From positions 1 to 56,087 of IMG/VR virus record IMGVR_UViG_3300036859_001061: a stretch of DNA of 56,087 nt. One strand, 5' to 3'. How positions within the stretch are numbered: the first letter of the stretch is position 1; the number at the start of each line of letters is the position of its first letter. The stretch comes from a virus. A model generated the notes under the pieces. The model was not told the DNA's origin and ran no database searches. It saw only the letters and a program-made list of their open reading frames with translations. The translations under genes and the position numbers were made by a program. Below, one piece after another: positions 1-56,087 of the stretch.

Positions 1-420
1 TTATGGCACCGAAGGTGACGATCCTGACGTCGTCCGGCCGATCGACGAGCGCGTCCGGGCGGGTGATCGTGTATCGCCCGTAGCCGTCGCGCACGAGGCC
101 ACGACCGCGATCGCTTCGGCCGGGTGGATCTCCACGAAGCCGTGGCCCTTGTCGAACCGGCTGATGCCGCTCACGCGGATCGTCTGCCCCTTCCGTGGCA
201 CGGCTAACGGCATCGCCGGGATGATCTCGATCACGACGGTCGCGGCGCCAGCAGCGAGCGTGAGGTGCCAATCGCCGTCCTGCTGCTTCCGCACGTAGAC
301 GACCGGCCCGCACGTCTCGATGTGCGTCCACGACGAGGCGGCGACGCGCTCGAGCGGCACGTGGTGATACGTGCGGGCGCCGTCGGCGAGCGCGAGCAGC
401 GTCAAGAGCAGCGCGATCAT
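1..420 (-). CDS. Small secreted OB-fold-like protein
   Basis: 139 aa from an ATG that opens with a typical signal peptide (MIALLLTLLALADGA). The next ~75 residues alternate beta strands around WHLTL, VVIEIIPAMPL, KGQTIRVSGISRFDKGHGFVEIHPAE, the pattern of small periplasmic OB-fold domains. The last ~25 residues are low complexity. It overlaps the upstream nucleotidyltransferase-like gene by 4 bp (ATGA), so it is the last visible gene of the leftward late operon. The function is unknown. As a phage product it could act in the periplasm during lysis or superinfection, which is inference. Confidence 0.6.
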   Translation of the reverse strand: MIALLLTLLALADGARTYHHVPLERVAASSWTHIETCGPVVYVRKQQDGDWHLTLAAGAATVVIEIIPAMPLAVPRKGQTIRVSGISRFDKGHGFVEIHPAEAIAVVASCATATGDTRSPARTRSSIGRTTSGSSPSVP

Positions 421-800
421 GACGCCCTCGGCATCACCGACAGGTCGATATACACGCCGGTCCCAGCGAGATGGATCGACCAACCGAGTCGCCCGTGCGG
501 CTTCGGCTCCGGATTGCGTCGCGTGTAGTCGCAAGGGTCAGCCTGCTCATCGTTGAGCCAGAACGCCAGACGCCCGGTCAGGTCTTCTGCTTCAGCGCGA
601 ATCGCCTCAACGAGCGCCGTCGCGTCTGACACGTCGTGCGGTCGCCACGGCACGGCGATCAGATCGATGTCGCGCGCCAAGCTGCCGTGTACCGCGAGCG
701 CGTAGCCGTGTTTCCGCGCGACCGCTCGGAGCGGCGTGATCAGTCGCTCGTATTCGAAGCGCGCCGCGAGGAGCGGCAGCCGGCGCCCGCGCCTGATCAC
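417..800 (-). CDS. Phage nucleotidyltransferase-like protein
   Basis: 127 aa from a GTG start whose GTGA overlaps the stop of the gene upstream. The core HGSLARDIDLIAVPW resembles the GS-x-DxD active-site signature of minimal nucleotidyltransferases, with two Asp in register. A second conserved stretch, KPHGRLGWSIHL...YIDLSVMP, closes the protein. Proteins with this exact pair of motifs recur in phage late operons with no assigned substrate. The fold assignment rests on the motif only. Confidence 0.65.
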   Translation of the reverse strand: MIRRGRRLPLLAARFEYERLITPLRAVARKHGYALAVHGSLARDIDLIAVPWRPHDVSDATALVEAIRAEAEDLTGRLAFWLNDEQADPCDYTRRNPEPKPHGRLGWSIHLAGTGVYIDLSVMPRAS

Positions 801-1030
801 CAGACGGCCTCGACCGCGACGAAGCCGCTCGGCTTCTTCTCTGACCAGTTGAACCCGCCGCCGGCTGCGACCTTCCAGTGATCGGCGAGCTTCGCGGCCA
901 GGTGCGCGCGCGTGCCGCGTTCGTCGGCAATCATCAGCAGCGCCCCGCGGCCCTCGACGCCGTCGAAGGCTCGAGCGATGGCCTCTCGAATTGACGGCGC
1001 CACATCGGGACGACCGAGTGTGTCGGGCAT
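797..1030 (-). CDS. Small phage protein, unknown function
   Basis: 77 aa, ATG start. The N-terminal half is helical (PSIREAIARAFDGVEGRGALLMIADERG). The second half has a basic/aromatic motif, LADHWKVAAGGGFNWSEKKPSGFVAVEAVW. No enzymatic motif is seen. It is coupled to the nucleotidyltransferase-like gene downstream by a 4-bp overlap and follows the esterase-like gene by 3 bp, so it is certainly part of the operon. Confidence 0.55.
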   Translation of the reverse strand: MPDTLGRPDVAPSIREAIARAFDGVEGRGALLMIADERGTRAHLAAKLADHWKVAAGGGFNWSEKKPSGFVAVEAVW

Positions 1031-1033
1031 CAG

Positions 1034-1663
1034 TTAGACTCCCGCCGGCGCCGCGCGCCGGATGTTCTCGAGCCAGCCCTCAGTGCCCCAGAGCGCGATG
1101 TACTTCGGGTCGCGCAGCGCTCTCGAATGCCGGATGTCCAAGACGGCGATGTTCGTGACGTGCGGGTCCGGCAACGCGCGCTCGGTCCGGAGCTCGTGGT
1201 CCCCGACCTGGCCGAGCCACCCCCAGAGATCGCGCCGCAGGTCGTAGAGATGCTGATGAAAGGTGATCCAGTGTTCCGCGGCCGCCAACGGCACGTCGTC
1301 GCGCGGCGGCGTGCCGACCGTCGTCAACGATCGCAGCGGGAACCCCGAGCCGGCGAGCAAGAGCGCGACGGTTCCACCGTGGCTGTGCCCGATCAGGTTG
1401 CGGTCTGCGTACGGCACGCCGCGGAGAAACCACCCGAGCGCGTCGGCGGACGCTTCCCAGTCCCGGTCCTCGCCGAACAGGCCGTCGAGCGCGGTCGACC
1501 AACGGAACGGCCGCCCGTCGACCGTGAGCAGCTCGAAGCCCTCGCGCTGCATCATCCGTCCGAAGTCGGAGTCGGCCCGCGTCCAGGAATCACGCCAGCC
1601 CCCGGTTCCAGCAATAGGCAGATACCGGACTACGCCCATGCTATACTCCGCGAGATACTTCAT
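1034..1663 (-). CDS. Alpha/beta-hydrolase (lipase/esterase-like)
   Basis: 209 aa. The start was chosen at MKYLAEYSMGV because its ATGA overlaps the upstream stop; an earlier in-frame start would run into the neighbour. The nucleophile elbow GHSHGG (residues ~115-120) is the G-x-S-x-G motif of lipases and serine hydrolases, preceded by the expected hydrophobic strand (NLIGHSHGGTVALLL). Asp and His candidates follow (DPHVTN, DIRHSR). The substrate is unknown. Near the lysis genes it could help degrade envelope lipids or mycolate-like esters, which is inference from position. Confidence 0.6.
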   Translation of the reverse strand: MKYLAEYSMGVVRYLPIAGTGGWRDSWTRADSDFGRMMQREGFELLTVDGRPFRWSTALDGLFGEDRDWEASADALGWFLRGVPYADRNLIGHSHGGTVALLLAGSGFPLRSLTTVGTPPRDDVPLAAAEHWITFHQHLYDLRRDLWGWLGQVGDHELRTERALPDPHVTNIAVLDIRHSRALRDPKYIALWGTEGWLENIRRAAPAGV

Positions 1664-2301
1664 TTCGGCACGGGCGTCAGGGTGATCGGCTGCCCGAGGA
1701 CCCGGCCGCGGTAGACGGGGAACGTCACGCCGCCCGTCTTCAGCGCGTCGAGCTTCTGCAGCATGGCGTGGTGCTGGTCGACGAGCTCGAGCTGTCTGGT
1801 CTGCAGCCCCCCGAGGAAGTCCCACAACCGACGGATCATCTCGGAGTTCTCCGCGAGCGCCGCGCGCAGCTGCACGAGCAGCGGCTTCAAATCGTCGTCA
1901 GGCGGCGGCGTGGGCGGGTCGTCCTGCGGGTCGACCGCATCGATGGCGCGCGCCAGGTCGATCGCGCCCTTCGGCGACCAGCCCGGCACCCCCGCGCCTT
2001 CCGCGTCGCCGAGCACATCAATGTGCGTCCCGGTCGGCCGATGCACGAGGATGTCGCACGCGACGCGCGCACCCGTCCGCGGCTGCGGGCAGTTGTTGCC
2101 GTCCGGCTTAGCCAGCAGCGCGAAGCCTTCCGCGCGATGCTGCCACGCGACGGTGTTGACGACCGAGGCCTGCTCGAGCGGCGTCATCGGCGTCGGATAC
2201 TTCGCGCGCGCAGCCGCGACCTCGGCCTGGAGGTTCGGTTGCCCGAGCGCCGGCGCGGCGCCGAGGAACAGCACAAGGAGGAGGAACGCGAATCGTTTCA
2301 T
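1660..2301 (-). CDS. Secreted protein with C-terminal coiled coil
   Basis: 213 aa with a clear signal peptide (KRFAFLLLVLFLGAAPALG). The middle carries a paired-Cys segment (NNCPQPRTGARVACDILVHRPTGTHIDVL), then a Pro/Asp-rich linker and a helical C-terminus (LVQLRAALAENSEMIRRLWDFLGG) rich in heptads. It lies between the muramidase and the hydrolase. Similar exported proteins occur beside phage lysis genes; its role is not known. Confidence 0.6.
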   Translation of the reverse strand: MKRFAFLLLVLFLGAAPALGQPNLQAEVAAARAKYPTPMTPLEQASVVNTVAWQHRAEGFALLAKPDGNNCPQPRTGARVACDILVHRPTGTHIDVLGDAEGAGVPGWSPKGAIDLARAIDAVDPQDDPPTPPPDDDLKPLLVQLRAALAENSEMIRRLWDFLGGLQTRQLELVDQHHAMLQKLDALKTGGVTFPVYRGRVLGQPITLTPVPK

Positions 2302-2327
2302 GGAAGGCTCTCCGGGTTGCAACAGGT

Positions 2328-2858
2328 TCACGGCACAGCGAGCAGTGAGAACGTCAGCGCGCGGTTCTCCAGGCCTTCCTCGAACGTGTGGTCGACCTTC
2401 CCGCCCGGGTCGGTCGCTAGGTCGATCATCTGGAGGCGCGCGGCGATGAGCGCGTGGTGCACGAGCCACAGGTCCGACCGCTGCAGCGACGCGATCGTCG
2501 CCGCGTCCATCCGCGAGGTGCGTTGAACCCGCAGGACCCGCTGCAGCCAGCGGAGCGCCAGGCCGGGCCCCGAGTTGTACGCGTAGTCGACGAGCTGCAG
2601 CCGGAGCGGCTCGAACGTGATGACGTTCAGCCCATGGACCTTCGCGATCTGCCGCAGCTTCCACCGGACGACGTCGCGCGCCGCCTGATGCGTGAGCGTG
2701 CGCAGGTCCTGCAGCGACGCCTGCGGCCCGCAGCATTCCTGCAGGACCGTCAGCGTGATGCCGCCCCGGCCGGTCGGCTGGTCGTTCCGCGGCGGCTCCG
2801 AGTACACGTCACCTTCCCTCAAGAACACGTCGTCGATGAGCCGCTCCTCGGTGATCAC
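2328..2858 (-). CDS. Endolysin, GH108-type N-acetylmuramidase-like
   Basis: 176 aa. The start is placed at the GTG whose GTGA overlaps the stop of the upstream membrane protein; an in-frame GTG 24 bp earlier is possible. The N-terminus has REGDVYSEPPRND followed by GGITLTVL, resembling the catalytic-Glu region (EGGY...DPGG.TN.GIT) of glycoside hydrolase 108. YAYNSGPGLALRWLQRVLRV matches the conserved helix of that family (A.NSG...A...LQ..L), and the C-terminal helices fit a PG-binding tail. It should cleave peptidoglycan glycan strands at the end of infection. Confidence 0.7.
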   Translation of the reverse strand: MITEERLIDDVFLREGDVYSEPPRNDQPTGRGGITLTVLQECCGPQASLQDLRTLTHQAARDVVRWKLRQIAKVHGLNVITFEPLRLQLVDYAYNSGPGLALRWLQRVLRVQRTSRMDAATIASLQRSDLWLVHHALIAARLQMIDLATDPGGKVDHTFEEGLENRALTFSLLAVP

Positions 2859-3202
2859 GGGACGATCGCTTTCAGCATCCACGGCAGGACCTTGACTAGA
2901 AATCCGATGGTGCCGGCGGCCCCCGTGAGCACGTAGCCGGCAACCTTGAGGTCCCGCCGCGTGATCGGCGCCGCGTCGCGGTCCTCAGGCGTGACGTCCC
3001 CGGCGTCGGTCCGTCGGCGTTTAAACACCTCTCGCTCGAGATTCACCAGTCGCACGCCGTGCTCGCCCGCCTGCACTTCGCCGCGGCCGACGCGCCCGTT
3101 CAAGACGTCGAGGCGCTCGTGCACGCCGCCGAAGCCGCGCATGGCCTCGGCGCTCAGTGTGTCGCGCACATCCCACAGATCCTCTTTCGTCACCACGCTC
3201 AT
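2855..3202 (-). CDS. Holin-like membrane protein (candidate)
   Basis: 115 aa. Heptad-rich N-terminal half (VRDTLSAEAMRGFGGVHERLDVLNGRVG...EREVFKRRR), charged hinge, then one hydrophobic helix near the C-terminus (KVAGYVLTGAAGTIGFLVKV). It sits immediately upstream of the muramidase with overlapping stop and start codons, the usual place for a holin or a membrane partner of the endolysin. A single transmembrane segment near the C-terminus is unusual for class I or II holins, so the assignment is by context. Confidence 0.5.
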   Translation of the reverse strand: MSVVTKEDLWDVRDTLSAEAMRGFGGVHERLDVLNGRVGRGEVQAGEHGVRLVNLEREVFKRRRTDAGDVTPEDRDAAPITRRDLKVAGYVLTGAAGTIGFLVKVLPWMLKAIVP

Positions 3203-3474
3203 CGGGTCGGCCCTCCGGGATTCGGATCGATCGGATATAGCGTGCAGGTCGCGTCGTCCGGTCGGTAGGGCACATCCTCCGCGTGGAAGCCGCGGTAGCG
3301 GCGCGCGAGATCCGCCTGGTGCGCCGCCAGCACATCGCGCGCGCGCTGGACCCCGCGTTGGGCGCGGTCCACGATGGCGGCCGCCTCGAGCTCCGCGACG
3401 CGCACGTCGGCGAAGAGCCGCAGGGTGCGCTCGTAGTCGACAGGCGTCAGCCGGACCGGCTTCGGCGGTGTCAT
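3199..3474 (-). CDS. Small helical phage protein
   Basis: 91 aa, ATG overlapping the upstream stop (ATGA) and its own stop overlapping the next ATG. The central ~50 residues form a long amphipathic helix (RLFADVRVAELEAAAIVDRA...RDVLAAHQADLARRYR), followed by an acidic, proline-containing tail. No known motif. Co-translation with tail and lysis genes suggests a tail-associated or lysis accessory protein. Confidence 0.5.
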   Translation of the reverse strand: MTPPKPVRLTPVDYERTLRLFADVRVAELEAAAIVDRAQRGVQRARDVLAAHQADLARRYRGFHAEDVPYRPDDATCTLYPIDPNPGGPTR

Positions 3475-4262
3475 GCGGCGGTGATCCGTTTCTGTAGGCG
3501 CGCGACCTGGCGCTGGGTCTTCGCGAGCGCCGACGCCTGTTGCCGGATCGCCCCACAGAGCGCCATCTGCAGCCGGCTCCGATTCACGAAATGGTGGCCG
3601 TCCCGGTTAAAGCTCACGAGGCGCGCCTTCTGGAGCGCGGCGCGGTTGTAGGTCATCCAGCGCTGGAACTCGGCCCGCAGTGGATCCTTGGACAGCAGCC
3701 CTTCGACCGAGGCGATGAGTTTGACGTCGTCGTAGTCATCGTACGCGGTCCAGCCCGTACCGTCCTCGTGCGAGTCGCCGTCGGAATCGAAAATAAACTT
3801 GGTCGTGCCGCCGTTGCTGATGGCAAACATATTCATGTTGGCGGTCATCGCGGCCACGCTGGTCCCGCTCTTTGTTTCACAATTGACCATCACGGCTGCG
3901 ATTGCCGTCGTGCTCCGCGACGAATCCTCCGTGGTGACCGACCCGTGAAAATACAGGGCCTGCGCGGCCTCGGTGAGCGCGCGCAGGCGGAGGCCGCCGT
4001 CGTTTGCGGCGAACTTCGCCAGGTTGGCATAGACGCTGGTCCCGATGATCGTGGTCATGCCGTGGGCGACGTCGGACGACTCGAGCGTCAGGATGGCCGC
4101 GTCGCCGGCGCCCTGATTGAGTGTGAGCCCGGTCGTCGCGGAGAACAGGGCGTCGATCCGGTCGAAGATGTCCGCGAAGAAGGCGGCGTTGAAGATCGTC
4201 CCGCTGAGACCGTCGCCGGTGTCGTCGGTGATCGTGGGGCGCACGAGCGCGGATGCAGCCAT
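3471..4262 (-). CDS. Putative tail fibre / receptor-binding protein
   Basis: 263 aa. The N-terminus (TITDDTGDGLSGTIFNAAFFADIFDRIDALF) resembles tail-fibre neck sequences that recur in siphoviruses. The middle is beta-rich with Thr/Ser/Asn (TTEDSSRSTTAIAAVMVNC, GGTTKFIFDSDGDSHEDGTGW). The C-terminal 60 residues form a helical, basic chaperone-like tail (MALCGAIRQQASALAKTQRQVARLQKRITAA). It lies downstream of the tail-tip gene, the usual position for an adsorption protein. No enzymatic motif is visible. Confidence 0.5.
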   Translation of the reverse strand: MAASALVRPTITDDTGDGLSGTIFNAAFFADIFDRIDALFSATTGLTLNQGAGDAAILTLESSDVAHGMTTIIGTSVYANLAKFAANDGGLRLRALTEAAQALYFHGSVTTEDSSRSTTAIAAVMVNCETKSGTSVAAMTANMNMFAISNGGTTKFIFDSDGDSHEDGTGWTAYDDYDDVKLIASVEGLLSKDPLRAEFQRWMTYNRAALQKARLVSFNRDGHHFVNRSRLQMALCGAIRQQASALAKTQRQVARLQKRITAA

Positions 4263-4271
4263 CTCAGGTCC

Positions 4272-6185
4272 TCAGCGGATCAGCGCGCGTTCTTTGATTT
4301 CGCGCAGGGTGACAAAGAGGTCCTCGAGTGACCGGGACGCAAACTGGACGTCGGCCATCGGCTGCGGGCGGTTCGGCTCCGGGCGAATCGTCACGCTCTG
4401 TACCGTGACGGTGATCGAGAGGCCCCATTCGGCGACGGTGATCGTCAACGGACGGCGGGCGCGGAGCTTCGGGTCGCTCGACGTGCAGCTGCCGCTCGTG
4501 CGCGGGTCCTTCAGGAGCGCCAGCACCGCGGCGCCGCGTGCGCCGGCGCCCGCCAGGTTGAGCCGGCGATCCTGCACCGGGTGTTCCCGCGTCCCGTAGG
4601 TCGATTTGCTCGTCGCGTCCTCGGTGATGACCAGGATGTTGATCGCCTCGCCGACCTTGAGCGCCTGCGCGATCGCGCCGGCCCCACTCGCGGGCACGCC
4701 CGTCAGGTGCGGGATAGCCTTCACGGTCCCCGACCGCACGGTCGCCGTGAGGCTCCCGACCCCGGAGGCGGGGATCCCGGTCAACGTGCCGGACCCGCTC
4801 GAGGCCGATCGGCCCGTGTACGAGAACACCTGGCCGCCCGGCGCTTCCGCCCAGCCGGACGCCGGAAACTGCGACAGGTCCTCAACCTCGATCGCCGTCG
4901 CACCGGCCGCGACCGACGACGCGCCGTACCCCGCGGTATTGCTCGAGGGCGGCGCCGCGCCGACCGCCAGGGCGTTGATGTGCGCCGTGGCGGTCGCGAT
5001 CGCGATGTCGGTGTACTTCTTCAGCGTGCCGACCCCGCCGCCGGCGTCGGACATGTAGAGGCTCTTCAGGGTCACTTTCGGATCGGTTGGCACTGCGATG
5101 TTGAGGAAGAATTCATCTTCGGCGCCGCTGATGCTCACCGACAGGGTGTTCACGATGTTCGACTCACCGGCCGACGTCTGGTAGGTGAGCCCGACCAGGT
5201 ACGTCGCGTTGGGCGTCAGGGCCCCGCCCGTGCCCGTCGCCGAGAGGGTCGGGACCGGCGCGCTCAGGTAGCCCGTGGCGCTGCCCGCTTCGCTGCCCGC
5301 CGCGACGCCCGTGTAGGTGAGGATCTGCGCCTCGAGCTTCGCGGAGTTCGTGCCGCTCGTCGCGAACGCGGAGATGTCGTCGACGGGGATCGTCGTGCCG
5401 CCGACGGCGATCGGCGCGCGCACACTGGCCCCCAAGCCTTCGACCACGATCCGGTTCCGGACCCCTTCCGTGTCGCTGTCGTAGGTGAGCGACTGGGTGT
5501 GCGGATTGCTCGTCGTGATGGCTTCCGGTCCGACGCCGGTGGTCTCCGTGGTGTAGAGGTGCAGCTGCTTGTCGAAGTCCCAGTAGTCGTACCCGCCGAT
5601 CCGCTCGGCGAGCTGCTCGAAGGCCGCGGCGAGCGGGACCAGCGTGAACTGGATCTCATCGATCGTAGCCAGGCCGGTTTGGACGTAGGTCGTCGTCGTG
5701 AATCCGGTCGGCGCGTACGTCGACAGCAGGTCGAGCGCGATCGCCGTCGCGGTCTGGGTCGCGTAGCGTTTCGTGACCAGGATGCCCTGCAGCTGGTAGA
5801 GCCAGTCGAGGCACGTGCAGCGGTAGATGGTGCGTCCCTGATCCAGGCGCGTGAACTGCCGATTGACGCGCACGATTGTCCCGCGGAAGAGGCGGTTCGT
5901 GAGCGCGCCGGCGCCGAAGATCACTTCCTGCGCGGCCGCCGGCGTGAACCCGAAGAGGTCGATCGACAGCTGGCCAGGCTGGCCGCCGCGGGCGCGCTCG
6001 GTGACGCGCCACGTCTCCCGGTCGAAGTTGAAGTGACGGTTTGTGCCGTTGACGCTCAGGCAGAGATTGGGGCCGAAGTAGTTGGAGCGGGTAGCGCCGG
6101 CGCGCGGCGCGCGGTACAGGCCCGTGCCGCCCGCGCTGCGTGCGCGCGCATACATGAGCGCCGGCTGGCCGCCTGTGATCCCCAT
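4272..6185 (-). CDS. Tail tip / baseplate hub-like structural protein
   Basis: 637 aa. The ATG overlaps the tape-measure stop by one base. Residues ~1-250 are compact and mixed alpha/beta (LFGFTPAAAQEVIFGAGALTNRLFRGTIVRV; YRCTCLDWLYQL), with the two-domain arrangement common in tail hub proteins. Residues ~280-560 are Gly/Ala/Thr/Ser-rich with repeated FSYTG and LTYTG elements typical of fibre-like domains. The C-terminus includes a short Cys-bearing stretch and ends near SLEDLFVTLREIK. Position directly after the tape measure fits a distal-tail/hub component. Confidence 0.55.
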   Translation of the reverse strand: MGITGGQPALMYARARSAGGTGLYRAPRAGATRSNYFGPNLCLSVNGTNRHFNFDRETWRVTERARGGQPGQLSIDLFGFTPAAAQEVIFGAGALTNRLFRGTIVRVNRQFTRLDQGRTIYRCTCLDWLYQLQGILVTKRYATQTATAIALDLLSTYAPTGFTTTTYVQTGLATIDEIQFTLVPLAAAFEQLAERIGGYDYWDFDKQLHLYTTETTGVGPEAITTSNPHTQSLTYDSDTEGVRNRIVVEGLGASVRAPIAVGGTTIPVDDISAFATSGTNSAKLEAQILTYTGVAAGSEAGSATGYLSAPVPTLSATGTGGALTPNATYLVGLTYQTSAGESNIVNTLSVSISGAEDEFFLNIAVPTDPKVTLKSLYMSDAGGGVGTLKKYTDIAIATATAHINALAVGAAPPSSNTAGYGASSVAAGATAIEVEDLSQFPASGWAEAPGGQVFSYTGRSASSGSGTLTGIPASGVGSLTATVRSGTVKAIPHLTGVPASGAGAIAQALKVGEAINILVITEDATSKSTYGTREHPVQDRRLNLAGAGARGAAVLALLKDPRTSGSCTSSDPKLRARRPLTITVAEWGLSITVTVQSVTIRPEPNRPQPMADVQFASRSLEDLFVTLREIKERALIR

Positions 6186-8143
6186 CAGCCTCCGTACCGC
6201 ACGAAGAGGGGCGCGAGCTTCTGCTGCACTCGGTCGGCGAGCAGCTCGATGGCGGCCTCGTTCGAGAAGTTGGCGCCGCGGGCGTCGATCGTGACCGAGA
6301 CCGATCCATGCATCCCTCGCCCGTTCGGGATGACATCGCTGCCGCCCGGCAACCGGACCATCTCGGGGCCCCGCTCCCCAACGATCGCCATGCCGCCGCC
6401 GAAGTTCCGCACGCCCTCGGCGAATCGCGGCACGCCCCACGGTACCGGCGCGTGGCTGTCCTGGCGGTCCGCGCGCTCGCGCAGCTCGCGCGCCTTCTGC
6501 TGCTGGAAGCTGTAGTACCCGAAATAGCCGGTCCCCTGGCCCTTGCCGAGCATGTCGTTGAGGTCGTTCTCGATCTGCGCGGCGGCGCCGCGGAGCTCGG
6601 CCGACGTGCGTTGCACGAGGACGCCGATCATCGTAAAGGTCTCGGTCGCCTTTGTGCCGATGGCCTGGATGTCGTCCGTGACAACATCGCGCGTCGTGCC
6701 GCTCGACGCGATGATGGCGTTCCAGGCGGTCTGGAACGCGAACTCAGCCTCCTGCGCGAGGGTCTGGGTCTGCTCCAGCCAGAACGTCCCGCCCTCGGCC
6801 GACGCGCGGCGACCCATCTGCTCGATCTCTTGCAGCTTGGCCTGATGCGCCTGGGCGAGCGCCTCGAGCTGCGCATCCAGGCTGGCGGCCCCGCCGAGGG
6901 CGTCCACACGGCGGGCCGCGGTCGACGCGTTCATTAGTGTCAGGATTTCCATCTGCGCGGCCTGCACCGCCTCGCGCTGGCGGGCCATCTCGGCCTGCAC
7001 GGTCTTAGTGAGCTCTTTGATTTGCTCGATGCCGAACATGTGCATGTCGAAGTAGAAGTCGTGCCAGGCCTTGTCGAGCGCCTCCACATCGCGCTCGAGC
7101 TCCGCCGCCAGGCGCGCCTGTTCATCCAGGATCGCGCGCCGGGCATTGATGACGTTCATCGTCGTGTCGGGGTCGACCCGGATCTCGGGCACGCCCTTCG
7201 GCATGAGGCCCCCCGGGGCCCCCGGGCGCTTCGGCGCCTGGCCGGGCAGGTTCAGGGCCTTGGCCGTGATGTCGTCGATGACGCCCTCGAGGGCCGAGAG
7301 GTCAATCGTGCCGAACGACCCGATCGAGATCGCGATGGCCGCCAGATCCTTCAGCGCCTTCGAGTAGTCCTTGTCGGCCAGGTGGTCGAGCAGCGGGATC
7401 GCGGGCTCGAGGCCATCCGCGACCATCGTCTTGAAGCGGACGGTCAGGCCGTCGATCTTGTTGTCGAGGTCCGCGGACTTCTTCACCAGCAGCGGGTCGA
7501 TCACGCCGCCCATCTCCTCGAACTTGCGCATCGCCGCGTCGACGTTCGAGATGAGCAGCGGGAAGATCTCGCGCGCCTGGCGGCCGAAGAGATCCGACGA
7601 GACACGCATCGGATCGGCGGTCTCCCGGACCGCGTGCGAGAGCCGGATGAACGTCTCGATCGGCGCGTCGTCCTTGACGTCCTTCAGCCCGAGCTTGAGC
7701 TTGCCGAGGGCCGCGATCGCGCTCTCGTCCCCGTTGGCGAGCCGCTGGTTCAGCGCCCAGACCGCCGCCGTCACCGCGTCGATGCTGGTGCCGTTGGTCT
7801 TCGCGGCCAGGCTGAGGGTCTGCACCTCGGTCGTCGTCGCGCCGAGGCGCTTGGACATGTTCTCGATCTCGCTGCCCCAGGCGGCCGTGTTCCGGATCGC
7901 CGAGACGACCGCGGTCACCGAGACGAACTGCAGCACGCGCTTCGTGAGGAGGTCGACGTTACTGGCCTGCGCGTCGACGGCCGCCGCGTGCTTCCGGCTC
8001 GTGGCCTCCATCCGCGCGACCTCTTTGTCCATGGCGTCGGCGGACTTCTCGACGTCCTTGAACTTCTGGTCGAGCCGGTCCATCGCGGCGCGCGCCGTTT
8101 CGGCACCGCCGAGCTCGATGTCGATTTTCAGGACTTTGGCCAT
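6185..8143 (-). CDS. Tail tape measure protein
   Basis: 652 aa. The N-terminus matches the start of many tape measures (VLKIDIELGGAETARAAMDRLDQKFKDVEKSADAM), with long coiled-coil segments, followed by a central globular/hydrophobic block typical of the family (MSKRLGATTTEVQTLSLAAKTNGTSIDAVT). A second coiled coil follows at ~330-560. At 652 aa it predicts a relatively short siphovirus tail. It follows the tail-assembly chaperone frames and precedes the tail tip gene, as in the canonical order. Confidence 0.85.
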   Translation of the reverse strand: MAKVLKIDIELGGAETARAAMDRLDQKFKDVEKSADAMDKEVARMEATSRKHAAAVDAQASNVDLLTKRVLQFVSVTAVVSAIRNTAAWGSEIENMSKRLGATTTEVQTLSLAAKTNGTSIDAVTAAVWALNQRLANGDESAIAALGKLKLGLKDVKDDAPIETFIRLSHAVRETADPMRVSSDLFGRQAREIFPLLISNVDAAMRKFEEMGGVIDPLLVKKSADLDNKIDGLTVRFKTMVADGLEPAIPLLDHLADKDYSKALKDLAAIAISIGSFGTIDLSALEGVIDDITAKALNLPGQAPKRPGAPGGLMPKGVPEIRVDPDTTMNVINARRAILDEQARLAAELERDVEALDKAWHDFYFDMHMFGIEQIKELTKTVQAEMARQREAVQAAQMEILTLMNASTAARRVDALGGAASLDAQLEALAQAHQAKLQEIEQMGRRASAEGGTFWLEQTQTLAQEAEFAFQTAWNAIIASSGTTRDVVTDDIQAIGTKATETFTMIGVLVQRTSAELRGAAAQIENDLNDMLGKGQGTGYFGYYSFQQQKARELRERADRQDSHAPVPWGVPRFAEGVRNFGGGMAIVGERGPEMVRLPGGSDVIPNGRGMHGSVSVTIDARGANFSNEAAIELLADRVQQKLAPLFVRYGG

Positions 8144-8164
8144 AGGGTCTGGTCCGGCGGTCGC

Positions 8165-8536
8165 TCACGTCGACTTCGGCGGGTCGAGCACGCTGCGAAT
8201 CAGCTCGAGCCGCGCGACAAGGTCGAGAATCTCGGGTGCTGCCCATCCCTGGGTCAGCTCCTGGAGCAGCCATCCGGCGAGGCCCAGGTCGGCCGTCGTG
8301 CGTCCGCACAGGCGGGTATGGATGTCGAGCGCGCGGCGGTTGACCGCCCAGAGGGCATCGTCCCAGTGGGCGTGCGCGCAGCGCGCGCAGTCGAAGTGCC
8401 GGGGCTCGGCGCGAATCTCCTCGATCGAGACCGCCGCGAAGCCGCAGCACGGCGTCGTCTCCCCGTCGTCGGCGTACCATTCCAGGTACGCGCGGAGGTT
8501 AGCGAAAGCTTTCGGCGGCCACCTCCACCGCCTCAA
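8165..8536 (-). CDS. Downstream frame of tail assembly chaperone pair
   Basis: Open frame of up to 123 aa overlapping the preceding gene by 38 bp. Its first possible start is TTG with no good Shine-Dalgarno, and there is no other start codon for about 40 codons into conserved-looking sequence (KAFANLRAYLEWYADDGETTPCCGF; DCARCAH). This is what is expected if the frame is translated by ribosomal frameshifting from the upstream gene, as for tail assembly chaperones (lambda G/GT). It carries CC and CxxC cysteine pairs. Position between tube and tape measure supports the role. Confidence 0.55.
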   Translation of the reverse strand: MRRWRWPPKAFANLRAYLEWYADDGETTPCCGFAAVSIEEIRAEPRHFDCARCAHAHWDDALWAVNRRALDIHTRLCGRTTADLGLAGWLLQELTQGWAAPEILDLVARLELIRSVLDPPKST

Positions 8537-8948
8537 CGCCGAAGAGTTTCCGCGAGACCTGGATCTTCACGCGCTCGTCGAGCAGCACCTTCGTCCGGTC
8601 GGTGCACACGAGCGGCCGATCGTCCGCGGCGACGATGCCGCGCCAGGAGACAATCCCTTTCTGCATCAGCTCGTCGCTGACGGCCTGCTGGTCGACGACC
8701 TCGAAAAGCTGCCGGCCGCCGGCCGGGTTCTTCTCGAGGCGCGTGTGTTTCTTGATCACGGCGTTGTGGTCGGCGTCCGGGATCGGCTGCAGCAGGATGA
8801 TGACCGCTTCCGTGCCGTCGTCCTCGCGCATCTCCTCGCCGGTGTAGGGGTCGCGCACCACGAGCTTGACGAGCTCGGTGTTCGTTTCCCCGGTGGAGCG
8901 GACGCTATTCATCCGCAGCGCCCGCACGGTCTTCTTAGTCTCGGTCAT
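8499..8948 (-). CDS. Tail assembly chaperone, upstream frame
   Basis: 149 aa from ATG (MTETKKTVRALRMNSVRS). Contains VRDPYTGEEMREDDGTEAVIILLQPIPDADHNAVIKKHTR, of the type seen in siphovirus tail-assembly chaperones, then a folded C-terminal half. It lies just after the tail tube gene and before the tape measure. The stop lies inside the overlap with the next frame, which starts one base later in phase (see finding). The chaperone would bind the tape measure before tube polymerisation. Confidence 0.65.
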   Translation of the reverse strand: MTETKKTVRALRMNSVRSTGETNTELVKLVVRDPYTGEEMREDDGTEAVIILLQPIPDADHNAVIKKHTRLEKNPAGGRQLFEVVDQQAVSDELMQKGIVSWRGIVAADDRPLVCTDRTKVLLDERVKIQVSRKLFGVEAVEVAAESFR

Positions 8949-9027
8949 CAGGTCCGGCCCTCCAGCCGGGAGGGAGTGTCTTTTTCCGTGCATAAAATGC
9001 GCAGAAACCGATACCCCCCGAGTCTGC

Positions 9028-10098
9028 CTACGCGAACGGGTTCACCGACGCGATCCCGGTGGTCGTCACCCGGATCGGCTTCGTGACGCCGGCCATCCCA
9101 GTCGGCGCCGCCGTCGTGTCGAGCGCCTCGAGCGCGATCTTTGGCTCGCCCTGCTGCACCGTCGGCAACGGCGCCGCGTACGACATCACCGCCAGGTTCG
9201 GGAGCTCGAACTTCAGCCCCCAGCTCGTCGTCGCGTCGATGAGCGGGCCGGTGAAGATCAGATCGCCCTTGTAGCGCGTCCCGTCCTTGTGCGCGGCGAA
9301 GAACGCCTTCGACGTCGCGTCGTAGCGGGCGAACGTCAGATCGAGCGTGATCTTGGGGAAGCCATTGTCGAGCGGCTGGATGATCGACGGCGAGCCGCCG
9401 ACGAACTTCACATCGATCGGCTGCTCGACGCGCAGCTTCATCGCCGTGAACTTCATGGCGTCTGACGACCCCAGGGCCCCGCCGCTCTGGGCGTTCAGCC
9501 GGATGACGCAGTCCTTGAAGAACCAGCGCCGGCCGAGCGTCGGGAAGGTCAGCGCGCTGATCTGCGTCGCCGTATTGATGGCCGAGTCGACCTTCTCCTG
9601 ATCCCCGGTGAAGAGCCAATCGACTTCCATCCGGCCCATCTCGCCGATTCGCATCTCGAAGCCGCTGAAGACCGCCCCCGGCACTTCGGCGACGTCCTGG
9701 ACCTTGTCCCGGACGATCGTGGCATAGAGCGTCGAGCGGGTCGTCGCCGGCTCGAACGTGTTGGTGTAGACAGTCGACGTGCCGATCTGCACGGGCGCGG
9801 TCCCGCCGGTCCCGAGCGCGAGGGCGAACAGAATGTTCTGCCACACGTCGTGGTAGTGCAGGAACATCGGGAGCTGGGTCTGCACCGCCTCGAGGTTGCT
9901 GACCTGGATGGCCCCGATGAAGTTGCGGGTCGCGACGTCTTCCTTCGCGATCTGCCGCTTGTTCTGAATATCGACGTCGTCGCGCAGGTAGTGCCCGTCG
10001 CCGGCGCCGACGGCCGTCGCGGTCGCCGACCCCAGGCTCCAGGACCCGGCGGTCGCGATATTGATCCCCACCTTCGTTTCGCGTGCGGTGACACCCAT
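9028..10098 (-). CDS. Major tail (tube) protein
   Basis: 356 aa, ATG preceded by an AGGAGG-like box. The protein is beta-rich throughout with few Cys. The N-terminal third contains GDGHYLRDDVDIQNKRQIAKEDVATRN, typical of long tail-tube subunits; the C-terminal third (PLIDATTSWGLKFELPNLAVMSYAAPLP) fits an inserted Ig-like or tube beta-barrel fold. It lies between the head-tail connector genes and the chaperone pair. Alternative: another abundant virion protein. Confidence 0.7.
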   Translation of the reverse strand: MGVTARETKVGINIATAGSWSLGSATATAVGAGDGHYLRDDVDIQNKRQIAKEDVATRNFIGAIQVSNLEAVQTQLPMFLHYHDVWQNILFALALGTGGTAPVQIGTSTVYTNTFEPATTRSTLYATIVRDKVQDVAEVPGAVFSGFEMRIGEMGRMEVDWLFTGDQEKVDSAINTATQISALTFPTLGRRWFFKDCVIRLNAQSGGALGSSDAMKFTAMKLRVEQPIDVKFVGGSPSIIQPLDNGFPKITLDLTFARYDATSKAFFAAHKDGTRYKGDLIFTGPLIDATTSWGLKFELPNLAVMSYAAPLPTVQQGEPKIALEALDTTAAPTGMAGVTKPIRVTTTGIASVNPFA

Positions 10099-10160
10099 GA
10101 TGGACTCCTACCTCCTCGTCCGGCTGCGCGCCGGCGCCGCGTGAGATCCGCCGTCGCCTG

Positions 10161-10364
10161 CTACGCGCGCGCCCAGTGATCCGGGTGCTGCGTGACGAGG
10201 TACGTCGCGAACTCCGCGTCTGATTCCTGGTAGACCCGTCCGGGTTCCAGTTGGCCATACCGGGGCGACTCCGCGTCCGGGGGGCCGACGTAGCGCAGAT
10301 CGACCGGCCCGCTGGCCGGCGCCGCGCTCGTCGTGGATGCCGCGCGTGTGTCCTTTTTCGCCAT
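10161..10364 (-). CDS. Small phage structural/accessory protein
   Basis: 67 aa from MAKKDTRAAS. The low-complexity Ala/Ser/Thr N-terminus is followed by a compact motif VDLRYVGPPDAESPRYGQLEPGRVYQESDAEFATYLVTQHPDHWARA. Short proteins with this YVG...G..Y.....FA..L...H..W pattern occur next to head-tail joining genes in siphoviruses. The role is probably structural; the exact function is unknown. Confidence 0.55.
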   Translation of the reverse strand: MAKKDTRAASTTSAAPASGPVDLRYVGPPDAESPRYGQLEPGRVYQESDAEFATYLVTQHPDHWARA

Positions 10365-10380
10365 GCTCGTGTGTGCTCCT

Positions 10381-10809
10381 CTACGTGCTCGCGTCGAAGT
10401 CGTAGTCGGTCCGGAACGCGAAGCTCGCAATGAGCAGCTCCGTCCCCTTGGGCTGCGTTATCCGCCGAGTGTCAGCCTCGACGTTCCAGCCCTGTGTCCG
10501 CCCGTCGGCCGACAGATACCGGTAGATCTGATCGCCGAGCTGCTCCAGGGCCTCGAACTGCGCGACGCCGGCGAAGGACACGGGCTTGGCGACCCAGACC
10601 TCGAGACGATCAATCCGGACCTCCTGCTCGTTCCCCACCGAGGCCCGGCTGATGGCCCCGGCATCGCCGATCCAGTAGCTGTCCTGGATCAGACTATTCG
10701 GTTGCCGGTCGTGCGAGAAGGCCTGCTGCGCGCGCGCGAGCGATACCGGCGGCTGCTCAAGCACGAGCCGCCAGGCCGCGATGATGCTCGCCAGGTCCGT
10801 CGTCGCCAT
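10381..10809 (-). CDS. Head-tail connector / tail terminator-like protein
   Basis: 142 aa, ATG start. Mixed alpha/beta with an N-terminal helix (DLASIIAAWRLVLEQPPVSLARAQQAFSHDR) and a beta-rich remainder (EVRIDRLEVWVAKPVSF, ELLIASFAFRTDYDF), the profile of small tail-terminator/completion proteins. It lies directly upstream of the tail tube region, which fits a connector. No sequence motif is decisive. Confidence 0.5.
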   Translation of the reverse strand: MATTDLASIIAAWRLVLEQPPVSLARAQQAFSHDRQPNSLIQDSYWIGDAGAISRASVGNEQEVRIDRLEVWVAKPVSFAGVAQFEALEQLGDQIYRYLSADGRTQGWNVEADTRRITQPKGTELLIASFAFRTDYDFDAST

Positions 10810-11631
10810 CTACCCCTCGACCGCCGCCGGCGTCTCCTCGACCGTCAGCGTCACGACGTCCCGCAGCTTCGCCTCTGTCGCCGCAAGGACCTCCCGGTAC
10901 CGGGCGAAGTACTGCTCGTCGGCGATCGCCGTGAAGAGGTGGCCGCACCTGATCGACGGGTCGAGGAGGATGGGAAACCCCGCCGCGCGCACCTTCTCGC
11001 AGAAGGGCACATCCTCCGAAATCATCGGCCAGCCGTCCTCGTTCGCCCGGTACTCGAACCACGGCCGCGGGCCGAGCGCCTGGACGATGGCCAACGGAAT
11101 CAGCGCGCAGCCCATCCCTACGACCTCCTCGGCGCGCAGGCCGTCGGCGTCGACGTCGGCGTAGTCGGCGTCTACCCGGTACTGCCGATACAGCCCCGAG
11201 GCGTGCAGGCGCCCTTCGCGCAGCGCGACCGGGCCGTATGGCATCCGGCGCTGCGTGTAGAACCCGCTCACCACGGCGCCGCGCGGGATGTGCCGCAGCA
11301 GGCGCGCGAAGAGGTCGTCCGGGAAGATCATGTCGGCGTCGAGAAACACGACATGCGTGAAGCCGTCCCGCATCGCCTGCTCGAGCGCCGCGTTCCGGAG
11401 CGCGTCGACGCACGGCATCGACGTGTACCAGGCCATGTCGATCGCCGCGATGCCGAGGTCCGCCTTGACCCGCGGGATGCGGTTGCCCCACCCGAGTCCA
11501 ATGAGGCTCTGCGCGGCCTGGCGATCGACGACGCCGACGTTGTGGCAGATCGCTACGAGCACACGGGGCGCCTCGTCACTCTGAGGCACCGCGCTGACCG
11601 GACCCTCCTGGCGGACTGACGTCTCGCTCAT
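10810..11631 (-). CDS. Glycosyltransferase (GT-A fold), phage-encoded
   Basis: 273 aa. HVVFLDADMIFPDDLF carries the D-x-D metal/nucleotide-sugar motif of GT-A glycosyltransferases, in a context (R.xAL..A...G.T.VV.LDADM) common to phage-encoded members. A C-terminal block SEDVPFCEKVRAAGFPILLDPSIRCGHL resembles the acceptor/EDxxFC region of the same family and is shared with the second glycosyltransferase at 21010-21834. Located inside the head-tail module, it could modify virion proteins; the acceptor is unknown. Confidence 0.7.
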   Translation of the reverse strand: MSETSVRQEGPVSAVPQSDEAPRVLVAICHNVGVVDRQAAQSLIGLGWGNRIPRVKADLGIAAIDMAWYTSMPCVDALRNAALEQAMRDGFTHVVFLDADMIFPDDLFARLLRHIPRGAVVSGFYTQRRMPYGPVALREGRLHASGLYRQYRVDADYADVDADGLRAEEVVGMGCALIPLAIVQALGPRPWFEYRANEDGWPMISEDVPFCEKVRAAGFPILLDPSIRCGHLFTAIADEQYFARYREVLAATEAKLRDVVTLTVEETPAAVEG

Positions 11632-12500
11632 CCGCGCCTCAACGTGATGGGGGTGTAATCTTCAAGCTCGCGCTGGTCGACGACCTCGTCGCGGTTCGTG
11701 TCGAGCGGGATGCCGCCGCCTTCCTTGAGCAACTGGAAAAGATCCAGGGCCTCCTTGCGGTAGCGGTCCGCCTTCTCCTTCCATTCCTCCGGGCGGCCGG
11801 CCCCGCGCTCGAGCCCGTTCAGGACGTAGTAGAGCGCCAGGAGGGTCGCGACCCGCTTCAGCCCGTCCGGCGCGCGGATCGGAAGGATCTGCGACGCGAG
11901 CGTCGAGCCGCTCGTGAGCGCCGCGTCGAGCGACAGCTCCACCCAGAAGTACTCGTCGGCCGTCGGCCCGAGGCGCACGCGCTGCCACGCCGACGGGATC
12001 GTCCAGGTGATCCGGCCGCTCGAGGCAAACGCGGTCGTGCCGTCGGTGGCCGCGAGCGTCGTCCAGCCCGTGCCCCCGCGATACTTCGCGGTCAACGTGC
12101 GACTCTGGGCGTTCAGCGCATCCTTCAGCTTCACCCAGATCCCGTCGAACTGGTAGTCGGCGCCGACGTAGAGCCGGTTCGCGCTGCTGGCGAAGATCGC
12201 CGTCAGGTTGACGTCGTCCTCCTCGTCGTCGACTGCGGCGCTCGTGATGTCGGCGTACGCGCCGCTGACGTAAGACAAGACGTACGCGGGGCTGTGCCGA
12301 TCGAGGATGCGATCGGCGGCGCCGCGGACCTTGGGAAACGCGCATTCGACGAGGATCTTGAGCTCGCGCTTCGCCTCGGCGCGTGCGGTCGGCCAGGTCG
12401 TCGCGCCCCACGGCGCCGGCGACGTGTTCGCGCGAGCCTGCGGCTCGATCGCCGCCAAGTCCGCGTCTGTCACGAGCGTCAGATTGGCCCAGCCACTCAT
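11628..12500 (-). CDS. Phage structural protein (head-tail region)
   Basis: 290 aa. N-terminal helical part (ITLVTDADLAAIE, RAEAKRELKILVECAFP, ADRILDRHSPAYVL), a central Thr/Gly-rich beta domain (LTAKYRGGTGWTTLAATDGTTAF) and a C-terminal helical part (LKRVATLLALYYVLNGLERG) ending with an EF-hand-like DTNRDEVVDQRE loop. The N- and C-terminal blocks match head-tail adaptor style proteins, with a beta insert resembling a carbohydrate-binding domain. Assignment is by context. Confidence 0.5.
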   Translation of the reverse strand: MSGWANLTLVTDADLAAIEPQARANTSPAPWGATTWPTARAEAKRELKILVECAFPKVRGAADRILDRHSPAYVLSYVSGAYADITSAAVDDEEDDVNLTAIFASSANRLYVGADYQFDGIWVKLKDALNAQSRTLTAKYRGGTGWTTLAATDGTTAFASSGRITWTIPSAWQRVRLGPTADEYFWVELSLDAALTSGSTLASQILPIRAPDGLKRVATLLALYYVLNGLERGAGRPEEWKEKADRYRKEALDLFQLLKEGGGIPLDTNRDEVVDQRELEDYTPITLRRG

Positions 12501-12504
12501 CGGG

Positions 12505-12816
12505 TTACCGCCTCACCAGGACCGTCACGGCCAGGCCGTTCGGGAAAAACACATCGAGGCTGCTCGCGTCGCGCGCCTTGAAGCGCAGCTCGTAGGGCGA
12601 CAGATCCGCGTCGAGGTCCACCGCGTCCGGGTTCCACTCGACCTGGCCGACTGCGGCCGACGTCACCGTGACATCGCCGCTCGCGTCGACCGCGGTGCCG
12701 TCCCGGTCGTAGAGCTGCGCGGTGACCGTCAAGCCGGTCAGGACCGCGGCGACCCCGTCGGCCTGCAACGTGAGGGGCACGGGCCCCGTCCAGCCCTCGA
12801 CGAGCTCGAGCGTCAT
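12505..12816 (-). CDS. Small beta-rich phage structural protein
   Basis: 103 aa. The start ATG overlaps the upstream stop (ATGA). Consists of alternating strands (VPLTLQADGVAAVLTGLTVTAQLYDRDG, GQVEWNPDAVDLD, YELRFKARDASSLDVFFPNGLAVTVLV), the layout of an Ig-like or BppU-type tail/baseplate domain. Probably a virion decoration or baseplate component; no specific function is assigned. Confidence 0.5.
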   Translation of the reverse strand: MTLELVEGWTGPVPLTLQADGVAAVLTGLTVTAQLYDRDGTAVDASGDVTVTSAAVGQVEWNPDAVDLDADLSPYELRFKARDASSLDVFFPNGLAVTVLVRR

Positions 12817-13733
12817 GTCGTCGCCTCTGTGAGCACCACGCGCCGCACCGCCAGGCGGCTGAGGACTGTACGCGGCGGCAGCCGCGAGAGCACCGTGGTC
12901 AGGAGCGGCAGATCGCCGAAGACCTGCGCGCCCAGGTTCGCGCCGATCGGCGGGGCCGTCTCCCCCCAGGCGCGCACCGCGATGCGCCAGAGCCGGTCCG
13001 GCGTAATCACGACCCACGGCAGCGGCGGCAACGGTTCAGCCCCGTCCGGCACCGCGCCATTGACGGGCGCCTGGCGGCGCCGCGCCCAGAGACGGGCCGC
13101 GGCCGGCGGCAGCCACGTCACGACATCCGGGGTCGTCGCGGTCGGCGGCTCGACCGGCGCCGCGTCCTCACGCGCCCGCGTCCATGCCATACGCAGCGTC
13201 ATCCGGTCAGCGCCTATCGCCGTCACGTAGTCGGGCGCAGGCACAACCGCCGGCGCCAGCACGGTGTCCCACGCGAACACGGCCTGCGGGGCAAAGCGCC
13301 GCACGAAGTGCGGGAGCACCTCTGGGAAGGTCGAGGCCCAGCTCATCACCGGGACATCGACCTCGACGCCGAAGAGCGGCTGCGGCCGCTGGCCGGGGGT
13401 GGCCCACGAGCGCCGCCACCAGCCGCGGGGCGGCCGGTCGTTCGCCACGAGTTCCGGCACGACCGGGACTGGCGGCGCGACGAGCGGCGGTGGCGTGACA
13501 TCGTAGACGCGCGAGATCAGCGCCCGCGGCGGATCCGGCGATCGCCAGCCCGTCGGCGGATCCGGCGAGCCCTGCGCGTCCGTGGACGGCCGCACACACG
13601 CCTGCAGGCGCGCCGGCGCGAAGGCCCCGCGGAAGCGCGCGAGCTGGGGTTGCGCCAGCCACTTGTCGACCGTGATCGTCTCGGCGCCGCCGGCATCCGG
13701 CAGCATCGGCGCCGTGAGGGGCTGATACTGCAT
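12813..13733 (-). CDS. Phage structural protein, Pro/Trp-rich
   Basis: 306 aa from MQYQPLTAPMLPDAGGA. Proline-rich with repeated aromatic motifs of similar form (DKWLAQPQLARFRGAFAPARLQ; PRGWWRRSWATPGQRPQPLFGVE; PPAAARLWARRRQAPVNGA). The repetition suggests a virion fibre or decoration protein. It begins 2 bp after the upstream stop and overlaps the next gene by 4 bp. No known domain recognised. Confidence 0.45.
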   Translation of the reverse strand: MQYQPLTAPMLPDAGGAETITVDKWLAQPQLARFRGAFAPARLQACVRPSTDAQGSPDPPTGWRSPDPPRALISRVYDVTPPPLVAPPVPVVPELVANDRPPRGWWRRSWATPGQRPQPLFGVEVDVPVMSWASTFPEVLPHFVRRFAPQAVFAWDTVLAPAVVPAPDYVTAIGADRMTLRMAWTRAREDAAPVEPPTATTPDVVTWLPPAAARLWARRRQAPVNGAVPDGAEPLPPLPWVVITPDRLWRIAVRAWGETAPPIGANLGAQVFGDLPLLTTVLSRLPPRTVLSRLAVRRVVLTEATT

Positions 13734-13735
13734 GC

Positions 13736-15025
13736 TCAGCTCGCCGCCTTCAGGCCGGTCAGCCCGGCGGGCGTCGCCTTCCACCCGGGCCGGATCGCCG
13801 GATGTGCCCCGGGCATCCACTGATCCGGTGTGGTGACCGCCGGCGTGTACCCGACATAGAGCCCCATCGCGCTAATCTGCGGGTTCGGCGTCGTGTCGGT
13901 CGACCGTACGCCGATCTGGACCGCGTCGAGAATCGCCGGCGTCCAGGCGCCCGTCGTGTCTGGGTCGGTGTAATCGACGCGCTTCAGCGTGCGCGGCGCG
14001 CCGTCGTCCTGCGTGAACCAGGTCGCCGACGCGAGCCCGATCGCCGCGCTCTCGGTTGAGAAGGCGTTGCTATAGAGCTGCTGGATGTAATTGCACGCCG
14101 CGGCCGACGCCGCGCGCACGCGGGCGAGGATGCCCGTGCAGACGATCGTGTCGGACGGCGAGATGAACGGGCTCGCTGCCGTCAGGTTGTACAGGTTGAC
14201 GCGATCGGTCGCCCCCGTACTGTTGACGAGGAGCGCGATGTACGTCGTCGCGTCATCCGGGGCGATCTCGTCGACTTGCTGATAGGCCGTCTGGCCCGTG
14301 GTGGGCCCGGTGTCCCAATCGGTGCCCTGCGTCCCGCGGTTCGTTGTCGTGCCGTCCGCGTTCGGCGTGAGCAGGATCAGGCGCTCAGCCGGCGGATAGC
14401 CGGTCTCGCTGCCACCGGTGCTGTCGTTCAGCCTGATGTCATCGAAGAACCAGTCGCCCTGCGTCTGCGCCTCCGCCGCGAGGTTCCCGCCGAAGGTGAC
14501 CGACGCCACGCCCGAGGAGATCGAACGCGCCGAGGAGGTCGCGAAGACGGTCGGCGAGTCGAGGATGTCATCAGCCGTCAGGCGCCCCTCGACGACGTGC
14601 GAGCCCGCGACAGGGCTGATGTCGGCCTTGAGGTCGATGCGGTACCACGTGTCGAGCGCGAGCACGGCCGAGGCCGAGCCGATCGTCCCGTCCTCGTCGC
14701 GGAGCTGCAACGTGCCGTCCGCGTTGAGGTCGATCGCGACACGCATCGCGCCAGCCGTGGTCGCGAACAGCATGATCCGATTGGCGGCTGAGGGACGGGT
14801 CGCGATCCGAAGGTAGACGCTGAAGAAGTACGGCCCGTTCGCGTTCGCCGCCGAGAACTGCATGCTGAACGCCTGGGCGGTCCCTGAGACGAGCGACGAG
14901 ATCCGCCCGGCGTAGGAGCCCGTGCGGACCGGAGTGGTGACGACGGTCGGCGCGCCGGTCGTCGCGGCTTCGACGCCGTCGGTCGCCGAGCCCCACTCGA
15001 ACCCGCACATCCAGAGGCGCGCCAT
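13736..15025 (-). CDS. Virion protein with lectin/LamG-like domain
   Basis: 429 aa. The N-terminal ~200 residues follow the concanavalin-like/LamG pattern (FSMQFSAANANGPYFFSVYLRI, DTWYRIDLKADI, GDWFFDDIRLND), a carbohydrate-binding jelly roll. The rest is a Thr/Ser/Asp-rich beta structure (VDEIAPDDATTYIALLVNSTGA; DAVQIGVRSTDTTPNPQI). Such modules occur on phage head or tail decoration proteins that stick to surface glycans. It lies in the glycan-related section together with the beta-helix protein. Confidence 0.6.
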   Translation of the reverse strand: MARLWMCGFEWGSATDGVEAATTGAPTVVTTPVRTGSYAGRISSLVSGTAQAFSMQFSAANANGPYFFSVYLRIATRPSAANRIMLFATTAGAMRVAIDLNADGTLQLRDEDGTIGSASAVLALDTWYRIDLKADISPVAGSHVVEGRLTADDILDSPTVFATSSARSISSGVASVTFGGNLAAEAQTQGDWFFDDIRLNDSTGGSETGYPPAERLILLTPNADGTTTNRGTQGTDWDTGPTTGQTAYQQVDEIAPDDATTYIALLVNSTGATDRVNLYNLTAASPFISPSDTIVCTGILARVRAASAAACNYIQQLYSNAFSTESAAIGLASATWFTQDDGAPRTLKRVDYTDPDTTGAWTPAILDAVQIGVRSTDTTPNPQISAMGLYVGYTPAVTTPDQWMPGAHPAIRPGWKATPAGLTGLKAAS

Positions 15026-17365
15026 CTAGGTCGCGCCTCCGGAGGCGGGGGTGGTCAGAAGGGGAGAAACGCGCCGAGCAGATCGGCGGGCAAGACGTCG
15101 CCCGCTTGCACCACGAGGTACCGCTCGGCCCCGTCGCCGCGCGCGAGCAGCTTCCCGCGCCGGATCATCTCCGCCCGCGAGAGCGTCACCGGGAACGTCA
15201 GGCGCTTGTACGCCGTCGACGTGCGATCGAGCTGATTGCCGACCGTCGACGCCAGGTCGCCGTTCACGACGAAAAGGATCTCGGCCTGAATCAGCGGGTT
15301 CGCGACGTACGTGTAGTAGTCGCACCAGCGATCCGCGCCATCGCCCGTGCAGGCTTCGCCCTGGATCGCGGTCTCGATCGTCGTCAGCAACGCCTGATGT
15401 TGCGCCCGGGTGTCCGGGCCCGAGACGAGCCAGATGATCGTGTACTTCGTGGTTGGTTGCGCGAGCGCCGATGTCGGCGCTGCGAGCATGGCGAGTGCGA
15501 GGAGTGCTGTCGCAGTCAGCAGCTTCCGCATACGTGTCCCTCCTGGAACCCGGGGCACTCCAGCCCGCGGGGAGAGACAGTCTACGCGGAAACGGTCCAG
15601 GTGCAAGCGGCGCGGGACGAAGGTCCCGAAGGGCTCGACCGTCGGGTGCCATCGTCAGCGCGCGCCAGATCCGCGCGAGCCACGCGAGCAGTTCTGGCGC
15701 CGGCGGACTCGCGCGTTCGTACGCGCCCATGTCCCACACCCCATTCGGGCGGGGCGTATGCGCGCGGTCGAAGAGCAGCGACGTCCCGAAGGCGGCGGTG
15801 AAGGTGGCCGCCACGGTCGACATGTCGTACCCCGCGTTGATCGCGGGGCTCCCGGCCTGCAGCGTATAGTCCCGGCTCGCGGCATTCGTGAACAGGGGAT
15901 CCGCCTGGAGCGAGTTGTCGCCCACCACTGTGCCCGCGATCCAGCTCGCCACGCTCGTATAGGTGGCCCCCCAGGAGATCCCGAGGTCCGACCCGTTCTG
16001 GTAGTACAGCTCGTGACTCACTTCGGAATTCGCCCTAACGGTGGAGTTGAAGACCTCGAAATGAAACCCGCCGGCGCCAATGCCCGAGAGGTTCGAGACG
16101 ATGTTGCCGTGCTCGAGGATGACGTTCGTGGCCGAGTTGCCGCCGGACTGAATGCCGCCGGCCGAGCCCTCCACCGTGTTGTGATACAGCCGCAGCGTGC
16201 CGCCGCCGCGATCGGGGTTCAACCCGATGGCGCTCATGTTGTAGACCACGTTGCCGATCCACCACGAGCCCGGATACGTCCCCACGTCCTGCACATTCGT
16301 CGAGACGATGCCATAGACGGCGTTGTACAGCAGATTGTTGATGATCCACGCGTTGTACGGCCCATCACCGGTCGTCGGCCCGTAGTGGATGACGACCAGC
16401 GCGCCCTCGGCTGAATCCACGTCGAGCTGATCGTGCAGCGTATTCTCGCTGATGATGAAGTTGTGGACCTCTTTCAGGTCGATCGCGTTCTCGCGGTTAT
16501 CATGGATGTTGTTCCCGCCGACATAGAAATCGTGCGTGGTGTGATTCGCGTCGTGCCCGTTCCCGAGACCGTCGCCCCCGCAGTGGTACACCTCGTTCGC
16601 CAGGTACCAGGTGAACGTGTGATTGCTCGAGACCCCGAGGCAGTGCAGATCGCTGTTGATGTCGGTCGGCTGAGTCCAGTCGCCGAGGTCGTGCACGAGG
16701 TTCCGGAAGACGACCGCGTAGGAGGAACTGGCCGGGCAGATCCCGCAGCCGGCCAGGTCGACGGTCGTGTTTGTCCCGACGACCTCGGAATCTCGGAAGA
16801 CGACATGGTCGCCGCTGAGTAGCACCATGTCTTGATCGCCGTTCGTTAGTTTGACGTTTTCAACAATGCTGTATGACCCCGACTGGACGAGCGAGCGCGT
16901 GCCGTTCGTGTTGATCGTGATGCGGCCCGCATACGTCGGGCCACGCAGCACGACCGGATTCGCCGCCGTGCCGGTGCCGCCGACCGTGTAGTTCGCGGAG
17001 AGCGTGTAGGGGCCCCCACGCACCTGCACGACGGTCCCCGCCGCCGCCGAACTGATCGTCGGGAGGTTGCAGCGCGGCACGCTCGGCGTCCCGTTGCCCG
17101 CGTCCGAGCAATTGCCGGCCGTGCTATCCACCCAATGGGTGTAGTAGTCGGTGTCCCCGAACAGGTTCGCGACCGTCTCGTTGACGCCGAACGGTGGCGC
17201 GGGGATGCCGGTGTACGACGACGCGGCCGACGTCGTGCTGGTCCCGCTCAGGCGCGTGCCGGAAATGAACTGCCGCCGCCGCGCCACCGCGGGGGTCGTC
17301 GCGTCAGCCGTCATCGTCAGCACGGTCCCGATCACGAGTGCGAGCGTGACGAACGCGCGCGTCAT
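15026..17365 (-). CDS. Parallel beta-helix (pectate-lyase-like) protein
   Basis: Open frame of 779 aa from ATG overlapping the upstream stop (ATGA), with a signal-like N-terminus (TRAFVTLALVIGTVLTMTADA). Residues ~60-560 form repeated right-handed beta-helix rungs with Asn/Gly ladders (VVFRDSEVVGTNTTVDL, NHTTHDFYVGGNNIHDNRENAIDLKEVHNFIISENTLHDQ, GALVVIHYGPTT), ending in the canonical DMGAYE of such proteins. The remaining ~190 residues are Arg/Pro/Ala-rich, look like out-of-frame sequence and fully contain the 15055-15531 gene; the real product probably ends soon after DMGAYE (about 15650). It could be a polysaccharide-degrading or -binding tail/secreted protein. Confidence 0.6.
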   Translation of the reverse strand: MTRAFVTLALVIGTVLTMTADATTPAVARRRQFISGTRLSGTSTTSAASSYTGIPAPPFGVNETVANLFGDTDYYTHWVDSTAGNCSDAGNGTPSVPRCNLPTISSAAAGTVVQVRGGPYTLSANYTVGGTGTAANPVVLRGPTYAGRITINTNGTRSLVQSGSYSIVENVKLTNGDQDMVLLSGDHVVFRDSEVVGTNTTVDLAGCGICPASSSYAVVFRNLVHDLGDWTQPTDINSDLHCLGVSSNHTFTWYLANEVYHCGGDGLGNGHDANHTTHDFYVGGNNIHDNRENAIDLKEVHNFIISENTLHDQLDVDSAEGALVVIHYGPTTGDGPYNAWIINNLLYNAVYGIVSTNVQDVGTYPGSWWIGNVVYNMSAIGLNPDRGGGTLRLYHNTVEGSAGGIQSGGNSATNVILEHGNIVSNLSGIGAGGFHFEVFNSTVRANSEVSHELYYQNGSDLGISWGATYTSVASWIAGTVVGDNSLQADPLFTNAASRDYTLQAGSPAINAGYDMSTVAATFTAAFGTSLLFDRAHTPRPNGVWDMGAYERASPPAPELLAWLARIWRALTMAPDGRALRDLRPAPLAPGPFPRRLSLPAGWSAPGSRRDTYAEAADCDSTPRTRHARSADIGARATNHEVHDHLARLGPGHPGATSGVADDDRDRDPGRSLHGRWRGSLVRLLHVRREPADSGRDPFRRERRPGVDGRQSARSHVDGVQAPDVPGDALAGGDDPAREAARARRRGRAVPRGASGRRLARRSARRVSPLLTTPASGGAT
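15055..15531 (-). CDS. Exported protein of unknown function
   Basis: 158 aa with a standard signal peptide (RKLLTATALLALAMLAAPTSALAQ). The mature part starts TTKYTIIWLVSGPDTRAQHQALLTTIETA and contains a Cys pair (GEACTGDGADRWCDYY). It has normal amino-acid composition and codon use, unlike the overlapping C-terminal extension of the beta-helix frame, so it is probably the true gene here. Function unknown. Confidence 0.55.
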   Translation of the reverse strand: MRKLLTATALLALAMLAAPTSALAQPTTKYTIIWLVSGPDTRAQHQALLTTIETAIQGEACTGDGADRWCDYYTYVANPLIQAEILFVVNGDLASTVGNQLDRTSTAYKRLTFPVTLSRAEMIRRGKLLARGDGAERYLVVQAGDVLPADLLGAFLPF

Positions 17366-17670
17366 GTGCACAGCCCCGCGATCTGGCGCCGGAAGCGATC
17401 GCGCGCTTCCATGCGCTCCATCTGCTGTTCCCACGGGGTGCAGCGGCCATCCGCGTGACAGCGCAGGCAGACGGGCGCCTGACAGCGGCCGCACCAGGCG
17501 CCGGCGTGCTCGATGGGCGGCTGGTGCGTGCGCAGCTCGAGGTAGACCGTCGGACCGAACCCGGGCTTCACGAAGACGATGGCACAGCAGTGCGCGCACG
17601 TGATCGAGTCGCGCTCGAGGGTTGGCGCCTCCGGATCGACGCCGATCAGATACCCGTGGGGATGGAGCAT
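17362..17670 (-). CDS. Small zinc-ribbon phage protein
   Basis: 102 aa from MLHPHGYLIGV. Carries three paired Cys groups: CAHCCAIVFV, CGRCQAPVCLRCHADGRC, consistent with two zinc-binding knuckles. The rest is basic/helical (QQMERMEARDRFRRQIAGLC). Small proteins with this CxxC...CxRC.PVCxRC layout are common in the capsid-tail spacer of siphoviruses; they may bind nucleic acid or virion components. It overlaps the downstream beta-helix gene by 4 bp. Confidence 0.55.
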   Translation of the reverse strand: MLHPHGYLIGVDPEAPTLERDSITCAHCCAIVFVKPGFGPTVYLELRTHQPPIEHAGAWCGRCQAPVCLRCHADGRCTPWEQQMERMEARDRFRRQIAGLCT

Positions 17671-17687
17671 CGGTTGCCTGGGTCGCC

Positions 17688-17879
17688 TTACTTGTCGCCG
17701 CGCGCGGCGCGGGCCAGCGCCTGCCGTTCGCCGTTGATCTGGTCCTTGGTCATGGCCGTCACCCGCGTGACGACTTTCTTCATCGTGAGGGCGACGTGCT
17801 CCTTCGCGGCGGCCGCGCTGGGGGCATGGACGTCCGCGGTGGACTTGTCTTTGAACGTGACGCGGAAGACGGTGCTCAT
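17688..17879 (-). CDS. Small phage protein, unknown
   Basis: 63 aa: a beta-hairpin start (TVFRVTFKDKSTADVHAPSAAAAKEHVAL) followed by a basic helix (TMKKVVTRVTAMTKDQINGERQALARAARGDK). A short GGAG-type site precedes the ATG. Looks like a small decoration or capsid-associated protein; nothing more can be said. Confidence 0.5.
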   Translation of the reverse strand: MSTVFRVTFKDKSTADVHAPSAAAAKEHVALTMKKVVTRVTAMTKDQINGERQALARAARGDK

Positions 17880-17995
17880 AGGAGACTCCTCGTGAACGAA
17901 TGACTGCCGACTTGGGTGTGCGCGGCGGCTCGCTCTGCGCCGCCGCGCCTCCTCTTCGCGCCACGCCGGCAGGCACGGCATGGCGAACACCGGTC

Positions 17996-18454
17996 CTACT
18001 GCTCTTCGACGTGGGCGACCGCGCTGACCGCGGGCGTGCCAGTCGAGATCGTGTCCGTCTGGAGCCCGAAGCCGTTCGACGCCGTCGCCGGCGTGACGAT
18101 CATCTTGTTCTCCGAGAGGGCCGACCACGTATAGGTCGCGCGCTGATTGACGGGCAGCGTGAGCATGTTCGTGGCCGCGGTGTAGGTCGGCTCCACGGTA
18201 TGGTTCTCGCCGGCGTCGGACTCGGTCGCGGCATCGGCCGGATCGAGCGGCTGCGGCGTGACCGCCGTGGAGGTCCCGGCCGCGGTGCAGCGCGTGACGG
18301 TCCATTCCAGCGTCGCATCGGCGGGCGTCGCCGAGGCGCCGATGACGAGCTGATAGAGCTTCAGCCGACGCGGCCGGGTCGCATCGGCGACCCAGGATCC
18401 GACGGAGGCGGTCGTCGACGACGTCCGGTTCATTTCTGCGGCGTAATTGGCCAT
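17996..18454 (-). CDS. Beta-rich virion protein (tail/decoration)
   Basis: 152 aa from MANYAAEMNRTSSTT. Short beta strands with Thr/Ala richness and one Cys (LKLYQLVIGASATPADATLEWTVTRC; NMLTLPVNQRATYTWSALSENKMIVTPATASNGF). The RRLKLYQLVIGxSATPADxxLEWxVxRxTAAGTST pattern is characteristic of a family of minor capsid/decoration proteins in siphoviruses with a trimeric fibre look. Not enzymatic. Confidence 0.6.
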   Translation of the reverse strand: MANYAAEMNRTSSTTASVGSWVADATRPRRLKLYQLVIGASATPADATLEWTVTRCTAAGTSTAVTPQPLDPADAATESDAGENHTVEPTYTAATNMLTLPVNQRATYTWSALSENKMIVTPATASNGFGLQTDTISTGTPAVSAVAHVEEQ

Positions 18455-18579
18455 GGCGCGTATCTCCTCTGAGCAAACCAAGTCGAAACTGTTCAGAGGC
18501 GCGTCCACGCCCGAACCGGTGACGGCCGCGCGGTGCCCCTCCAGGCCCGCGCGACACCGAGTGCCTTCCCGCCGACAGG

Positions 18580-19164
18580 CTACGGCGCGATATACCCCGA
18601 GACGATGAACGTTTTCGATCCCACGGCGGCGTGCATCCAACACAGCTCGTTATTCGCGGTGACCTTGAGCGGCGTCCGGAAATGCCCCTCGACCGGCGCG
18701 AATGCCAGGTTGTAGGCGGACCAGAGCGTCGTCGTGCCGGTCCCGCACGTGCCGCCGGTCCCGAACTTCACCGACAGGTACTGATCAGCTGTCACCGTCG
18801 CAATGACGCTTGCGCTCGCGGAGATGTCCGTCACGTAGAGCGAGAGCGCCGCCCCTGGCGCCGCGCACGGCGATCCGAAGGCCGTCAAGATGGTCGCGCT
18901 GTTATTGGCGATGGCGCATCGGAATCGCTTCGGATGATCCTGCGTGACCGCGAGCAGGCCCTCCGGTGTGAACAGCGCGCGCCGGACTCCGCCGGCGGCC
19001 GCGGCGCTCGGCGAGGTGCCATCCGTCCAGGTGGAGCCGCCGAGGACGACCGACTGCTCGGCCTGCGCGTTGGCGCGCGTGCCTGCGGCCAGCGAGAGCA
19101 GCAGGCCAACGGCGGCACAGAGGACGAAGGTGACGGAGATCGCGAGCGCGCGGAAGCGACTCAT
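18580..19164 (-). CDS. Exported beta-rich protein
   Basis: 194 aa with a hydrophobic signal anchor (LAISVTFVLCAAVGLLLSLAAGTRA). The exported part has four Cys at intervals (FRCAIAN, SPCAAPG, GTCGTGT, ELCWMHA) that could form disulfides and ends FIVSGYIAP. It overlaps the methyltransferase upstream by 4 bp. Possibly a secreted virion or superinfection component; no known domain recognised. The 125 bp between it and the next gene holds no visible feature. Confidence 0.5.
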   Translation of the reverse strand: MSRFRALAISVTFVLCAAVGLLLSLAAGTRANAQAEQSVVLGGSTWTDGTSPSAAAAGGVRRALFTPEGLLAVTQDHPKRFRCAIANNSATILTAFGSPCAAPGAALSLYVTDISASASVIATVTADQYLSVKFGTGGTCGTGTTTLWSAYNLAFAPVEGHFRTPLKVTANNELCWMHAAVGSKTFIVSGYIAP

Positions 19165-19985
19165 CGGGCATCCTCCCAGTACGGCCGGAATGGTTTGCGT
19201 GCCACGAGCACGCCTTCGATGTGGCTGCGGCCCTCGCGCTGCCGCGTCTGCGTATCGGTGTCGGCGACGAGGCGCCAGCGCAGGAGCTGCAGGTCACACG
19301 GCGGTCGGTAGTCCGGAATCGCCGTCTGCTCCGCGGGGATCCGATACGAGTCCTGATTCAGATACAGGAAGCAGAATTCGCCGATCGCGCGGCTGTGGGT
19401 CGGGTCGCCCCAGCACCACTGGCTCGTGTAGTAGGGCGAGAGAAACTGCAGCCGCCCGCCCGACTTCAACACGCGGTAGACCTCGCCCCAGAACTGGAAC
19501 CACCCGGCGAGCTCCCCCTGGCGGCCGATGTGCTCGAGCACGTGGCTCGCGATCATCAGGTCGACGCTGTCGTCCGGGAGCGCGATCGCGTCCGCGCCGA
19601 GCGTGGCGGTGAGGTGCGCGCCGGCGTGCGCCATGCCGTCCAAGTTCACGAGGCGAATCGGCGGCCGCACCTCATCGCCCGCGGCGGTGAAGCACGTGAT
19701 CGGCGGCAGCTGCTCGAGGCGCTGCTTGCGGCCGCATCCGAGGTGCAGGACGACGAACTCGGGCAGGTCGGTGTCGCGGGCCTCGTCGTAACGCTGCCCT
19801 GGCAGATCCGGCGCCAGGTCGGCGAGCGCGGCCTCCCGCGCGTCGCGCTCGAGCAGCGGCCGGCACGCGGGCGGGATCAGGGGGCCCTGCGGGAATGACG
19901 GCCGCACCTTGTCGGACTCCTGCTTTTCTGACTCGTAGCCATGCAGGGCTAGCGCCGCGTCAACGGTGGCGTTCTTCTCATTCAC
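19161..19985 (-). CDS. Class I SAM-dependent methyltransferase
   Basis: 274 aa, GTG start overlapping the upstream stop (GTGA). Motif I is VVLHLGCGRKQR, motif II the acidic end of the next strand (RLVNLDG), motif III/IV DSVDLMIASHVLEHIGR with the typical helix and VYRVLKSGGRLQFLSPYY, all in Rossmann-fold order. The substrate is unknown. Its place between two glycosyltransferases suggests glycan or virion-protein modification rather than DNA methylation, as it lacks a target-base NPPY/PC motif. Confidence 0.75.
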   Translation of the reverse strand: MNEKNATVDAALALHGYESEKQESDKVRPSFPQGPLIPPACRPLLERDAREAALADLAPDLPGQRYDEARDTDLPEFVVLHLGCGRKQRLEQLPPITCFTAAGDEVRPPIRLVNLDGMAHAGAHLTATLGADAIALPDDSVDLMIASHVLEHIGRQGELAGWFQFWGEVYRVLKSGGRLQFLSPYYTSQWCWGDPTHSRAIGEFCFLYLNQDSYRIPAEQTAIPDYRPPCDLQLLRWRLVADTDTQTRQREGRSHIEGVLVARKPFRPYWEDAR

Positions 19986-20782
19986 CGCCGGATCCCCGCA
20001 ATCTCACGCGCCCGCTGCGCGCTACCGAGCGACGCCGGCTGCCGTCCGCTCGGCGGAATCGTCACGAGCTCGATGACGTAGCCCCGCTGCAGGGTCTCGT
20101 TCGCCTCGCGCGGGTCCGGCGAACTCCGGACGGCGACGAAGGGCCGCGTGCAGCACGGGCAGACGAAGGGCATCCCGGCGCGGAGCTCTGGGATGCGATC
20201 GCAATGCGCCTGGAGCTGCGCCGGCGACTGCGCCGTGAGGACTGCGCGCACGCCGGCGTTGGCGTCTTCGCGGTCGCGCAGCTCGACGAGGTCCTTGAGG
20301 CGCACCGGGCGATAGGCGTCGGCGGTCCGCCCGGTCTTCTCGCCGATCGCGATCCCGCGCTCGAGCCGGTAGATGGGCGCGGCGCAGCTCACGCAGATGA
20401 CGATGGAGCCCGCCGGATACCCCGCATGGTTCCCCGCCGGCGACGCCGCGATCGAGTCCTGGACGGACCGCCGCGTCGAGAGGCCGGTCGCGCTCGAGCG
20501 CACGAGGGAGGTGAGTGTGTCCATGAGTCCTGCTTCGCCTGCCGATCCGCTGCCGCGGCACACGGGACAGGCCCGGCGCCGGAGAAACTTACCTGTCACG
20601 ATCCGCCCCGCGCCGCCGCAGTGCCGGCACAAGTGCCCGAGGATCCCGCCGTGGCGGAGCAGCCCGAGCGCGAGCGCCCACCAGAATCCCGGGTGCCAGT
20701 ACCGGATCGTCAGGTCCTGGCGGAGATGCCCGGCGAGCCAGCGGTGCCGATGTCGGCCACGTCGGGCCCGCCGCGAGAGCAC
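19982..20782 (-). CDS. Zinc-knuckle phage protein, DnaJ-like Cys pattern
   Basis: 266 aa from GTG, with a possible internal start at MDTLTSLVRSS (20524). The N-terminal part has LCRHCGGAGRIVTGKFLRR RACPVCRGSGS, exactly two CxxCxGxG-like repeats of the DnaJ zinc-finger type. The C-terminal half has further pairs (CVSCAAP, VCPCCTRPF). A long N-terminal extension precedes the zinc region. Perhaps a virion or replication accessory metalloprotein; the start is uncertain because no Shine-Dalgarno is obvious at either site. Confidence 0.5.
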   Translation of the reverse strand: MLSRRARRGRHRHRWLAGHLRQDLTIRYWHPGFWWALALGLLRHGGILGHLCRHCGGAGRIVTGKFLRRRACPVCRGSGSAGEAGLMDTLTSLVRSSATGLSTRRSVQDSIAASPAGNHAGYPAGSIVICVSCAAPIYRLERGIAIGEKTGRTADAYRPVRLKDLVELRDREDANAGVRAVLTAQSPAQLQAHCDRIPELRAGMPFVCPCCTRPFVAVRSSPDPREANETLQRGYVIELVTIPPSGRQPASLGSAQRAREIAGIRR

Positions 20783-20785
20783 GGG

Positions 20786-21007
20786 CTACGCCGGCGAAAA
20801 ATCCAGGTAATGCACGCTCCCGATCGGCAACTGGGCGAGCGCCGCAGGATTGTCGACGAACATCTCGAGTCGACCCGTCGGCGTCGCCTGCGCGAAGCGT
20901 CGGTCTTCCTCGATCGTCGCGTCGTACTCCGCCTGCAGCACGACCGTGCGGGCGGTCGGGTGCCTGTGCTGGCGAATCTCCGTCACCGTGAACTTGGCTC
21001 GCACCAT
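20786..21007 (-). CDS. Small phage structural protein
   Basis: 73 aa: VRAKFTVTEIRQHRHPTARTVVLQAEYDATIEEDRRFAQATPTGRLEMFVDNPAAL..., ending SVHYLDFSPA. The pattern KFTV..I......TV.L.A.YD.TI.ED..F..ATP.G...M.....AA is characteristic of a small conserved siphovirus protein family found next to capsid genes. A good GGAG box precedes the ATG. Function unknown. Confidence 0.6.
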   Translation of the reverse strand: MVRAKFTVTEIRQHRHPTARTVVLQAEYDATIEEDRRFAQATPTGRLEMFVDNPAALAQLPIGSVHYLDFSPA

Positions 21008-21009
21008 AC

Positions 21010-21834
21010 TCAGCGCTCTCCTCCCGTGATGGCGTACTCCGCGACGTGCTCCCCGCTCGGATAATCGATCCCTTCCGGGATGCCGCGGACGATCGTGCGC
21101 TTGGCGACGAGGGCCCGCTCTGCCGGCGGCTGCTCGAGCATCGCCTGCGTCTGCTTCAACAGGTAGCTGTCGTTCCAGTGCGCGTCGATGACCTGCTGGG
21201 CCACGTGGCCGCAGCGCAGGTCCCAGTCGCACCAGATCGAGAACCCGAGCGCGCGCGCCTGTTCGCAGAACCACATGTCTTCCGAGATCGTGAAGTCATG
21301 CGGCGGCTCGATCGCGCGCTGGTAGCGGAACCAATTGTGCCCGCGCGCGGCCTCGATGGCGACCAGGACGTCTCGGCGAATCAGCAGCGCGCCGGCGCCG
21401 CACGCATGGATCTCGAAGACCCCGCGCCCGAAGTGCACCGTCCGATAGACGTGCGCGCCTGGCGCGATGCGGTCCTCCATGAAGGCGCACGCGACGAACG
21501 GCGGCTTCTTGATGTGGTACCGGGCCGTCACGACGGGCTGCTCGATGAACAGCAGGCGCTCGACGAGGTCCGCCGGATGGACCATGTCGCAGTCGAAGAA
21601 CAGCAGGTAGTCGCAGTCGGCCGTGAGCGCCCCGGCGCAGATCTCGTTCCGCGCCGTGTCGGTCGGAAAGCGCTGCGACCGAATCCAGGTGAACGCGTCG
21701 ATCCGGAGATGCGCCGGCAGGGCCTTGTTGACCTCGCCGCCCTCGAGGCGCCGGATGAGCGTGATGAACGCGTCCCAGAACACATTCGGGACCGGGAAGT
21801 CGTTCGAGGTGATCGTGCCGATCGCGAGCTTCAT
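21010..21834 (-). CDS. Second glycosyltransferase (GT-A fold)
   Basis: 274 aa. CDYLLFFDCDMVHPADLVERLLF contains the D-C-D metal motif, and SEDMWFCEQARALGFSIWCDWDLRCGHV the distal conserved block shared with the glycosyltransferase at 10810-11631, so the two are paralogues. The N-terminus KLAIGTITSNDFPVPNVFWDAFITLIRRL fits a phage family. Located between capsid-region genes, likely transferring a sugar onto a virion or cell-surface acceptor; the donor is unknown. Confidence 0.7.
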   Translation of the reverse strand: MKLAIGTITSNDFPVPNVFWDAFITLIRRLEGGEVNKALPAHLRIDAFTWIRSQRFPTDTARNEICAGALTADCDYLLFFDCDMVHPADLVERLLFIEQPVVTARYHIKKPPFVACAFMEDRIAPGAHVYRTVHFGRGVFEIHACGAGALLIRRDVLVAIEAARGHNWFRYQRAIEPPHDFTISEDMWFCEQARALGFSIWCDWDLRCGHVAQQVIDAHWNDSYLLKQTQAMLEQPPAERALVAKRTIVRGIPEGIDYPSGEHVAEYAITGGER

Positions 21835-22511
21835 ACCGGCACCTCCGCGGCGGCCGGCGTCGGCTTCGGCGCCCCGACGGCTTTCCGCGCCGCCTTCTTC
21901 CGCTGGCGTCCGGCCAGGCTGTTCTTCGCCACACGCGGGAGCGCGGGCGCCGGCGCGGCGGGGGCCGGCGTCGGCGTCGGGGCTGGCGTCGGGAGCCTGA
22001 CTGTGCCGCCCGCCGCAATGTGCTGGAGATGGGCGGGCAGCTCGAACCCCGGGTCGTTGCGCGTGGCGCGGATGACGTCCCGGACGGCCTCCGACCCGAG
22101 CTTCTCGACCAGGTCCCGCAGATCGTCGGACTGCGCGCGGTCGCGGCGCGACTGGGACGCGAGGTACAGCTGCGGATTCCAGGGGGTTGCGCCCACCATC
22201 CGGTTGCGCAGCATGATGAAGTCGCGCGGCTCGTGGCCGGCCTGGCGCAGCAGCTGCACGACCACCTTGTTGCCGAGCGCCCCCGGATTCGCGAGGGTGA
22301 CGTACTCGAAGCCTTTCTTCAGCCAGTCCTGGTGCCGCCGGACGGGCAATCCGCCGGTCAGGTCCCAGCGCGGCACGCCATGGTCGTCGAGCGCGTGTTC
22401 GCCGGTGTCGTCGAGGATGGGCCGCCGATAGATCGCGTGGATGTCGATCTTGTCGTGGTTGATCCACTCCGGGTTGAACGGAACGGCTTTGAATTCTGCG
22501 GGTTGTGCCAT
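21831..22511 (-). CDS. Phage structural/accessory protein
   Basis: 226 aa. The N-terminal ~140 residues are a compact domain (FNPEWINHDKIDIHAIYRRP; WLKKGFEYVTLANPGALGNKVVVQLLRQAGHEP), followed by a proline/alanine-rich linker (TPAPTPTPAPAAPAPALP) and a basic tail (GRQRKKAARKA). Flexible basic tails of this kind occur on DNA- or capsid-binding proteins. Function unknown. Confidence 0.45.
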   Translation of the reverse strand: MAQPAEFKAVPFNPEWINHDKIDIHAIYRRPILDDTGEHALDDHGVPRWDLTGGLPVRRHQDWLKKGFEYVTLANPGALGNKVVVQLLRQAGHEPRDFIMLRNRMVGATPWNPQLYLASQSRRDRAQSDDLRDLVEKLGSEAVRDVIRATRNDPGFELPAHLQHIAAGGTVRLPTPAPTPTPAPAAPAPALPRVAKNSLAGRQRKKAARKAVGAPKPTPAAAEVPV

Positions 22512-22575
22512 GGTGCGTTATGCCCCTCCGGGCCTGGCCTGGACGCGCCGCTCCGCGGCGTGCGTCCGGACCGTG

Positions 22576-22881
22576 TTACTTCTGTGCCTTCCCCTTCGGT
22601 GTCGCCTTCCGCGTCGCCTGGGCCTTCCGCGTCGCCTTGGGCGCAGCTGCCGCGGCCGCCGCGGGCTGCTCGAGCGCCTCCGTCTTCCCGACCCGACCGA
22701 TGACCTGGTCGCCCACGTCGGCGTACCCGGTGCGCAGGCCGCGGATGTCCGCGAGCAGCGTCTTGTCGGCCACCCCGAGGAGCGGCTTCACGTACTGCCG
22801 ATCGACCGCCACGATGGCGTGCGCGTACGCGTCCTTGGCTGCCTCGATGCGTTTGAGCGCCTCGTCGAACTGTGGATGCAT
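22576..22881 (-). CDS. Small helical basic protein near capsid
   Basis: 101 aa. N-terminal helical domain (FDEALKRIEAAKDAYAHAIVAVDRQYVK) then an Ala/Lys-rich tail (TRKAQATRKATPKGKAQK). A lysine-alanine tail like that of nucleoid-associated proteins suggests nucleic-acid contact, perhaps in the head. It is upstream of the glycosyltransferase group and downstream of the capsid gene in the operon. Confidence 0.45.
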   Translation of the reverse strand: MHPQFDEALKRIEAAKDAYAHAIVAVDRQYVKPLLGVADKTLLADIRGLRTGYADVGDQVIGRVGKTEALEQPAAAAAAAPKATRKAQATRKATPKGKAQK

Positions 22882-22978
22882 CGTTCCTGCTCCTGGTCTG
22901 TCGAACCCCCGTGCATGGGAACGCGGGACCGAACCCCAGCTCGGTCCCGCGCCTTGCCCCCCATCACGCCGGCGCCGA

Positions 22979-24007
22979 TTACGCCGTCGAGTTCGAGTAG
23001 AGAAACACGCCGGCGCCGCCGCGGCCGCTCGTGGTTGCGCCTCCGCGGTACTCGGCCTCCCCCCACACGCCGACCTTATGGAGCTCGGTCAGCCGGGCGG
23101 ACTCGTCGCGCTGCGCCGCCAGGGCGCCGTCGAGCGATCCCTTCTGCCCCAGCCCGATCGCCGAGGGGTGCATGATGCAGCCCGCATGCACTGTGCTCGC
23201 GGAGACGGTCGCGGTGCCGACGTTATTGGTCATGAACATCGTCACGCCGTAGACGTTGCCGACGACGCCCGTGGCGACGATCTCCTGGCCCTGCGCGCCG
23301 TAGACCGACGCGTCGTCGAGCGCCGGCAGGAGGTGCCCCCACTGCCGCGGATTCAGCGCGCAGATGCGCGGCTGCTCCGGGATGTTGTTCGTGTTGAGGA
23401 TGCGCACGCCGTCAAGGAAGAGCGTGGTCGTCAGTGCTCCGGTGTTCGAGCCCGTCGAGGAGTCGAACGCGGAGAAGAGCGCTGCGATGTCCGCGTCCTG
23501 CAGCCGCTGCATCGCTTCGGCTGCCATGGTGCCCGCGATACCGCCCTCCGACGAGGCCTTGGCGCGAATCGCGTCCGGCGGATCCGCGATGTCGTCGACG
23601 GTCGCGCCGATCGCGAGGTCTTTGACGTCGAATCGGATCTGGTGCTCGGAGACCGTCACATCGACCGAGCCCGAGGTGTCGATCGTCGCGGTCGTGGTGA
23701 AGTCGGTCGCCTCGGCGATCGCCGCGGCATCGACCAGGTCGTAAATCGGGAACCGCGCGACGAGCGTCTCCTCGCCGGTGATGTCCTTGAATGCCACGAA
23801 GTCGGACAAGCCGAGCCGTGCGGCGAAGTACAGCACCGACTTGGCGTAGGCCGCCTGTCGGATGACTTCCGTGAGGGTGGTCGAGGTGGTGACCGCCATC
23901 CCGAAGAAAATCGGACCATCGAGCGGCCCGCGGGGCAGGATGGCAACGAGCACCAGCGCGGCGAGCAGCGCCAGCGTCTTGATGAGTCGAATGGGTCGGG
24001 TCTGCAT
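22979..24007 (-). CDS. Major capsid protein (HK97-fold)
   Basis: 342 aa if translated from the ATG at 24007, which has a GGAG box about 10 bases upstream; an in-frame ATG at 23899 gives 306 aa. The region from MAVTTSTTLTEVIRQAAYAKSVLY matches the helical N-arm of siphovirus capsid proteins. Beta-rich P-domain-like segments and FMTNNVGTATV...GCIMHPSAIGL follow, and an acidic/aromatic C-terminus ends the protein. It lies between the scaffold-like protein and small structural genes. The first 36 residues of the long form are strongly hydrophobic (TLALLAALVLVAILP), odd for a capsid protein. Confidence 0.75.
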   Translation of the reverse strand: MQTRPIRLIKTLALLAALVLVAILPRGPLDGPIFFGMAVTTSTTLTEVIRQAAYAKSVLYFAARLGLSDFVAFKDITGEETLVARFPIYDLVDAAAIAEATDFTTTATIDTSGSVDVTVSEHQIRFDVKDLAIGATVDDIADPPDAIRAKASSEGGIAGTMAAEAMQRLQDADIAALFSAFDSSTGSNTGALTTTLFLDGVRILNTNNIPEQPRICALNPRQWGHLLPALDDASVYGAQGQEIVATGVVGNVYGVTMFMTNNVGTATVSASTVHAGCIMHPSAIGLGQKGSLDGALAAQRDESARLTELHKVGVWGEAEYRGGATTSGRGGAGVFLYSNSTA

Positions 24008-24050
24008 GGTTCGTGTTCTCCGTGTTGGAAGCCGGCTCCCAATCTGGGCT

Positions 24051-25019
24051 CTACTTCGTCGCTTTCGCGATCCGACTGAACCCGCGGCCCATCTGCAGGC
24101 CGCCGCCGCCGATCTCCTCGAGCTGCTTGCGCACCTGTGGGTCACGCGCCTGCTCGGGGGTAATGCGGCGACTCAGATCGATCTTCGTTGTGTCCCCGAG
24201 GACCCCGTCGCCGCGAGCTCCGCTCCCGGCCTTTCCGCTTCCACGGAGGATGTGGTCCTTCTCCGGCAGGCTGGCGATGAGGCCTTCGACGGCCTCATTG
24301 AACGGGGCCGGATGCCCGCTCTTGCTGTTGCGCACGATGTTGCCGCTCGCGTCGCGCGTGATGAGGACCCGCTTTTTGCCTATCTCCCCACCAAAGTCGT
24401 ATTCCTCGTACTTCACGTACGAGCCGAGCTGGCGGACCGCCATCTCGCCCACGAGCACGGTCTTCGAGCCGTCCCCGCCGCCGAAGTAATCGGTCTCGGC
24501 CAGGATTGCGCGGCGCACCTCGCCCTCGGCGATGTCGCGCTCGAACTGGGCCAGGCGCTGGTCGCGCTCGGTGATCTCCATCTCGTGCTTCTTCAGGAGG
24601 TCGCTGCGGAGCGCGTCCCACTCGCCGGCCTTCTTCTTCCGGTCCTCTTCGGCCGTCGCCTGGGCCGCCTTCAGCGTGTCGTATTCCTTGCGCTGCTCGG
24701 GCGTCATCTGCGTCTTCTCGAGCTCGGCGAGGCGCGCGAGGCTACGCTTGGTCTCGTCGCGCGTGGCGAACGCCGCGGCCGCACCGGATTCCCTCTTCCA
24801 GTAGAGGCGGTAGTACTTCGATGGGTCGGATACCTTAAGCTCGTCGGTCAGCGGAACGTCGTCGCCCTCGCCGCCGCCTCCGCCGCCGCCCCCCGGGGTG
24901 TCCAGGAGCGGCATCGGGATCAGAAAGGCGTTGAAGCGTCGACGCACGCGCTCCCGCGTGTGTCCGGTGCTCAGTGGCGCGGCTGCTGACCATCCCCATC
25001 CGGGGCGAAAACGATGCAT
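24051..25019 (-). CDS. Scaffolding protein-like
   Basis: 322 aa. ATG at 25019 has a GGGAG site 10 bases upstream; an alternative start is MPLLDTPGG. Contains an acidic glycine run (GGGGGGGGEGDDVPL), long charged coiled-coil helices (RSLARLAELEKTQMTPEQRKEYDTLKAAQ; DLLKKHEMEITERDQRLAQFERD) and a C-terminal basic region (LQMGRGFSRIAKATK). Helical, charged proteins directly upstream of the capsid gene act as internal scaffolds. No protease motif is obvious. Confidence 0.65.
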   Translation of the reverse strand: MHRFRPGWGWSAAAPLSTGHTRERVRRRFNAFLIPMPLLDTPGGGGGGGGEGDDVPLTDELKVSDPSKYYRLYWKRESGAAAAFATRDETKRSLARLAELEKTQMTPEQRKEYDTLKAAQATAEEDRKKKAGEWDALRSDLLKKHEMEITERDQRLAQFERDIAEGEVRRAILAETDYFGGGDGSKTVLVGEMAVRQLGSYVKYEEYDFGGEIGKKRVLITRDASGNIVRNSKSGHPAPFNEAVEGLIASLPEKDHILRGSGKAGSGARGDGVLGDTTKIDLSRRITPEQARDPQVRKQLEEIGGGGLQMGRGFSRIAKATK

Positions 25020-25074
25020 GGTGTCTCCCTACTGCAACCCTGCTCATGAGCAAGGGCACGCTGCGACTAGGCAG

Positions 25075-25557
25075 CTAGAGGCGGTCGATTCTCCGATCGG
25101 CCTCGTCCTCGACGAATTGCAGAATGCGCTCTTCGTCCTCATCCGACAGACCGAAGAAATCGCGGATCACGCCGTGGTTCCCCTCAACGTGAAAGAACGC
25201 CTTGTCCGCGGCGCCGACCGATCGCGATCGCTGAATAAACGTGTTCCCCGACGCGCGCCCGCCCTGGCTGCGGAAGCTGATCTCGCACGACCGTTCGGTC
25301 ACGGCCACCGGCCCCATGTCGTTCAGCATCCGCCCCGACACGGTGAGGTCCGCGCGGCTGTGGCCGAGTGCCTTCGTCTTCTGCTTCGCGTAGCCCTCAG
25401 ACAGCGGACGGAACGGTCGACCCTCGAAGTCGATGCCCTGCTCGGTGCGTGTCCGGATCTGCGCGACGGCGAAGTCGGCGATCTCGCGCATCAGGCTCTC
25501 CCCGTCAGGCAGCAGCTCGCGGAGGTCGCCAAAGTTGCGCGTGACGGTGATGCCCAT
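25075..25557 (-). CDS. Head-morphogenesis / virion assembly protein
   Basis: 160 aa. RPFRPLSEGYAKQKTKALGHSRADLTVSGRMLNDMG and GVIRDFFGLSDEDEERILQFVEDEADRRI follow the conserved core of the Mu gpG-type 'virion morphogenesis' family (Y...K...G...L..SG.L...). It lies between portal-region and capsid genes. Probably involved in head-tail joining. Confidence 0.65.
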   Translation of the reverse strand: MGITVTRNFGDLRELLPDGESLMREIADFAVAQIRTRTEQGIDFEGRPFRPLSEGYAKQKTKALGHSRADLTVSGRMLNDMGPVAVTERSCEISFRSQGGRASGNTFIQRSRSVGAADKAFFHVEGNHGVIRDFFGLSDEDEERILQFVEDEADRRIDRL

Positions 25558-25707
25558 TTACTTTGCCTGCACAACGTTGCCGGTCGAGAGGGCGCACATC
25601 ACGGCTGCGCAGATGGCGCGCAGCACGAGCTGAAACCGCGCGGTGCACTCGCCCGCCGCCGGGTACTGGTGGGGTAGCGTCGTGGTCGTCAGCACGAGCT
25701 GTTTCAT
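25558..25707 (-). CDS. Very small protein, unknown
   Basis: 49 aa from MKQLVLTTTTLPHQY. Overlaps the upstream MuF-like gene by 4 bp (ATGA) and immediately precedes the morphogenesis gene stop. Mostly hydrophobic in its second half (FQLVLRAICAAVMCALSTGNV), so it could be a small membrane-associated peptide. No other evidence. Confidence 0.4.
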   Translation of the reverse strand: MKQLVLTTTTLPHQYPAAGECTARFQLVLRAICAAVMCALSTGNVVQAK

Positions 25708-26573
25708 GCGGCCTTCTCCATGTCGTCGAAGATTTCCTGCACGTGCGGCGCGCGCTCGCCCGTCTTTGCCAGCTCGAGCAGCTCCGCGTCGAGCTTCGAC
25801 ACCCGCTTCGGCTGGTGCCGGCAATTGAATCCCCCGCCCGTCAGGAGCGGGTTCGGCAGCTGCCCGTTGTCGGCCGTCTCGAGTGCCTCCCGCGTGAACA
25901 CCTTCCCGGCGCGCGCGCGGCAGAACGGCCGTGTCTTCGTGTCGAGCGGGCCGGCGTAGTAGAACAGCTCGTCCGCCTCCCCGGTCGCGTGCAGCTGATC
26001 GACCTGGCGCGAGTAGATCGAAATGGCCGTGTCGTAGAGCGTGCGCGCGCGGCCGAGGCTCGTGTCGAACGTGTCGGCGACGTCGTCCACCAGGTGCGAG
26101 ACCGGCCGCAACCCCATCGTCCCGTCGAGCGCGACCCGCTGCAGCTGCCCCGCCAGGTCCGCCTCGAGGCGCATCAGCTCATCGAAGCGCACGGTCTTGA
26201 ACGCCGCGATCGCCGAGAGGTCCGTCTTCGACAGGTCCACTGCGGCCTGGGCGATGGAGTTCCCGCGGAGCACCAGGCGCGTGAGCTCGTCGAGCGGGCC
26301 ATCGGTCAGCGTCTCGGCGACAGCCGCGAAGCCAGACTCCTCGAGCGCGCGCAGCAGGTCGCGCCGCAGCCCAAGCACGCGCCCAAGGCTCGCCTTCGTG
26401 GCGACGAGTCGCCCGTCCTTCTCGCGGAGCTCCCGGAGGAGCTGCCGGACGCGCGCGTTGGCGAGCTTGAGCACGTCGCCCATCTCGCGCGCGAACCGGG
26501 CGTTGAGCGTCTCGATGAGCGAGGCCTCGCGCGCCGCCTGCAGCTCGAGCCGTTCGGTCTTCGTCGTGGCCAT
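25704..26573 (-). CDS. MuF-like minor head protein
   Basis: 289 aa from MATTKTERLELQ. The N-terminal ~190 residues form a helical head protein; the C-terminal part RPFCRARAGKVFTREAL...NPLLTGGGFNCRHQPKRVS matches the conserved Mu gpF motif (C...G..FT.......P....NCRC.P). Follows the portal gene, where MuF proteins usually lie. It enters the capsid with DNA or acts in head maturation. Confidence 0.8.
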   Translation of the reverse strand: MATTKTERLELQAAREASLIETLNARFAREMGDVLKLANARVRQLLRELREKDGRLVATKASLGRVLGLRRDLLRALEESGFAAVAETLTDGPLDELTRLVLRGNSIAQAAVDLSKTDLSAIAAFKTVRFDELMRLEADLAGQLQRVALDGTMGLRPVSHLVDDVADTFDTSLGRARTLYDTAISIYSRQVDQLHATGEADELFYYAGPLDTKTRPFCRARAGKVFTREALETADNGQLPNPLLTGGGFNCRHQPKRVSKLDAELLELAKTGERAPHVQEIFDDMEKAA

Positions 26574-26575
26574 GG

Positions 26576-26860
26576 TCAGTGCGTCGTCAGCCGTTTGCGC
26601 GTCCAGCGTCGCGTGTGCCCGAAGTGCCAGAAGTGACACCAGCGACACTGGTAAATCCCGAGCTGGTCGTTCCGGCGCGGATGGTCGCGCGACGTGATCC
26701 GAATCTCGGCGACGACCGCGTCGGCGTGCGCGCGCGTCGGATGCCGGACCTTGCCGCGGCACTGCTGCGTGCCCGGCCCGCGCGGCGTCGGCTTCCCGAG
26801 GTCGATCCCCGAATCGCGGAACGCCTGCCGAAGCTGCTCGAGCGTGCGCCAGCGCCGCAT
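26576..26860 (-). CDS. Small zinc-finger phage protein
   Basis: 94 aa. CRGKVRHPTRAHADAVVAEI...QCRWCHFWHFGH fits a classic short phage zinc protein (C.GK..yPT..eA......R......C..C..wH). Such proteins are common beside terminase/portal genes and may bind DNA or nuclease partners. Basic C-terminus (HTRRWTRKRLTTH). Confidence 0.55.
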   Translation of the reverse strand: MRRWRTLEQLRQAFRDSGIDLGKPTPRGPGTQQCRGKVRHPTRAHADAVVAEIRITSRDHPRRNDQLGIYQCRWCHFWHFGHTRRWTRKRLTTH

Positions 26861-26864
26861 GGCA

Positions 26865-27041
26865 TCAGCGCTCGGGCCCCACGAATCCCAGCGGGCGCAC
26901 GAGCGCGCGCCCGTCCGGGAGATACAGCACCGGCGTGCGCTCGAAGTCGACGCTCGGGCTCTCCGCGTCATCACCCTGCCGCGGCTTCTCGCCGTAGGAC
27001 ACCGGCACGTATTCGGAGGCGCGCACGATCACACGCCTCAT
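26865..27041 (-). CDS. Small phage protein, unknown
   Basis: 58 aa, ATG overlapping the portal stop (ATGA). Contains a compact beta motif RRVIVRASEYVPVSYGEKP and a second hairpin VLYLPDGRALVRPLGFVGPER. Codon use and coupling support a real gene. Function unknown. Confidence 0.5.
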   Translation of the reverse strand: MRRVIVRASEYVPVSYGEKPRQGDDAESPSVDFERTPVLYLPDGRALVRPLGFVGPER

Positions 27042-28675
27042 GCGGCCACCGGCTCTGGCTTGTTCTTGTCGTCCGGCGTCGGCGTGGGCGGTTTCTTCCC
27101 GCCCGGCACCAGGCGCTCGACCGAGCCTGCCAGCCGTTCCTGTGCGTCCGCCATCGCCTGCTCGCGCTGCGCGACCTGCGCATCGATGGCGTCGTGAATC
27201 GTCTGCTTGAGGTCGGCCGGGAGGTCCGGTGCGAGCTGATCGACGACGCGCTTCTTCGCGTAGTGCTCGAAGTCGACGCCGAGGTCGAGCGCGATCGCCT
27301 TCGCCCACTTCTCGAGCTCCTGCAGGAGGTCGGCGATGAAGAACTCGCGCGGGTAGCTGATGGTGACGTTCGCCTTGTCGAAGGCCTCGTCGGCCCGGGC
27401 CTCGGGGAACCGCCAGCGGAACCAGTGCCGCACCATCTCCAGCTCGACGCGCTGCAGCTCGGCGCCGAGGTTCGCCAGCATCTCGTTCAGCTCGGTGTGC
27501 TGCAAGCGGATCGCGTCGGCGGACTGCGCGTCGGCCGAGTCCATTTCCCAGCGCACGTGCGCGGCGCGGTAGATCTCGCGGATCAGGAAGTCGACGAGCT
27601 TGCCGATCGCCTCGAGCACGCCCATGTCGGCGGTGACGTAGCTCGCCTCGCCCTGCACGACGATCGCGCGGGTCGTCCCGATGTCGTTCCCGAGCTGCTT
27701 CTTCGCGCGGGTGACCGCATCGTCCCCGGCCTTGTCCCCGACGGGCACCGACACGACCAGCACCGAGAACGCCTGATCGCGGGCGACCTCATCCTGCTCG
27801 CTGCAGCGGTTGTACAGCGCCCGGTACACGTTCGGGTCGCCGAGCAGCGACATGCCGAGGAACGGGTGCTCGGCCGAGGGCTCCGGACGGATGACACTGA
27901 GCGGCACCAGGCCCAGCGCGCCTGAGCCCGGGACCGACGCCGCGAGCACCTCCCCGGTGCTGGTGAAGCGCGCCCAGCCGTCCCGGTCCCAGAGCAGGTA
28001 CTGCGTCGCCGCGTCCCCGGTCAGGACCTCGTCAGTGATGGCCGTGGGGCTGGCTCCCTCGAGCAGTTTTACGCCAACGAGCTCACCAGCCTTGAGACGC
28101 CAGTCGAGGATCGACGGGGCCGGGAAGAGGGAAGCGATGATCTGCCCCCGGTCATCCGCGAGGCTCGGCCCGCTGGGCGCGTCGGTCGTCTTGTCGACCA
28201 GACAGCCGGTATGGCCGGAAGCCAGGGCGAGCCGAGCCCCGCGTTTCATGAAGTCGTCGATCGGCGTGCGCGCCCCGTCCACGTTCTTCCACCAGGCTTC
28301 GAGCTCGGGCAGCCCCTGGGCCTCCCGTTTCACGCCCTCGCGGAAGACGTGGCGGACGTAGATGTTGATCAGCGACTGGGCGAAGTTGTGATAGCGCGCC
28401 ATGGTCTGGCGCTCGGCAAACTCCGCCGGTTTCTCGTTCGCGTACTGCCAGAGGTACTCCCCCGAGCGGAACCCGCCGTGTCCCTCGAAGGCGTCGAGCA
28501 GGATGCGCCAGCCGGCCGCCAGGTCGGCGTGCAGGGGATGGACTTGCCGCAAAAGCTGCGTGCGGGCGTCGTCATCGCCCGCGGCCATGACGGCGGCCGT
28601 GAGATGGTTCGCGCCAGACGACACGACGGTCGCCAGGGCGGCAGACGTGCGGGACTTTGTGCGGCGCTTGGCCAA
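27038..28675 (-). CDS. Portal protein
   Basis: 545 aa. The N-terminal helical wing (HPLHADLAAGWRILLDAFEGHGGFRSGEYLW) and the clip/stem core (KRGARLALASGHTGCLVDKTT; LGNDIGTTRAIVVQGEASYVTADMGVLEAIGKLVDFLIREIYRAAHVRW) resemble phage portal subunits (SPP1/HK97 group). The C-terminus is charged, with a PT-rich tail. The open frame starts at TTG (28675) and an ATG lies at 28588, so the start is uncertain. It lies just after the large terminase gene, as is usual. Confidence 0.8.
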   Translation of the reverse strand: MAKRRTKSRTSAALATVVSSGANHLTAAVMAAGDDDARTQLLRQVHPLHADLAAGWRILLDAFEGHGGFRSGEYLWQYANEKPAEFAERQTMARYHNFAQSLINIYVRHVFREGVKREAQGLPELEAWWKNVDGARTPIDDFMKRGARLALASGHTGCLVDKTTDAPSGPSLADDRGQIIASLFPAPSILDWRLKAGELVGVKLLEGASPTAITDEVLTGDAATQYLLWDRDGWARFTSTGEVLAASVPGSGALGLVPLSVIRPEPSAEHPFLGMSLLGDPNVYRALYNRCSEQDEVARDQAFSVLVVSVPVGDKAGDDAVTRAKKQLGNDIGTTRAIVVQGEASYVTADMGVLEAIGKLVDFLIREIYRAAHVRWEMDSADAQSADAIRLQHTELNEMLANLGAELQRVELEMVRHWFRWRFPEARADEAFDKANVTISYPREFFIADLLQELEKWAKAIALDLGVDFEHYAKKRVVDQLAPDLPADLKQTIHDAIDAQVAQREQAMADAQERLAGSVERLVPGGKKPPTPTPDDKNKPEPVAA

Positions 28676-28739
28676 GGGGGAAACGTGACGATGATGGACG
28701 CAGATCCGCGTGCTGACAATTTTCCGGTGACAAAAAGCG

Positions 28740-28973
28740 TCAGTGCGCGCGGCGTTTCAGGGCCTGGTCGAGCAGCTGCCGGGCGAGTTTGCCGGGTGTG
28801 ACGCCGCGATGTTGCGCTTCCTGGATCAGCCGATCGTGCAGCTCGGCGTTCATCCGGATCGAGAGTTCGGACGGGTCGACGAGCTCCGGTGGGCGGCCGC
28901 GGCGGGGCTTGCCGGACGCGGGCTCACGACTCGGCCCCTTATGCACCTGGTGTGGAGGCTTGGGGTCCATCAT
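28740..28973 (-). CDS. Ribbon-helix-helix DNA-binding protein
   Basis: 77 aa. LSIRMNAELHDRLIQEAQHRGVTPGKLARQLLDQALKRR is a typical Arc/MetJ-type beta strand plus two helices, preceded by a basic Pro-rich N-terminus (GKPRRGRPPELVDPSE). ATGA overlap with the terminase stop. Likely a small transcriptional regulator within the late operon or a terminase partner. Confidence 0.65.
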   Translation of the reverse strand: MMDPKPPHQVHKGPSREPASGKPRRGRPPELVDPSELSIRMNAELHDRLIQEAQHRGVTPGKLARQLLDQALKRRAH

Positions 28974-30628
28974 CGGCGCCCCCCTCGGAGCTCCGGCGGC
29001 AACACGAACGCCGGATCCTGCAGCCGCTTGATCGCCTCGACGGCGTCGGGCCCGTGCTTGGCGACGAGCTGCTCGAGCGCGAGATACTCGTCGGCTTTCC
29101 GCTCGCGCGTCTGCTTGCGCGCTTCCGCCGCGGCGGCCTCCGGATCGAGCACGGGCGTCGGGCCATCGGTCGCGCGTATCGTCGCGACGACTTCCCCCTT
29201 ACCCTTCGCGAGCTTGTTGAAGGCGCCCGCCGCGGCGTCGATCTGGTCCATGAACTTGGCGTCCTTTTGGTAGGCGTGCGCCTCCCGCAAGAACCCTTCG
29301 TTCCAGCGCCCCCGCACGAGCTTCACGTTGCCAGCTTCGGCCTGCGCGGAGAGCGGCCCGGCACGCTCGACTTTCTCGCCCGTGACCTTGTCTGCGCGAA
29401 TGGTGTAGCCGGCCAGGTTGCTGATGGTGTTCTCGGCGCTTTCCTTGCCGCCGCTGCCAGGCTCTTGCTCGACCCACACGTTGACCCCGACGCCGTCGAA
29501 CTCGGCGGTCTGCCGGATGACGCGCTCGCGGTTGTGCGCGGACCACTGCCCGGTGATGACGTCTTCGAGGTAGAAGAGGCCGTCGACCTCGGCGATGAGC
29601 ACGCCGGACGTGCGCTTCCCTCCACCCTCGGTGCCGGCCTTGTCCCAGTAGCGCGTGCGCCGGGCGCGCTTGGGCGAGGCGGCGACGATCGAGAACCACG
29701 CGCGGTTGAACACCTTGCCGGCGGTCGCCTTCACGTTCCAGTTGCCCCCGAGCAGCCGCTCGCGCTCGACGTAGGGCAGGGCCAGCAGGTTCGCCCGATA
29801 GCTGGGGTCTTTCTTCTGGAGGATCTTGTTGTCGGCGAGCGTGCCCGGGATGAACGTGAGCGACTTCGGCTGCAGGTCCGGGATGCTGGCGAAGCGGCGG
29901 TGCAACTGCTCGGCGCTGTCGGCCCAATGGAGCTCCTCGTTGAGCCGGACGAACCAGCGTATCTTGCCCGCGCGCGCCGGAATCGGCAGGCCGGTCTCCT
30001 GGTCAATCCACCAGGCAATCAGGCGATTGAGCCAGCCGCCGGTCGGGTCGTCGTCGGGGACCGGGTTGCACGTGGCGAGGATATAGGGCTTCACCCCGCA
30101 GACTGAGCGGTTGCGGGAGAGCATGTACCAGAACTGAATCTCCTCGAACGACTCGAGCTGGTCGAACCCGATACACGCGATCTGCGACCCGTCCCAGCTG
30201 AACCGGTCCTTCGCGTGCTGCATGTGCGCGAGCTTCACGGACATGCCCTGAGGAAACTCCCAGCGCAGATCGGTGAGGTTCGAGTCGGCGCCGAAGAGCG
30301 GGTAGATCTTCTCGCTCTCGTCCCAGATGCCGCCCTCGGATTTGAGCTGGGTCGTCTCGCGGCGGAAGAGGACTGCGCCGAAGCCTGGATTGTCCTTGTG
30401 CTTCAGCGGGTTGATCAGGAGACCGAAGGTCTTCCCCACGCCGGCGGCGCCGCCCGCGATGGTGATGTCGGCGCGGCTGTTGACGAACTGCTCCTGCGGG
30501 CCAGGCTGTGGGGTGATGCCGACGTCCTCGACGTCGAGCGGCGGCGGGTCGGGTTGGAAGGCCTCGAGCAGGCGATCGCACGCCTGGTCCCACGCGGTCG
30601 GCTGGCGGAGGGCTACACTGAGGCTCAC
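28970..30628 (-). CDS. Terminase large subunit
   Basis: 552 aa, GTG start overlapping the upstream stop (GTGA). The ATPase is at residues ~55-230: Walker A-like GGAAGVGKT, a hydrophobic strand before the acidic pair (IACIGFDQLESFEEIQFW), then a conserved LATCNPV coupling motif. The nuclease domain begins at RYWDKAGTEGGGKRTSGVLI with the metal-binding Asp, followed by WVEQEPGSGGKE and KDAKFMDQIDA. Packages phage DNA into the prohead. A small subunit probably corresponds to 30819-31397. Confidence 0.9.
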   Translation of the reverse strand: MSLSVALRQPTAWDQACDRLLEAFQPDPPPLDVEDVGITPQPGPQEQFVNSRADITIAGGAAGVGKTFGLLINPLKHKDNPGFGAVLFRRETTQLKSEGGIWDESEKIYPLFGADSNLTDLRWEFPQGMSVKLAHMQHAKDRFSWDGSQIACIGFDQLESFEEIQFWYMLSRNRSVCGVKPYILATCNPVPDDDPTGGWLNRLIAWWIDQETGLPIPARAGKIRWFVRLNEELHWADSAEQLHRRFASIPDLQPKSLTFIPGTLADNKILQKKDPSYRANLLALPYVERERLLGGNWNVKATAGKVFNRAWFSIVAASPKRARRTRYWDKAGTEGGGKRTSGVLIAEVDGLFYLEDVITGQWSAHNRERVIRQTAEFDGVGVNVWVEQEPGSGGKESAENTISNLAGYTIRADKVTGEKVERAGPLSAQAEAGNVKLVRGRWNEGFLREAHAYQKDAKFMDQIDAAAGAFNKLAKGKGEVVATIRATDGPTPVLDPEAAAAEARKQTRERKADEYLALEQLVAKHGPDAVEAIKRLQDPAFVLPPELRGGRR

Positions 30629-30822
30629 GACGTCGGCGGCCCCAACCGCGCACGCGCTTCGGCTTCAAACTGCGCGGTGTCCTTCAACAACCCCGGACAT
30701 GGCGCGCCGGCGCTACACGCGCACACGCTCGGCCACGGGCGATCCGGATGGTTCTCACAGACCCAGCCCTCGTCGCAGCCCGGGCACTGGTGAACGACAT
30801 TCCAGGGGGCGATGTGATTCAC
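30625..30822 (-). CDS. Small zinc protein next to terminase
   Basis: 65 aa, GTG start in a GTGA overlap with the preceding gene. Contains HQCPGCDEGWVCENHPDRPWPSVCACSAGAPCPGLL: four cysteine pairs in the CxxC.....C..HP..PW......C..GAPC.xC style conserved in many phage DNA-packaging operons. Probably a terminase accessory. Confidence 0.6.
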   Translation of the reverse strand: MNHIAPWNVVHQCPGCDEGWVCENHPDRPWPSVCACSAGAPCPGLLKDTAQFEAEARARLGPPTS

Positions 30823-31397
30823 GCCTCCGCCTCGTTCGGCTTCAACAGCTTCCGGAGGTCCGCGAAGATGTTGGCCAGCGCGGTCCGGTCCCTGACGTGG
30901 CGCTTGACGCTGTCGCTCACGTAGGCGACGAGCATCATCACCCGGTCGACGCTCACCATCGCGTGCATGTCCTTCATCCGCTTCGACTCCGTGTCCACCA
31001 GCTTCCGGCGCTGCTCGATTAACACGTCGAGCTGTGGCCCCAGGCTGTCGATGGTCGCCTGCGAGCCTTTCTCCTTCGCCTTCCCGAGCCGCGCGAGCAG
31101 TTCCCCAATGCGCGCGTCCGTGAACGCGACCTCCGAGTCGAGCTTGAGCAGGTCCGGGTCCGCGAGCGCCCGCTCGTAGTGCGCGCTGAGGCCCTTGAGC
31201 TCCTTCAGCAGCTTCGAATACCGGCCGTGGCGGAAGTTGTGGTGCGCCGGCCCGATGGCGGCGAATCCGTTGTGCATGCGGCAGCGCCCGTTCGGGCCGA
31301 GGCCTTTCGAGGTTTTGCAGATGCCGCCCCGTTTGTTCCGCCCGCCACACGTCCGGACGGCGGGCAGGACTTCGGCATGGGCTGCCGTTCCATGCAT
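30819..31397 (-). CDS. Terminase small subunit-like protein
   Basis: 192 aa. The start was chosen at MHGTAAHAEV since the longer frame is unlike a protein. Contains CGGRNKRGGICKTSKGLGPNGRCRMHNG...GRYSK, the HGG/CRMHGG zinc signature of phage small terminase-related proteins, followed by a helical coiled-coil region (GKAKEKGSQATIDSLGPQLDVLIEQRRKLVDTESKRMKDMH). Directly upstream of the large subunit. It would recognise the packaging site. Confidence 0.65.
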   Translation of the reverse strand: MHGTAAHAEVLPAVRTCGGRNKRGGICKTSKGLGPNGRCRMHNGFAAIGPAHHNFRHGRYSKLLKELKGLSAHYERALADPDLLKLDSEVAFTDARIGELLARLGKAKEKGSQATIDSLGPQLDVLIEQRRKLVDTESKRMKDMHAMVSVDRVMMLVAYVSDSVKRHVRDRTALANIFADLRKLLKPNEAEA

Positions 31398-31417
31398 GGG
31401 CTTTCCCACGGCCTTCG

Positions 31418-31711
31418 TCACGCGTTGATCCCGATGACGCGATTGGCGCTGGGAATGGGCGGCGACTTCGATAGCCGCATCCGCTCGGCGTGCGCCCTGA
31501 AGTCCGCGTCGGGCTTCGTCCACCAGGAGTCACCGCGTTGCGCGGGCGCGGCTAATTGCCGCAGGGCAGGATTGTAGGGGCGGCCGGCCTGGCGCCGGCT
31601 GAAGCCTTCCTCGGCCTCGGTCAGCGGCTCGGGACGATCGACGACGAAGCGGCCGTGTGTGGCTTCGAGGTCGTCGAGCAGCTCGAGATCGCCGGCGGGG
31701 CCCACGCGCAT
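31418..31711 (-). CDS. Phage protein, unknown
   Basis: 97 aa. Contains SFSRRQAG-style RRQAGRPYNPALRQLAAPAQRGDSWWTKPDADFRAHAERMRLSK, basic and aromatic, with an acidic N-terminal helix. It lies between the small terminase gene and a winged-helix regulator. No motif recognised. Confidence 0.45.
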   Translation of the reverse strand: MRVGPAGDLELLDDLEATHGRFVVDRPEPLTEAEEGFSRRQAGRPYNPALRQLAAPAQRGDSWWTKPDADFRAHAERMRLSKSPPIPSANRVIGINA

Positions 31712-31712
31712 G

Positions 31713-32234
31713 TCATCGGCCTCCGCCTCGGGCTCGCGCGTCGTGGTCGAGGCGACGTCGGGCGTCGGGCAGAGACTCGCCTCGGCGGGGCCGTGCGTCC
31801 TCCTCCGAGTCGGCGGCCGGCGGCTGCGCCGCCGCGCGCCCTGAGCCCTTCGTCACCGGCAGGCTGTAGCGTCGGCTATTGGTGACCCCCGTCGCCTGCA
31901 CGCGCCCCGCGCGCACCAGCCGTCCGATCGTGTAGCGCAGCTGCTTCTTCGTGATGCCGCAGGCATCGGCCAGAGACCCAGCGCTCAGAGGGATGGCGTT
32001 CGCGGCGAGCTCACGGCAAATGCGATAGTTGAGGTTGTGCCCGACCACGTGGTCGGCGGGAACGCGCTCGGTTGCCGGCATCATCGCCGACGGCTCGCCG
32101 AGCGGTCCCTCTCCTTGGGTGAGCAGGCGGAGCAGTCCGCATTTCGTGTCGTGCGCGCGCTGCATTTCTGTCTGCAGCGCGTCGAGATGCGCATCGAGCT
32201 CGGCCACCGCGGCGCGGATGACGTGCGTGTCCAT
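31713..32234 (-). CDS. Winged-helix DNA-binding regulator
   Basis: 173 aa. Middle region NYRICRELAANAIPLSAGSLADACGITKKQLRYTIGRLVRAGRVQATGVTNSRRYSLP is a helix-turn-helix plus wing (recognition helix ~ITKKQLRYTIGRLV). The N-terminal 45 residues are helical (dimerisation), the C-terminal ~40 low complexity and basic. About residues 48-60 contain the protospacer of the array's most distal spacer (see finding), so it may be a target for regulation or for attack on related phages. Confidence 0.6.
   Translation of the reverse strand: MDTHVIRAAVAELDAHLDALQTEMQRAHDTKCGLLRLLTQGEGPLGEPSAMMPATERVPADHVVGHNLNYRICRELAANAIPLSAGSLADACGITKKQLRYTIGRLVRAGRVQATGVTNSRRYSLPVTKGSGRAAAQPPAADSEEDARPRRGESLPDARRRLDHDARARGGGR
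32056..32091 (-). other. Protospacer of CRISPR spacer 1 (31/36)
   Basis: Within the regulator gene, 36 nt on the minus strand match the spacer at 33180-33215 at 31 of 36 positions, with a 16-base unbroken core GCCGGCAACCGAGCGC (minus orientation) and a further nine matching bases on its far side. Mismatches sit partly in codon positions compatible with homologous-gene divergence. Suggests that the spacer was acquired from a relative's version of this gene. Confidence 0.8.
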
Positions 32235-32430
32235 TTTGTTGGTCTCGGGAACGGGACTGAGTGTGGAAGTGTGCCGGTGACCTGTAAAGGCTGAGATCTG
32301 TCCATCGGCTCGAACGGCTCGATCGGCTACGTGTGTCTCTTCCTCCGTGCGGTCTCCCGCCCGTGGCGAGATGAGCCTTTCCTTGGCGTTTTTGCGGATC
32401 CGCGTTTCAAGAGGGCGACGACGAGGTCCA

Positions 32431-32664
32431 TCAGTTGGTCCCTGTCCGCAAGGTCGGTATCCGGCTCCACTTGATCCGCTTTAGGAAATCGAGGAAGTCC
32501 TCCTCATGGACCCGGTACGAGGCGCGCTTCCCCGAGCCCGCGACGTTCTCCGCCTTGAGCCGCCCGTCCCGAATCTCCACCCAGACGTAATCGGTGCTCA
32601 CCCCCATGATGTCGGCGCACTCACGCGTCGTCAGCGGCCGACGCGGCGGCGGTGTGTCGCTCAC
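32431..32664 (-). CDS. Helix-turn-helix regulator (MerR/excisionase-like)
   Basis: 77 aa, GTG start overlapping the upstream stop (GTGA). RRPLTTRECADIMGVSTDYVWVEIRDGRLKAENVAGSGKRASYRVHEEDFLDFLKRI is the DNA-binding type-17 HTH with the 'A..G.......Y..R.GRLKA......YR..EEDF..FL' layout. Probably a phage regulator or recombination directionality-like protein. The 195 bp to the next gene downstream (32235-32430) hold no recognised feature. Confidence 0.6.
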   Translation of the reverse strand: MSDTPPPRRPLTTRECADIMGVSTDYVWVEIRDGRLKAENVAGSGKRASYRVHEEDFLDFLKRIKWSRIPTLRTGTN

Positions 32665-32873
32665 CCGCGCTCTCCCGCCTCGGCCGCCGCCGAGGCCTGC
32701 GCCGTCCGCACCTCGCGCGCCGCGCGCCGCACCCGCGACCGGACCCGGAGGCGCGCGCCGGCGAGCGCCGCGCACTCCAGCGCCCGCCCGCTGTAGTGGG
32801 CGAGGAGCCGACGCTGGGTCTCGCGCTCGGCGCGCAGCACCGGGGTGAAGTCGATCGTCGGGATGTCGATCAT
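32661..32873 (-). CDS. Small helical basic protein
   Basis: 70 aa from MIDIPTIDFTPVL. Predominantly helical (RAERETQRRLLAHYSGRALECAALAGARLRVRSRVRRAAREVRTAQASAAAEAGERG). Its stop overlaps the next gene's GTG. Possibly a small DNA- or RNA-binding phage protein; no motif. Confidence 0.45.
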   Translation of the reverse strand: MIDIPTIDFTPVLRAERETQRRLLAHYSGRALECAALAGARLRVRSRVRRAAREVRTAQASAAAEAGERG

Positions 32874-32889
32874 GGGGTGGCCTCGCATC

Positions 32890-33099
32890 TCAGTTCGGAA
32901 TCACAATCGAGGACGCGTGAGCCAGGAGATGGCGCGCCATCTCGCGGGCCTCGGCGTCGCTCAGCACGATCCAGTCGACGGGCCGCTGGAAGCGGAGCAC
33001 GACGTGGCCGTCGCGGCGGCCGACGGCGAACGCCATGCCGCCGTCGACTTTGCGGGTCGGGGGTTTCAACAGCCAGGCGTCTTTTGGGTCGGTGGGCAT
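32890..33099 (-). CDS. Small phage protein beyond the CRISPR array
   Basis: 69 aa from MPTDPKDAWLLKPPTRKVDGG. Beta/alpha plan (MAFAVGRRDGHVVLRFQRPVDWIVLSDAEAREMARHLLAHAS), which resembles small conserved phage proteins with a RPVDWI....A.....L hallmark. It is the first gene downstream of the array on the same strand, so the array may be read through from the effector to here. Function unknown. Confidence 0.5.
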   Translation of the reverse strand: MPTDPKDAWLLKPPTRKVDGGMAFAVGRRDGHVVLRFQRPVDWIVLSDAEAREMARHLLAHASSIVIPN

Positions 33100-33143
33100 A
33101 CTCAGTCTCCCTTTCTGTCTTCGTCAGCCGGCCCAGATGACAG

Positions 33144-33611
33144 CCCGCAGTGACCGAATCGGCGATCAGGCACTTCGAGGCTGGCAAGCGCTCGGTTGCC
33201 GGCGTCATCGCCGGCCCCGCAGTGATCACGCGTCGAATTGATCACTTCGGGGTCATGGTCGTGTCGCTTGCAATCCACATCGTGTGCCCGCAGTGATCTC
33301 GCGTCGAATTGATCACTTCGGGGCGCGGTAGTAGACGACCCCTTTCGCAACCTTCGTCACCCCGCAGTGATCACGCGTCGAATTGATCACTTCGGGGTCA
33401 TCGCGTAGGACACTTCCGTGTCGAACTGCTGCCCGCAGTGATCACGCGTCGAATTGATCACTTCGGGGCGACGTCGCGGCCCCCCTGCAAACCGCCGCCT
33501 ACGACCCGCAGTGATCACGCGTCGAATTGATCACTTCGGGTTCTTCTCCGCGGAGGACGCGCATTGGAAAAGCTGCCCGCAGTGATCACGCGTCGAATTG
33601 ATCACTTCGGG
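33144..33611 (-). CRISPR. CRISPR array, 6 spacers, effector-adjacent
   Basis: Seven 36-nt repeats separate spacers of 35-38 nt. On the plus strand each repeat begins CCCGCAGTGATCACGC and ends GAATTGATCACTTCGGG. Repeats: 33144-33179 (degenerate, but same length and ends), 33216-33251, 33287-33322 (one change), 33361-33396, 33432-33467, 33505-33540, 33576-33611. Spacers lie between. The degenerate repeat marks the distal (left) end, so the leader side faces the effector and transcription is probably leftward, downstream of the effector. The repeat is self-complementary: arms CCCG/CGGG and AGTGATCA/TGATCACT around a 10-nt loop. No cas1/cas2 or tracrRNA is seen in the window. Confidence 0.93.
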
Positions 33612-33729
33612 GGCGGTGCCCACAAGTGGGCGGATCCCCGACACTTACCCCGCGTCCCGCGAGCGCCTCCGGGACGTACGGTCCCGGCGCCCACCCGCGC
33701 TTGAGCCTGGCGGTGGCTCACAACTCGCA
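33612..33729 (-). promoter_or_regulatory. Leader between effector and CRISPR array
   Basis: 118 bp with no credible gene. Contains two inverted repeats: GCCCAC AA GTGGGC at 33618-33631, touching the last repeat, and CCGGGAC...GTCCCGG at 33669-33687 (7-bp arms, 5-nt loop). Neither is followed by a T tract, so they are not plain terminators. They could shape the 5' part of the pre-crRNA or act as the leader. No sigma70 promoter is obvious, hence co-transcription with the effector is the simplest assumption. Confidence 0.5.
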
Positions 33730-34983
33730 TCATGCTGATACCTCTCGACTTCCCTCCACCGCGAGCGATCCCGGCGGATCTGGCGGGATCTGACCGCTCG
33801 CGTACACCCACGCCAACCCGTGATTTTCGCAGGTCGTCTGCAGCCGCATCCGGAGCGCCTGCCAGGGGAACGGCGCACAGAACGTGTCCGTGCTGTCGTC
33901 GTACGTGACGGCCTCCACGCGCTCGCGCTGCGCGAGACGCACGACGTCCGCCGCGATCTGCGCGAGCCAGGTCCTGAGCTGGTCACGGCTGCGATCGGCC
34001 ATGCGCGCGAGCTTGACCCGCATCCCGGCCGCCTCCGAGGCGCGGAAGCGCCGCGAGACGCCCAGGTCCGCCGCCAGTCGCTCGCGGCGGACCGTGTAGC
34101 CACGGATGGCGCGACGGACCTGATCGCCAGAGATCGTCCCCACGATCCCGCGACCAGCGACCCGCAACACCAGCAGATCCGAGGCGCCAGTCTCCACCAC
34201 CAATCGGCAGCCGGGCGTGACGGACGCGGCCGTCTCGCGAGGGAACCACCCCACGAGCTTCAGCATCGGCTTGACGTCCCGATCCCCGCTCCGATGGTCG
34301 CCCGGCCGTCGCGTGACCCGCAGCAGCGCGCCCGCCCCGATCGCCCAGGACGACGTCTGGAGATGCCGCGCACGGGCCCGCTGGCCGTGGCCCACATAGA
34401 CCCGCAGCCGCCACCAGCGATCCCCCAGCCGCACCCGCACCACCGTGATCCCGTCGGCCGTCGTCGGCTCCAGCGCGAGGCCTTGATCATGGAGCGGCGC
34501 CGGCACCGGATACCGATACGTCGCCAGACTGCGCGCCCGCGTCCAGATCAGCTCGTACCGCTGCGCGCGATAGGTCTGCTCGACCTGCCGGATCAGCGAG
34601 GTCACATTGATCGGCGCCAGCGCGGGAAACAGGGCGCGGATCTCTGGGTAGAGATACACCTTCGGCATCGGTCCCAGCTTCCCATCCGTGGGGCCACGCC
34701 GCACGTCGCGCGCGTAGAGCTCCGTCGCGATCCAGTTGGCACACCGCGTCGTCTCCGCCCACGCGTCACGCAGCGCCGCGCCGAACTCCGGCCACGTCGC
34801 ATCCAGCGGGCGGGTGATCGCGAGCGTGACGGCGCGGCGTACATACTGCCGATCGAGACAATCACCGCACGTCGGATCAGGCGTGCGCTTCCACCCGATC
34901 GGGAGCCGCGTCTCGGCCTTCACCGCCTGGGTCCGTCCGCATCCACACAAGACCGTGCGTGCCAGGTCCTCGGCGTTACCCAC
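33730..34983 (-). CDS. Compact TnpB/Cas12-lineage effector, probably nuclease-dead
   Basis: 417 aa; GTG start overlapping the upstream TAA by 8 bp. Residues 13-42 hold a zinc knuckle (CGC...CGDC), 47-150 a helical REC-like part (FGAALRDAWAETTRCANW), 170-250 a beta-rich WED-like part (WWRLRVYVGHG; KPMLKLVGWFPRE). From ~258 the RuvC order of TnpB is recognisable: RLVVETGASDLLVLRVAGR for GVDVGIKDFAIV, then KLARMADRSRDQLRTWLAQIA...RVEAVTYDDS, then FPWQALRMRLQTTCENHGLAW. The first catalytic Asp is Glu264, the second acidic position is Tyr361/Asp362, and the protein ends before the zinc ribbon and the D-x-N-A-A motif. Homology is by eye. Confidence 0.8.
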   Translation of the reverse strand: MGNAEDLARTVLCGCGRTQAVKAETRLPIGWKRTPDPTCGDCLDRQYVRRAVTLAITRPLDATWPEFGAALRDAWAETTRCANWIATELYARDVRRGPTDGKLGPMPKVYLYPEIRALFPALAPINVTSLIRQVEQTYRAQRYELIWTRARSLATYRYPVPAPLHDQGLALEPTTADGITVVRVRLGDRWWRLRVYVGHGQRARARHLQTSSWAIGAGALLRVTRRPGDHRSGDRDVKPMLKLVGWFPRETAASVTPGCRLVVETGASDLLVLRVAGRGIVGTISGDQVRRAIRGYTVRRERLAADLGVSRRFRASEAAGMRVKLARMADRSRDQLRTWLAQIAADVVRLAQRERVEAVTYDDSTDTFCAPFPWQALRMRLQTTCENHGLAWVYASGQIPPDPPGSLAVEGSREVSA

Positions 34984-35182
34984 GGCCCCTCGCTTCCCAG
35001 GCCTTGTAGACGCGCTCGTACTCCGGACCTGGCGCCTGCCCGTCGAGCGCATAGACCCGGATGAACGTCCAGAGCGCGATCCGGTGCGGAATGTGCCAGG
35101 CGATGAACATCGGAAACCCCTCATCGCGGAACCACTGCCACCAGGCGCGGGGGCCCCACCCGCGCGTCCATAGCCTCCACAT
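34976..35182 (-). CDS. Small Trp-rich protein upstream of effector
   Basis: 68 aa from ATG with a GGGAG box 5 bases upstream; an in-frame GTG at 35188 would overlap the previous stop. WRLWTRGWGPRAWWQWFRDEG then FPMFIAWHIPHRIALWTFIRVYALDGQAPGPEYERVYKAWEARG: amphipathic, many Trp and aromatic residues. Similar short Trp-rich phage proteins exist, but no function is known. Overlaps the effector start, so both are translated together; it may be an effector partner. Confidence 0.5.
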   Translation of the reverse strand: MWRLWTRGWGPRAWWQWFRDEGFPMFIAWHIPHRIALWTFIRVYALDGQAPGPEYERVYKAWEARGRG

Positions 35183-35184
35183 GG

Positions 35185-35484
35185 TCACTCCCCCTTTTTT
35201 AAAGACTCGCCGCTCGGTCTGGTCAACACCCCCGCCGCGCCGCGCTTGAAGTCCTCAGCCGCCGGGCAGCTTTTCCAATGCGCGTCCTCCGCGGAGAAGA
35301 ATGCGATAACCCGGTTCGTCTCGGGGTCCAGCGCCGACTTCCGCGGCACGGCACCGGCGTTCATCGGCATCTTCTTCCCGCGCCGGGTCTCGTACCAGTC
35401 GATCGCCGCCCCGCACCCCCGGCAGCGGCCGCCGACCGAGCGCGAGTCCTCGTAGAGTCGAATGAGCGTCCCGTCCCAACTCAC
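35185..35484 (-). CDS. Small zinc-finger phage protein (spacer target)
   Basis: 99 aa, GTG start in a GTGA overlap. GGRCRGCGAAIDWYETRRGKKMPMNAGAVP and the distal HWKSCP form a CxxC...H...C zinc site typical of a widespread small phage protein family (C..C...I.W..T..GK.MP.....). It lies in the operon ParB-like > HTH > this gene > small protein > effector > array. Codons 62-73 are an exact match to the first spacer of the array (35267-35301). Confidence 0.7.
   Translation of the reverse strand: MSWDGTLIRLYEDSRSVGGRCRGCGAAIDWYETRRGKKMPMNAGAVPRKSALDPETNRVIAFFSAEDAHWKSCPAAEDFKRGAAGVLTRPSGESLKKGE
35267..35301 (+). other. Protospacer of CRISPR spacer 6 (35/35)
   Basis: Plus-strand 35 nt identical to the reverse complement of the spacer at 33541-33575; it begins CAGCTTTTCCAATGCGCGTC. 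With leftward transcription the crRNA would equal this strand and pair with the gene's coding strand. The four bases 5' of it (CGGG) are also the last four bases of the repeat in that orientation, so identity continues for 39 nt. Confidence 0.93.
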
Positions 35485-35720
35485 GATTGCCCTCCTGGTG
35501 TCTCGTCGCGCCGCAGGTACTGGTAGACCGTCGCCGGCGCCGCGAGGAGCCCCAGCTTGCCGCCGAGCATTCGCCCGATCGCGCGTTTGCCGAGCAGGGC
35601 CTGCGAGACGAGCGCCGCGCTGCAGCCCACTTGCCGCGCGAAGGCCTCCGCGGACCCGGCGGCGTCGATCGCCCGCACGAGCAGCTCGCGGGCGTCGGCC
35701 TCCGTGAGCCAGGTGGTCAT
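35481..35720 (-). CDS. Cro/XRE-like helix-turn-helix regulator
   Basis: 79 aa. SAEAFARQVGCSAALVSQALLGKRAIG is a helix-turn-helix of the phage Cro/lambda-repressor type (A..FA...G.S...VS..L.GKR...), with a short C-terminal segment ATVYQYLRRDE. Overlaps both neighbours by 4 bp. Probably regulates its operon or an origin-linked promoter. Confidence 0.7.
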   Translation of the reverse strand: MTTWLTEADARELLVRAIDAAGSAEAFARQVGCSAALVSQALLGKRAIGRMLGGKLGLLAAPATVYQYLRRDETPGGQS

Positions 35721-37312
35721 CGCTTCTTCCCGGCCTTCGCCTTCGCCGCGGGCTTCGACTCCGCGGCGGCCGGCGCCGGCGGCGCGTGCGTCGCGAGGAT
35801 CGCGGCCAGGCCGATGTCGAGCCCGAATCGCTTCAGCCGGCCAGGCACCTCACGCCGGCCCCAGTACTCGTTGTCGACGCCGCGCAGCGCCTGGCCCAGC
35901 GCCAGGACGCGGAGGGTTTCGTCGGCGTTCTTCGGCGGCCGGTTCAGTAGCCGCTGACTGTCCGCCTTCGCGTCGCGGGCCTCGGCGAGCGCCAGCTTGA
36001 TCAGCGTCGGCACCGGGGCGGCCTTCACCTGCGCGAGGATGGCGGCCTCGATCTCGGGGACCGCCTTCTTCCACTGGCGGCGCTCCTCGGCGTCCTGCTT
36101 CTCCTTCGCTTTCAGCTCCGCCTCCGTACGCGCGACCGCATTCGCCTCGTTGCGCGCGGCCTGCTTCCCCTTGCCGGACGCGCGGAGATTGGCGCTGTGC
36201 TCCTTCTGCTTGACGACCGCGGCGAAGTGGACGCGACAGCGATCGCGCGCGACGCAAACCCGCAGCGTGTCGCCCTGGCCGGGGCCCGCGACGACGACGC
36301 CGAGCACGGAGTGTTCGCAGGTCTTCGACTTCGCCTGCCCGTCGGCGCGCTCCCACGACTGCGACCCGTAGGTGCGTTCCTCGGCGCGCGCGTCGTCGGC
36401 GACGCGGTATTCGTGCGTGATCGCGATGACCTTCCGGCCGCGGCCCGGCTGCCCCGCGGCGGCGTCGACCTGGGCGGCCGTGGCCTCGAAGACGAGCGGC
36501 TGCGCCGTCGCCGCGTGCGCGACGTCGAACCGGACATGTCGCTGAATCCAGCCGTCGAACTCCCGGATCGAGACCGGTTTGACGTCGTCGTACTTGCCCG
36601 CTCTCTTTTCCTCGTCGGCGGTGAGAAAGTTGCGGCTGTGATCGGATGCCCACAGTCCGCCGACCGCGCCGACGCGCCCCACGCTCGAGTCTGGATCGAT
36701 CGCCCGCTCCTGGTCTGCCGGCTTCAGCCGCGACAGCAAGATCGCGTGCCCCACCGTGAACCGGTTCGCCTCCAGCAGCCGCTTCGCCTCCGGAATCAGG
36801 TCGTTCAGCTTCAGGCGGTCCCACACGTAGCCGACTGACATCCCGATCCGGGTCGCGATGGTCTCGGCGCTGTGCTTCGTCGGATTGCTGTCGATCAGGC
36901 GCCGGTAGCCGACGGCCTCTTCGAGCGGCGTCAGATCCTTGCGGTGGATGTTCTCCTCGAGCTGCGTCTCGAGGACCTGGGCGTCGGTGTAGGCACGGAC
37001 GATCGCCGGCACCTGGACCAGGCCCGCGAGCTTCGACGCGCGGTACCGGCATTCGCCGGCGACGATCTCGAAGAGCTTCGGGTGCTGCGCGGCCTTCTCG
37101 GGGTGCCGCCCGATCGCGCGGAGGCCGTCGAGCGGCCGCACGACGATCGGCTGGATGAGCCCCTTCTCCCGGATGCTGCCGGCGAGCTCGGCGAGGTACG
37201 CGTCGTCGAAGTGTGTGCGCGGGTTCGTCTTCGACGGGACGATGACCGCGGTCGGAAGGTGCTGGAAGGGCGCCTCGGTCTCCGCCGGCGGCGCCGCGGC
37301 TGCTGTCGTCAT
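35717..37312 (-). CDS. ParB/Srx-domain protein (partition or regulator)
   Basis: 531 aa. N-terminal VIVPSKTNPRTHFDDAYLAELAGSIREKGLIQPIVVRPL...FEIVAGECRYRASKLAGLVQVPAIVR is the ParB N-terminal nucleotide-binding fold (with GECRYRA for GERRxRA), followed by LEENIHRKDLTPLEEAVGYRRLI...SVGYVWDRLKLNDLIPEAKRLLEANRFTVGHAILLSRL, the KorB-type HTH. The C-terminal 250 residues are charged and helical. Phage ParB-like proteins can act in partition or transcription. No parA is visible. Confidence 0.8.
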   Translation of the reverse strand: MTTAAAAPPAETEAPFQHLPTAVIVPSKTNPRTHFDDAYLAELAGSIREKGLIQPIVVRPLDGLRAIGRHPEKAAQHPKLFEIVAGECRYRASKLAGLVQVPAIVRAYTDAQVLETQLEENIHRKDLTPLEEAVGYRRLIDSNPTKHSAETIATRIGMSVGYVWDRLKLNDLIPEAKRLLEANRFTVGHAILLSRLKPADQERAIDPDSSVGRVGAVGGLWASDHSRNFLTADEEKRAGKYDDVKPVSIREFDGWIQRHVRFDVAHAATAQPLVFEATAAQVDAAAGQPGRGRKVIAITHEYRVADDARAEERTYGSQSWERADGQAKSKTCEHSVLGVVVAGPGQGDTLRVCVARDRCRVHFAAVVKQKEHSANLRASGKGKQAARNEANAVARTEAELKAKEKQDAEERRQWKKAVPEIEAAILAQVKAAPVPTLIKLALAEARDAKADSQRLLNRPPKNADETLRVLALGQALRGVDNEYWGRREVPGRLKRFGLDIGLAAILATHAPPAPAAAESKPAAKAKAGKKR

Positions 37313-37355
37313 GCTGCTGTCGCTTTCTGCCGGCGTCCGCCGGCGTCACACGGGT

Positions 37356-38546
37356 CTAGAAGTCGGCCTTCAGCGCCAGGTCGGTGGGGACCCCTTCGGC
37401 GTCGACCGTGGGGGTCTGCCCTTTCTTCCCCTTGGCCTTGCCCTTCGCCGGGTAGTGGTGGTCGGGGCCGGCCTTCTTCGGCTTGCCCTTGCAATCGGTC
37501 CCGACGAGCGTGCCGATCTCGTAGTAGTTCGCGTCGTCCCCGCCCGCGATGAGCACGACGTCGCACTGCGTGCACGCCTGGTCCGCGCTATCACGGCCAG
37601 GGCCGGCGACGTGTCCCCTGCCGAGGACCGATGGCCGCTCGGGGACCGCTACCTCGACGACGTCGATCCCGGACGCCTGCTCATCCCGGTCCGTGACGAC
37701 CGCTTCTGCCCAGGTCATCACGGCGTTGCGCTCGTCCGGAGTCCACGCGCGGACGGTGTCGAGCGTGACGCTGATCTGCACGTCGTCGAGCGCGTCGACC
37801 GTTGGCTGCAACTGCTCGAGCTCGAGGGCCTCGAACACCTCGTCGAGATGCGCGGTGCTATCGCGCGGTGTCGTCGGCAGACCCTCGCGGCACACGATGC
37901 ACGTCTCGCCGGGATGCTGCTCCTCCCACACACAGAGCACGAGGTTGGTCCCCTGCGGATGCTCGGCGTCGGCCGCGGTGCGCCGGGCGATCTCGTGCAG
38001 GCGATCTTGCTCGCGCTCCTGGAGCGTTTCGATCAACACGCTCAGCTCGGCGTGCCCCTCGTCGAGCGCACCCTTCGCCTTCTTCCGGCGCTCGTCGGCG
38101 TCGTTGAACTTCGCCTCCAGAATCGCGACGGTCTTCTGCTTCTCGAAGATCTCGTGCAGCGCGCCCTCGTAATTGAACGGCGGCGCGGGGAACGGGAGCC
38201 GCGGCGTCTCGGCGACCTGCGCGGCGACCTGGGTGATGGCGTCCTCGGCCGACTGCCGTTCGTCCGCGATCACGAGCTCGCCGTGCCCATTCGGACAGAG
38301 CGGCCGCCCGTACTCCCCGATGCCGAGCGCCTGGTCGCTATCGACGAGCGTGAAGCCCGCGCGCGAGGGCAGCATCCGGAAGTGCACGCCGAAGTCGCAC
38401 GTCTGGCAGCGGCCCATGTGCATGACGGGATCCGGCGAGGGGGTCGAAATCACCGCCTCGCTATCAGGCGTATCAGACCCATTAGCCCTATCAGCCCTAT
38501 CAGGGGTCTCACGGTCGACCACGGTGTCCGCCGCATCAGTCGTCAT
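37356..38546 (-). CDS. Zinc-finger/coiled-coil phage protein
   Basis: 396 aa from MTTDAADTVVDRETPD. N-terminal low-complexity Asp/Thr region (encoded by a short TATCAG repeat near 38466-38512), then CQTCDFGVHFRMLP...LCPNGHGELV zinc finger, a long coiled coil (EIFEKQKTVAILEAKFNDADERRKKAKGALDEGHAELS), CIVCREG and CTQCDVVLI further Cys pairs, and a KGKPKKAGPDHHYPAKGKAKGKKGQ basic stretch. Suggests nucleic-acid binding. No assigned function. Confidence 0.5.
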   Translation of the reverse strand: MTTDAADTVVDRETPDRADRANGSDTPDSEAVISTPSPDPVMHMGRCQTCDFGVHFRMLPSRAGFTLVDSDQALGIGEYGRPLCPNGHGELVIADERQSAEDAITQVAAQVAETPRLPFPAPPFNYEGALHEIFEKQKTVAILEAKFNDADERRKKAKGALDEGHAELSVLIETLQEREQDRLHEIARRTAADAEHPQGTNLVLCVWEEQHPGETCIVCREGLPTTPRDSTAHLDEVFEALELEQLQPTVDALDDVQISVTLDTVRAWTPDERNAVMTWAEAVVTDRDEQASGIDVVEVAVPERPSVLGRGHVAGPGRDSADQACTQCDVVLIAGGDDANYYEIGTLVGTDCKGKPKKAGPDHHYPAKGKAKGKKGQTPTVDAEGVPTDLALKADF

Positions 38547-38770
38547 GCTTCCTCCAGTATCGCGCCCAGGCCGAGCGCGATCTCTACCGCACCAGGGGCG
38601 AGCGAGACCATCTCGCTGTCGCCCGGATCGAGCAGCCGTCGCGCTTCCTGGCGCGTCGCCAGTCGCAGAAAATCCACGTAGGTCCCGTGCATCGCGTCGG
38701 CGTTCGTGATCCGCACCTCGCGCGGCTCGACGAGGTCCAGATGCACCGTGCAGCGGCCGCGGAACATCAT
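38543..38770 (-). CDS. Small phage protein, unknown
   Basis: 75 aa. ATG at 38770 preferred over TTG at 38779. FRGRCTVHLDLVEPREVRITNADAMHGTYVDFLRLATRQEARRLLDPGDSEMV: beta then helical, ending VEIALGLGAILEE. Overlaps the downstream gene by 4 bp. No known motif. Confidence 0.45.
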   Translation of the reverse strand: MMFRGRCTVHLDLVEPREVRITNADAMHGTYVDFLRLATRQEARRLLDPGDSEMVSLAPGAVEIALGLGAILEEA

Positions 38771-38806
38771 GCGATCCAATCTCCATAGGCGATCCGGGTG
38801 TCTGGC

Positions 38807-39031
38807 CTACCCACGACGGTGCGGCTCCAGATTGCGCGCCGAATACGCCTCGACCGCGGGTCCGTGGATGTGTGCCGCTCCGCACGGGCACCTCAGGAGT
38901 CGCCACTCGCCCGAGGGGTGAGACTTCCAAACCTCATCCGTCGGTTCCCCGTGCACCGCGTGCGCTGCGCGCCAAGCCTCCGTGGTCATCGTTCGCAGCT
39001 CGAGCTGTCGGCCGAAGTCACATCCGCTCAT
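38807..39031 (-). CDS. Small zinc-finger phage protein
   Basis: 74 aa from MSGCDFGRQLELRTM. C-terminal WKSHPSGEWRLLRCPCGAAHIHGPAVEAY contains a CPCGAAH zinc half-site. Start overlaps the upstream stop (ATGA). Probably a small nucleic-acid- or protein-binding accessory protein in the replication operon. Confidence 0.5.
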   Translation of the reverse strand: MSGCDFGRQLELRTMTTEAWRAAHAVHGEPTDEVWKSHPSGEWRLLRCPCGAAHIHGPAVEAYSARNLEPHRRG

Positions 39032-39249
39032 GCGCGCACCGCTTTCCTGGTCCGGTAGTACGCGAACGAATGCGTCGACGGCTGCGCAATATGGTCCCAA
39101 ATCTCCCCGCTCGAGGGCGTCGAGCTGCCGCCGCACGCATCACACAGCGGCACCTCTGGACCGACGCGCCGAACCCGTCGCGGTGGATCGCGAAATTGCC
39201 TTCGGCGTCCCTCCCGCAGAATGCGCACTTCTCCGCAGGTTGTGCTCAT
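39028..39249 (-). CDS. Small Cys-rich phage protein
   Basis: 73 aa: TTCGEVRILREGRRRQFRDPPRRVRRVGPEVPLCDACGGSSTPSSGEIWDHIAQPSTHSFAYYRTRK. One Cys near the N-terminus and CDACGG in the middle suggest a zinc ribbon. Overlaps both neighbours by 4 bp. Confidence 0.5.
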   Translation of the reverse strand: MSTTCGEVRILREGRRRQFRDPPRRVRRVGPEVPLCDACGGSSTPSSGEIWDHIAQPSTHSFAYYRTRKAVRA

Positions 39250-39476
39250 GCGCCCCTCCGGAAGCCGAGCCGCCGCTGAAAGTCCGCGATCTGTCGGCGG
39301 CCCTCCGCGCGGAACTGGTCGCGCTGCAGATCGCGCGCCTCCCGTTCCGAGAGCGGCATCGACGCCCAGCCGTGCCGGATGTCGGCGATCACCTCGGCGC
39401 CGGCGAGCAGCGCGCCGACGGCGACGACGAACGCGATCGCCAGAAACTCCGGCGGGATGTCAGCCCAGAAGTGCAC
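39246..39476 (-). CDS. Small membrane protein
   Basis: 76 aa, GTG start. One transmembrane helix (FLAIAFVVAVGALLAGAEVIADI) followed by a charged amphipathic tail (EREARDLQRDQFRAEGRRQIADFQRRLG). Overlaps RusA by 17 bp. A small early phage membrane protein; function unknown. Confidence 0.5.
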   Translation of the reverse strand: MHFWADIPPEFLAIAFVVAVGALLAGAEVIADIRHGWASMPLSEREARDLQRDQFRAEGRRQIADFQRRLGFRRGA

Positions 39477-40005
39477 GCGGCTCCTCCGGTGCGGCGTCCC
39501 GCACGCAAATCTCTACGCGCGGGAACTCGCCCGCCGCGCAGTACCGTTTCCGGGCGACGACGTCGGTGACCTGCGCGTCGTCGTTCCACACCACTCGGCT
39601 GAGCGCATCTTTGACAACGCGAAGGCATTTATCGGTGTCAGGGCGCGTGATGTGGGGCACCGGCACGCCGGCGTACTTGCGAATCAGGAACTTCTTCGGT
39701 CGCGGCAGGTAGAACGTCACCGCGAGCGCGACGGCGCCGGCGAAATGCAGGCCGCGGTGTTCCGCGCGTCCGAGCTCCAGCGCCGCGCAGTTGGCGATCG
39801 TCGTCTGCCAGCTCTTCGCCTTCGGGTTGTCGTTCGTGACGATCGCGCGCGGCTTCCCGCCGCCTTTCGGGGTGATGACGAACGAGCGCGCTGAGCCTTT
39901 CGTCTGCGCGAGGCCGACGACGACGAATCGCAGCTCACGTGGGAGCGTGTGCCAGGTGACGAGTGGGCGCGACGGTGCCGCGCGATCGAACAAATCAGTC
40001 GTCAT
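39460..40005 (-). CDS. RusA-like Holliday-junction resolvase
   Basis: 181 aa from MTTDLFDRAAP. Conserved RusA layout: N-terminal FVVVGLAQTKGSARSFV, then VPHITRPDTDKCLRVVKDALSRVVWNDDAQVTDVVARKRY with metal-binding Asp residues (RPD.DK....D.L.....DDAQV). Resolves recombination or replication intermediates, consistent with the recombination genes upstream in the operon. Confidence 0.85.
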   Translation of the reverse strand: MTTDLFDRAAPSRPLVTWHTLPRELRFVVVGLAQTKGSARSFVITPKGGGKPRAIVTNDNPKAKSWQTTIANCAALELGRAEHRGLHFAGAVALAVTFYLPRPKKFLIRKYAGVPVPHITRPDTDKCLRVVKDALSRVVWNDDAQVTDVVARKRYCAAGEFPRVEICVRDAAPEEPRALLG

Positions 40006-40723
40006 CGCGCCCCCGGAACGGCAGCCGCTGATCGGCGCACTGGATGTAGGCGATCGTCGCCCGCCCCGCGATCCGCGATGGCAGCCGGTCGTCGCCCAGG
40101 AACTCCCCGAGCGTCTGCGGCCGGTTGGGATCGTGGGCCTTGAATTTCGGGTCACGTCCCAGGCCGAGGTTCGACGTCCAGATCGTGCGCAGCCCGCGAT
40201 CGCTGCGCTCCTCGTACACGGTGTAGAGCGTCCGGTTGCTGTAATCGGACGCCTTCTCGACGCCGAGGTCGTCGAGCACCAGCAGCCCGACCGAGAACAG
40301 CCGGTCACAGAACCGGCGTTCCTCTGCGCGGTCCTCGGCCGACTTGTCGCTGCCGAACATCAGCTGTAGGTCGAGCAACAGCTTCGGCACGCGGATAAAA
40401 AGCCCGCTGCCGCGGCTGGCCAGGTAGTACTCGTTCAGGACCGTACACCCCAGGCGCGACTTGCCCGAGCCGATCGGGCCGGCGAGGAAGAGATCGCCCG
40501 TGTCGGCCGCTAGGAGCGTCTTCGCCGAGGCGAGCGCCGTCTTATTGCCGGGCATCGGGCGATAGTTCCCGAGGCGCGCGTCGCGGAACTCGAGCGGCAC
40601 GCCGTCGGCGTACGGTTGGCGCTTCGCCTTGACACAGTCGCAGGGCACGACGCCGCGCTGGCCCTCAACCTGGCGCCAGTGGGTGCCGTCGCAGAGGGCG
40701 CAGACGGCGTCAGTCGTCGGCAT
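39995..40723 (-). CDS. DnaC-like AAA+ helicase loader
   Basis: 242 aa. N-terminal zinc knuckle (CALCDGTHWRQ...CDCVKAKR), Walker A GPIGSGKS (~residues 80-88), Walker B VGLLVLDDLG, then TIWTSNLGLG sensor-like segment. Matches phage helicase loaders (DnaC/lambda P-type). Acts with the downstream-encoded initiator at the origin. Overlaps the initiator gene by 14 bp. Confidence 0.8.
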   Translation of the reverse strand: MPTTDAVCALCDGTHWRQVEGQRGVVPCDCVKAKRQPYADGVPLEFRDARLGNYRPMPGNKTALASAKTLLAADTGDLFLAGPIGSGKSRLGCTVLNEYYLASRGSGLFIRVPKLLLDLQLMFGSDKSAEDRAEERRFCDRLFSVGLLVLDDLGVEKASDYSNRTLYTVYEERSDRGLRTIWTSNLGLGRDPKFKAHDPNRPQTLGEFLGDDRLPSRIAGRATIAYIQCADQRLPFRGRDDD

Positions 40724-41651
40724 GGTCGAGTCCTCGCGTGAGTCCGGCGTACTTGTCGACGTCGGCCGGGGTGTTGGAATGGCGGACCGCGGCCTTCCGT
40801 GGGCCGGCCGCCGGCGCGGCGACGACAGACCCTGGAAACTGCCGCCGCACAAACCCGTCGAAGTGCGCCTCCCAAAACTTCACTGCTTGCCCGATCACCG
40901 CTTCAGGCGCCAAGGCCCCGATCACCTCGAGGTAGAACGCGCGGAGGACCTGGTCTGGGTCCGACGTTACCCCCGCGAGCGCCTCGCTGAACTGCTGGTG
41001 TATAAACGCCGGGACACAGGAGCCGCCAGGTCCGCAGGTCGCGTGATGCCGATGCTGCGTGCTGACGAGCGAGGGGATCGCGCCGCGTGCGGCGCCGCTC
41101 TCTCTCTGGGGAGAGGGAGAGGGAGAGGGAGAGGGAGAGGGAGAGGGAGAGGGAGTGCGATCAACTCCCGTCTGGCAGATCGGAGTTGCTGAACTGCCAG
41201 ATCGAAGTTGATGATCAACTCCGATCTGCCTGTCTGAAGTTGGCGGACGATGGCCGCCGTTCGGCGCCGTTCGGCGCCGTTTGACTGACGGTGCAACTCG
41301 TTGCTGCCGCTCCACTTCTCGCTTGTGTCGCTTCGCCACGTAGTCCGGCGCGTGGTGCCAGAGATCGTGAATGCGATAGCGTGCGGTCCCGTTCAGATCA
41401 TCCTCCACCGGTTCGATAAAGCCGTGTCCCTCTGGTGATCCCGCTTCCGACAAGGCGCGCGCGAGCGAGCCGTGGTCCCCGGTCCACCCCACGACCGCCT
41501 CGATGTCCTCCGCGGTCCCGACGTAGTCATCACCACATTCGTACGCCGACTCCCAGAGCAGCTCGAGCGCGCCACGCGCCAGGAGTGGCGAATTCAACGC
41601 CCGCGCGAGGCGCCGGAACTTCCGATGCGTGGTCAGCCCGGGGCGTGCCAT
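40710..41651 (-). CDS. Phage replication initiator-like protein
   Basis: 313 aa. The N-terminal ~110 residues fit a winged-helix replisome-organiser domain ([36 protein letters not shown]). A low-complexity middle contains a Pro-Ser run encoded by a GGGAGA repeat, and the DNA encoding residues ~137-163 contains five iterons. The C-terminal helical domain ([24 protein letters not shown]...[15 protein letters not shown]) resembles DnaD-like helicase recruitment domains. Lambda O has the same design. Confidence 0.65.
41108..41155 (+). repeat. GGGAGA hexanucleotide tract
   Basis: About eight tandem copies of GGGAGA form a homopurine/homopyrimidine run within the replication initiator gene, next to the iterons. 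It encodes a (Pro-Ser)n linker. Purine tracts of this kind may unwind or form triplex DNA, so it could serve as the opening element of the origin. Confidence 0.9.
41162..41242 (+). other. Iteron cluster, candidate phage origin
   Basis: Five 17-bp copies of a CTGSCAGATCGRAGTTG-type word in both orientations: 41162-41178 (minus), 41172-41188 (plus), 41194-41210 (plus), 41216-41232 (minus), 41226-41242 (plus, diverged). Adjacent copies form inverted pairs, e.g. AGATCGAAGTTGAT facing ATCAACTCCGATCT. They lie inside the initiator gene, as lambda iterons lie inside gene O, so this is a candidate binding site for the product. Confidence 0.65.
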
Positions 41652-41657
41652 CAGCCC

Positions 41658-42449
41658 CTATCTGTGAGCCGAAATGTTCGTCGTCGTCGGGAGCTCGCGC
41701 ACGACCGCGAGCACAAATTCCGAGAGCGCCGGAAAGAAGGCGTCAGCCTTCGTGGAGGCGCGCGAGGAATTTTTTGCGTCCCAGGCGGCCCTGGCGTCCC
41801 AGGCGGCCCTGGCGGCCCTGGCGTCCCAGGCGGCCCTGGCGTCCCAGACGGCCCAGGCGGCCCAGGCGGCCCAGGCGGCCCTGGCGGACCAGGCGGCCCA
41901 GGCGGCCCTGGCGGACCAGGCGGCCCAGGCGGCCGCCTCCCGTTGGTCGGCGGTCGCCTGGGCACCGGTCGCGATCTCGTCGTCGAAGCCCGCAATCACC
42001 CCGTCAATGTGTCCGCGGATCTTGTCGTCATCGGTCGCGTAGCGCACGCCGAACGTCTCGTCCGCGAGCGACCAGCGCAGGATGCGCGCGAGGACGATGT
42101 CGTCGATCACGGCCCCGACCGGGATCGCCTCCGCCAGTCGCCGCGGCCACGTCTTCGAGAGGTCGTCCGGGAGCGATTCGAAGATATGGTCTTCGAGGTA
42201 CGCGAACCAGAGCGGCAACCCAAGCTCGGCTTCATAGCGGCCGTGATCGCCGGTCCGCTCGGCGCTCGCCGGGCCAACCTTGCCTTGCAGCACGTTGAGC
42301 GAGTGCAGGGCACAGCCGATCGCGCAGCCCCTGAACATGCCGTTCATTTGACCGTAGGTGCCCTTGATTAGCGCGTCTTGGTCCTCGTGTTTGGTGATCT
42401 CCGCGAGGAAGTCGGCCTTGAGCTGTTCGTTCCCGAGGTACGTCTGCAT
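41658..42449 (-). CDS. Phage protein with Ala-Trp repeat tail
   Basis: 263 aa. The N-terminal ~150 residues form a helical domain ([42 protein letters not shown]) followed by ~55 residues of an alanine/tryptophan repeat ([15 protein letters not shown]...). The repeat DNA at ~41776-41939 is built from a GCC/GGC/TGG unit and is likely unstable. Repeats of this kind are known in a common phage protein family; function unknown. Confidence 0.6.
41776..41939 (-). repeat. GCC/TGG minisatellite in coding region
   Basis: Tandem units of 9-18 bp such as GGCGGCCCAGGCGGCCCTGG (plus strand). Encodes AAW/SARAAW repeats of the adjacent gene. Copy number may vary between relatives. Confidence 0.85.
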
Positions 42450-42594
42450 TCTCCTCTCCTCTCGTCATCCGCATCGGAGCCCGGGCGTGCGCGCTAGGTC
42501 CGCCCTTCACGGAACACGCGGCGCCCGTGCCTGTGGTCAACCGTGTCGGCGCGCTCTCAGGGACGCCCGGACTCCGAACTTGTGTGTTGAAAAA

Positions 42595-42813
42595 CTAGAA
42601 GCCCGTCTCGTCGTCGTCGAACTCATCCCGCTCGTCACCTGCTGTCGTCTCGCCGGCTGCGACCAGCGCGGCCTCCGGCGGCAGCTGCACAGCCATCAAC
42701 GGTCGCGGTTGCGACGATTCGACGGCCGCGAGCGCCGCCTCCTTCGTGCACGGCGTTATCGCGTAGATCGAGCCGTGAAATCTGTGGACGTCTCTCCGCC
42801 CTGCCCTCCTGTT
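42595..42813 (-). other. Small open frame without canonical start
   Basis: In the 440 bp between 42450 and 42891, a frame open from 42813 encodes ...FHGSIYAITPCTKEAALAAV...AVQLPPEAALVAAGE then an acidic end DERDEFDDDETGF. The composition looks coded, but no ATG/GTG/TTG occurs before a TTG-ATG pair at 42699-42694. A competing 60-aa ATG frame (42635-42817) looks less protein-like. Either a decayed gene, an unusual start, or a sequence error. Confidence 0.35.
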
Positions 42814-42891
42814 TCATAAGCGCGTGGTTTCAAGGAGCACGCACCGCCCCGGGATCGCATCGCCCTGCGAAGGGCTCCCGGTTGGAACTCG

Positions 42892-43140
42892 TCAGATCCG
42901 CGTGTAGCCGCCCTCGAACGCATCCGCCGGGCTGAACGATTTGTAGCCGTCCTGGTAGACGACGTAGTAGCCGCCAGCCTGCGGGTTGTGCTTCCGCACG
43001 TATTCCGCATCCACACGGAACGGTACGTAGCCGAGATCCGCTGGCACAATCGTGGTCCCACCATCCATCCGGTAGCTGCACTGGGCCGTCCGCCCGACGA
43101 GGGACGGTGTCGCTGTCGGAGTTGTTTGTGCGTCACTCAT
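42892..43140 (-). CDS. Small conserved phage protein
   Basis: 82 aa. YVPFRVDAEYVRKHNPQAGGYYVVYQDGYKSFSPADAFEGGYTRI matches a very widespread small phage protein (YVPFRVDAEYV.KH.P..GGYYVVY.DGY.S.SPA.AFE.GY), of unknown function, usually near recombination genes. The N-terminus holds a possible Cys. Confidence 0.65.
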   Translation of the reverse strand: MSDAQTTPTATPSLVGRTAQCSYRMDGGTTIVPADLGYVPFRVDAEYVRKHNPQAGGYYVVYQDGYKSFSPADAFEGGYTRI

Positions 43141-43153
43141 CTCGTGTAGCCCT

Positions 43154-43363
43154 CTAGGGCGATGCCGCCGCCCTCGTCTCCCCTGTCCGCTGTGCGTGCG
43201 CGATCGCCGTCTGCACGATGTCGTCGACGCTCTTCGCGCGGTCCCAGAGCAGCAGGATGTCGTCGCCGCCGAAGTACTCCGGGTCGAGGCCCGCCTGGGC
43301 GCAGCCGCGACGCACTGCCGCGACGTCAGCCGCCGTGATCGCCCGTTGGCGTCTCACGCGCAC
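43154..43363 (-). CDS. Small acidic/helical protein
   Basis: 69 aa, GTG start with another GTG two codons on whose GTGA overlaps the upstream stop. ITAADVAAVRRGCAQAGLDPEYFGGDDILLLWDRAKSVDDIVQTAIAHAQRTGE: helical with a conserved-looking D.ILLLWD motif. Follows the SMC-like gene. Function unknown. Confidence 0.5.
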   Translation of the reverse strand: MRVRRQRAITAADVAAVRRGCAQAGLDPEYFGGDDILLLWDRAKSVDDIVQTAIAHAQRTGETRAAASP

Positions 43364-45219
43364 ACCGCCTGCTCGACGCGCGCGAGCGTGCTCACGCCGT
43401 CGACCTTCGTCACACGCACCCAGGTCCAGCCCTCGATCGCCGGCGGCTCAAAGTCGTCGTCCTTCGTGGCCGCGGCCACGACCTGGACGCTCCCGCGCAG
43501 GCTGAGGAGTTCCCCGAGCAGCGCGCGGTTCGGGCCATCGAGGAGATCCACCTGATCGATCGCCACGCAGTGGAAGCCGGTCGCCTCCGCGATCGCGAGC
43601 TGCAGCGCGATGCCGACGCGCAGCCGTTCGGACGTCGAGAGGAGCGCCGCCGACAGGCCGTTCACGACGACGCGCCACGGCTCGGCCTCGATCTGGAGCC
43701 GATAGCCGAACCGCTCGAGCGCCTGATTGATGGCCGCCTCGAACTGTCCCAGCGCCGCGGTCAGTGCCTGGACGCGCGCGCCGTTGGGGCCGAAGACCTC
43801 GGTGAGCCGCTCGGCCTCGGCGAGCTCGCGCGAGGCGGCGAGCTGCTGCGCCTTCACCGCCGCGTGGCGGGCCGCCTGGGCCGCGATGTCGCGGGCGGCC
43901 TGCAGGACCTCCTCGCCTTTCGCGATGCGCCCCTGCACGGTTTGGAGCTCGGGGGAGGGTGCCGTGTCGGCCGGGCACGCGTCCCGATCCGCCTGGAGTC
44001 GGGCTAGGGTGCGCTCGAGGTCGGCGAGATCGCTTGTCTGGGTCGCGCGCTGCACCTGGACGCGCTGCAGGCGATCGAGGCGGTCAATGAGGGCCTGGCT
44101 GTCCGCCGCGCGCAGGCGGGCCTTCTCAACGGCCTGCTGCGCCTCGTCGACGGTCGCGGTCAGCGTGTCGATCTGGGCCTGGAGCGTCGCGAGCTCCGCG
44201 CTGAAGTACTTCGCCGGGGTCTTGCAGGGGATGGTGCCGTCCAGCACGCAGCCGCGGTCCGGGCTGTGCTCGGCGAGGGCGACATGCGTGTCCGCGAGCA
44301 GCGTCAAGCGGCCGGCGGCATCGACGAGCGCCACGCGCGCGTGATTCGCCGCGTCGTCCGCGTCCTCGTCGGTGACGATCGCGACCCGTTCCTGCAGCTC
44401 GAGGATGGCATCGGCGAGATCGACCTTCGCCCCGTCGAGGGCGGGCACCGTCGCCGTCTCGGTGATCGTGTGCTGCGTGCGCGCGATCGCGGTCTCGACG
44501 TGCGTGATCTGTTTGTCGAGCTCGCCGCGGCGGCCCGTGGCTTCCGAGGCGGCCGCGAGCAACGTCTTCTCCTCGGCCCGCAGGGTCGCCAGGCGCGCCT
44601 CGATGGCCGGGACGTCGGGGAGCTCACCCGCTGGCGCCGGCGGCAGCGTGAGGGCCGCAAGGGCCGCCTTACGCGTCCGGCGCACCTCGAACCAGTGCTT
44701 GTACCGTGCGTCGACCTGGCCGAGCGTGAGGGTCTCGTCGCCGACCGGGACGCGCACGTCGAGGACGTCGAGCAGGAGATGCTTCGCCTCGGCGTGGTGG
44801 AGCGCCAGGAAGGCATCGGTCTGCAGGCACGCGTCCACGATCGCGGGCGTGACGCCGAGCCGTTCGAAGAGCACCCCCGCCTGCGTCTCCTTCGGCCCGA
44901 CGGCGCCGTCGAGGCTCAGTTTCTGCGCGGTCGGCGTTTGCGCCCGGACGACGACGAGCGGCGCGCCGTCGGCATCGGCGATCTGGACGCCGACGCGCAT
45001 CTGCCCGCTCGCGTCGGTCGCGCGCAGGAGCGTGTGGCTGCCGACGCCGCGCGCATCAGTCCCGCGGCAGTGCCCGGTGAACGCCCACTGGAGCGCGTCG
45101 ATGATGGTGCTCTTCGAGGCACCGTTGCGGCCGATCACGAACGTGACCGGCGTGTCGAACACCAGGGTCGCCGTCGCGATCGACCGGAAGTTCTCGAGCT
45201 GCAGTTGTGGAATGCGCAC
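43354..45219 (-). CDS. SMC/RecF/Rad50-like ATPase
   Basis: 621 aa, GTG start. LENFRSIATATLVFDTPVTFVIGRNGASKSTIIDALQW (Walker A GRNGASKST, family LENFRS... start), then long coiled-coil arms with a two-Cys apex (DRGCVLDGTIPCKTP, a spaced zinc-hook-like pair), and a C-terminal ABC signature-like STSERLRVGIALQLAIA with Walker B FHCVAIDQVDLLDGPNRALL. The usual Walker B glutamate is Gln (D-Q). Together with the RecB-like and annealing genes it forms a recombination module, like T4 gp46/SbcC. Confidence 0.75.
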   Translation of the reverse strand: MRIPQLQLENFRSIATATLVFDTPVTFVIGRNGASKSTIIDALQWAFTGHCRGTDARGVGSHTLLRATDASGQMRVGVQIADADGAPLVVVRAQTPTAQKLSLDGAVGPKETQAGVLFERLGVTPAIVDACLQTDAFLALHHAEAKHLLLDVLDVRVPVGDETLTLGQVDARYKHWFEVRRTRKAALAALTLPPAPAGELPDVPAIEARLATLRAEEKTLLAAASEATGRRGELDKQITHVETAIARTQHTITETATVPALDGAKVDLADAILELQERVAIVTDEDADDAANHARVALVDAAGRLTLLADTHVALAEHSPDRGCVLDGTIPCKTPAKYFSAELATLQAQIDTLTATVDEAQQAVEKARLRAADSQALIDRLDRLQRVQVQRATQTSDLADLERTLARLQADRDACPADTAPSPELQTVQGRIAKGEEVLQAARDIAAQAARHAAVKAQQLAASRELAEAERLTEVFGPNGARVQALTAALGQFEAAINQALERFGYRLQIEAEPWRVVVNGLSAALLSTSERLRVGIALQLAIAEATGFHCVAIDQVDLLDGPNRALLGELLSLRGSVQVVAAATKDDDFEPPAIEGWTWVRVTKVDGVSTLARVEQAVCA

Positions 45220-45224
45220 GGGTC

Positions 45225-46337
45225 TTAAGCCTCCCCTTCGATCAGCTCGTCGTCGGTGACGTCGCCGACCTTTTTTGCGGTGAACTTTGTGCCGTGGGTG
45301 ATCGTGGCGAGTGCCTCGAGGTCGGGCCGCACATGCGCGAACCGTTTGGTCGTCAGGTAGGTCCGGAGCGCGCTCTTGCTGACCGAGAACGTGGGCGTCA
45401 CGCCCTGGTCGATGAGGATCTGCATGACGGCCGCGATCGGGAACGTCGTCACGGCTGACGGCCGATGCGCCCACTCGCGGCCACCGATGGTGACTGGCCC
45501 CTCGCCGGCGCACCAGGCTTCGAGCGCTTTCCGCCGCGCCGTCGCGGCTTGCTGCAGCACCAGGAGCTGCCCCGCAATGCGCTGCGCATCCTCAGCCGAG
45601 CTGATGCGCACGGGCGCGAGGCGCGCGTCGTTGACGACGGGGCACTCCAGGCGGCAGAACCCGCAATGCTGGCCGGGCACCGCCGGCCACGCGTTCTCGG
45701 CATGCGCCCGCTCGATCTGCTGTCGGGTGATCGCGAGCTCCGCGTCGACCTGGTCGAGATCGGCCGTATCGAACGTGGCCGACGCGCTGAAGCCCCAGCG
45801 TACGAAATCGAACCGGATTCGGTACTTGGCGAAGCCTGGATACAGCCGGCGGGCGGAGGCCGCGTAGAAACGGCCCTGCAGTTCGTGGCGGGCCTGCGCA
45901 TCCGAGAACCCGATCCAGTACGTTTTGAAGTCAGGAATCTCCAGGAGGTCGTCGTACGCATAGAGCAGGTCCGGCGTCCAGGTGTAGCCCAGGCTGTCGA
46001 CCTGTTGCTCCTCGGCCGAGAGATAGGCGTCCAGATCGAGCTCGAAGTCTGGGGCCCACCGCTGCCAGAACAGATCCCCGACTTCCGGCAACAGGTGCGC
46101 GGGCGTCCGTTCCTCGACCATCCCCTCGGCGAAGGCCTGCTCTGCAAGCTGCAGGTCTTCGCGCTGGCGCGTCTGCCAGAGCGCGTGGATGTAGCGCCGC
46201 GCGGCGGCATGAAAGGCGCGCCCCCGGATCGCCTCGTCGGAATCGTCCGGCACACCATCGACGTAGATCTGGCGATACCGAAACGGACACGAGAAACTCT
46301 CCAAGGCGCTGCGACGCAGGACAAGAGCGTTGGACAT
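45225..46337 (-). CDS. PD-(D/E)xK nuclease, RecB/Cas4-like with Fe-S Cys
   Basis: 370 aa. CPFRYRQIYVDG at ~residue 18 and HCGFCRLECPVV at ~210 give the four-cysteine iron-sulfur arrangement of AddB/Cas4/RecB-like nucleases. The active-site series is TWTPDLLYAYDDLLEIPDFKTYWIG (D...[ILV]xDFK). Pairs naturally with the SMC-like ATPase and the annealing protein for phage recombination; similarity to Cas4 is structural family only. Confidence 0.75.
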   Translation of the reverse strand: MSNALVLRRSALESFSCPFRYRQIYVDGVPDDSDEAIRGRAFHAAARRYIHALWQTRQREDLQLAEQAFAEGMVEERTPAHLLPEVGDLFWQRWAPDFELDLDAYLSAEEQQVDSLGYTWTPDLLYAYDDLLEIPDFKTYWIGFSDAQARHELQGRFYAASARRLYPGFAKYRIRFDFVRWGFSASATFDTADLDQVDAELAITRQQIERAHAENAWPAVPGQHCGFCRLECPVVNDARLAPVRISSAEDAQRIAGQLLVLQQAATARRKALEAWCAGEGPVTIGGREWAHRPSAVTTFPIAAVMQILIDQGVTPTFSVSKSALRTYLTTKRFAHVRPDLEALATITHGTKFTAKKVGDVTDDELIEGEA

Positions 46338-46350
46338 CGTCGTCGTCCGC

Positions 46351-47481
46351 CTAGAAGCTGAACTTGCTGGGGCCGCCTGCGGGCGGTCGCGGTGCGGGCG
46401 TCGTGCTGGAAGTCGCCGCCGGAACCTCGGCCACCGGAGACGCCGGCGCCTGGCCCACGTCGGGTCTTGTGCCCTGGGGGGGAGCCGGCGCATCCGGATC
46501 GGCCTTCTGGGCCTCGAGCATCCCGCCGAGGATCTCGAGGAGCTTGTCAGGGTGCCCCTTGAACGCACGGAGCTGCACGAGGCGCTGCGCGCGGTTCATC
46601 TTCAGGGCGTCGAAGTACTCAGTCGCCTTGGTCGCGACGTCGCCGAGCGCCTTCATCTCGTCGACCAGCGGATCGCTCTGCGGGACTGTGCCGGCCGGCG
46701 GGAACGCGTCCTCGATCGTCGTGTCCCCGTCCTTGATGGCGGTCGCGAGGCCTTTCAGCGTGGCCAGGTGATCGAGGGTGATGTCTTCGACGCCGCGGAG
46801 CTCGAGGAGCGCGAAGACCCGCGCGGGCTCGATGCCCATCTTCTGGAAGTACTCGATCATTTTCGCGCGCTTCGCACCGAGCGTCTCCGCCTTGCCGACG
46901 GCGACCTCTCGGCACTTCAGGTAGATCTGGCGCGTGTAGCTTTGCGGGATGACCTGGAACAGCGCGTTCCTAGTCGCGATGGCGATCGCGGCGTTGGCGG
47001 TGGTCGCGATCATGTCGTCGTTGTAGCGGCCGCCGTCGCGATTCGTGATCCGGCGCCGCACTTCGACCGCGCGCGCGACGTTGGTCTGCAGGTCCCAGGC
47101 GCCGCCGTACGCGGTGAGGAACCGATCACCCTCTTCGACGATGCGCCCAACGATGCGCAGATGGCCCCAGGCCGAGGACACGATCTCCGCGAGCCGGACG
47201 GACGGCCCTTCGATCGGCTTGTCGCTCCCCTTCCGCTTCGGCAGCGTGTAGAAACACGAGGCGGCCGTCTCCTCGTCGATCGTCGCCATCGAGAGCGCCT
47301 GCTCCTGGAAGGTCTTGATCGACCGCGGGAAGCGCCTGGCCGTGACGATCTGGATGTCGATCTCGCCGCGGGTCTGCTGCTCGAGCATCCCGCCGGCGCT
47401 GGCCGGCATCACCTCATCGGGCTCCAGCGCTGGGGCTGCGTCGTTCACCGCCGGTCGCATGCCCTGTCGTCCGTTCGCCAT
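46351..47481 (-). CDS. Possible ssDNA-annealing recombinase
   Basis: 376 aa. Central domain RRFPRSIKTFQEQALSMATIDEETAASCFYTLPKRKGSDKPIEGPSVRLAEIVSSAWGHLRIV...ANAAIAIATRNALFQVIPQSY, the layout (YxLPR, GPSVRLAE, RNA....IP) of a phage single-strand annealing family found beside nuclease and SMC genes. The C-terminal third is helical and Pro/Ala-rich. The exact superfamily (RecT/ERF/other) was not decided. Confidence 0.55.
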   Translation of the reverse strand: MANGRQGMRPAVNDAAPALEPDEVMPASAGGMLEQQTRGEIDIQIVTARRFPRSIKTFQEQALSMATIDEETAASCFYTLPKRKGSDKPIEGPSVRLAEIVSSAWGHLRIVGRIVEEGDRFLTAYGGAWDLQTNVARAVEVRRRITNRDGGRYNDDMIATTANAAIAIATRNALFQVIPQSYTRQIYLKCREVAVGKAETLGAKRAKMIEYFQKMGIEPARVFALLELRGVEDITLDHLATLKGLATAIKDGDTTIEDAFPPAGTVPQSDPLVDEMKALGDVATKATEYFDALKMNRAQRLVQLRAFKGHPDKLLEILGGMLEAQKADPDAPAPPQGTRPDVGQAPASPVAEVPAATSSTTPAPRPPAGGPSKFSF

Positions 47482-47629
47482 CGTCTCGTCTCCTCGTGAT
47501 CGCCCATCCAGGCGTCACGCGTCCGCACTCCACGCACTTCAACCGGAGCACACCCGGCGCTCCGTAATCCCGCCGTCCGTCGTGGTGCCCGACCCAGCAC
47601 GCGAGCCGCGCCGGGAGCCAGCGCCACAT
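47414..47629 (-). CDS. Small zinc-ribbon phage protein
   Basis: 71 aa. ACWVGHH...LRLKCVECGRVTPGWAI matches short phage zinc proteins (C..G.HD....C.RCGR..PGW) of unknown role. Its last 22 codons overlap the next gene by 68 bp in another frame. Start ATG at 47629 is followed by MWRWLPARLACWVG. Confidence 0.5.
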   Translation of the reverse strand: MWRWLPARLACWVGHHDGRRDYGAPGVLRLKCVECGRVTPGWAITRRRDDGERTTGHATGGERRSPSAGAR

Positions 47630-47633
47630 GCAG

Positions 47634-48137
47634 TCAGGCGGTCGGGTCGACTTCCAGGTTCACCGCGGCCGCGAGCTCGACGAGCTGCGCGATCGCGTGC
47701 TGAATCCGGACCGTCAGTGCCGCCGCTTCCGCGCGCGTCTTCCGGCCGTCGGCCTCCGCCGTCTTCGCCTCCCCCGCCACGTCGCCGATCGCCTCGAACA
47801 CGTCCGCCAGGGCGAGCAGCGTCTCGCGCCGGCTGCCGACCAGCGGCACCCGATAGATACCGAATCCGCAGGCCTCGGCGTGCCACCGCAACAGCGCCGG
47901 GTTCCGGCTCGCCTGGTAGAGCGCCGGCGCGATCGCGAGCTGGATGTTGTGGGTGTCGTCGTGCGGCGAGAGGCACGAGCGCAGGTACGCCTCGGAGCGC
48001 CCTGGCACGGCCGCCGCGGCGAGCCGCGCGATCTCGGTGCGCGTTTTCTCGCTGTGCGAGGCCAGGCAATCGACGGCGTCCTCGTACGTCGCGAGCGAGC
48101 ACCGGTCTCCGAAGCGGCAGGTCGGCGTCGGCGTCAT
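47634..48137 (-). CDS. Phage CII-like regulatory protein
   Basis: 167 aa. The N-terminus has a likely single zinc-type Cys pair (CRFGDRC) and the core HSEKTRTEIARLAAAAVPGRSEAYLRSCLSPHDDTHNIQLAIAPALYQASRNPALLRWHAEACGFGIYRVPLV, very similar in layout to phage CII-type (CP76) regulators. The C-terminus is a helical region. Probably controls early-to-late or lysogeny decisions. Confidence 0.6.
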   Translation of the reverse strand: MTPTPTCRFGDRCSLATYEDAVDCLASHSEKTRTEIARLAAAAVPGRSEAYLRSCLSPHDDTHNIQLAIAPALYQASRNPALLRWHAEACGFGIYRVPLVGSRRETLLALADVFEAIGDVAGEAKTAEADGRKTRAEAAALTVRIQHAIAQLVELAAAVNLEVDPTA

Positions 48138-48472
48138 CGCGGCCCGCCTTCGCGAACACCTTCGCCGGCAGGTTTTCGTGGCACCGCGCGGAGCCTGGCC
48201 GTAGGCTTGCGGGCGTTATGGATGAGCACGTGCCCTTCGCGGATGTAGTGGATGACGACCGCGCGGCTCCAGCGCCGGCGCCGGTCGATCTTGAACGTTT
48301 CCGGAATCGGGAACGTGCCCGCGCGGATCATCCGCTTGAGGGTGCGGACGGAGGACTTCAGCTCGCGCGCGACCTCGTCGATGAAGAGCACCTCGTCGCC
48401 CTGCTGCGCCGTGTGCGGCGGCTCCGCCGTCGATACCGCTGTGCCCGTGCGGAGCTCGCGCTCGCCGTTCAC
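48134..48472 (-). CDS. HTH protein, excisionase/AlpA-like
   Basis: 112 aa, GTG start overlapping the upstream stop. LFIDEVARELKSSVRTLKRMIRAGTFPIPETFKIDRRRRWSRAVVIHYI is a compact DNA-binding HTH of the AlpA/excisionase type (EVA..L..S..TLKR.I..G.FP......R.RW). Candidate for regulation or recombination directionality. Confidence 0.65.
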   Translation of the reverse strand: MNGERELRTGTAVSTAEPPHTAQQGDEVLFIDEVARELKSSVRTLKRMIRAGTFPIPETFKIDRRRRWSRAVVIHYIREGHVLIHNARKPTARLRAVPRKPAGEGVREGGPR

Positions 48473-48726
48473 GAGGCGACCTCTTGGCGCGCGGGAAACA
48501 GGTCTTCGATTTGAACGCCGAAGAACATGGCCAGGCTGCGCGACGTTTCGAGCGTCAGGTCGGTCGACTTCCCGGTCTCGATCGCGCTGAGGTAGGGCTG
48601 ACTGATGGGTACTTCGCGGGCGACCTGGATCTGGGTGAGGCCAGCCAGCTCCCGCGCGCGACGCACTTTGTTCGCGCCGTCGAGCGGCTCATGACGCAGA
48701 AGGTCGATTTGCTCAGATGTCAGCAT
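48469..48726 (-). CDS. XRE/Cro-like regulator, first leftward early gene
   Basis: 85 aa from MLTSEQIDLLRHEP. NKVRRARELAGLTQIQVAREVPISQPYLSAIETGKSTDLTLETSRSLAMFFGVQIEDLF is a full lambda-repressor/XRE HTH. The ATG at 48726 was chosen over 48765 because the likely transcription start (about 48730) lies only a few bases upstream, implying an almost leaderless message. Equivalent of Cro on the lytic side of the switch. Confidence 0.75.
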   Translation of the reverse strand: MLTSEQIDLLRHEPLDGANKVRRARELAGLTQIQVAREVPISQPYLSAIETGKSTDLTLETSRSLAMFFGVQIEDLFPARQEVAS

Positions 48727-48732
48727 CGCGTC

Positions 48733-48829
48733 AGGAAATATAGCGTTAGGGCATATTCCTGTCAACGCTTTTTATCTTGTTTTTACATATTCCTATAATG
48801 GCTTTAGACAGTATCGTTTACAGGAATAT
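48733..48829. promoter_or_regulatory. Divergent switch region with repeated operators
   Basis: Four copies of a CATATTCCT-like half-site: AGGAAATATAG (48733-48743), CATATTCCTG (48752-48761), CATATTCCTA (48786-48795) and ACAGGAATAT (about 48820-48829, opposite orientation). Spacing and overlap with both promoters mark this as the lysogeny switch, bound by the repressor and/or the Cro-like protein. Confidence 0.65.
48737..48765 (-). promoter_or_regulatory. Leftward early promoter (sigma70 type)
   Basis: On the minus strand TTGACA (48765-48760), a 17-base spacer, and TATATT (48742-48737) form an almost consensus sigma70 promoter driving the Cro-like gene. The start of transcription should be near 48730. 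Overlaps operator copies. Confidence 0.8.
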
Positions 48830-48851
48830 CAGCGAGGGTTATGCTTCCGAC

Positions 48852-49385
48852 GTGGCGCGCATCGGAGACAACCTCAAGCGGCTTCGGCTCCTGGCTGATC
48901 TCACGCAGGCAGAGTTGGCGGCGGCGGCCGGATTGAAGCAGGGCGATATTTCGAAGTGGGAAAAGAACAAGGCCGCGCCCACGGCGGGCAACCTGCTCCG
49001 GCTGGCGGTCGGACTGGGACTCCCAGTCGATATGCTACTGAAGACGATCAACCCCGACTACGATCAGGCGCGCGCGCGTGCGGTGCCCGCACAGTCCGCA
49101 CAGCCGGAAAAATCCGGTGTACAAGTGGACCTTCACACCCTGGGAGGGTCACCCCATGCCGGATCGGACAGAGAGCACCCTGCGAATCATCTACCGGAAT
49201 CCGCTCGACGCCATCTCACACAGATCGAGATGCTCCACGCGCTCTATCAAGCGGCAACCACCGTCAAGGACGTCGCTGACGCCATCGCTGGGGGATCTGA
49301 TCTACCAGCTCAAAACACTCGACCCCACGGCCATTCAGGCGTTAGAAACGTTCGTGCGAAGCGAACTCGCAAAGCACGCCCATGA
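48852..49385 (+). CDS. CI-like repressor
   Basis: Up to 177 aa if started at the GTG 48852 (MARIGDNL...). An ATG at 48798 in the same frame overlaps the TATAAT box and is less likely. IGDNLKRLRLLADLTQAELAAAAGLKQGDISKWEKNKAAPTAGNLLRLAVGLGLPVDMLL is a standard XRE HTH. After ~110 residues it continues in a frame whose later section partly looks out of phase, yet its TGA overlaps the next gene's ATG. No peptidase (Ser/Lys) domain is visible. Rightward, divergent from the Cro-like gene. Confidence 0.65.
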   Translation: MARIGDNLKRLRLLADLTQAELAAAAGLKQGDISKWEKNKAAPTAGNLLRLAVGLGLPVDMLLKTINPDYDQARARAVPAQSAQPEKSGVQVDLHTLGGSPHAGSDREHPANHLPESARRHLTQIEMLHALYQAATTVKDVADAIAGGSDLPAQNTRPHGHSGVRNVRAKRTRKARP

Positions 49386-49476
49386 AGTCAGAGCCTCCTG
49401 CGACCCCACCGCGCCGATCGCGCCCAGGCGCCCGCGCCGCCGGCACGAGCCCGCAGGCGGCTGGCGCGGCCGCTGA
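49156..49476 (+). CDS. Overlapping small gene with strong RBS
   Basis: 106 aa. The ATG at 49156 has GGGAGG eight bases upstream, a stronger Shine-Dalgarno than its neighbours. Protein begins MPDRTESTLRIIYRNPLDAIS and ends with GDLIYQLKTLDPTAIQALETFVRSELAKHAHEV plus basic residues. It overlaps the repressor frame by 230 bp; the best-looking peptide stretches alternate between the two frames, so one indel pair may exist. Confidence 0.45.
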   Translation: MPDRTESTLRIIYRNPLDAISHRSRCSTRSIKRQPPSRTSLTPSLGDLIYQLKTLDPTAIQALETFVRSELAKHAHEVRASCDPTAPIAPRRPRRRHEPAGGWRGR

Positions 49477-49735
49477 ACGCCGTAGCGGCGTCGGTCCGAC
49501 GCCAGGCTGGAAGGGCACCCTCGGCGCGCGCACGCGATTCGCCAACCCGCGCGCGCCCTCGGTGCCCGCCACGCTCGACATTACGGCCGAGGAGTACTAC
49601 GCCGCGGCGACCCTCATGGGGCTGCTCGCGTCCCAGGCCGACGAGCCGAATAAAAAATGGGTGCGCGACTGGTCGTTTTGCATGGGTGACCTAATGGCCG
49701 TCGAGGCTCGGCGCCGGCGGCGGGTCAGGCGATGA
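49382..49735 (+). CDS. Basic phage protein, unknown
   Basis: 117 aa. N-terminal half basic/proline-rich (RRSRPGARAAGTSPQAAGAAAERRSGVGPTPGW), C-terminal half TLDITAEEYYAAATLMGLLASQADEPNKKWVRDWSFCMGDLMAVEARRRRRVRR. ATGA-type overlap with the repressor stop and with the next small gene. Function unknown. Confidence 0.5.
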   Translation: MKSEPPATPPRRSRPGARAAGTSPQAAGAAAERRSGVGPTPGWKGTLGARTRFANPRAPSVPATLDITAEEYYAAATLMGLLASQADEPNKKWVRDWSFCMGDLMAVEARRRRRVRR

Positions 49736-49896
49736 AGATCGACCTCGAGGAGATCCGCGCGCGCCTGGTCGAGCGCCAGAGCCTGCGCGTCGAGCGCCAG
49801 GCCACGCTCCGCGATCGGGGCGTGACGCTGCTCGAGCCGAAGCGGCGGCCGCGGCTACGCGAGCTCGCCGCGCGAATCCTGCCGTGGCGGCGGTGA
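49732..49896 (+). CDS. Very small helical basic protein
   Basis: 54 aa: MKIDLEEIRARLVERQSLRVERQ...GVTLLEPKRRPRLRELAARILPWRR. Highly charged helix, ATG overlapping the previous stop (ATGA). Plausible small DNA-binding or regulatory peptide. Confidence 0.45.
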   Translation: MKIDLEEIRARLVERQSLRVERQATLRDRGVTLLEPKRRPRLRELAARILPWRR

Positions 49897-49956
49897 AGGG
49901 CTAAGGGGTGGGGGGGAGCGCCGATGGAGCCACTAGCAGTAGTGTGGCGATTTTCC

Positions 49957-49986
49957 TTGAACTTTATACGTGCAAGCACGTATCAT
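49957..49986 (+). promoter_or_regulatory. Promoter with palindromic operator
   Basis: TTGAAC (49957-49962), an 18-base spacer, and TATCAT (49981-49986). The spacer is an 18-nt inverted repeat ATACGTGC AA GCACGTAT (49966-49983), well placed for a repressor to block the promoter. It precedes the rightward small-gene cluster and integrase. Confidence 0.65.
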
Positions 49987-50042
49987 CTGTATATCGACGG
50001 CGCGGGCAATCCGGCCCCCGCCCTTCCACCGGAGAGAGACCG

Positions 50043-50261
50043 ATGGCCACCACCTACACTGTGACCTTTTCCCGCGCCGGGGACAATCGCATCATCGGCG
50101 TCTATCGCGATTATGCCAGCGCCACCCGCGCGGCCCGCGCCGCGGGCGCGATCATCCCACGCACCCGTCCCTGCCTCGACGTCGGACTCGATGTGCGCGG
50201 GCACCAGCACGACGATGCGTATGGTATCTGGATTGAGCCGGCCGACGAGGCCGGCCGATGA
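50043..50261 (+). CDS. Small rightward cluster protein 1
   Basis: 72 aa; GGAGAGAG site before the ATG. TTYTVTFSRAGDNRIIGVYRDYASATRAARAAGAIIPRTRPCLDVGLDVRGHQHDDAYGIWIEP: alpha/beta, one Cys. First gene of a closely spaced cluster of small proteins on the integrase side. Function unknown. Confidence 0.55.
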   Translation: MATTYTVTFSRAGDNRIIGVYRDYASATRAARAAGAIIPRTRPCLDVGLDVRGHQHDDAYGIWIEPADEAGR

Positions 50262-50284
50262 TTTGCACCAGAGGAGAGAGACCG

Positions 50285-50515
50285 ATGGCACAGACACAGA
50301 CCCTCACCGCCGCGACCGACGAGCAGATGGCCACCATTCGCGCCAGGCGCGTGGATGACGTCGCCCGCGAGATGATGACCAGCGGTGTGACCCTCTCGTG
50401 GGCCCAGGCCGACGACCTCGGCGACGAGGCGACGGACTGGATCAGCTCGCGGCTCGGGCTCCGCGCAGAGACCACCGACCGCGGCATCACCTACCGCCCG
50501 GCAGAGGAGGACTGA
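50285..50515 (+). CDS. Small rightward cluster protein 2
   Basis: 76 aa with an identical GAGGAGAGAGACCG leader to the gene before it, pointing to shared translation signals. DEQMATIRARRVDDVAREMMTSGVTLSWAQADDLGDEATDWISSRLG: acidic, helical. No motif. Confidence 0.55.
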   Translation: MAQTQTLTAATDEQMATIRARRVDDVAREMMTSGVTLSWAQADDLGDEATDWISSRLGLRAETTDRGITYRPAEED

Positions 50516-50519
50516 GCCC

Positions 50520-50711
50520 ATGACGACCTATCGACACGCAGACGCACAGGCAAACCGTCAGCACAATGACCATTGGATCGGCCACTATGAGTGCGGCGCG
50601 TGCGGGGCCATGGTGCCTCAGATCACTATCATCGATGATGACGGGGACAGGTTGTATCTCTGTCCTGACTGCGTCGACCATCGCGCCGCTGAGACCGAGG
50701 AGGAGGACTGA
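50520..50711 (+). CDS. Zinc-ribbon small protein
   Basis: 63 aa. YECGACGAMVPQITIIDDDGDRLYLCPDCVDHRAAE is a textbook two-CxxC zinc ribbon with an acidic tail. Might contact RNA polymerase or act as a small regulator. Confidence 0.6.
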   Translation: MTTYRHADAQANRQHNDHWIGHYECGACGAMVPQITIIDDDGDRLYLCPDCVDHRAAETEEED

Positions 50712-50714
50712 GCC

Positions 50715-50966
50715 ATGACGACCACCATCTACCGCATCGATGTCGCCCATGTGGAGGACCGTGCGCGCCGCGCGGGTCCTGAGGTGTGTAACGACTACGG
50801 TGTCGAGATGACGCCGTATGAGTGGGAGCGCCACGTCACGTGGAAGAGACACCATCGACGGTATCGGACTCGACGAGGCGCGGCGCGTGCGGCAGCGCGT
50901 ATCTACGACGACCGGTACCCCTACGGCGAGGTGCGCGCGGTCACTCGCGTCATCGAGGAGCCATAG
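50715..50966 (+). CDS. Small rightward cluster protein 3
   Basis: 83 aa: TTIYRIDVAHVEDRARRAGPEVCNDYGVEMTPYEWERHVTWKRHHRRYRTRRGAARAAARIYDDRYPYGEVRAVTRVIEEP. Beta start, very basic middle and Tyr-rich C-terminal part. It may bind nucleic acid. Translated from an AGGAGGA-type site. Confidence 0.5.
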   Translation: MTTTIYRIDVAHVEDRARRAGPEVCNDYGVEMTPYEWERHVTWKRHHRRYRTRRGAARAAARIYDDRYPYGEVRAVTRVIEEP

Positions 50967-50969
50967 TAG

Positions 50970-51158
50970 ATGGACAACCGAGACGCGAAAGTCATCGCGA
51001 CGGTCGCATGTCCGCGTTGCGGCGCGAGCGCGGGTCATCCCTGCCGCAACCCGATCCCGCATCAGGCGCACCGTGGCGCAGACGATCACCGAGATCAGCC
51101 GATGCGACCCCACAGCGAACGCCGTGTGGCGTGGGTCGATCACAAGAGAGGACTGTAG
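50970..51158 (+). CDS. Small zinc-finger protein
   Basis: 62 aa. VACPRCGASAGHPCRNPIPHQAHRG and ...PHSERRVAW match the conserved phage/actinobacterial zinc module CP.CGA..G.PC......HA.R.... Confidence 0.6.
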   Translation: MDNRDAKVIATVACPRCGASAGHPCRNPIPHQAHRGADDHRDQPMRPHSERRVAWVDHKRGL

Positions 51159-51215
51159 ATGACACAGAATCCACATGTGGTGGCCGCCGGCTGGACGACC
51201 GGAGACGCGATCTAA
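51159..51215 (+). CDS. Tiny leader-like peptide
   Basis: 18 aa (MTQNPHVVAAGWTTGDAI) that begins right after the previous stop and overlaps the next ATG by one base. It may couple translation of the neighbouring genes. Confidence 0.3.
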   Translation: MTQNPHVVAAGWTTGDAI

Positions 51216-51481
51216 TGGCGACCTACGTCATCCGCGGCGTCGATCCCGATCTCATCGGCGCCGCCAAAACGAAGGCGCGCGCCCGTGGCGAACGCCTCGA
51301 CGCGGTGCTCATCGAGACGATCCGGGCGTACGCCGAGGGACAGACCGCAGCGGCACAGCTCGCCGCCGCTGGCGGACGAGCCCGGGCCGACAAAATGACA
51401 CGGACGGAACGCTCAGAGTCTGCGCGCCGGGCGGTCGAAGCGCGGTGGGCGAAAGCTGCCGCGCGGAGCAAGGACGACTAG
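51215..51481 (+). CDS. Small DNA-binding-like protein before integrase
   Basis: 88 aa. ATYVIRGVDPDLIGAAKTKARARGERLDAVLIETIRAYAEG looks like a ribbon-helix-helix (YVIRGVDPDLI...A...G..L...L...I..YA.G), followed by a charged Ala/Arg helix. Its stop abuts the integrase ATG. Could regulate the integrase or act as an antitoxin-like autoregulator. Confidence 0.55.
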   Translation: MATYVIRGVDPDLIGAAKTKARARGERLDAVLIETIRAYAEGQTAAAQLAAAGGRARADKMTRTERSESARRAVEARWAKAAARSKDD

Positions 51482-52681
51482 ATGCCGCGGAAGGGCAAGC
51501 GCCGGCGGATCGCGAAGAGCGTCTATGCGGACGGGTCCGGCTGGTCGGCCGTCGCGCGTGCCGGCGACCTCGTGCGGGAACAGCGCTATGAGCCAGGCAC
51601 GTCCATGAAAACGATCCGGAGCTGGCAGCGCGATACCGAGCGCGAGCTCCGGAAGCTCCTCGGCACGCCGACCGGCGAGCGGCGCCTGACGCTGACCCAG
51701 GATATCGAGACCTACCTCACGGAAAAGACGATGGCGTCGATCGCCGATCGCGAGCGGGACCTGCGCGCGTGGATTCCCTGGTTCGGGCATCGCCGGCGCC
51801 ACACGCTGCGGACGCGCGAGCTGGACGCGCAGCTCCGGCGCTGGCGCGTGCTGGACAGGCTCTCGGCCTCGTCGGTGAATCATCGCCGCGATGCACTGTC
51901 GGATCTCTTCACCGTCCTCGATGGCCCGGAGGCCACGAACCCGGTGAAGGGCTGCATCTGGTGTGCCCGGGCGAAGCCGATCCCGCAAGCGATCGACCGG
52001 GCGCGGATCCAGCGCGTCCTCGAGGCGATGGATCCGGACCGAAAGACACGCTGGCGTCTCAGCCTTATGCACTGGACGGGGATGCGGCCGTCGCAGATGG
52101 GACGGCTCGCGGGGCCCGAGGACTTCCACATTGGCACCCGCGCGTTCGAACTCGAGATCCATGGCGCGCCGCGGCGCGTGCCGGCGGTCCTGGTGCCGTC
52201 GGGCAAGGGCGGCGACCCGGTCATGTTCCCGCTCACCGCGGAGGGCGAAGCGGTCGCGCGTGCGTTTCTCCGGACCGATGCCTTTTGGCGGCCGCCCGCG
52301 CGGCAGCCCGGCGCGCCACCAAAGACGCCGCGCGTGACCTGGTCGTGCCCGAGCGCCTACAAACGCATCGTGGCGGCGGCGACGAAGATCGGCGAGCGGC
52401 CGTTCACGGTCTACACGATCAAGCACTCCTTCGCCACGGCGCTCCGCCGCACCGGCACGGACCTGGCCGACATCCAGGACATGCTCGGGCACGCCGACAT
52501 CGCGAGCACGAGGATTTACGCGCCGGCGGTCAACGCGAAGCACGTCGAGGCGCTCGACCGGTTGCGGCGCGACGACGCCCGCAGGTATGATCACCCAGGG
52601 GCCACGAAACCAACGTCGTCTCCCCAGGCCGCGCCGGTTTCCGTGGCACCCGAGCGTGGCACCAAAGATGATGCCGCGTAA
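51482..52681 (+). CDS. Tyrosine integrase
   Basis: 399 aa. N-terminal SAM-like core-binding part (TLTQDIETYLTEKTMASIADRERDLRAWIPWFGHR...SASSVNHRRDALSDLF), catalytic domain with TGMRPSQMGRL (first Arg), VYTIKHSFATALRRTGTDLADIQDMLGHADIASTRIYAPAV (GH and nucleophile Tyr). The usual HxLR of box II is YTIK, i.e. His to Tyr and Arg to Lys. The C-terminal 40 residues are low complexity. It ends 20 bp before a tRNA gene; the cluster context is that of a phage integration module. Confidence 0.85.
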   Translation: MPRKGKRRRIAKSVYADGSGWSAVARAGDLVREQRYEPGTSMKTIRSWQRDTERELRKLLGTPTGERRLTLTQDIETYLTEKTMASIADRERDLRAWIPWFGHRRRHTLRTRELDAQLRRWRVLDRLSASSVNHRRDALSDLFTVLDGPEATNPVKGCIWCARAKPIPQAIDRARIQRVLEAMDPDRKTRWRLSLMHWTGMRPSQMGRLAGPEDFHIGTRAFELEIHGAPRRVPAVLVPSGKGGDPVMFPLTAEGEAVARAFLRTDAFWRPPARQPGAPPKTPRVTWSCPSAYKRIVAAATKIGERPFTVYTIKHSFATALRRTGTDLADIQDMLGHADIASTRIYAPAVNAKHVEALDRLRRDDARRYDHPGATKPTSSPQAAPVSVAPERGTKDDAA

Positions 52682-52700
52682 GTCGTTGAGCCGGTTATGT

Positions 52701-52777
52701 GCGCCCGTAGCTCAGCTGGATAGAGCGCCGGGCTTCGAACCCGTAGGTCGGGGGTTCAAATCCCTCCGGGCGCACCA
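52701..52777 (+). tRNA. tRNA-Arg (anticodon TCG), CCA encoded
   Basis: 77 nt cloverleaf: acceptor GCGCCCG paired with CGGGCGC, D arm GCTC/GAGC, anticodon loop CTTCGAA (TCG at 52735-52737), T arm GGGGG TTCAAAT CCCTC, then ACCA. One mismatch (C-U) at the base of the anticodon stem. Reads CGA (Arg). Directly 3' of the integrase and antisense to the end of a serine-recombinase remnant, it is the likely integration target. Confidence 0.95.
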
Positions 52778-53539
52778 ACCCTTTCGCGTAGCCCGCTGAG
52801 CGCCTTCCAAAAGGCGCTCATATTCCAACTCTCCGGTGTCCTCCGGTCCGATTCCTTCGGTCCCGGTCCGGTCTCCCTGCGGAATGAAGGACGGCCGGTC
52901 CGCTGTACCGATGACGATGCCGCTGAAGAGCTTGTCAAAGCGGGTCGGACCGCTGAAGTCGTAGCCCGCGCCATCCTGCCGGGGTGTGAACGTCAGCCGA
53001 CCTTGCAGAACGCGCTGGAGCACCGTCTTGCCCTGTGTCGGAGAGCCGCGAAGGCGCAAGCGCCATTCGGACAATCGACTGGCGATGACGGCTGGCGCGA
53101 GACGCGGAATGGGACGCAGGTTTCGCAATTCCACGTCAATGGCGCGCCGTCGTCCTTCCAGGTCCCGCACCTTCGTGACGAGGGAATCCAACTGACCGCC
53201 GCTCGCGATGGCGGCGACGAGTCGTTCAATCTGCTTCGCAAGGTTCGAGGCTTCGACTTCAAGAGTCGTCCGCTGGTCCGCTGCCTCCTCACGTTCGCTG
53301 AGCAGGATGACGTGCTCAAGCGTCTCAGGCGTAATGTGCTCTTCGACCGCCTGAAGCACGGCCTCGTTCATCTCCGAGACCGGCATCCGAAGCTTGTTCG
53401 TGCAGGTTCCGTTGGTTCGCCGCCGATGACAGATATATTCCGGGACACGACCGCGTTTCCGAACCCGGCCGGGACCGCCGCGCGGCTCCCGGCCGGGACC
53501 CTTCCGACCTCCGGCCAACCCTCCGGCCCGTAGAATCAT
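52712..53539 (-). pseudogene. C-terminal remnant of a large serine recombinase
   Basis: 275 codons. VPEYICHRRRTNGTCTNKLRMPVSEMNEAVLQAVEEHI is the recombinase zinc ribbon, followed by the coiled-coil region (LSEREEAADQRTTLEVEASNLAKQIERLVA). The catalytic domain and N-terminal half are absent and no in-frame continuation exists upstream; an IS21 element lies just beyond. The frame continues into the tRNA (…ARRDLNPRPTGSKP), so the gene's 3' end is tRNA sequence. Confidence 0.8.
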
Positions 53540-53775
53540 CCGACGACCGAGCTGGCCCTTACCCTGAGCCGGGTGCCGGTCGTCACGCTACGCTGGCGCT
53601 ACGCGGTCGGCCGACCGTGCCCGCCCTCCGACGGTCGGCAAGGCGGACCCGGAGACGGCAAATCCTCCGGCTCAACACATTCCGGCCCCCTCGGTTCAGC
53701 GCTCTGAGGGAGCCGACCATTCCCTTCGGAATTGTGCCGGAATCAGAGGGCAGCGTCCCGTGGGCGCGCCGCTCA
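53540..53775. other. Gap between recombinase remnant and IS21 end
   Basis: 236 bp with no gene. No promoter or terminator was identified beyond GC-rich flanking sequence. Confidence 0.5.
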
Positions 53776-53810
53776 GAAAGTGATCCATTCGCCGCTCGGA
53801 AAGTGATCCA
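53776..53810 (+). repeat. IS21 left-end tandem repeats
   Basis: Two copies of AAAGTGATCCA separated by TTCGCCGCTCGG. Transposase binding sites in the IS21 family are multiple and tandem like these. The sequence resembles part of the CRISPR repeat of the phage (see finding). Confidence 0.7.
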
Positions 53811-53874
53811 CCTGAGGGTCTGATCGCGGCTTGCCGAAACGCGGGGTTTCGGGTCCGCTGGGAGGATGCTCAGG

Positions 53875-55350
53875 ATGGACCAGGTACATGTCATTCGCCA
53901 CCAGGTGTTGGTGGAGGGCCGGTCACAGCGGCAGGTGGCCAAAGCCTTCGGGATGTCGCGGCTGACGGTGCGGAAGTACGTCGGCGAGGCGGCGCCGCGG
54001 CCGAAGGAAACGGGGCCGCGGGCACGGCCGGTCTGGGACAAGGTCGCGGGACGGGTCGAGGCGGTGCTCACCGCGTCGGCGCAGTGGACGGGCGGCAAGC
54101 AGCGGCTGACGGCCACACGGTTGCACGCGCTGCTGGTGGCCGAGGGGCACACCGTCGGCGTGACCGTCGTCAAAGACGCGCTCGCGGAATGGAAGCGGCA
54201 GCGGCGCGAGGTCTTCGTGCCGCTCACGTATCGCCCGGGCGATCTGGCGGAGGTCGATTTCTTCGAGGTGCTCGTCGACGTCGACGGCGTCCGTCGGAAG
54301 GCGTGGCTCTTCCTGATGCGCCTGATGTACTCCGGTCGCGACTTCGCGTGGATCTACGCGCGGCAGGATCAGATCAGTTTTCTCGACGGCCACGTCCGCG
54401 CCTTTGCGCACTTCGACGGCGTGCCGGCGCGTGTCGCCTACGACAATCTGCGTGCCGCGGTCGTGCGGATCCTGGTCGGCGGCGCGCGGACGTTGACGCC
54501 GCGATTCGCGGCGCTCGCATCGCACTACCTGGTCGAAGCGTGCTTCTGTCGGCCCGGCGAGGGCCATGATAAGGGCGGCGTCGAGGCCCGCGGCAAAGCG
54601 ATCCGCCAGCAAGCACTCGTGCCCATTCCGAGCGGGCCGACGCTCGCGGGGATCAATGCGGCACTGCTGGCGCAGATGGATGCGCGGCTCGACACCACGC
54701 GCGATGCCGCCGGGCAGACCATCGCGGCGCGCTTCGCCGAGGAGCAGCAGCAGTTTCGACTCGCGCCGACACCGTTTGCGCCGGAGTCGACGACGCTGGC
54801 CACCGTGACACCGCGCGCGTTAGTGCGGCTCGAGGGCGCGGTGTACTCGGTGTGGACGCGCTGGGCCGGCCTCGACCTGGTGGTTCGCATCGGGGCCAGC
54901 ACGGTGACGATCGTCGGCCGCGACGGCACGCACGTGCAGCACCCGCGGAAGCGCTTCGGCGAGCGCTCGATTGACTATCGGCATTACCTGACGGAGCTCG
55001 CGCGCAAGCCGCAGGCGGTGCGGCAGGTGCTCCCCGATCTCGTGCGCGATCTCGGCGCCCCGTTTCCGGCGATCTGGGATCAGCTCCACATCGCGTATGG
55101 GCCGCGCGAAGCCGCGCGGCTCTTCGCCAAAGTCCTCGGCCAGCTCGAAACTCAGGGCGCCACGGTCCTCGTGCCCGCGCTGATCGCGGCACTCGCGACA
55201 GGGACGCCACTGTTGCTCGCGCTCACGCCGGCGCGGCGCTCCCTCGATCGCCTCGCGCCGGACGCCGTGCCCGCGCCGCTCCGCGCGATCGACGTCGGCA
55301 GTGGCTGTGCTGCCGACTATGACGCGTGGCTCGGCGAGGTGGCGGGATGA
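53875..55350 (+). CDS. istA: IS21 transposase IstA
   Basis: 491 aa from MDQVHVIRHQVLVEG. N-terminal HTH (RSQRQVAKAFGMSRLTVRKYV), DDE integrase core: LAEVDFFEVLVDVDG (first Asp), VAYDNLRAAVVRILVGG (second Asp), GHDKGGVEARGKAIRQQ (Glu region), then a beta-rich C-terminus. ATGA overlap with istB. Appears intact. Confidence 0.9.
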   Translation: MDQVHVIRHQVLVEGRSQRQVAKAFGMSRLTVRKYVGEAAPRPKETGPRARPVWDKVAGRVEAVLTASAQWTGGKQRLTATRLHALLVAEGHTVGVTVVKDALAEWKRQRREVFVPLTYRPGDLAEVDFFEVLVDVDGVRRKAWLFLMRLMYSGRDFAWIYARQDQISFLDGHVRAFAHFDGVPARVAYDNLRAAVVRILVGGARTLTPRFAALASHYLVEACFCRPGEGHDKGGVEARGKAIRQQALVPIPSGPTLAGINAALLAQMDARLDTTRDAAGQTIAARFAEEQQQFRLAPTPFAPESTTLATVTPRALVRLEGAVYSVWTRWAGLDLVVRIGASTVTIVGRDGTHVQHPRKRFGERSIDYRHYLTELARKPQAVRQVLPDLVRDLGAPFPAIWDQLHIAYGPREAARLFAKVLGQLETQGATVLVPALIAALATGTPLLLALTPARRSLDRLAPDAVPAPLRAIDVGSGCAADYDAWLGEVAG

Positions 55351-55961
55351 GCGCGGCCCTGATTCGCGATCTGGTCGTCGCACAGACGCGTGGCCTCAAG
55401 CTCCCCGGCATCGCACGCACGTTTGAAGGGCTCGCCCGGCCAGCGCGCGATGCCCACTGGCCGCACGAAGACTATCTGCACGAGGTCCTGAGTGCCGAGC
55501 AAGCCTCGCGGCATGAGTCCGTCATTCGGCAGCGGCTCCACGAAGCCCGCTTCCCCGAGGTGCAGACGCTCGACACTTTTGATTTCACCGCGGCGGAGGG
55601 CGTGAGCGCGACCCCGATCCACACGCTGGCCCGTGGCGCATGGGTCACCGCACCGGAGAATCTGATTTTCGCGGGCCCGATCGGGACCGGTAAGACGCAT
55701 CTGGCGATCGCGCTCGGCGTGGAAGCGACGAAGCAGAAACGACGCGTGCTCTTCACCCGCGCGGCCGATCTGGTGCGGCAGCTGATCGAAGCGCGCGACG
55801 CCAGAGAGCTCACGCGCCTCCAGCAGCGGCTCCTGCGCGTCGACGTCCTGATCGTCGACGAGCTGGGCTTCGTGCCGTTCGATCGCACGGGCGGCGAGCT
55901 GCTCTTCAATCTGCTCACCGATCGCGATGAGCGCCGCGCCATCGTCGTGACGACGAATCGC
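55347..55961 (+). pseudogene. istB: IS21 helper ATPase IstB, C-terminally truncated
   Basis: Starts at the ATG overlapping istA's stop. Walker A GPIGTGKT, Walker B VDVLIVDELGF, sensor VVTTN. Normal IstB continues for ~50 more residues (the LPF...W...F.......LLDRL segment); here the frame is diverted after VVTTN into an element starting TTATGCAG at 55962 and remains open to the window end. So the ATPase lacks its C-terminal part. Confidence 0.85.
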
Positions 55962-56087
55962 TTATGCAGTGCACTGCATAATCGATTTAATGCGGAGTCG
56001 CGTGTTATGCGGGGCCTCCTTCAAGGAGACCCCGCCTCGGCGTTACTTTTGGGAGGTTGTACTCCGCATAACGGAGCGAGCGGCCAA
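55962..56087. repeat. Inverted-repeat element interrupting istB
   Basis: Begins with the perfect 20-bp palindrome TTATGCAGTGCACTGCATAA (55962-55981). TTATGCGG (56005-56012) is mirrored by CCGCATAA (56064-56071), and between them lies the hairpin GGGGCCTCCTT C AAGGAGACCCC. Resembles a folding recombination site such as an integron attC, though the standard attC core consensus is not met. Ends at the window edge. Confidence 0.6.

What the first reader, a model, noticed from the sequence alone, without database searches (positions are those of the whole stretch)
32056..32091. A second spacer matches another phage regulator at 31 of 36
The distal spacer (33180-33215) aligns without gaps to 32056-32091 with five mismatches and a 16-nt perfect core, in a winged-helix gene. 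The translated spacer reads as a close variant of the local peptide (AMTPATERLPA versus AMMPATERVPA), as expected if it derived from a related phage. Two of six spacers thus point to genes of this phage type, on opposite coding senses, so DNA rather than mRNA is the likely target.
Basis: seen in the sequence. Interest (0 to 1): 0.85.

Follow-up and report, generated by a model that had tools for sequence, protein, structure and literature searches.

The report
Phage dead-Cas12f array matching own genes
A temperate-type phage carries a miniature CRISPR system whose Cas12f-like protein appears to have lost its DNA-cutting residues, and two of its six guides match genes of this phage itself (one exactly, one at 31 of 36 letters), suggesting that the phage uses guide RNAs to switch off close relatives, or itself, rather than to cut them.

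Summary
Spacer S6 (33180-33215) matches 32056-32091 at 31/36 with a 16-nt core; 0 of 1000 dinucleotide shuffles of S6 reached 31 (maximum 27). The target ORF has a Pfam winged-helix hit. The leader-proximal spacer S1 (33541-33575) matches 35267-35301 exactly (39 nt including four repeat bases), in an ORF two genes upstream of the effector in an overlapping gene string. The other four spacers have no significant self-match.

The locus is a phage-borne type V-F/V-U3-like CRISPR module without Cas1 or Cas2. Its effector (33730-34983, minus strand) matches Cas12f by profile and fold. I found two relatives (about 35% identity) in other IMG/VR phages. All three lack the first RuvC Asp and end before the zinc ribbon and third Asp, so they are predicted nuclease-dead.

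No homologue carrying the S6 sequence was found, so "from a related phage" is inferred. The peptide argument adds nothing independent: four of the five mismatches lie in codons whose residue changes. Best reading: guides that bind and silence same-type phages; self-silencing is a live rival. New variant of a known kind: viral mini-arrays and natural dead Cas12s are both known.

The parts
32056..32091 (-). Self-match of spacer S6 (31/36); crRNA sense equals the minus strand; 5' flank ...GCGAGCC
31713..32234 (-). Winged-helix protein ORF (173 aa) holding the S6 match at about codons 49-60
   Evidence: Pfam HTH_20 E = 2.3e-8
33144..33179 (-). Degenerate terminal repeat (21/36), distal end of the array
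33180..33215 (-). Spacer S6 (distal)
33216..33611 (-). CRISPR array proper: six 36-nt repeats (five identical, one with 1 mismatch), spacers S5 33252-33286, S4 33323-33360, S3 33397-33431, S2 33468-33504, S1 33541-33575; the repeat folds as a full-length hairpin (-16 kcal/mol, z -3.65)
33541..33575 (-). Spacer S1 (leader-proximal), exact match to 35267-35301; identity extends to 33579 (39 nt) into the repeat
33612..33729 (-). Conserved structured non-coding stretch between effector and first repeat; candidate tracrRNA or leader
33730..34983 (-). Cas12f-like effector, 417 aa from a GTG start; truncated before the zinc ribbon and RuvC-III; predicted nuclease-dead
34976..35188 (-). Small ORF (70 aa), overlapping its neighbours on both sides
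   Evidence: no family hit
35185..35484 (-). Small Cys-containing phage protein (99 aa, phrog_5984), holds the exact S1 match
35263..35301 (+). Self-match of spacer S1 (35/35, 39 nt with flank CGGG identical to the repeat end); crRNA sense equals the plus strand

Best explanation
S6 is a genuine, old guide of a phage-borne, nuclease-dead Cas12f-like CRISPR module. It was most likely taken from a phage of the same type carrying a divergent allele of the winged-helix gene. crRNAs from the array load the effector, which binds matching double-stranded DNA of a co-infecting related phage and blocks transcription of the targeted genes (superinfection exclusion by silencing, not cutting). The resident genome survives because nothing is cut, and possibly because its own copies are poor targets (five mismatches for S6; a flank identical to the repeat end for S1). 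Shown here: array, matches and their statistics, Cas12f homology, loss of catalytic features in three relatives, absence of Cas1 and Cas2. Inferred: nuclease inactivity, silencing, spacer source and purpose.
For: S6 31/36 with 0 of 1000 shuffles as good; S1 exact over 35-39 nt. Effector is Cas12f by PADLOC, by profile against the PDB and by Foldseek. RuvC-I Asp position reads E, R, H and the C-terminus ends before zinc ribbon and RuvC-III in three independent phages at about 35% identity, so this is a maintained form, not a single broken gene. An exact self-match is hard to carry with a cutting enzyme. No Cas1/Cas2. Published pattern: viral mini-arrays with array-proximal targets in sister viruses, the carrier's own loci mutated (PMC6858448); here both targets lie within 1.7 kb of the array, P about 0.0035 for two random sites. 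A dead Cas12 protecting by silencing is established for Cas12m (PMC10442227), and phage V-F/V-U systems with spacers against other phages are published (PMC7162821).
Against: No phage carrying S6 or S1 outside this genome was found. S1 matches the carrier perfectly, which the published avoidance pattern would not predict. Spacers of the relatives have no identified target. The PAM is unknown. The effector model is good only in its RuvC part.
Confidence: 0.5

Rival explanations
1. Self-regulation: the guides act on this phage's own genes. The S1-effector complex sits on an upstream gene of what looks like the effector's own operon and throttles transcription of effector and array (feedback or prophage immunity), and S6 tunes the winged-helix gene downstream.
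For: S1 matches the carrier exactly in an ORF upstream of the effector; the ORFs 37312 to 33730 overlap by 4-8 bases from gene to gene. Predicted dead effector. Self-sites flank the array. Phage-encoded RNA-guided repressors exist (TldR, PMC13418256).
Against: S6 carries five mismatches, one at PAM-side position 2 and one at 12. The two guides have opposite senses. The S1 site flank equals the repeat end. Relatives show no self-matching spacers, so it is not a family trait.
Confidence: 0.2
2. Self-derived spacers without function: the array once picked up pieces of this phage's own lineage (S1 recently, S6 long ago with later drift of the target) and they are tolerated because the effector cannot cut.
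For: S1 exact and leader-proximal, S6 diverged and distal, as expected of age. Four of six spacers match nothing known. No source phage found.
Against: Effector ORF, non-coding stretch and repeat hairpin are conserved in three phages, so the module is under selection for something.
Confidence: 0.17
3. The effector still cuts, by an unusual RuvC site or a partner protein, and S1 is tolerated because its site lacks a PAM; the system is an ordinary cutting inter-phage defence.
For: The S1 flank CGGG is identical to the repeat end. The RuvC-II position keeps an acidic residue in all three.
Against: The RuvC-I Asp is replaced by E, R and H, and RuvC-III with the zinc ribbon is missing in all three relatives.
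Confidence: 0.08
4. The S6 local match is coincidence and the true source is another gene, for example a phage head protein read on the other strand.
For: Head-region genes in two IMG/VR contigs match S6 at 28/36, and the other-strand reading AGKRSVAGVIAG resembles that protein.
Against: Those hits came from a collection-wide scan with a pattern that forces most of the identity. The local match is 31/36 in 56 kb with 0 of 1000 shuffles as good. A named phage with this head protein matches at only 19-22/36.
Confidence: 0.03

Closest known systems
Type V-F / V-U3 CRISPR-Cas12f (AsCas12f1 and kin)
   Same: Effector size, REC start motif and overall fold; adjacent array with 36-nt repeats; conserved non-coding stretch in the place where a tracrRNA could lie
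   Different: Lacks the RuvC-I Asp, RuvC-III Asp and zinc ribbon; extra N-terminal CxC...CxxC segment; no anti-repeat found
Phage-borne type V-F and V-U loci of huge phages and cyanophage CL131 (PMC7162821, PMC6293099)
   Same: Small effector plus short array (median six repeats in huge phages), no adaptation genes, some spacers against other phages, one 'dCas14' lacking a catalytic residue
   Different: Here the effector family as a whole is C-terminally truncated and one spacer matches the carrier exactly
Virus-borne mini-CRISPR arrays, SPV1/SPV2 (PMC6858448)
   Same: Targets near the array in the same virus type; the carrier's locus diverged (S6)
   Different: SPV arrays have 1-2 spacers and no cas gene and rely on the host; S1 here is a perfect self-match
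Cas12m (type V-M) and TldR dead RNA-guided repressors (PMC10442227, PMC13418256)
   Same: Presumed mechanism: RNA-guided DNA binding that blocks transcription without cutting
   Different: Different lineages: Cas12m keeps the TNB zinc finger and has an HDD-type site; TldRs derive from TnpB transposon nucleases

Membership tests
Type V-F (Cas12f) CRISPR-Cas | Effector homologous to Cas12f | tested here: met
   PADLOC Cas12f E = 1.7e-6, relatives 2e-13 and 2e-8; PDB profile hits only AsCas12f; Foldseek best AsCas12f E = 2.9e-11
Type V-F (Cas12f) CRISPR-Cas | Adjacent CRISPR array with conserved repeat | tested here: met
   Array next to the effector in all three phages, repeats alignable
Type V-F (Cas12f) CRISPR-Cas | D-E-D RuvC triad and C-terminal zinc ribbon (active nuclease) | tested here: not met
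   RuvC-I position E/R/H, RuvC-II D/D/E, RuvC-III and zinc ribbon absent. It is filed as a Cas12f-derived, predicted dead variant, not as an active V-F nuclease
Type V-F (Cas12f) CRISPR-Cas | tracrRNA with anti-repeat | tested here: inconclusive
   Conserved structured stretch present; anti-repeat pairing not above shuffles
Virus-borne mini-array for interviral conflict | Spacers match closely related viruses | tested here: inconclusive
   Match found only in the carrier; no sister phage found
Virus-borne mini-array for interviral conflict | Carrier avoids self-targeting | tested here: inconclusive
   S6 site diverged by five mismatches, but the S1 site is exact; PAM unknown
Nuclease-dead Cas12 silencers (Cas12m-like mechanism) | Loss of RuvC catalysis | tested here: met
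   Loss of catalytic positions by alignment only; activity itself not assayed
Nuclease-dead Cas12 silencers (Cas12m-like mechanism) | RNA-guided DNA binding and transcription block without cleavage | not testable with these tools
   Needs biochemistry and reporter assays

The most novel reading that the evidence does not exclude
A temperate-type phage uses a domesticated, C-terminally truncated Cas12f with CRISPR guides against its own genes as an RNA-guided repressor circuit: superinfection immunity against its own kind plus feedback on its own operon, in effect an RNA-programmed counterpart of a phage repressor.
Probability: 0.2. Interest if true: 0.85.

Novelty: new variant of a known kind. 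Interest (0 to 1): 0.6.

Why it matters
Naturally nuclease-dead Cas12 proteins are known from plasmids, TnpB relatives and a few phages. A phage lineage with a C-terminally truncated Cas12f that keeps a real multi-spacer array, two spacers of which match the carrier beside the array, makes a clear question testable: do phages use CRISPR guides to silence, rather than cut, their closest competitors, and do they tolerate or exploit self-silencing? The perfect S1 self-match is the key observation, since a cutting system could hardly carry it unless its site lacks a PAM.

Tried and rejected
Single-protein scans with the effector found no relatives in viral contigs, genome contigs, phages or plasmids. 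A back-translated Cas12f motif (PLDxxWxEFGxxLR) succeeded and gave L106 and L107; a profile scan added no others. An exact repeat-core scan found nothing. A wobble pattern for the S6 coding frame gave 11 stretches, none a winged-helix homologue. The best of these, a phage head gene at 28/36, was followed up and rejected as pattern-forced. A scan with the S1-target protein gave one relative with no S1 match. Terminase relatives (80 viral loci, 20 genome loci) give no consistent host, and the viral ones no effector. S2's 26/37 self-match (1 of 200 shuffles as good, six spacers tested) is not counted as real. The anti-repeat search was not significant. The single-sequence structure was poor (pLDDT 39); with four sequences only the RuvC part is usable. 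One Rfam hit far below its cut-off was ignored. A sigma-70 promoter scan found nothing in the region.

Full report
Observation. The window is an IMG/VR virus record of 56,087 bases. The array spans 33144-33611: six near-identical 36-nt repeats, a degenerate seventh (33144-33179, 21/36) and six spacers of 35-38 nt. The degenerate repeat lies at the end away from the effector gene. The array is therefore most likely read on the minus strand, with S1 (33541-33575) leader-proximal and S6 (33180-33215) distal. Dinucleotide shuffles of S6 average 23.5 and never exceed 27 (0 of 1000 reach 31), and 400 real 36-mers of the window reach 27 at most elsewhere. BLAST within the window gives E = 4e-8. S1 matches 35267-35301 perfectly, and the identity continues over the last four repeat bases to 39 nt. 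S2-S5 have no significant self-match.

The targets. S6's target is in ORF 31713-32234(-), a winged-helix protein (HTH_20, E = 2.3e-8). S1's target is in ORF 35185-35484(-), a small Cys-containing phage protein of unknown function (phrog_5984). Both ORFs are on the minus strand; the S6 crRNA is sense and the S1 crRNA antisense to them. Both sites lie within 1.7 kb of the array; two random sites would do so with P about 0.0035. Mismatches in S6 fall at codon positions 1, 2, 1, 3 and 3 and change three of twelve residues (S/P, M/T, V/L). The 'close variant peptide' is thus just what 86% DNA identity gives, not a sign of a conserved homologue.

The effector. ORF 33730-34983(-) (417 aa from a GTG overlapping the upstream ORF) hits PADLOC Cas12f at E = 1.7e-6. 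A scan for the back-translated Cas12f motif found two true relatives in IMG/VR, L106 and L107 (35% and 37% identity in the alignment), each with an array immediately downstream; they hit Cas12f at 2e-13 and 2e-8. A profile of the three hits only AsCas12f chains in the PDB (E about 3e-4), and Foldseek with a four-sequence model ranks AsCas12f first (E = 2.9e-11). The model is poor overall (pLDDT 52), but its RuvC part scores about 66-88. In an alignment with a full-length Cas12f-like protein (L105), the RuvC-I Asp position reads E, R or H; RuvC-II reads D, D or E; and all three proteins stop before the zinc ribbon and RuvC-III Asp. Predicted status: DNA-binding, not cutting. They carry an N-terminal CxC/CxxC...CxxC segment of their own.

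The module. Between effector stop and first repeat lies a structured stretch conserved in all three phages (70 invariant of 161 alignment columns including the repeat), a candidate tracrRNA or leader. A clear anti-repeat was not found. L106 and L107 share effector plus this stretch (69% over 1.2 kb) but little else at DNA level, so the module probably moves between phages as a unit. Cas1 and Cas2 are absent. The phage is temperate-type: integrase and CI-, Cro- and CII-like genes.

Spacer origin. Winged-helix homologues were not found in viral contigs or GenBank phages, nor in 80 loci around related terminases. Spacer searches gave only chance-level hits. A wobble-coded scan for the S6 frame gave 11 stretches, none homologous. 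Spacers of the relatives do not match their own or each other's genomes. So the self-match is a property of this array, and its origin from another phage is plausible but unproven.

Interpretation. Archaeal virus mini-arrays carry spacers against array-proximal loci of sister viruses, while the carrier's own loci are mutated (PMC6858448). S6 fits this pattern. S1 breaks it and is hard to reconcile with a cutting enzyme, but fits a dead one. Huge-phage V-F and V-U systems (PMC7162821) and a cyanophage V-U2 locus (PMC6293099) show that phage-borne small type V systems without adaptation genes are known, including one lacking a catalytic residue. Cas12m shows that a dead Cas12 can protect by silencing (PMC10442227). 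The best reading is silencing of same-type phages. Self-silencing of the gene string that contains the S1 site, with effector and array downstream of it, is a real rival. PAM rules are unknown: V-U3 proteins use C- or T-rich 5' PAMs (PMC7229846); the S6 site is flanked by GCC and the S1 site by GGG, the latter identical to the repeat end.

Verdict.

Noticed in passing
window 33612-33729 (-); L106 6903-7015; L107 11993-12112 (-): Structured non-coding stretch between effector and array, conserved in three phages (GCCACCGNCAGGC hairpin and more); candidate tracrRNA or leader, no clear anti-repeat.
   Followed up: partly
L106 and L107 (records G050, G051): Effector plus non-coding stretch are 69% identical over 1.2 kb in two otherwise different phages: the module appears to move as a unit.
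   Followed up: partly
L105:9576-10820(-), array 8890-9312: Full-length Cas12f-like phage protein (PADLOC E = 2e-103) with its own array that keeps the zinc ribbon and RuvC-III but has N at the RuvC-I Asp position and A at the RuvC-II Glu position; probably also nuclease-dead.
   Followed up: partly
L106:7016-7350: The array of this relative has irregular spacing with several 5'-truncated repeats between full ones.
   Followed up: no
window 47634-52681: Temperate-type switch: CII-like (47634-48137 -), Cro-like (48469-48765 -), CI-like HTH (48777-49385 +) and tyrosine integrase (51482-52681 +).
   Followed up: no
window 53866-56087: IS21-type transposase and IstB-like pair at the right end of the record, either an insertion or flanking host DNA.
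   Followed up: no
window 33468-33504 versus 24076: Spacer S2 has a borderline 26/37 match near the start of the major capsid gene; 1 of 200 shuffles as good, six spacers tested.
   Followed up: partly
window 41776-41934: Nine-base tandem repeat array (about 18 copies), a run of Ala-Ala-Trp/Ala-Arg-like repeats in ORF 41658-42449(-) and Gly-Pro-Pro in another frame.
   Followed up: no

What the first reader, a model, noticed from the sequence alone, without database searches (positions are those of the whole stretch)
33144..34983. Phage-borne compact Cas12/TnpB-like effector with its own CRISPR array
A 417-aa protein with TnpB/Cas12 domain order sits immediately upstream (118 bp) of a seven-repeat CRISPR array on the same strand, inside a phage early-gene block. 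No cas1/cas2 or other cas genes are visible, and the effector is far smaller than known Cas12 proteins such as Cas12a or CasPhi. This looks like an independent TnpB-to-CRISPR domestication in a phage.
Basis: partly seen in the sequence, partly recalled or inferred. Interest (0 to 1): 0.97.

Follow-up and report, generated by a model that had tools for sequence, protein, structure and literature searches.

The report
Phage CRISPR with a non-cutting Cas12
A bacteriophage, and eleven relatives found here, carry a small CRISPR system whose Cas12-like protein seems to have lost its cutting site but keeps its guide RNAs, so it probably silences genes by binding DNA, and in three of these phages one guide matches the phage's own genome exactly.

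Summary
In detail: a 417-aa Cas12-like gene (33730-34983, -) lies 118 nt upstream of six 36-nt repeats plus a degenerate one (33144-33611, -); no cas1. The interpretation changes. This is not a lone TnpB domesticated in one phage: a motif search found relatives in 11 further distinct phages, and one pattern-limited scan of bacterial genomes found none. Profile and fold place the family with Cas12f/V-U3 (type V-F). None of 12 members has the RuvC-I catalytic Asp, and the readable C-termini stop before the zinc ribbon and RuvC-III, so the nuclease should be dead. Three phages (window included) have one spacer matching their own genome exactly (35/35, 39/39, 37/37). Best reading: a tracrRNA/crRNA-guided, non-cutting DNA binder that silences related phages and possibly the phage's own genes. 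Phage-borne compact type V systems, a phage Cas14 lacking a catalytic residue, and the RuvC-III-less, transposase-linked CasMu-V are in print; ten searches of the papers held showed no description of this transposase-free family. New variant of a known kind.

The parts
33730..34983 (-). Effector: 417-aa Cas12f/V-U3-like protein; N-terminal CxC...CxxC (Cys13, 15, 39, 42), WED/REC-like part, RuvC-like part with Glu264 at the RuvC-I position and Asp362 at the RuvC-II position; no RuvC-III and no target-binding zinc ribbon
33612..33729 (-). Intergenic tracrRNA-like RNA between the effector stop and repeat 1 (the covariance-model match 33603-33722 includes the first 9 nt of repeat 1)
33703..33719 (-). 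Conserved hairpin of that RNA (5 bp; loop of the type ACCGNCA)
   Evidence: 100% of cells paired in 9 sequences, 5 of 5 pairs with changes on both sides
33636..33641 (-). Anti-repeat (UCGGGG) that can pair with the repeat's 5' end (CCCCGA, counting the base before the repeat)
33144..33611 (-). CRISPR array: repeats at 33576-33611, 33505-33540, 33432-33467, 33361-33396, 33287-33322 (1 change), 33216-33251 and degenerate 33144-33179; gene-proximal end at 33611
33541..33575 (-). Spacer 1 (gene-proximal), identical over 35/35 to the phage's own DNA at 35267-35301
33180..33215 (-). Spacer 6 (far end), 31/36 identical to the phage's own DNA at 32056-32091
35267..35301 (+). Own-genome match of spacer 1, inside the 99-aa gene 35185-35484 (-), 284 nt upstream of the effector start; a crRNA read from the - strand would be antisense to that gene's mRNA
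32056..32091 (-). Own-genome near-match of spacer 6, inside gene 31713-32234 (-)
35185..35484 (-). 99-aa phage protein with CxxC (phrog_5984; sub-threshold DUF6083), just upstream of the effector, holding the spacer 1 match

Best explanation
A phage-encoded, stripped-down type V-F-like CRISPR system that works by binding, not cutting. Transcription of the locus gives a tracrRNA-like RNA and crRNAs; the anti-repeat pairs with the repeat's 5' end and the protein carries the guide to matching DNA. With the RuvC-I aspartate gone and RuvC-III and the zinc ribbon missing, it should hold the target and block transcription or replication, as Cas12m does. Spacers are probably aimed mainly at related phages that enter the same cell; guides that match the phage's own genes are tolerable because nothing is cut, and may also damp those genes. 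Shown here by computation: the protein family and its similarity to Cas12f, the lost catalytic positions, the covarying RNA and its fit to the repeat, the arrays, the self-matches. Inferred: transcription and processing, DNA binding, silencing, and who the targets are.
For: PADLOC Cas12f profile matches 12 of 12 members, Cas12u3 11 of 12; a profile search of solved chains finds Cas12f1 at E 6e-10; the model matches AsCas12f1 at Z 21.9 and dCas12f at 21.0 (324 and 323 residues, rmsd 8.2 and 8.1). RuvC-I position: E 1, R 8, L 1, H 1, Y 1 of 12, never D (register from the alignment). TNB profile: 0 of 13 records over the cut-off; at the ends of two effectors only its first 24-28 of 60 positions match. 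RNA: 18 pairs, 17 with changes on both sides; covariation 0.752 against 0.264 shuffled and at most 0.14 when slid; cognate anti-repeat/repeat pairing in 8 phages reached by 34 of 40,320 permutations. The model trained on 7 phages found the RNA on the effector's 3' side in 4 phages left out (E 1e-6 to 1.4e-3) plus a 30-nt fragment at a contig end (E 0.28), and nothing up to E 1 in 60 control loci. Arrays in 10 of 12 distinct phages. Exact self-matches in 3 of 10 phages with readable spacers, 3 of 42 spacers. Binding-only defence is shown for Cas12m (PMC11013384, passages).
Against: No external target was found: apart from the four own-genome matches (and arrays matching themselves, a twin record or a duplicated spacer), no spacer match stood clearly above the reversed-spacer control in 106 records of 1.7 Mb. 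The window array had nothing better than E 0.6 in named phages and one weak plasmid match (36 nt at 88.9%, E 0.01, over spacer 2); two other arrays had no match at E 0.01 in named phages. No common PAM is visible beside the four self-matches. The loss of catalysis is read from sequence; Glu264 and Asp362 of the window protein are acidic, so residual activity is not strictly excluded. No expression data. The permutation test ignores that some phages (G047, G058) have similar repeats, and a broader version was weaker (1,385 of 40,320). One RNA-model hit away from the effector (L144, E 0.0013) scores like the weakest accepted one.
Confidence: 0.6

Rival explanations
1. Its main job is to regulate the phage's own genes, as a guide-RNA transcription repressor. 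In the window the spacer 1 match lies in the gene directly upstream of the effector, so binding there could also throttle the effector's own transcript.
For: Exact self-matches in three phages, each inside a gene (the 99-aa gene; in G047 a gene I read as a DNA methyltransferase, 40 nt after its start; in G055 a 166-aa gene I read as a tail protein; both readings by eye); a nuclease-dead effector makes a self-match survivable; the window site is 284 nt upstream of the effector start, in a gene on the same strand.
Against: 38 of 42 spacers have no self-match beyond control level; the matched genes differ; the sites lie inside genes, on either strand, rather than at promoters; no shared PAM. Only two of the 13 records show end overlaps, so many may be fragments and the true share is uncertain.
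Confidence: 0.22
2. It is CasMu-V: an inactive Cas12 that guides a Mu-type transposase.
For: Altae-Tran 2023 describe CasMu-V as a type V effector that lost RuvC-III, linked to Mu transposase, with a homing spacer in one case (PMC10910872, section 11 read). The window has a transposase with rve and Mu-transpos_C_2 domains at 53866-55350.
Against: rve matches in 1 of 13 family records, the window; phrog_1157 convincingly in 1 of 13, plus a trace over 31 positions in G052. AAA_22, the type of ATPase I would expect for MuB, is over the cut-off in 0 of 13. The Mu-transpos_C search rang nowhere, controls included, so it says nothing. In the window the transposase lies beyond an integrase and tRNA-Arg, probably in host DNA. 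Around the effectors only pairs of phages share any other gene.
Confidence: 0.05
3. It is an active miniature nuclease: Glu264/Asp362 plus an unrecognised third residue, perhaps in a dimer, cut DNA.
For: The window protein keeps acidic residues at both positions; Cas12f is described as dimerization-dependent (title and start of abstract of PMC8053092 in a search listing).
Against: 11 of 12 members have R, H, L or Y at the RuvC-I position; T or H at RuvC-II in 2 of 11; the 11 C-termini in the alignment lack RuvC-III; a cutter would endanger the three phages with exact self-matches unless a PAM is lacking.
Confidence: 0.06
4. The array is a decoy or mini-array that feeds the host's own Cas proteins, and the effector is incidental.
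For: Viral mini-arrays thought to exploit the host system are known (PMC11656645, passages).
Against: Array, RNA and effector stay together in distant phages and the anti-repeat covaries with the repeat; the mini-arrays of that review have one or two spacers and repeats identical to the host's.
Confidence: 0.05

Closest known systems
Type V-F, Cas12f (now including V-U2, V-U3, V-U4)
   Same: Profile and fold similarity over residues about 45-400; similar size; tracrRNA-like RNA with anti-repeat beside the array (a complex guide RNA is described for Cas12f in PMC11013384, passage)
   Different: RuvC-I Asp absent in 12 of 12, zinc ribbon and RuvC-III missing, N-terminal CxxC...CxxC; found only in phage contigs here
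Type V-M, Cas12m
   Same: Expected mode: RNA-guided DNA binding without cutting; also on mobile elements
   Different: Cas12m was found to have no tracrRNA and keeps a D-E-D, H-D-D or N-D-D site (PMC11013384, passages); weaker fold match (Z 10.3-11.4)
CasMu-V (Altae-Tran 2023, PMC10910872, section 11 and passages)
   Same: Cas12 without RuvC-III, own array; their effector co-purified with an RNA
Phage Cas14/V-U systems and 'dCas14' (PMC7162821) and landfill-virus V-U/V-F/TnpB systems (PMC12607003)
   Same: Compact type V effectors with short arrays and usually no adaptation genes in phages; one lacking a catalytic residue
   Different: The passages I saw describe huge phages or survey lists, not a conserved truncated family with a covarying tracrRNA-like RNA and exact self-matches
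TldR (TnpB-like nuclease-dead repressors) and dCas12f
   Same: Nuclease-dead relatives of TnpB/Cas12f that use guide RNAs; TldR is phage-encoded (PMC13418256, passages); dCas12f known to me here from PDB titles
   Different: As far as I recall TldR works with one guide, not a multi-spacer array; no partner gene is shared across the family here

Membership tests
Type V-F (Cas12f) | Effector related to Cas12f in sequence and fold | tested here: met
Type V-F (Cas12f) | CRISPR array and tracrRNA beside the effector | tested here: met
   by sequence and covariation only:
Type V-F (Cas12f) | RuvC D-E-D active site | tested here: not met
   RuvC-I Asp absent in 12 of 12; RuvC-III missing in the 11 readable C-termini
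Type V-F (Cas12f) | C-terminal target-binding zinc ribbon (PF07282) | tested here: not met
   no match over the cut-off in 13 records; first 24-28 positions only, at two effector ends
Type V-F (Cas12f) | Dimer, 5' PAM, DNA cleavage | not testable with these tools
   no common PAM beside four self-matches
Type V-M (Cas12m) | Single crRNA, no tracrRNA | tested here: not met
   tracrRNA-like RNA by covariation; criterion
Type V-M (Cas12m) | Binding without cleavage | not testable with these tools
   inferred from lost residues
CasMu-V | Cas12 lacking RuvC-III | tested here: met
CasMu-V | Linked Mu-type transposase | tested here: not met
   convincing in 1 of 13 records, and there apparently outside the prophage
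TldR | Nuclease-dead TnpB relative with one guide RNA and no array (criterion recalled) | tested here: not met
   arrays in 10 of 12 phages
Independent TnpB domestication | Nested within TnpB rather than Cas12f in a tree | not tested
   no reference sequences to build the tree; profile and fold favour Cas12f

The most novel reading that the evidence does not exclude
A phage lineage has turned an adaptive-immunity CRISPR system into a programmable, non-cutting gene regulator aimed both at rival phages and at its own genes, with self-matching spacers kept under selection; in the window the gene-proximal guide would shut the operon that makes the effector, a built-in off-switch.
Probability: 0.2. 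Interest if true: 0.85.

Novelty: new variant of a known kind. Interest (0 to 1): 0.62.

Why it matters
It gives a family, phage-restricted as far as searched, in which part of the cutting machinery of Cas12 is missing altogether rather than merely mutated, while guide RNA, anti-repeat and array are kept under selection. That makes it a natural test of how little of Cas12 is needed for guided DNA binding, a possible very small silencing tool, and a case where CRISPR carried by a phage matches the phage itself.

Tried and rejected
Single-sequence searches that found nothing: the protein in viral contigs, genome contigs (19), phages and plasmids (14, 15), and in 46 phage records by handle (35); the Cas12f profile by handle in 47 records, the window included, which it missed (36); the repeat pattern (16); a PLDxxWxEFG motif (37). 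These were nearly blind, since relatives are only 30-38% identical; the W-x8-YRYPxP motif then gave 21 stretches of which nine hold relatives, and alignment A2 added three phages. A2 in genome contigs found none, with only two peptide patterns. The single-sequence model was useless (pLDDT 38); the one from 12 sequences was usable (77.6, pTM 0.57).

Pfam and NCBIfam had no convincing family for the protein (8, 10); Rfam had none for the RNA (29, 89). A first, broad duplex test of anti-repeat pairing was weak (1,385 of 40,320 permutations), probably because other GC-rich stems intrude; the anchored test was chosen afterwards, so its 34 of 40,320 is flattered. It used 8 phages; G050, G051, G053 and G056 were left out. 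A degenerate search for the spacer 1 target in other phages gave 0. L081, at first a hoped-for effector relative, only shares the 99-aa gene. Weaker RNA-model hits (L144 19242 at E 0.0013, L142 1648 at 0.02, L139 17876 at 0.023 and 3298 at 0.16) are unexplained; the two on L139 lie far from the effector and may be chance. No att repeat of the tRNA was found in the window. Two relevant papers, Al-Shayeb 2022 and Altae-Tran PNAS 2023, are not held, so I could not check whether their lists include this family.

Full report
Observation. The effector frame (33730-34983, -), the array (33144-33611, -) and the 118-nt gap are as described. Six spacers of 35-38 nt separate six full repeats and a degenerate terminal one. 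The degenerate repeat at the far end suggests that the gene-proximal end is the leader side, which would make spacer 1 (33541-33575) the newest; this is inference.

What the protein is. Alone it matched only the PADLOC Cas12f profile convincingly (E 1.7e-6). Standard searches found no relative, but a degenerate DNA motif for W-x8-YRYPxP did: 21 stretches, nine of which encode relatives (tblastn E 7e-63 to 4e-38; two of the nine carry the same effector). Alignment A2 added three more phages. Counting once the pair G048/G049, which carry the same effector and array, there are 12 distinct phages in 13 records. The family profile rang in those 13 and in none of 32 other phage records searched alongside (31 found by their terminase, one, G046, by the 99-aa gene). 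A scan of genome contigs with A2, using two peptide patterns, found none. In alignment A4 (12 rows, two of them cut by contig ends) identity to the window protein is 30-38%.

Family features. A CxxC (CxC in two rows) followed by a second CxxC at the N terminus in 10 of 12 rows; the L108 row is cut there, but the rest of that gene, in L112, has it, while L087 lacks it from the start chosen. Invariant R-Y-P-x-P. RuvC-I position never Asp (E 1, R 8, L 1, H 1, Y 1 of 12); RuvC-II position D 8, E 1, T 1, H 1 of 11 readable. The register comes from the HMMER alignment to Cas12f1, where the consensus v-r-t falls on I-D-L of GIDLG and Y-d-D on M-E-D. The proteins stop about where the zinc ribbon would start: at the ends of two effectors only the first 24-28 positions of PF07282 match, below the cut-off. 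A model from A4 (pLDDT 77.6) matches AsCas12f1 (Z 21.9, rmsd 8.2, 324 aligned) and dCas12f (21.0), then Cas12k (15.3), TnpB (15.2) and Cas12m (11.4). The large rmsd means that domains are arranged differently.

The RNA. On the effector's 3' side each phage has a related RNA, in G051 only a 30-nt fragment before the contig ends. Folding nine of them with the first repeat gave three helices: a 5-bp hairpin, the pairing of a GGG-type anti-repeat with the 5' end of repeat 1, and the repeat hairpin. Counts: 90.1% of cells paired against 66.1% in shuffles; 43 cells with both sides changed against 13.7; covariation 0.752 against 0.264 (0 of 500 shuffles) and 0.07-0.14 when slid. By eye MAFFT leaves G047 and G058 a column or two off in the anti-repeat, so that helix is under-counted. 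In 8 phages each anti-repeat fits its own repeat better than chance (34 of 40,320 permutations; a broader version gave 1,385). A covariance model trained on seven phages found, among 96 sources, its training set, the G048 copy of G049, four untrained phages on the effector's 3' side (G056 1e-6, G057 2e-5, G050 7e-4, G053 1.4e-3), the G051 fragment (0.28) and four further hits in G056 and G057 (0.0013 to 0.16), with nothing up to E 1 in 60 control loci. This is tracrRNA anatomy; Cas12m was found to have no tracrRNA.

The arrays. Ten of 12 distinct phages have an array 3' of the effector on the same strand, with two to fourteen recognised repeats. The first repeat starts at 114-128 nt after the stop in seven (in G049 counted from the second in-frame stop; 211 from the first), and at 338, 410 and 806 in G053, G057 and G050. 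G056 has the RNA but only worn repeats by eye; G051 ends before an array could be seen. Repeat sequences differ between phages.

Spacers. Of 42 readable spacers from 10 phages, three match their own genome exactly: window spacer 1 (35/35), G047 spacer 5 (39/39, 40 nt into a gene I read as a DNA methyltransferase) and G055 spacer 1 (37/37, in a 166-aa gene I read as a tail protein); window spacer 6 matches at 31/36. Reversed spacers reach at most 30/39 in the same 106 records (25/36 for spacer 6). A chance exact 35-nt match in this contig is expected about 1e-16 times. The 31/36 differences translate as mostly conservative changes, as if the spacer came from a relative's copy of that gene (inference). 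No other convincing target was found; the best elsewhere is a 36-nt, 88.9% plasmid match at E 0.01.

Neighbours. Within about 6 kb of the effector in 12 phages, other genes are shared only by pairs of phages, for example a ParB-like gene in the window and G055. Cas1: 0 of 13. An rve-type transposase occurs in the window only; it lies past an integrase (51482-52681) and tRNA-Arg (52701-52777), so it is probably host DNA beside an integrated prophage (inference). CasMu-V, which shares the RuvC-III loss (PMC10910872, section 11 read), is therefore not met on its defining link.

How it probably works. Transcription through the locus gives tracrRNA and crRNAs; the effector binds them, finds matching DNA and stays. 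Silencing of related phages is the likeliest use, by analogy with Cas12m (PMC11013384, passages) and with phage arrays aimed at other phages (PMC7162821, passages). Self-matching guides are explained either as spacers against near relatives whose sequence the phage shares, harmless because nothing is cut, or as control of its own genes. I hold the first more likely.

What is in print. Phage Cas14/V-U systems and one phage Cas14 lacking a catalytic residue (PMC7162821, passages); V-U, V-F-like and TnpB effectors in landfill viruses (PMC12607003, passages); CasMu-V (PMC10910872). A survey of phage genomes reports one phage Cas12, a Cas12a (PMC12676247, passages). My ten searches (listings) showed no description of this family in the papers held; two relevant papers are not held. 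Hence new variant of a known kind, not categorically new.

Noticed in passing
window 51482-55350: Integrase frame (51482-52681, +) directly beside tRNA-Arg(tcg) (52701-52777): the window looks like one end of a prophage integrated at that tRNA; a second integrase-like frame (52712-53539, -) and an rve-type transposase (53866-55350, +; IS21-like in my recollection) lie beyond it.
   Followed up: partly
window 43354-46568 (-): SbcC-like ATPase next to a PD-(D/E)XK exonuclease-like gene, with RusA and ParB-like genes nearby: a phage recombination/partition block.
   Followed up: no
L130 18300-19605 (-) (G053): A long array with 14 repeats recognised whose copies decay away from the gene, the last ones keeping mainly the 3' end (GTTTCGG).
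   Followed up: partly
L138 19066-19560 (G056): Effector and tracrRNA-like RNA but only worn repeat remnants ending in GATCGGTCGG-like pieces; possibly a decayed array or a different guide format.
   Followed up: no
L142 1040-1810 (G057): Two or three copies of the tracrRNA-like RNA around a two-repeat array; a further weak copy at L144 19242-19388.
   Followed up: no
L146 15805-15992 (G058): Spacers 2 and 4 of one array are the same except for two of the first three bases.
   Followed up: no
L087/L091 effector: The frame stops at a TGA 84 nt before the next in-frame stop; the spacing to the array fits the second stop, so the gene may be read through or recently shortened.
   Followed up: partly
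L134 about 11010-11160 (G055): A likely relative of the window's 99-aa gene lies right after the array; in the window it lies right before the effector and holds the self-match (translated by eye).
   Followed up: no
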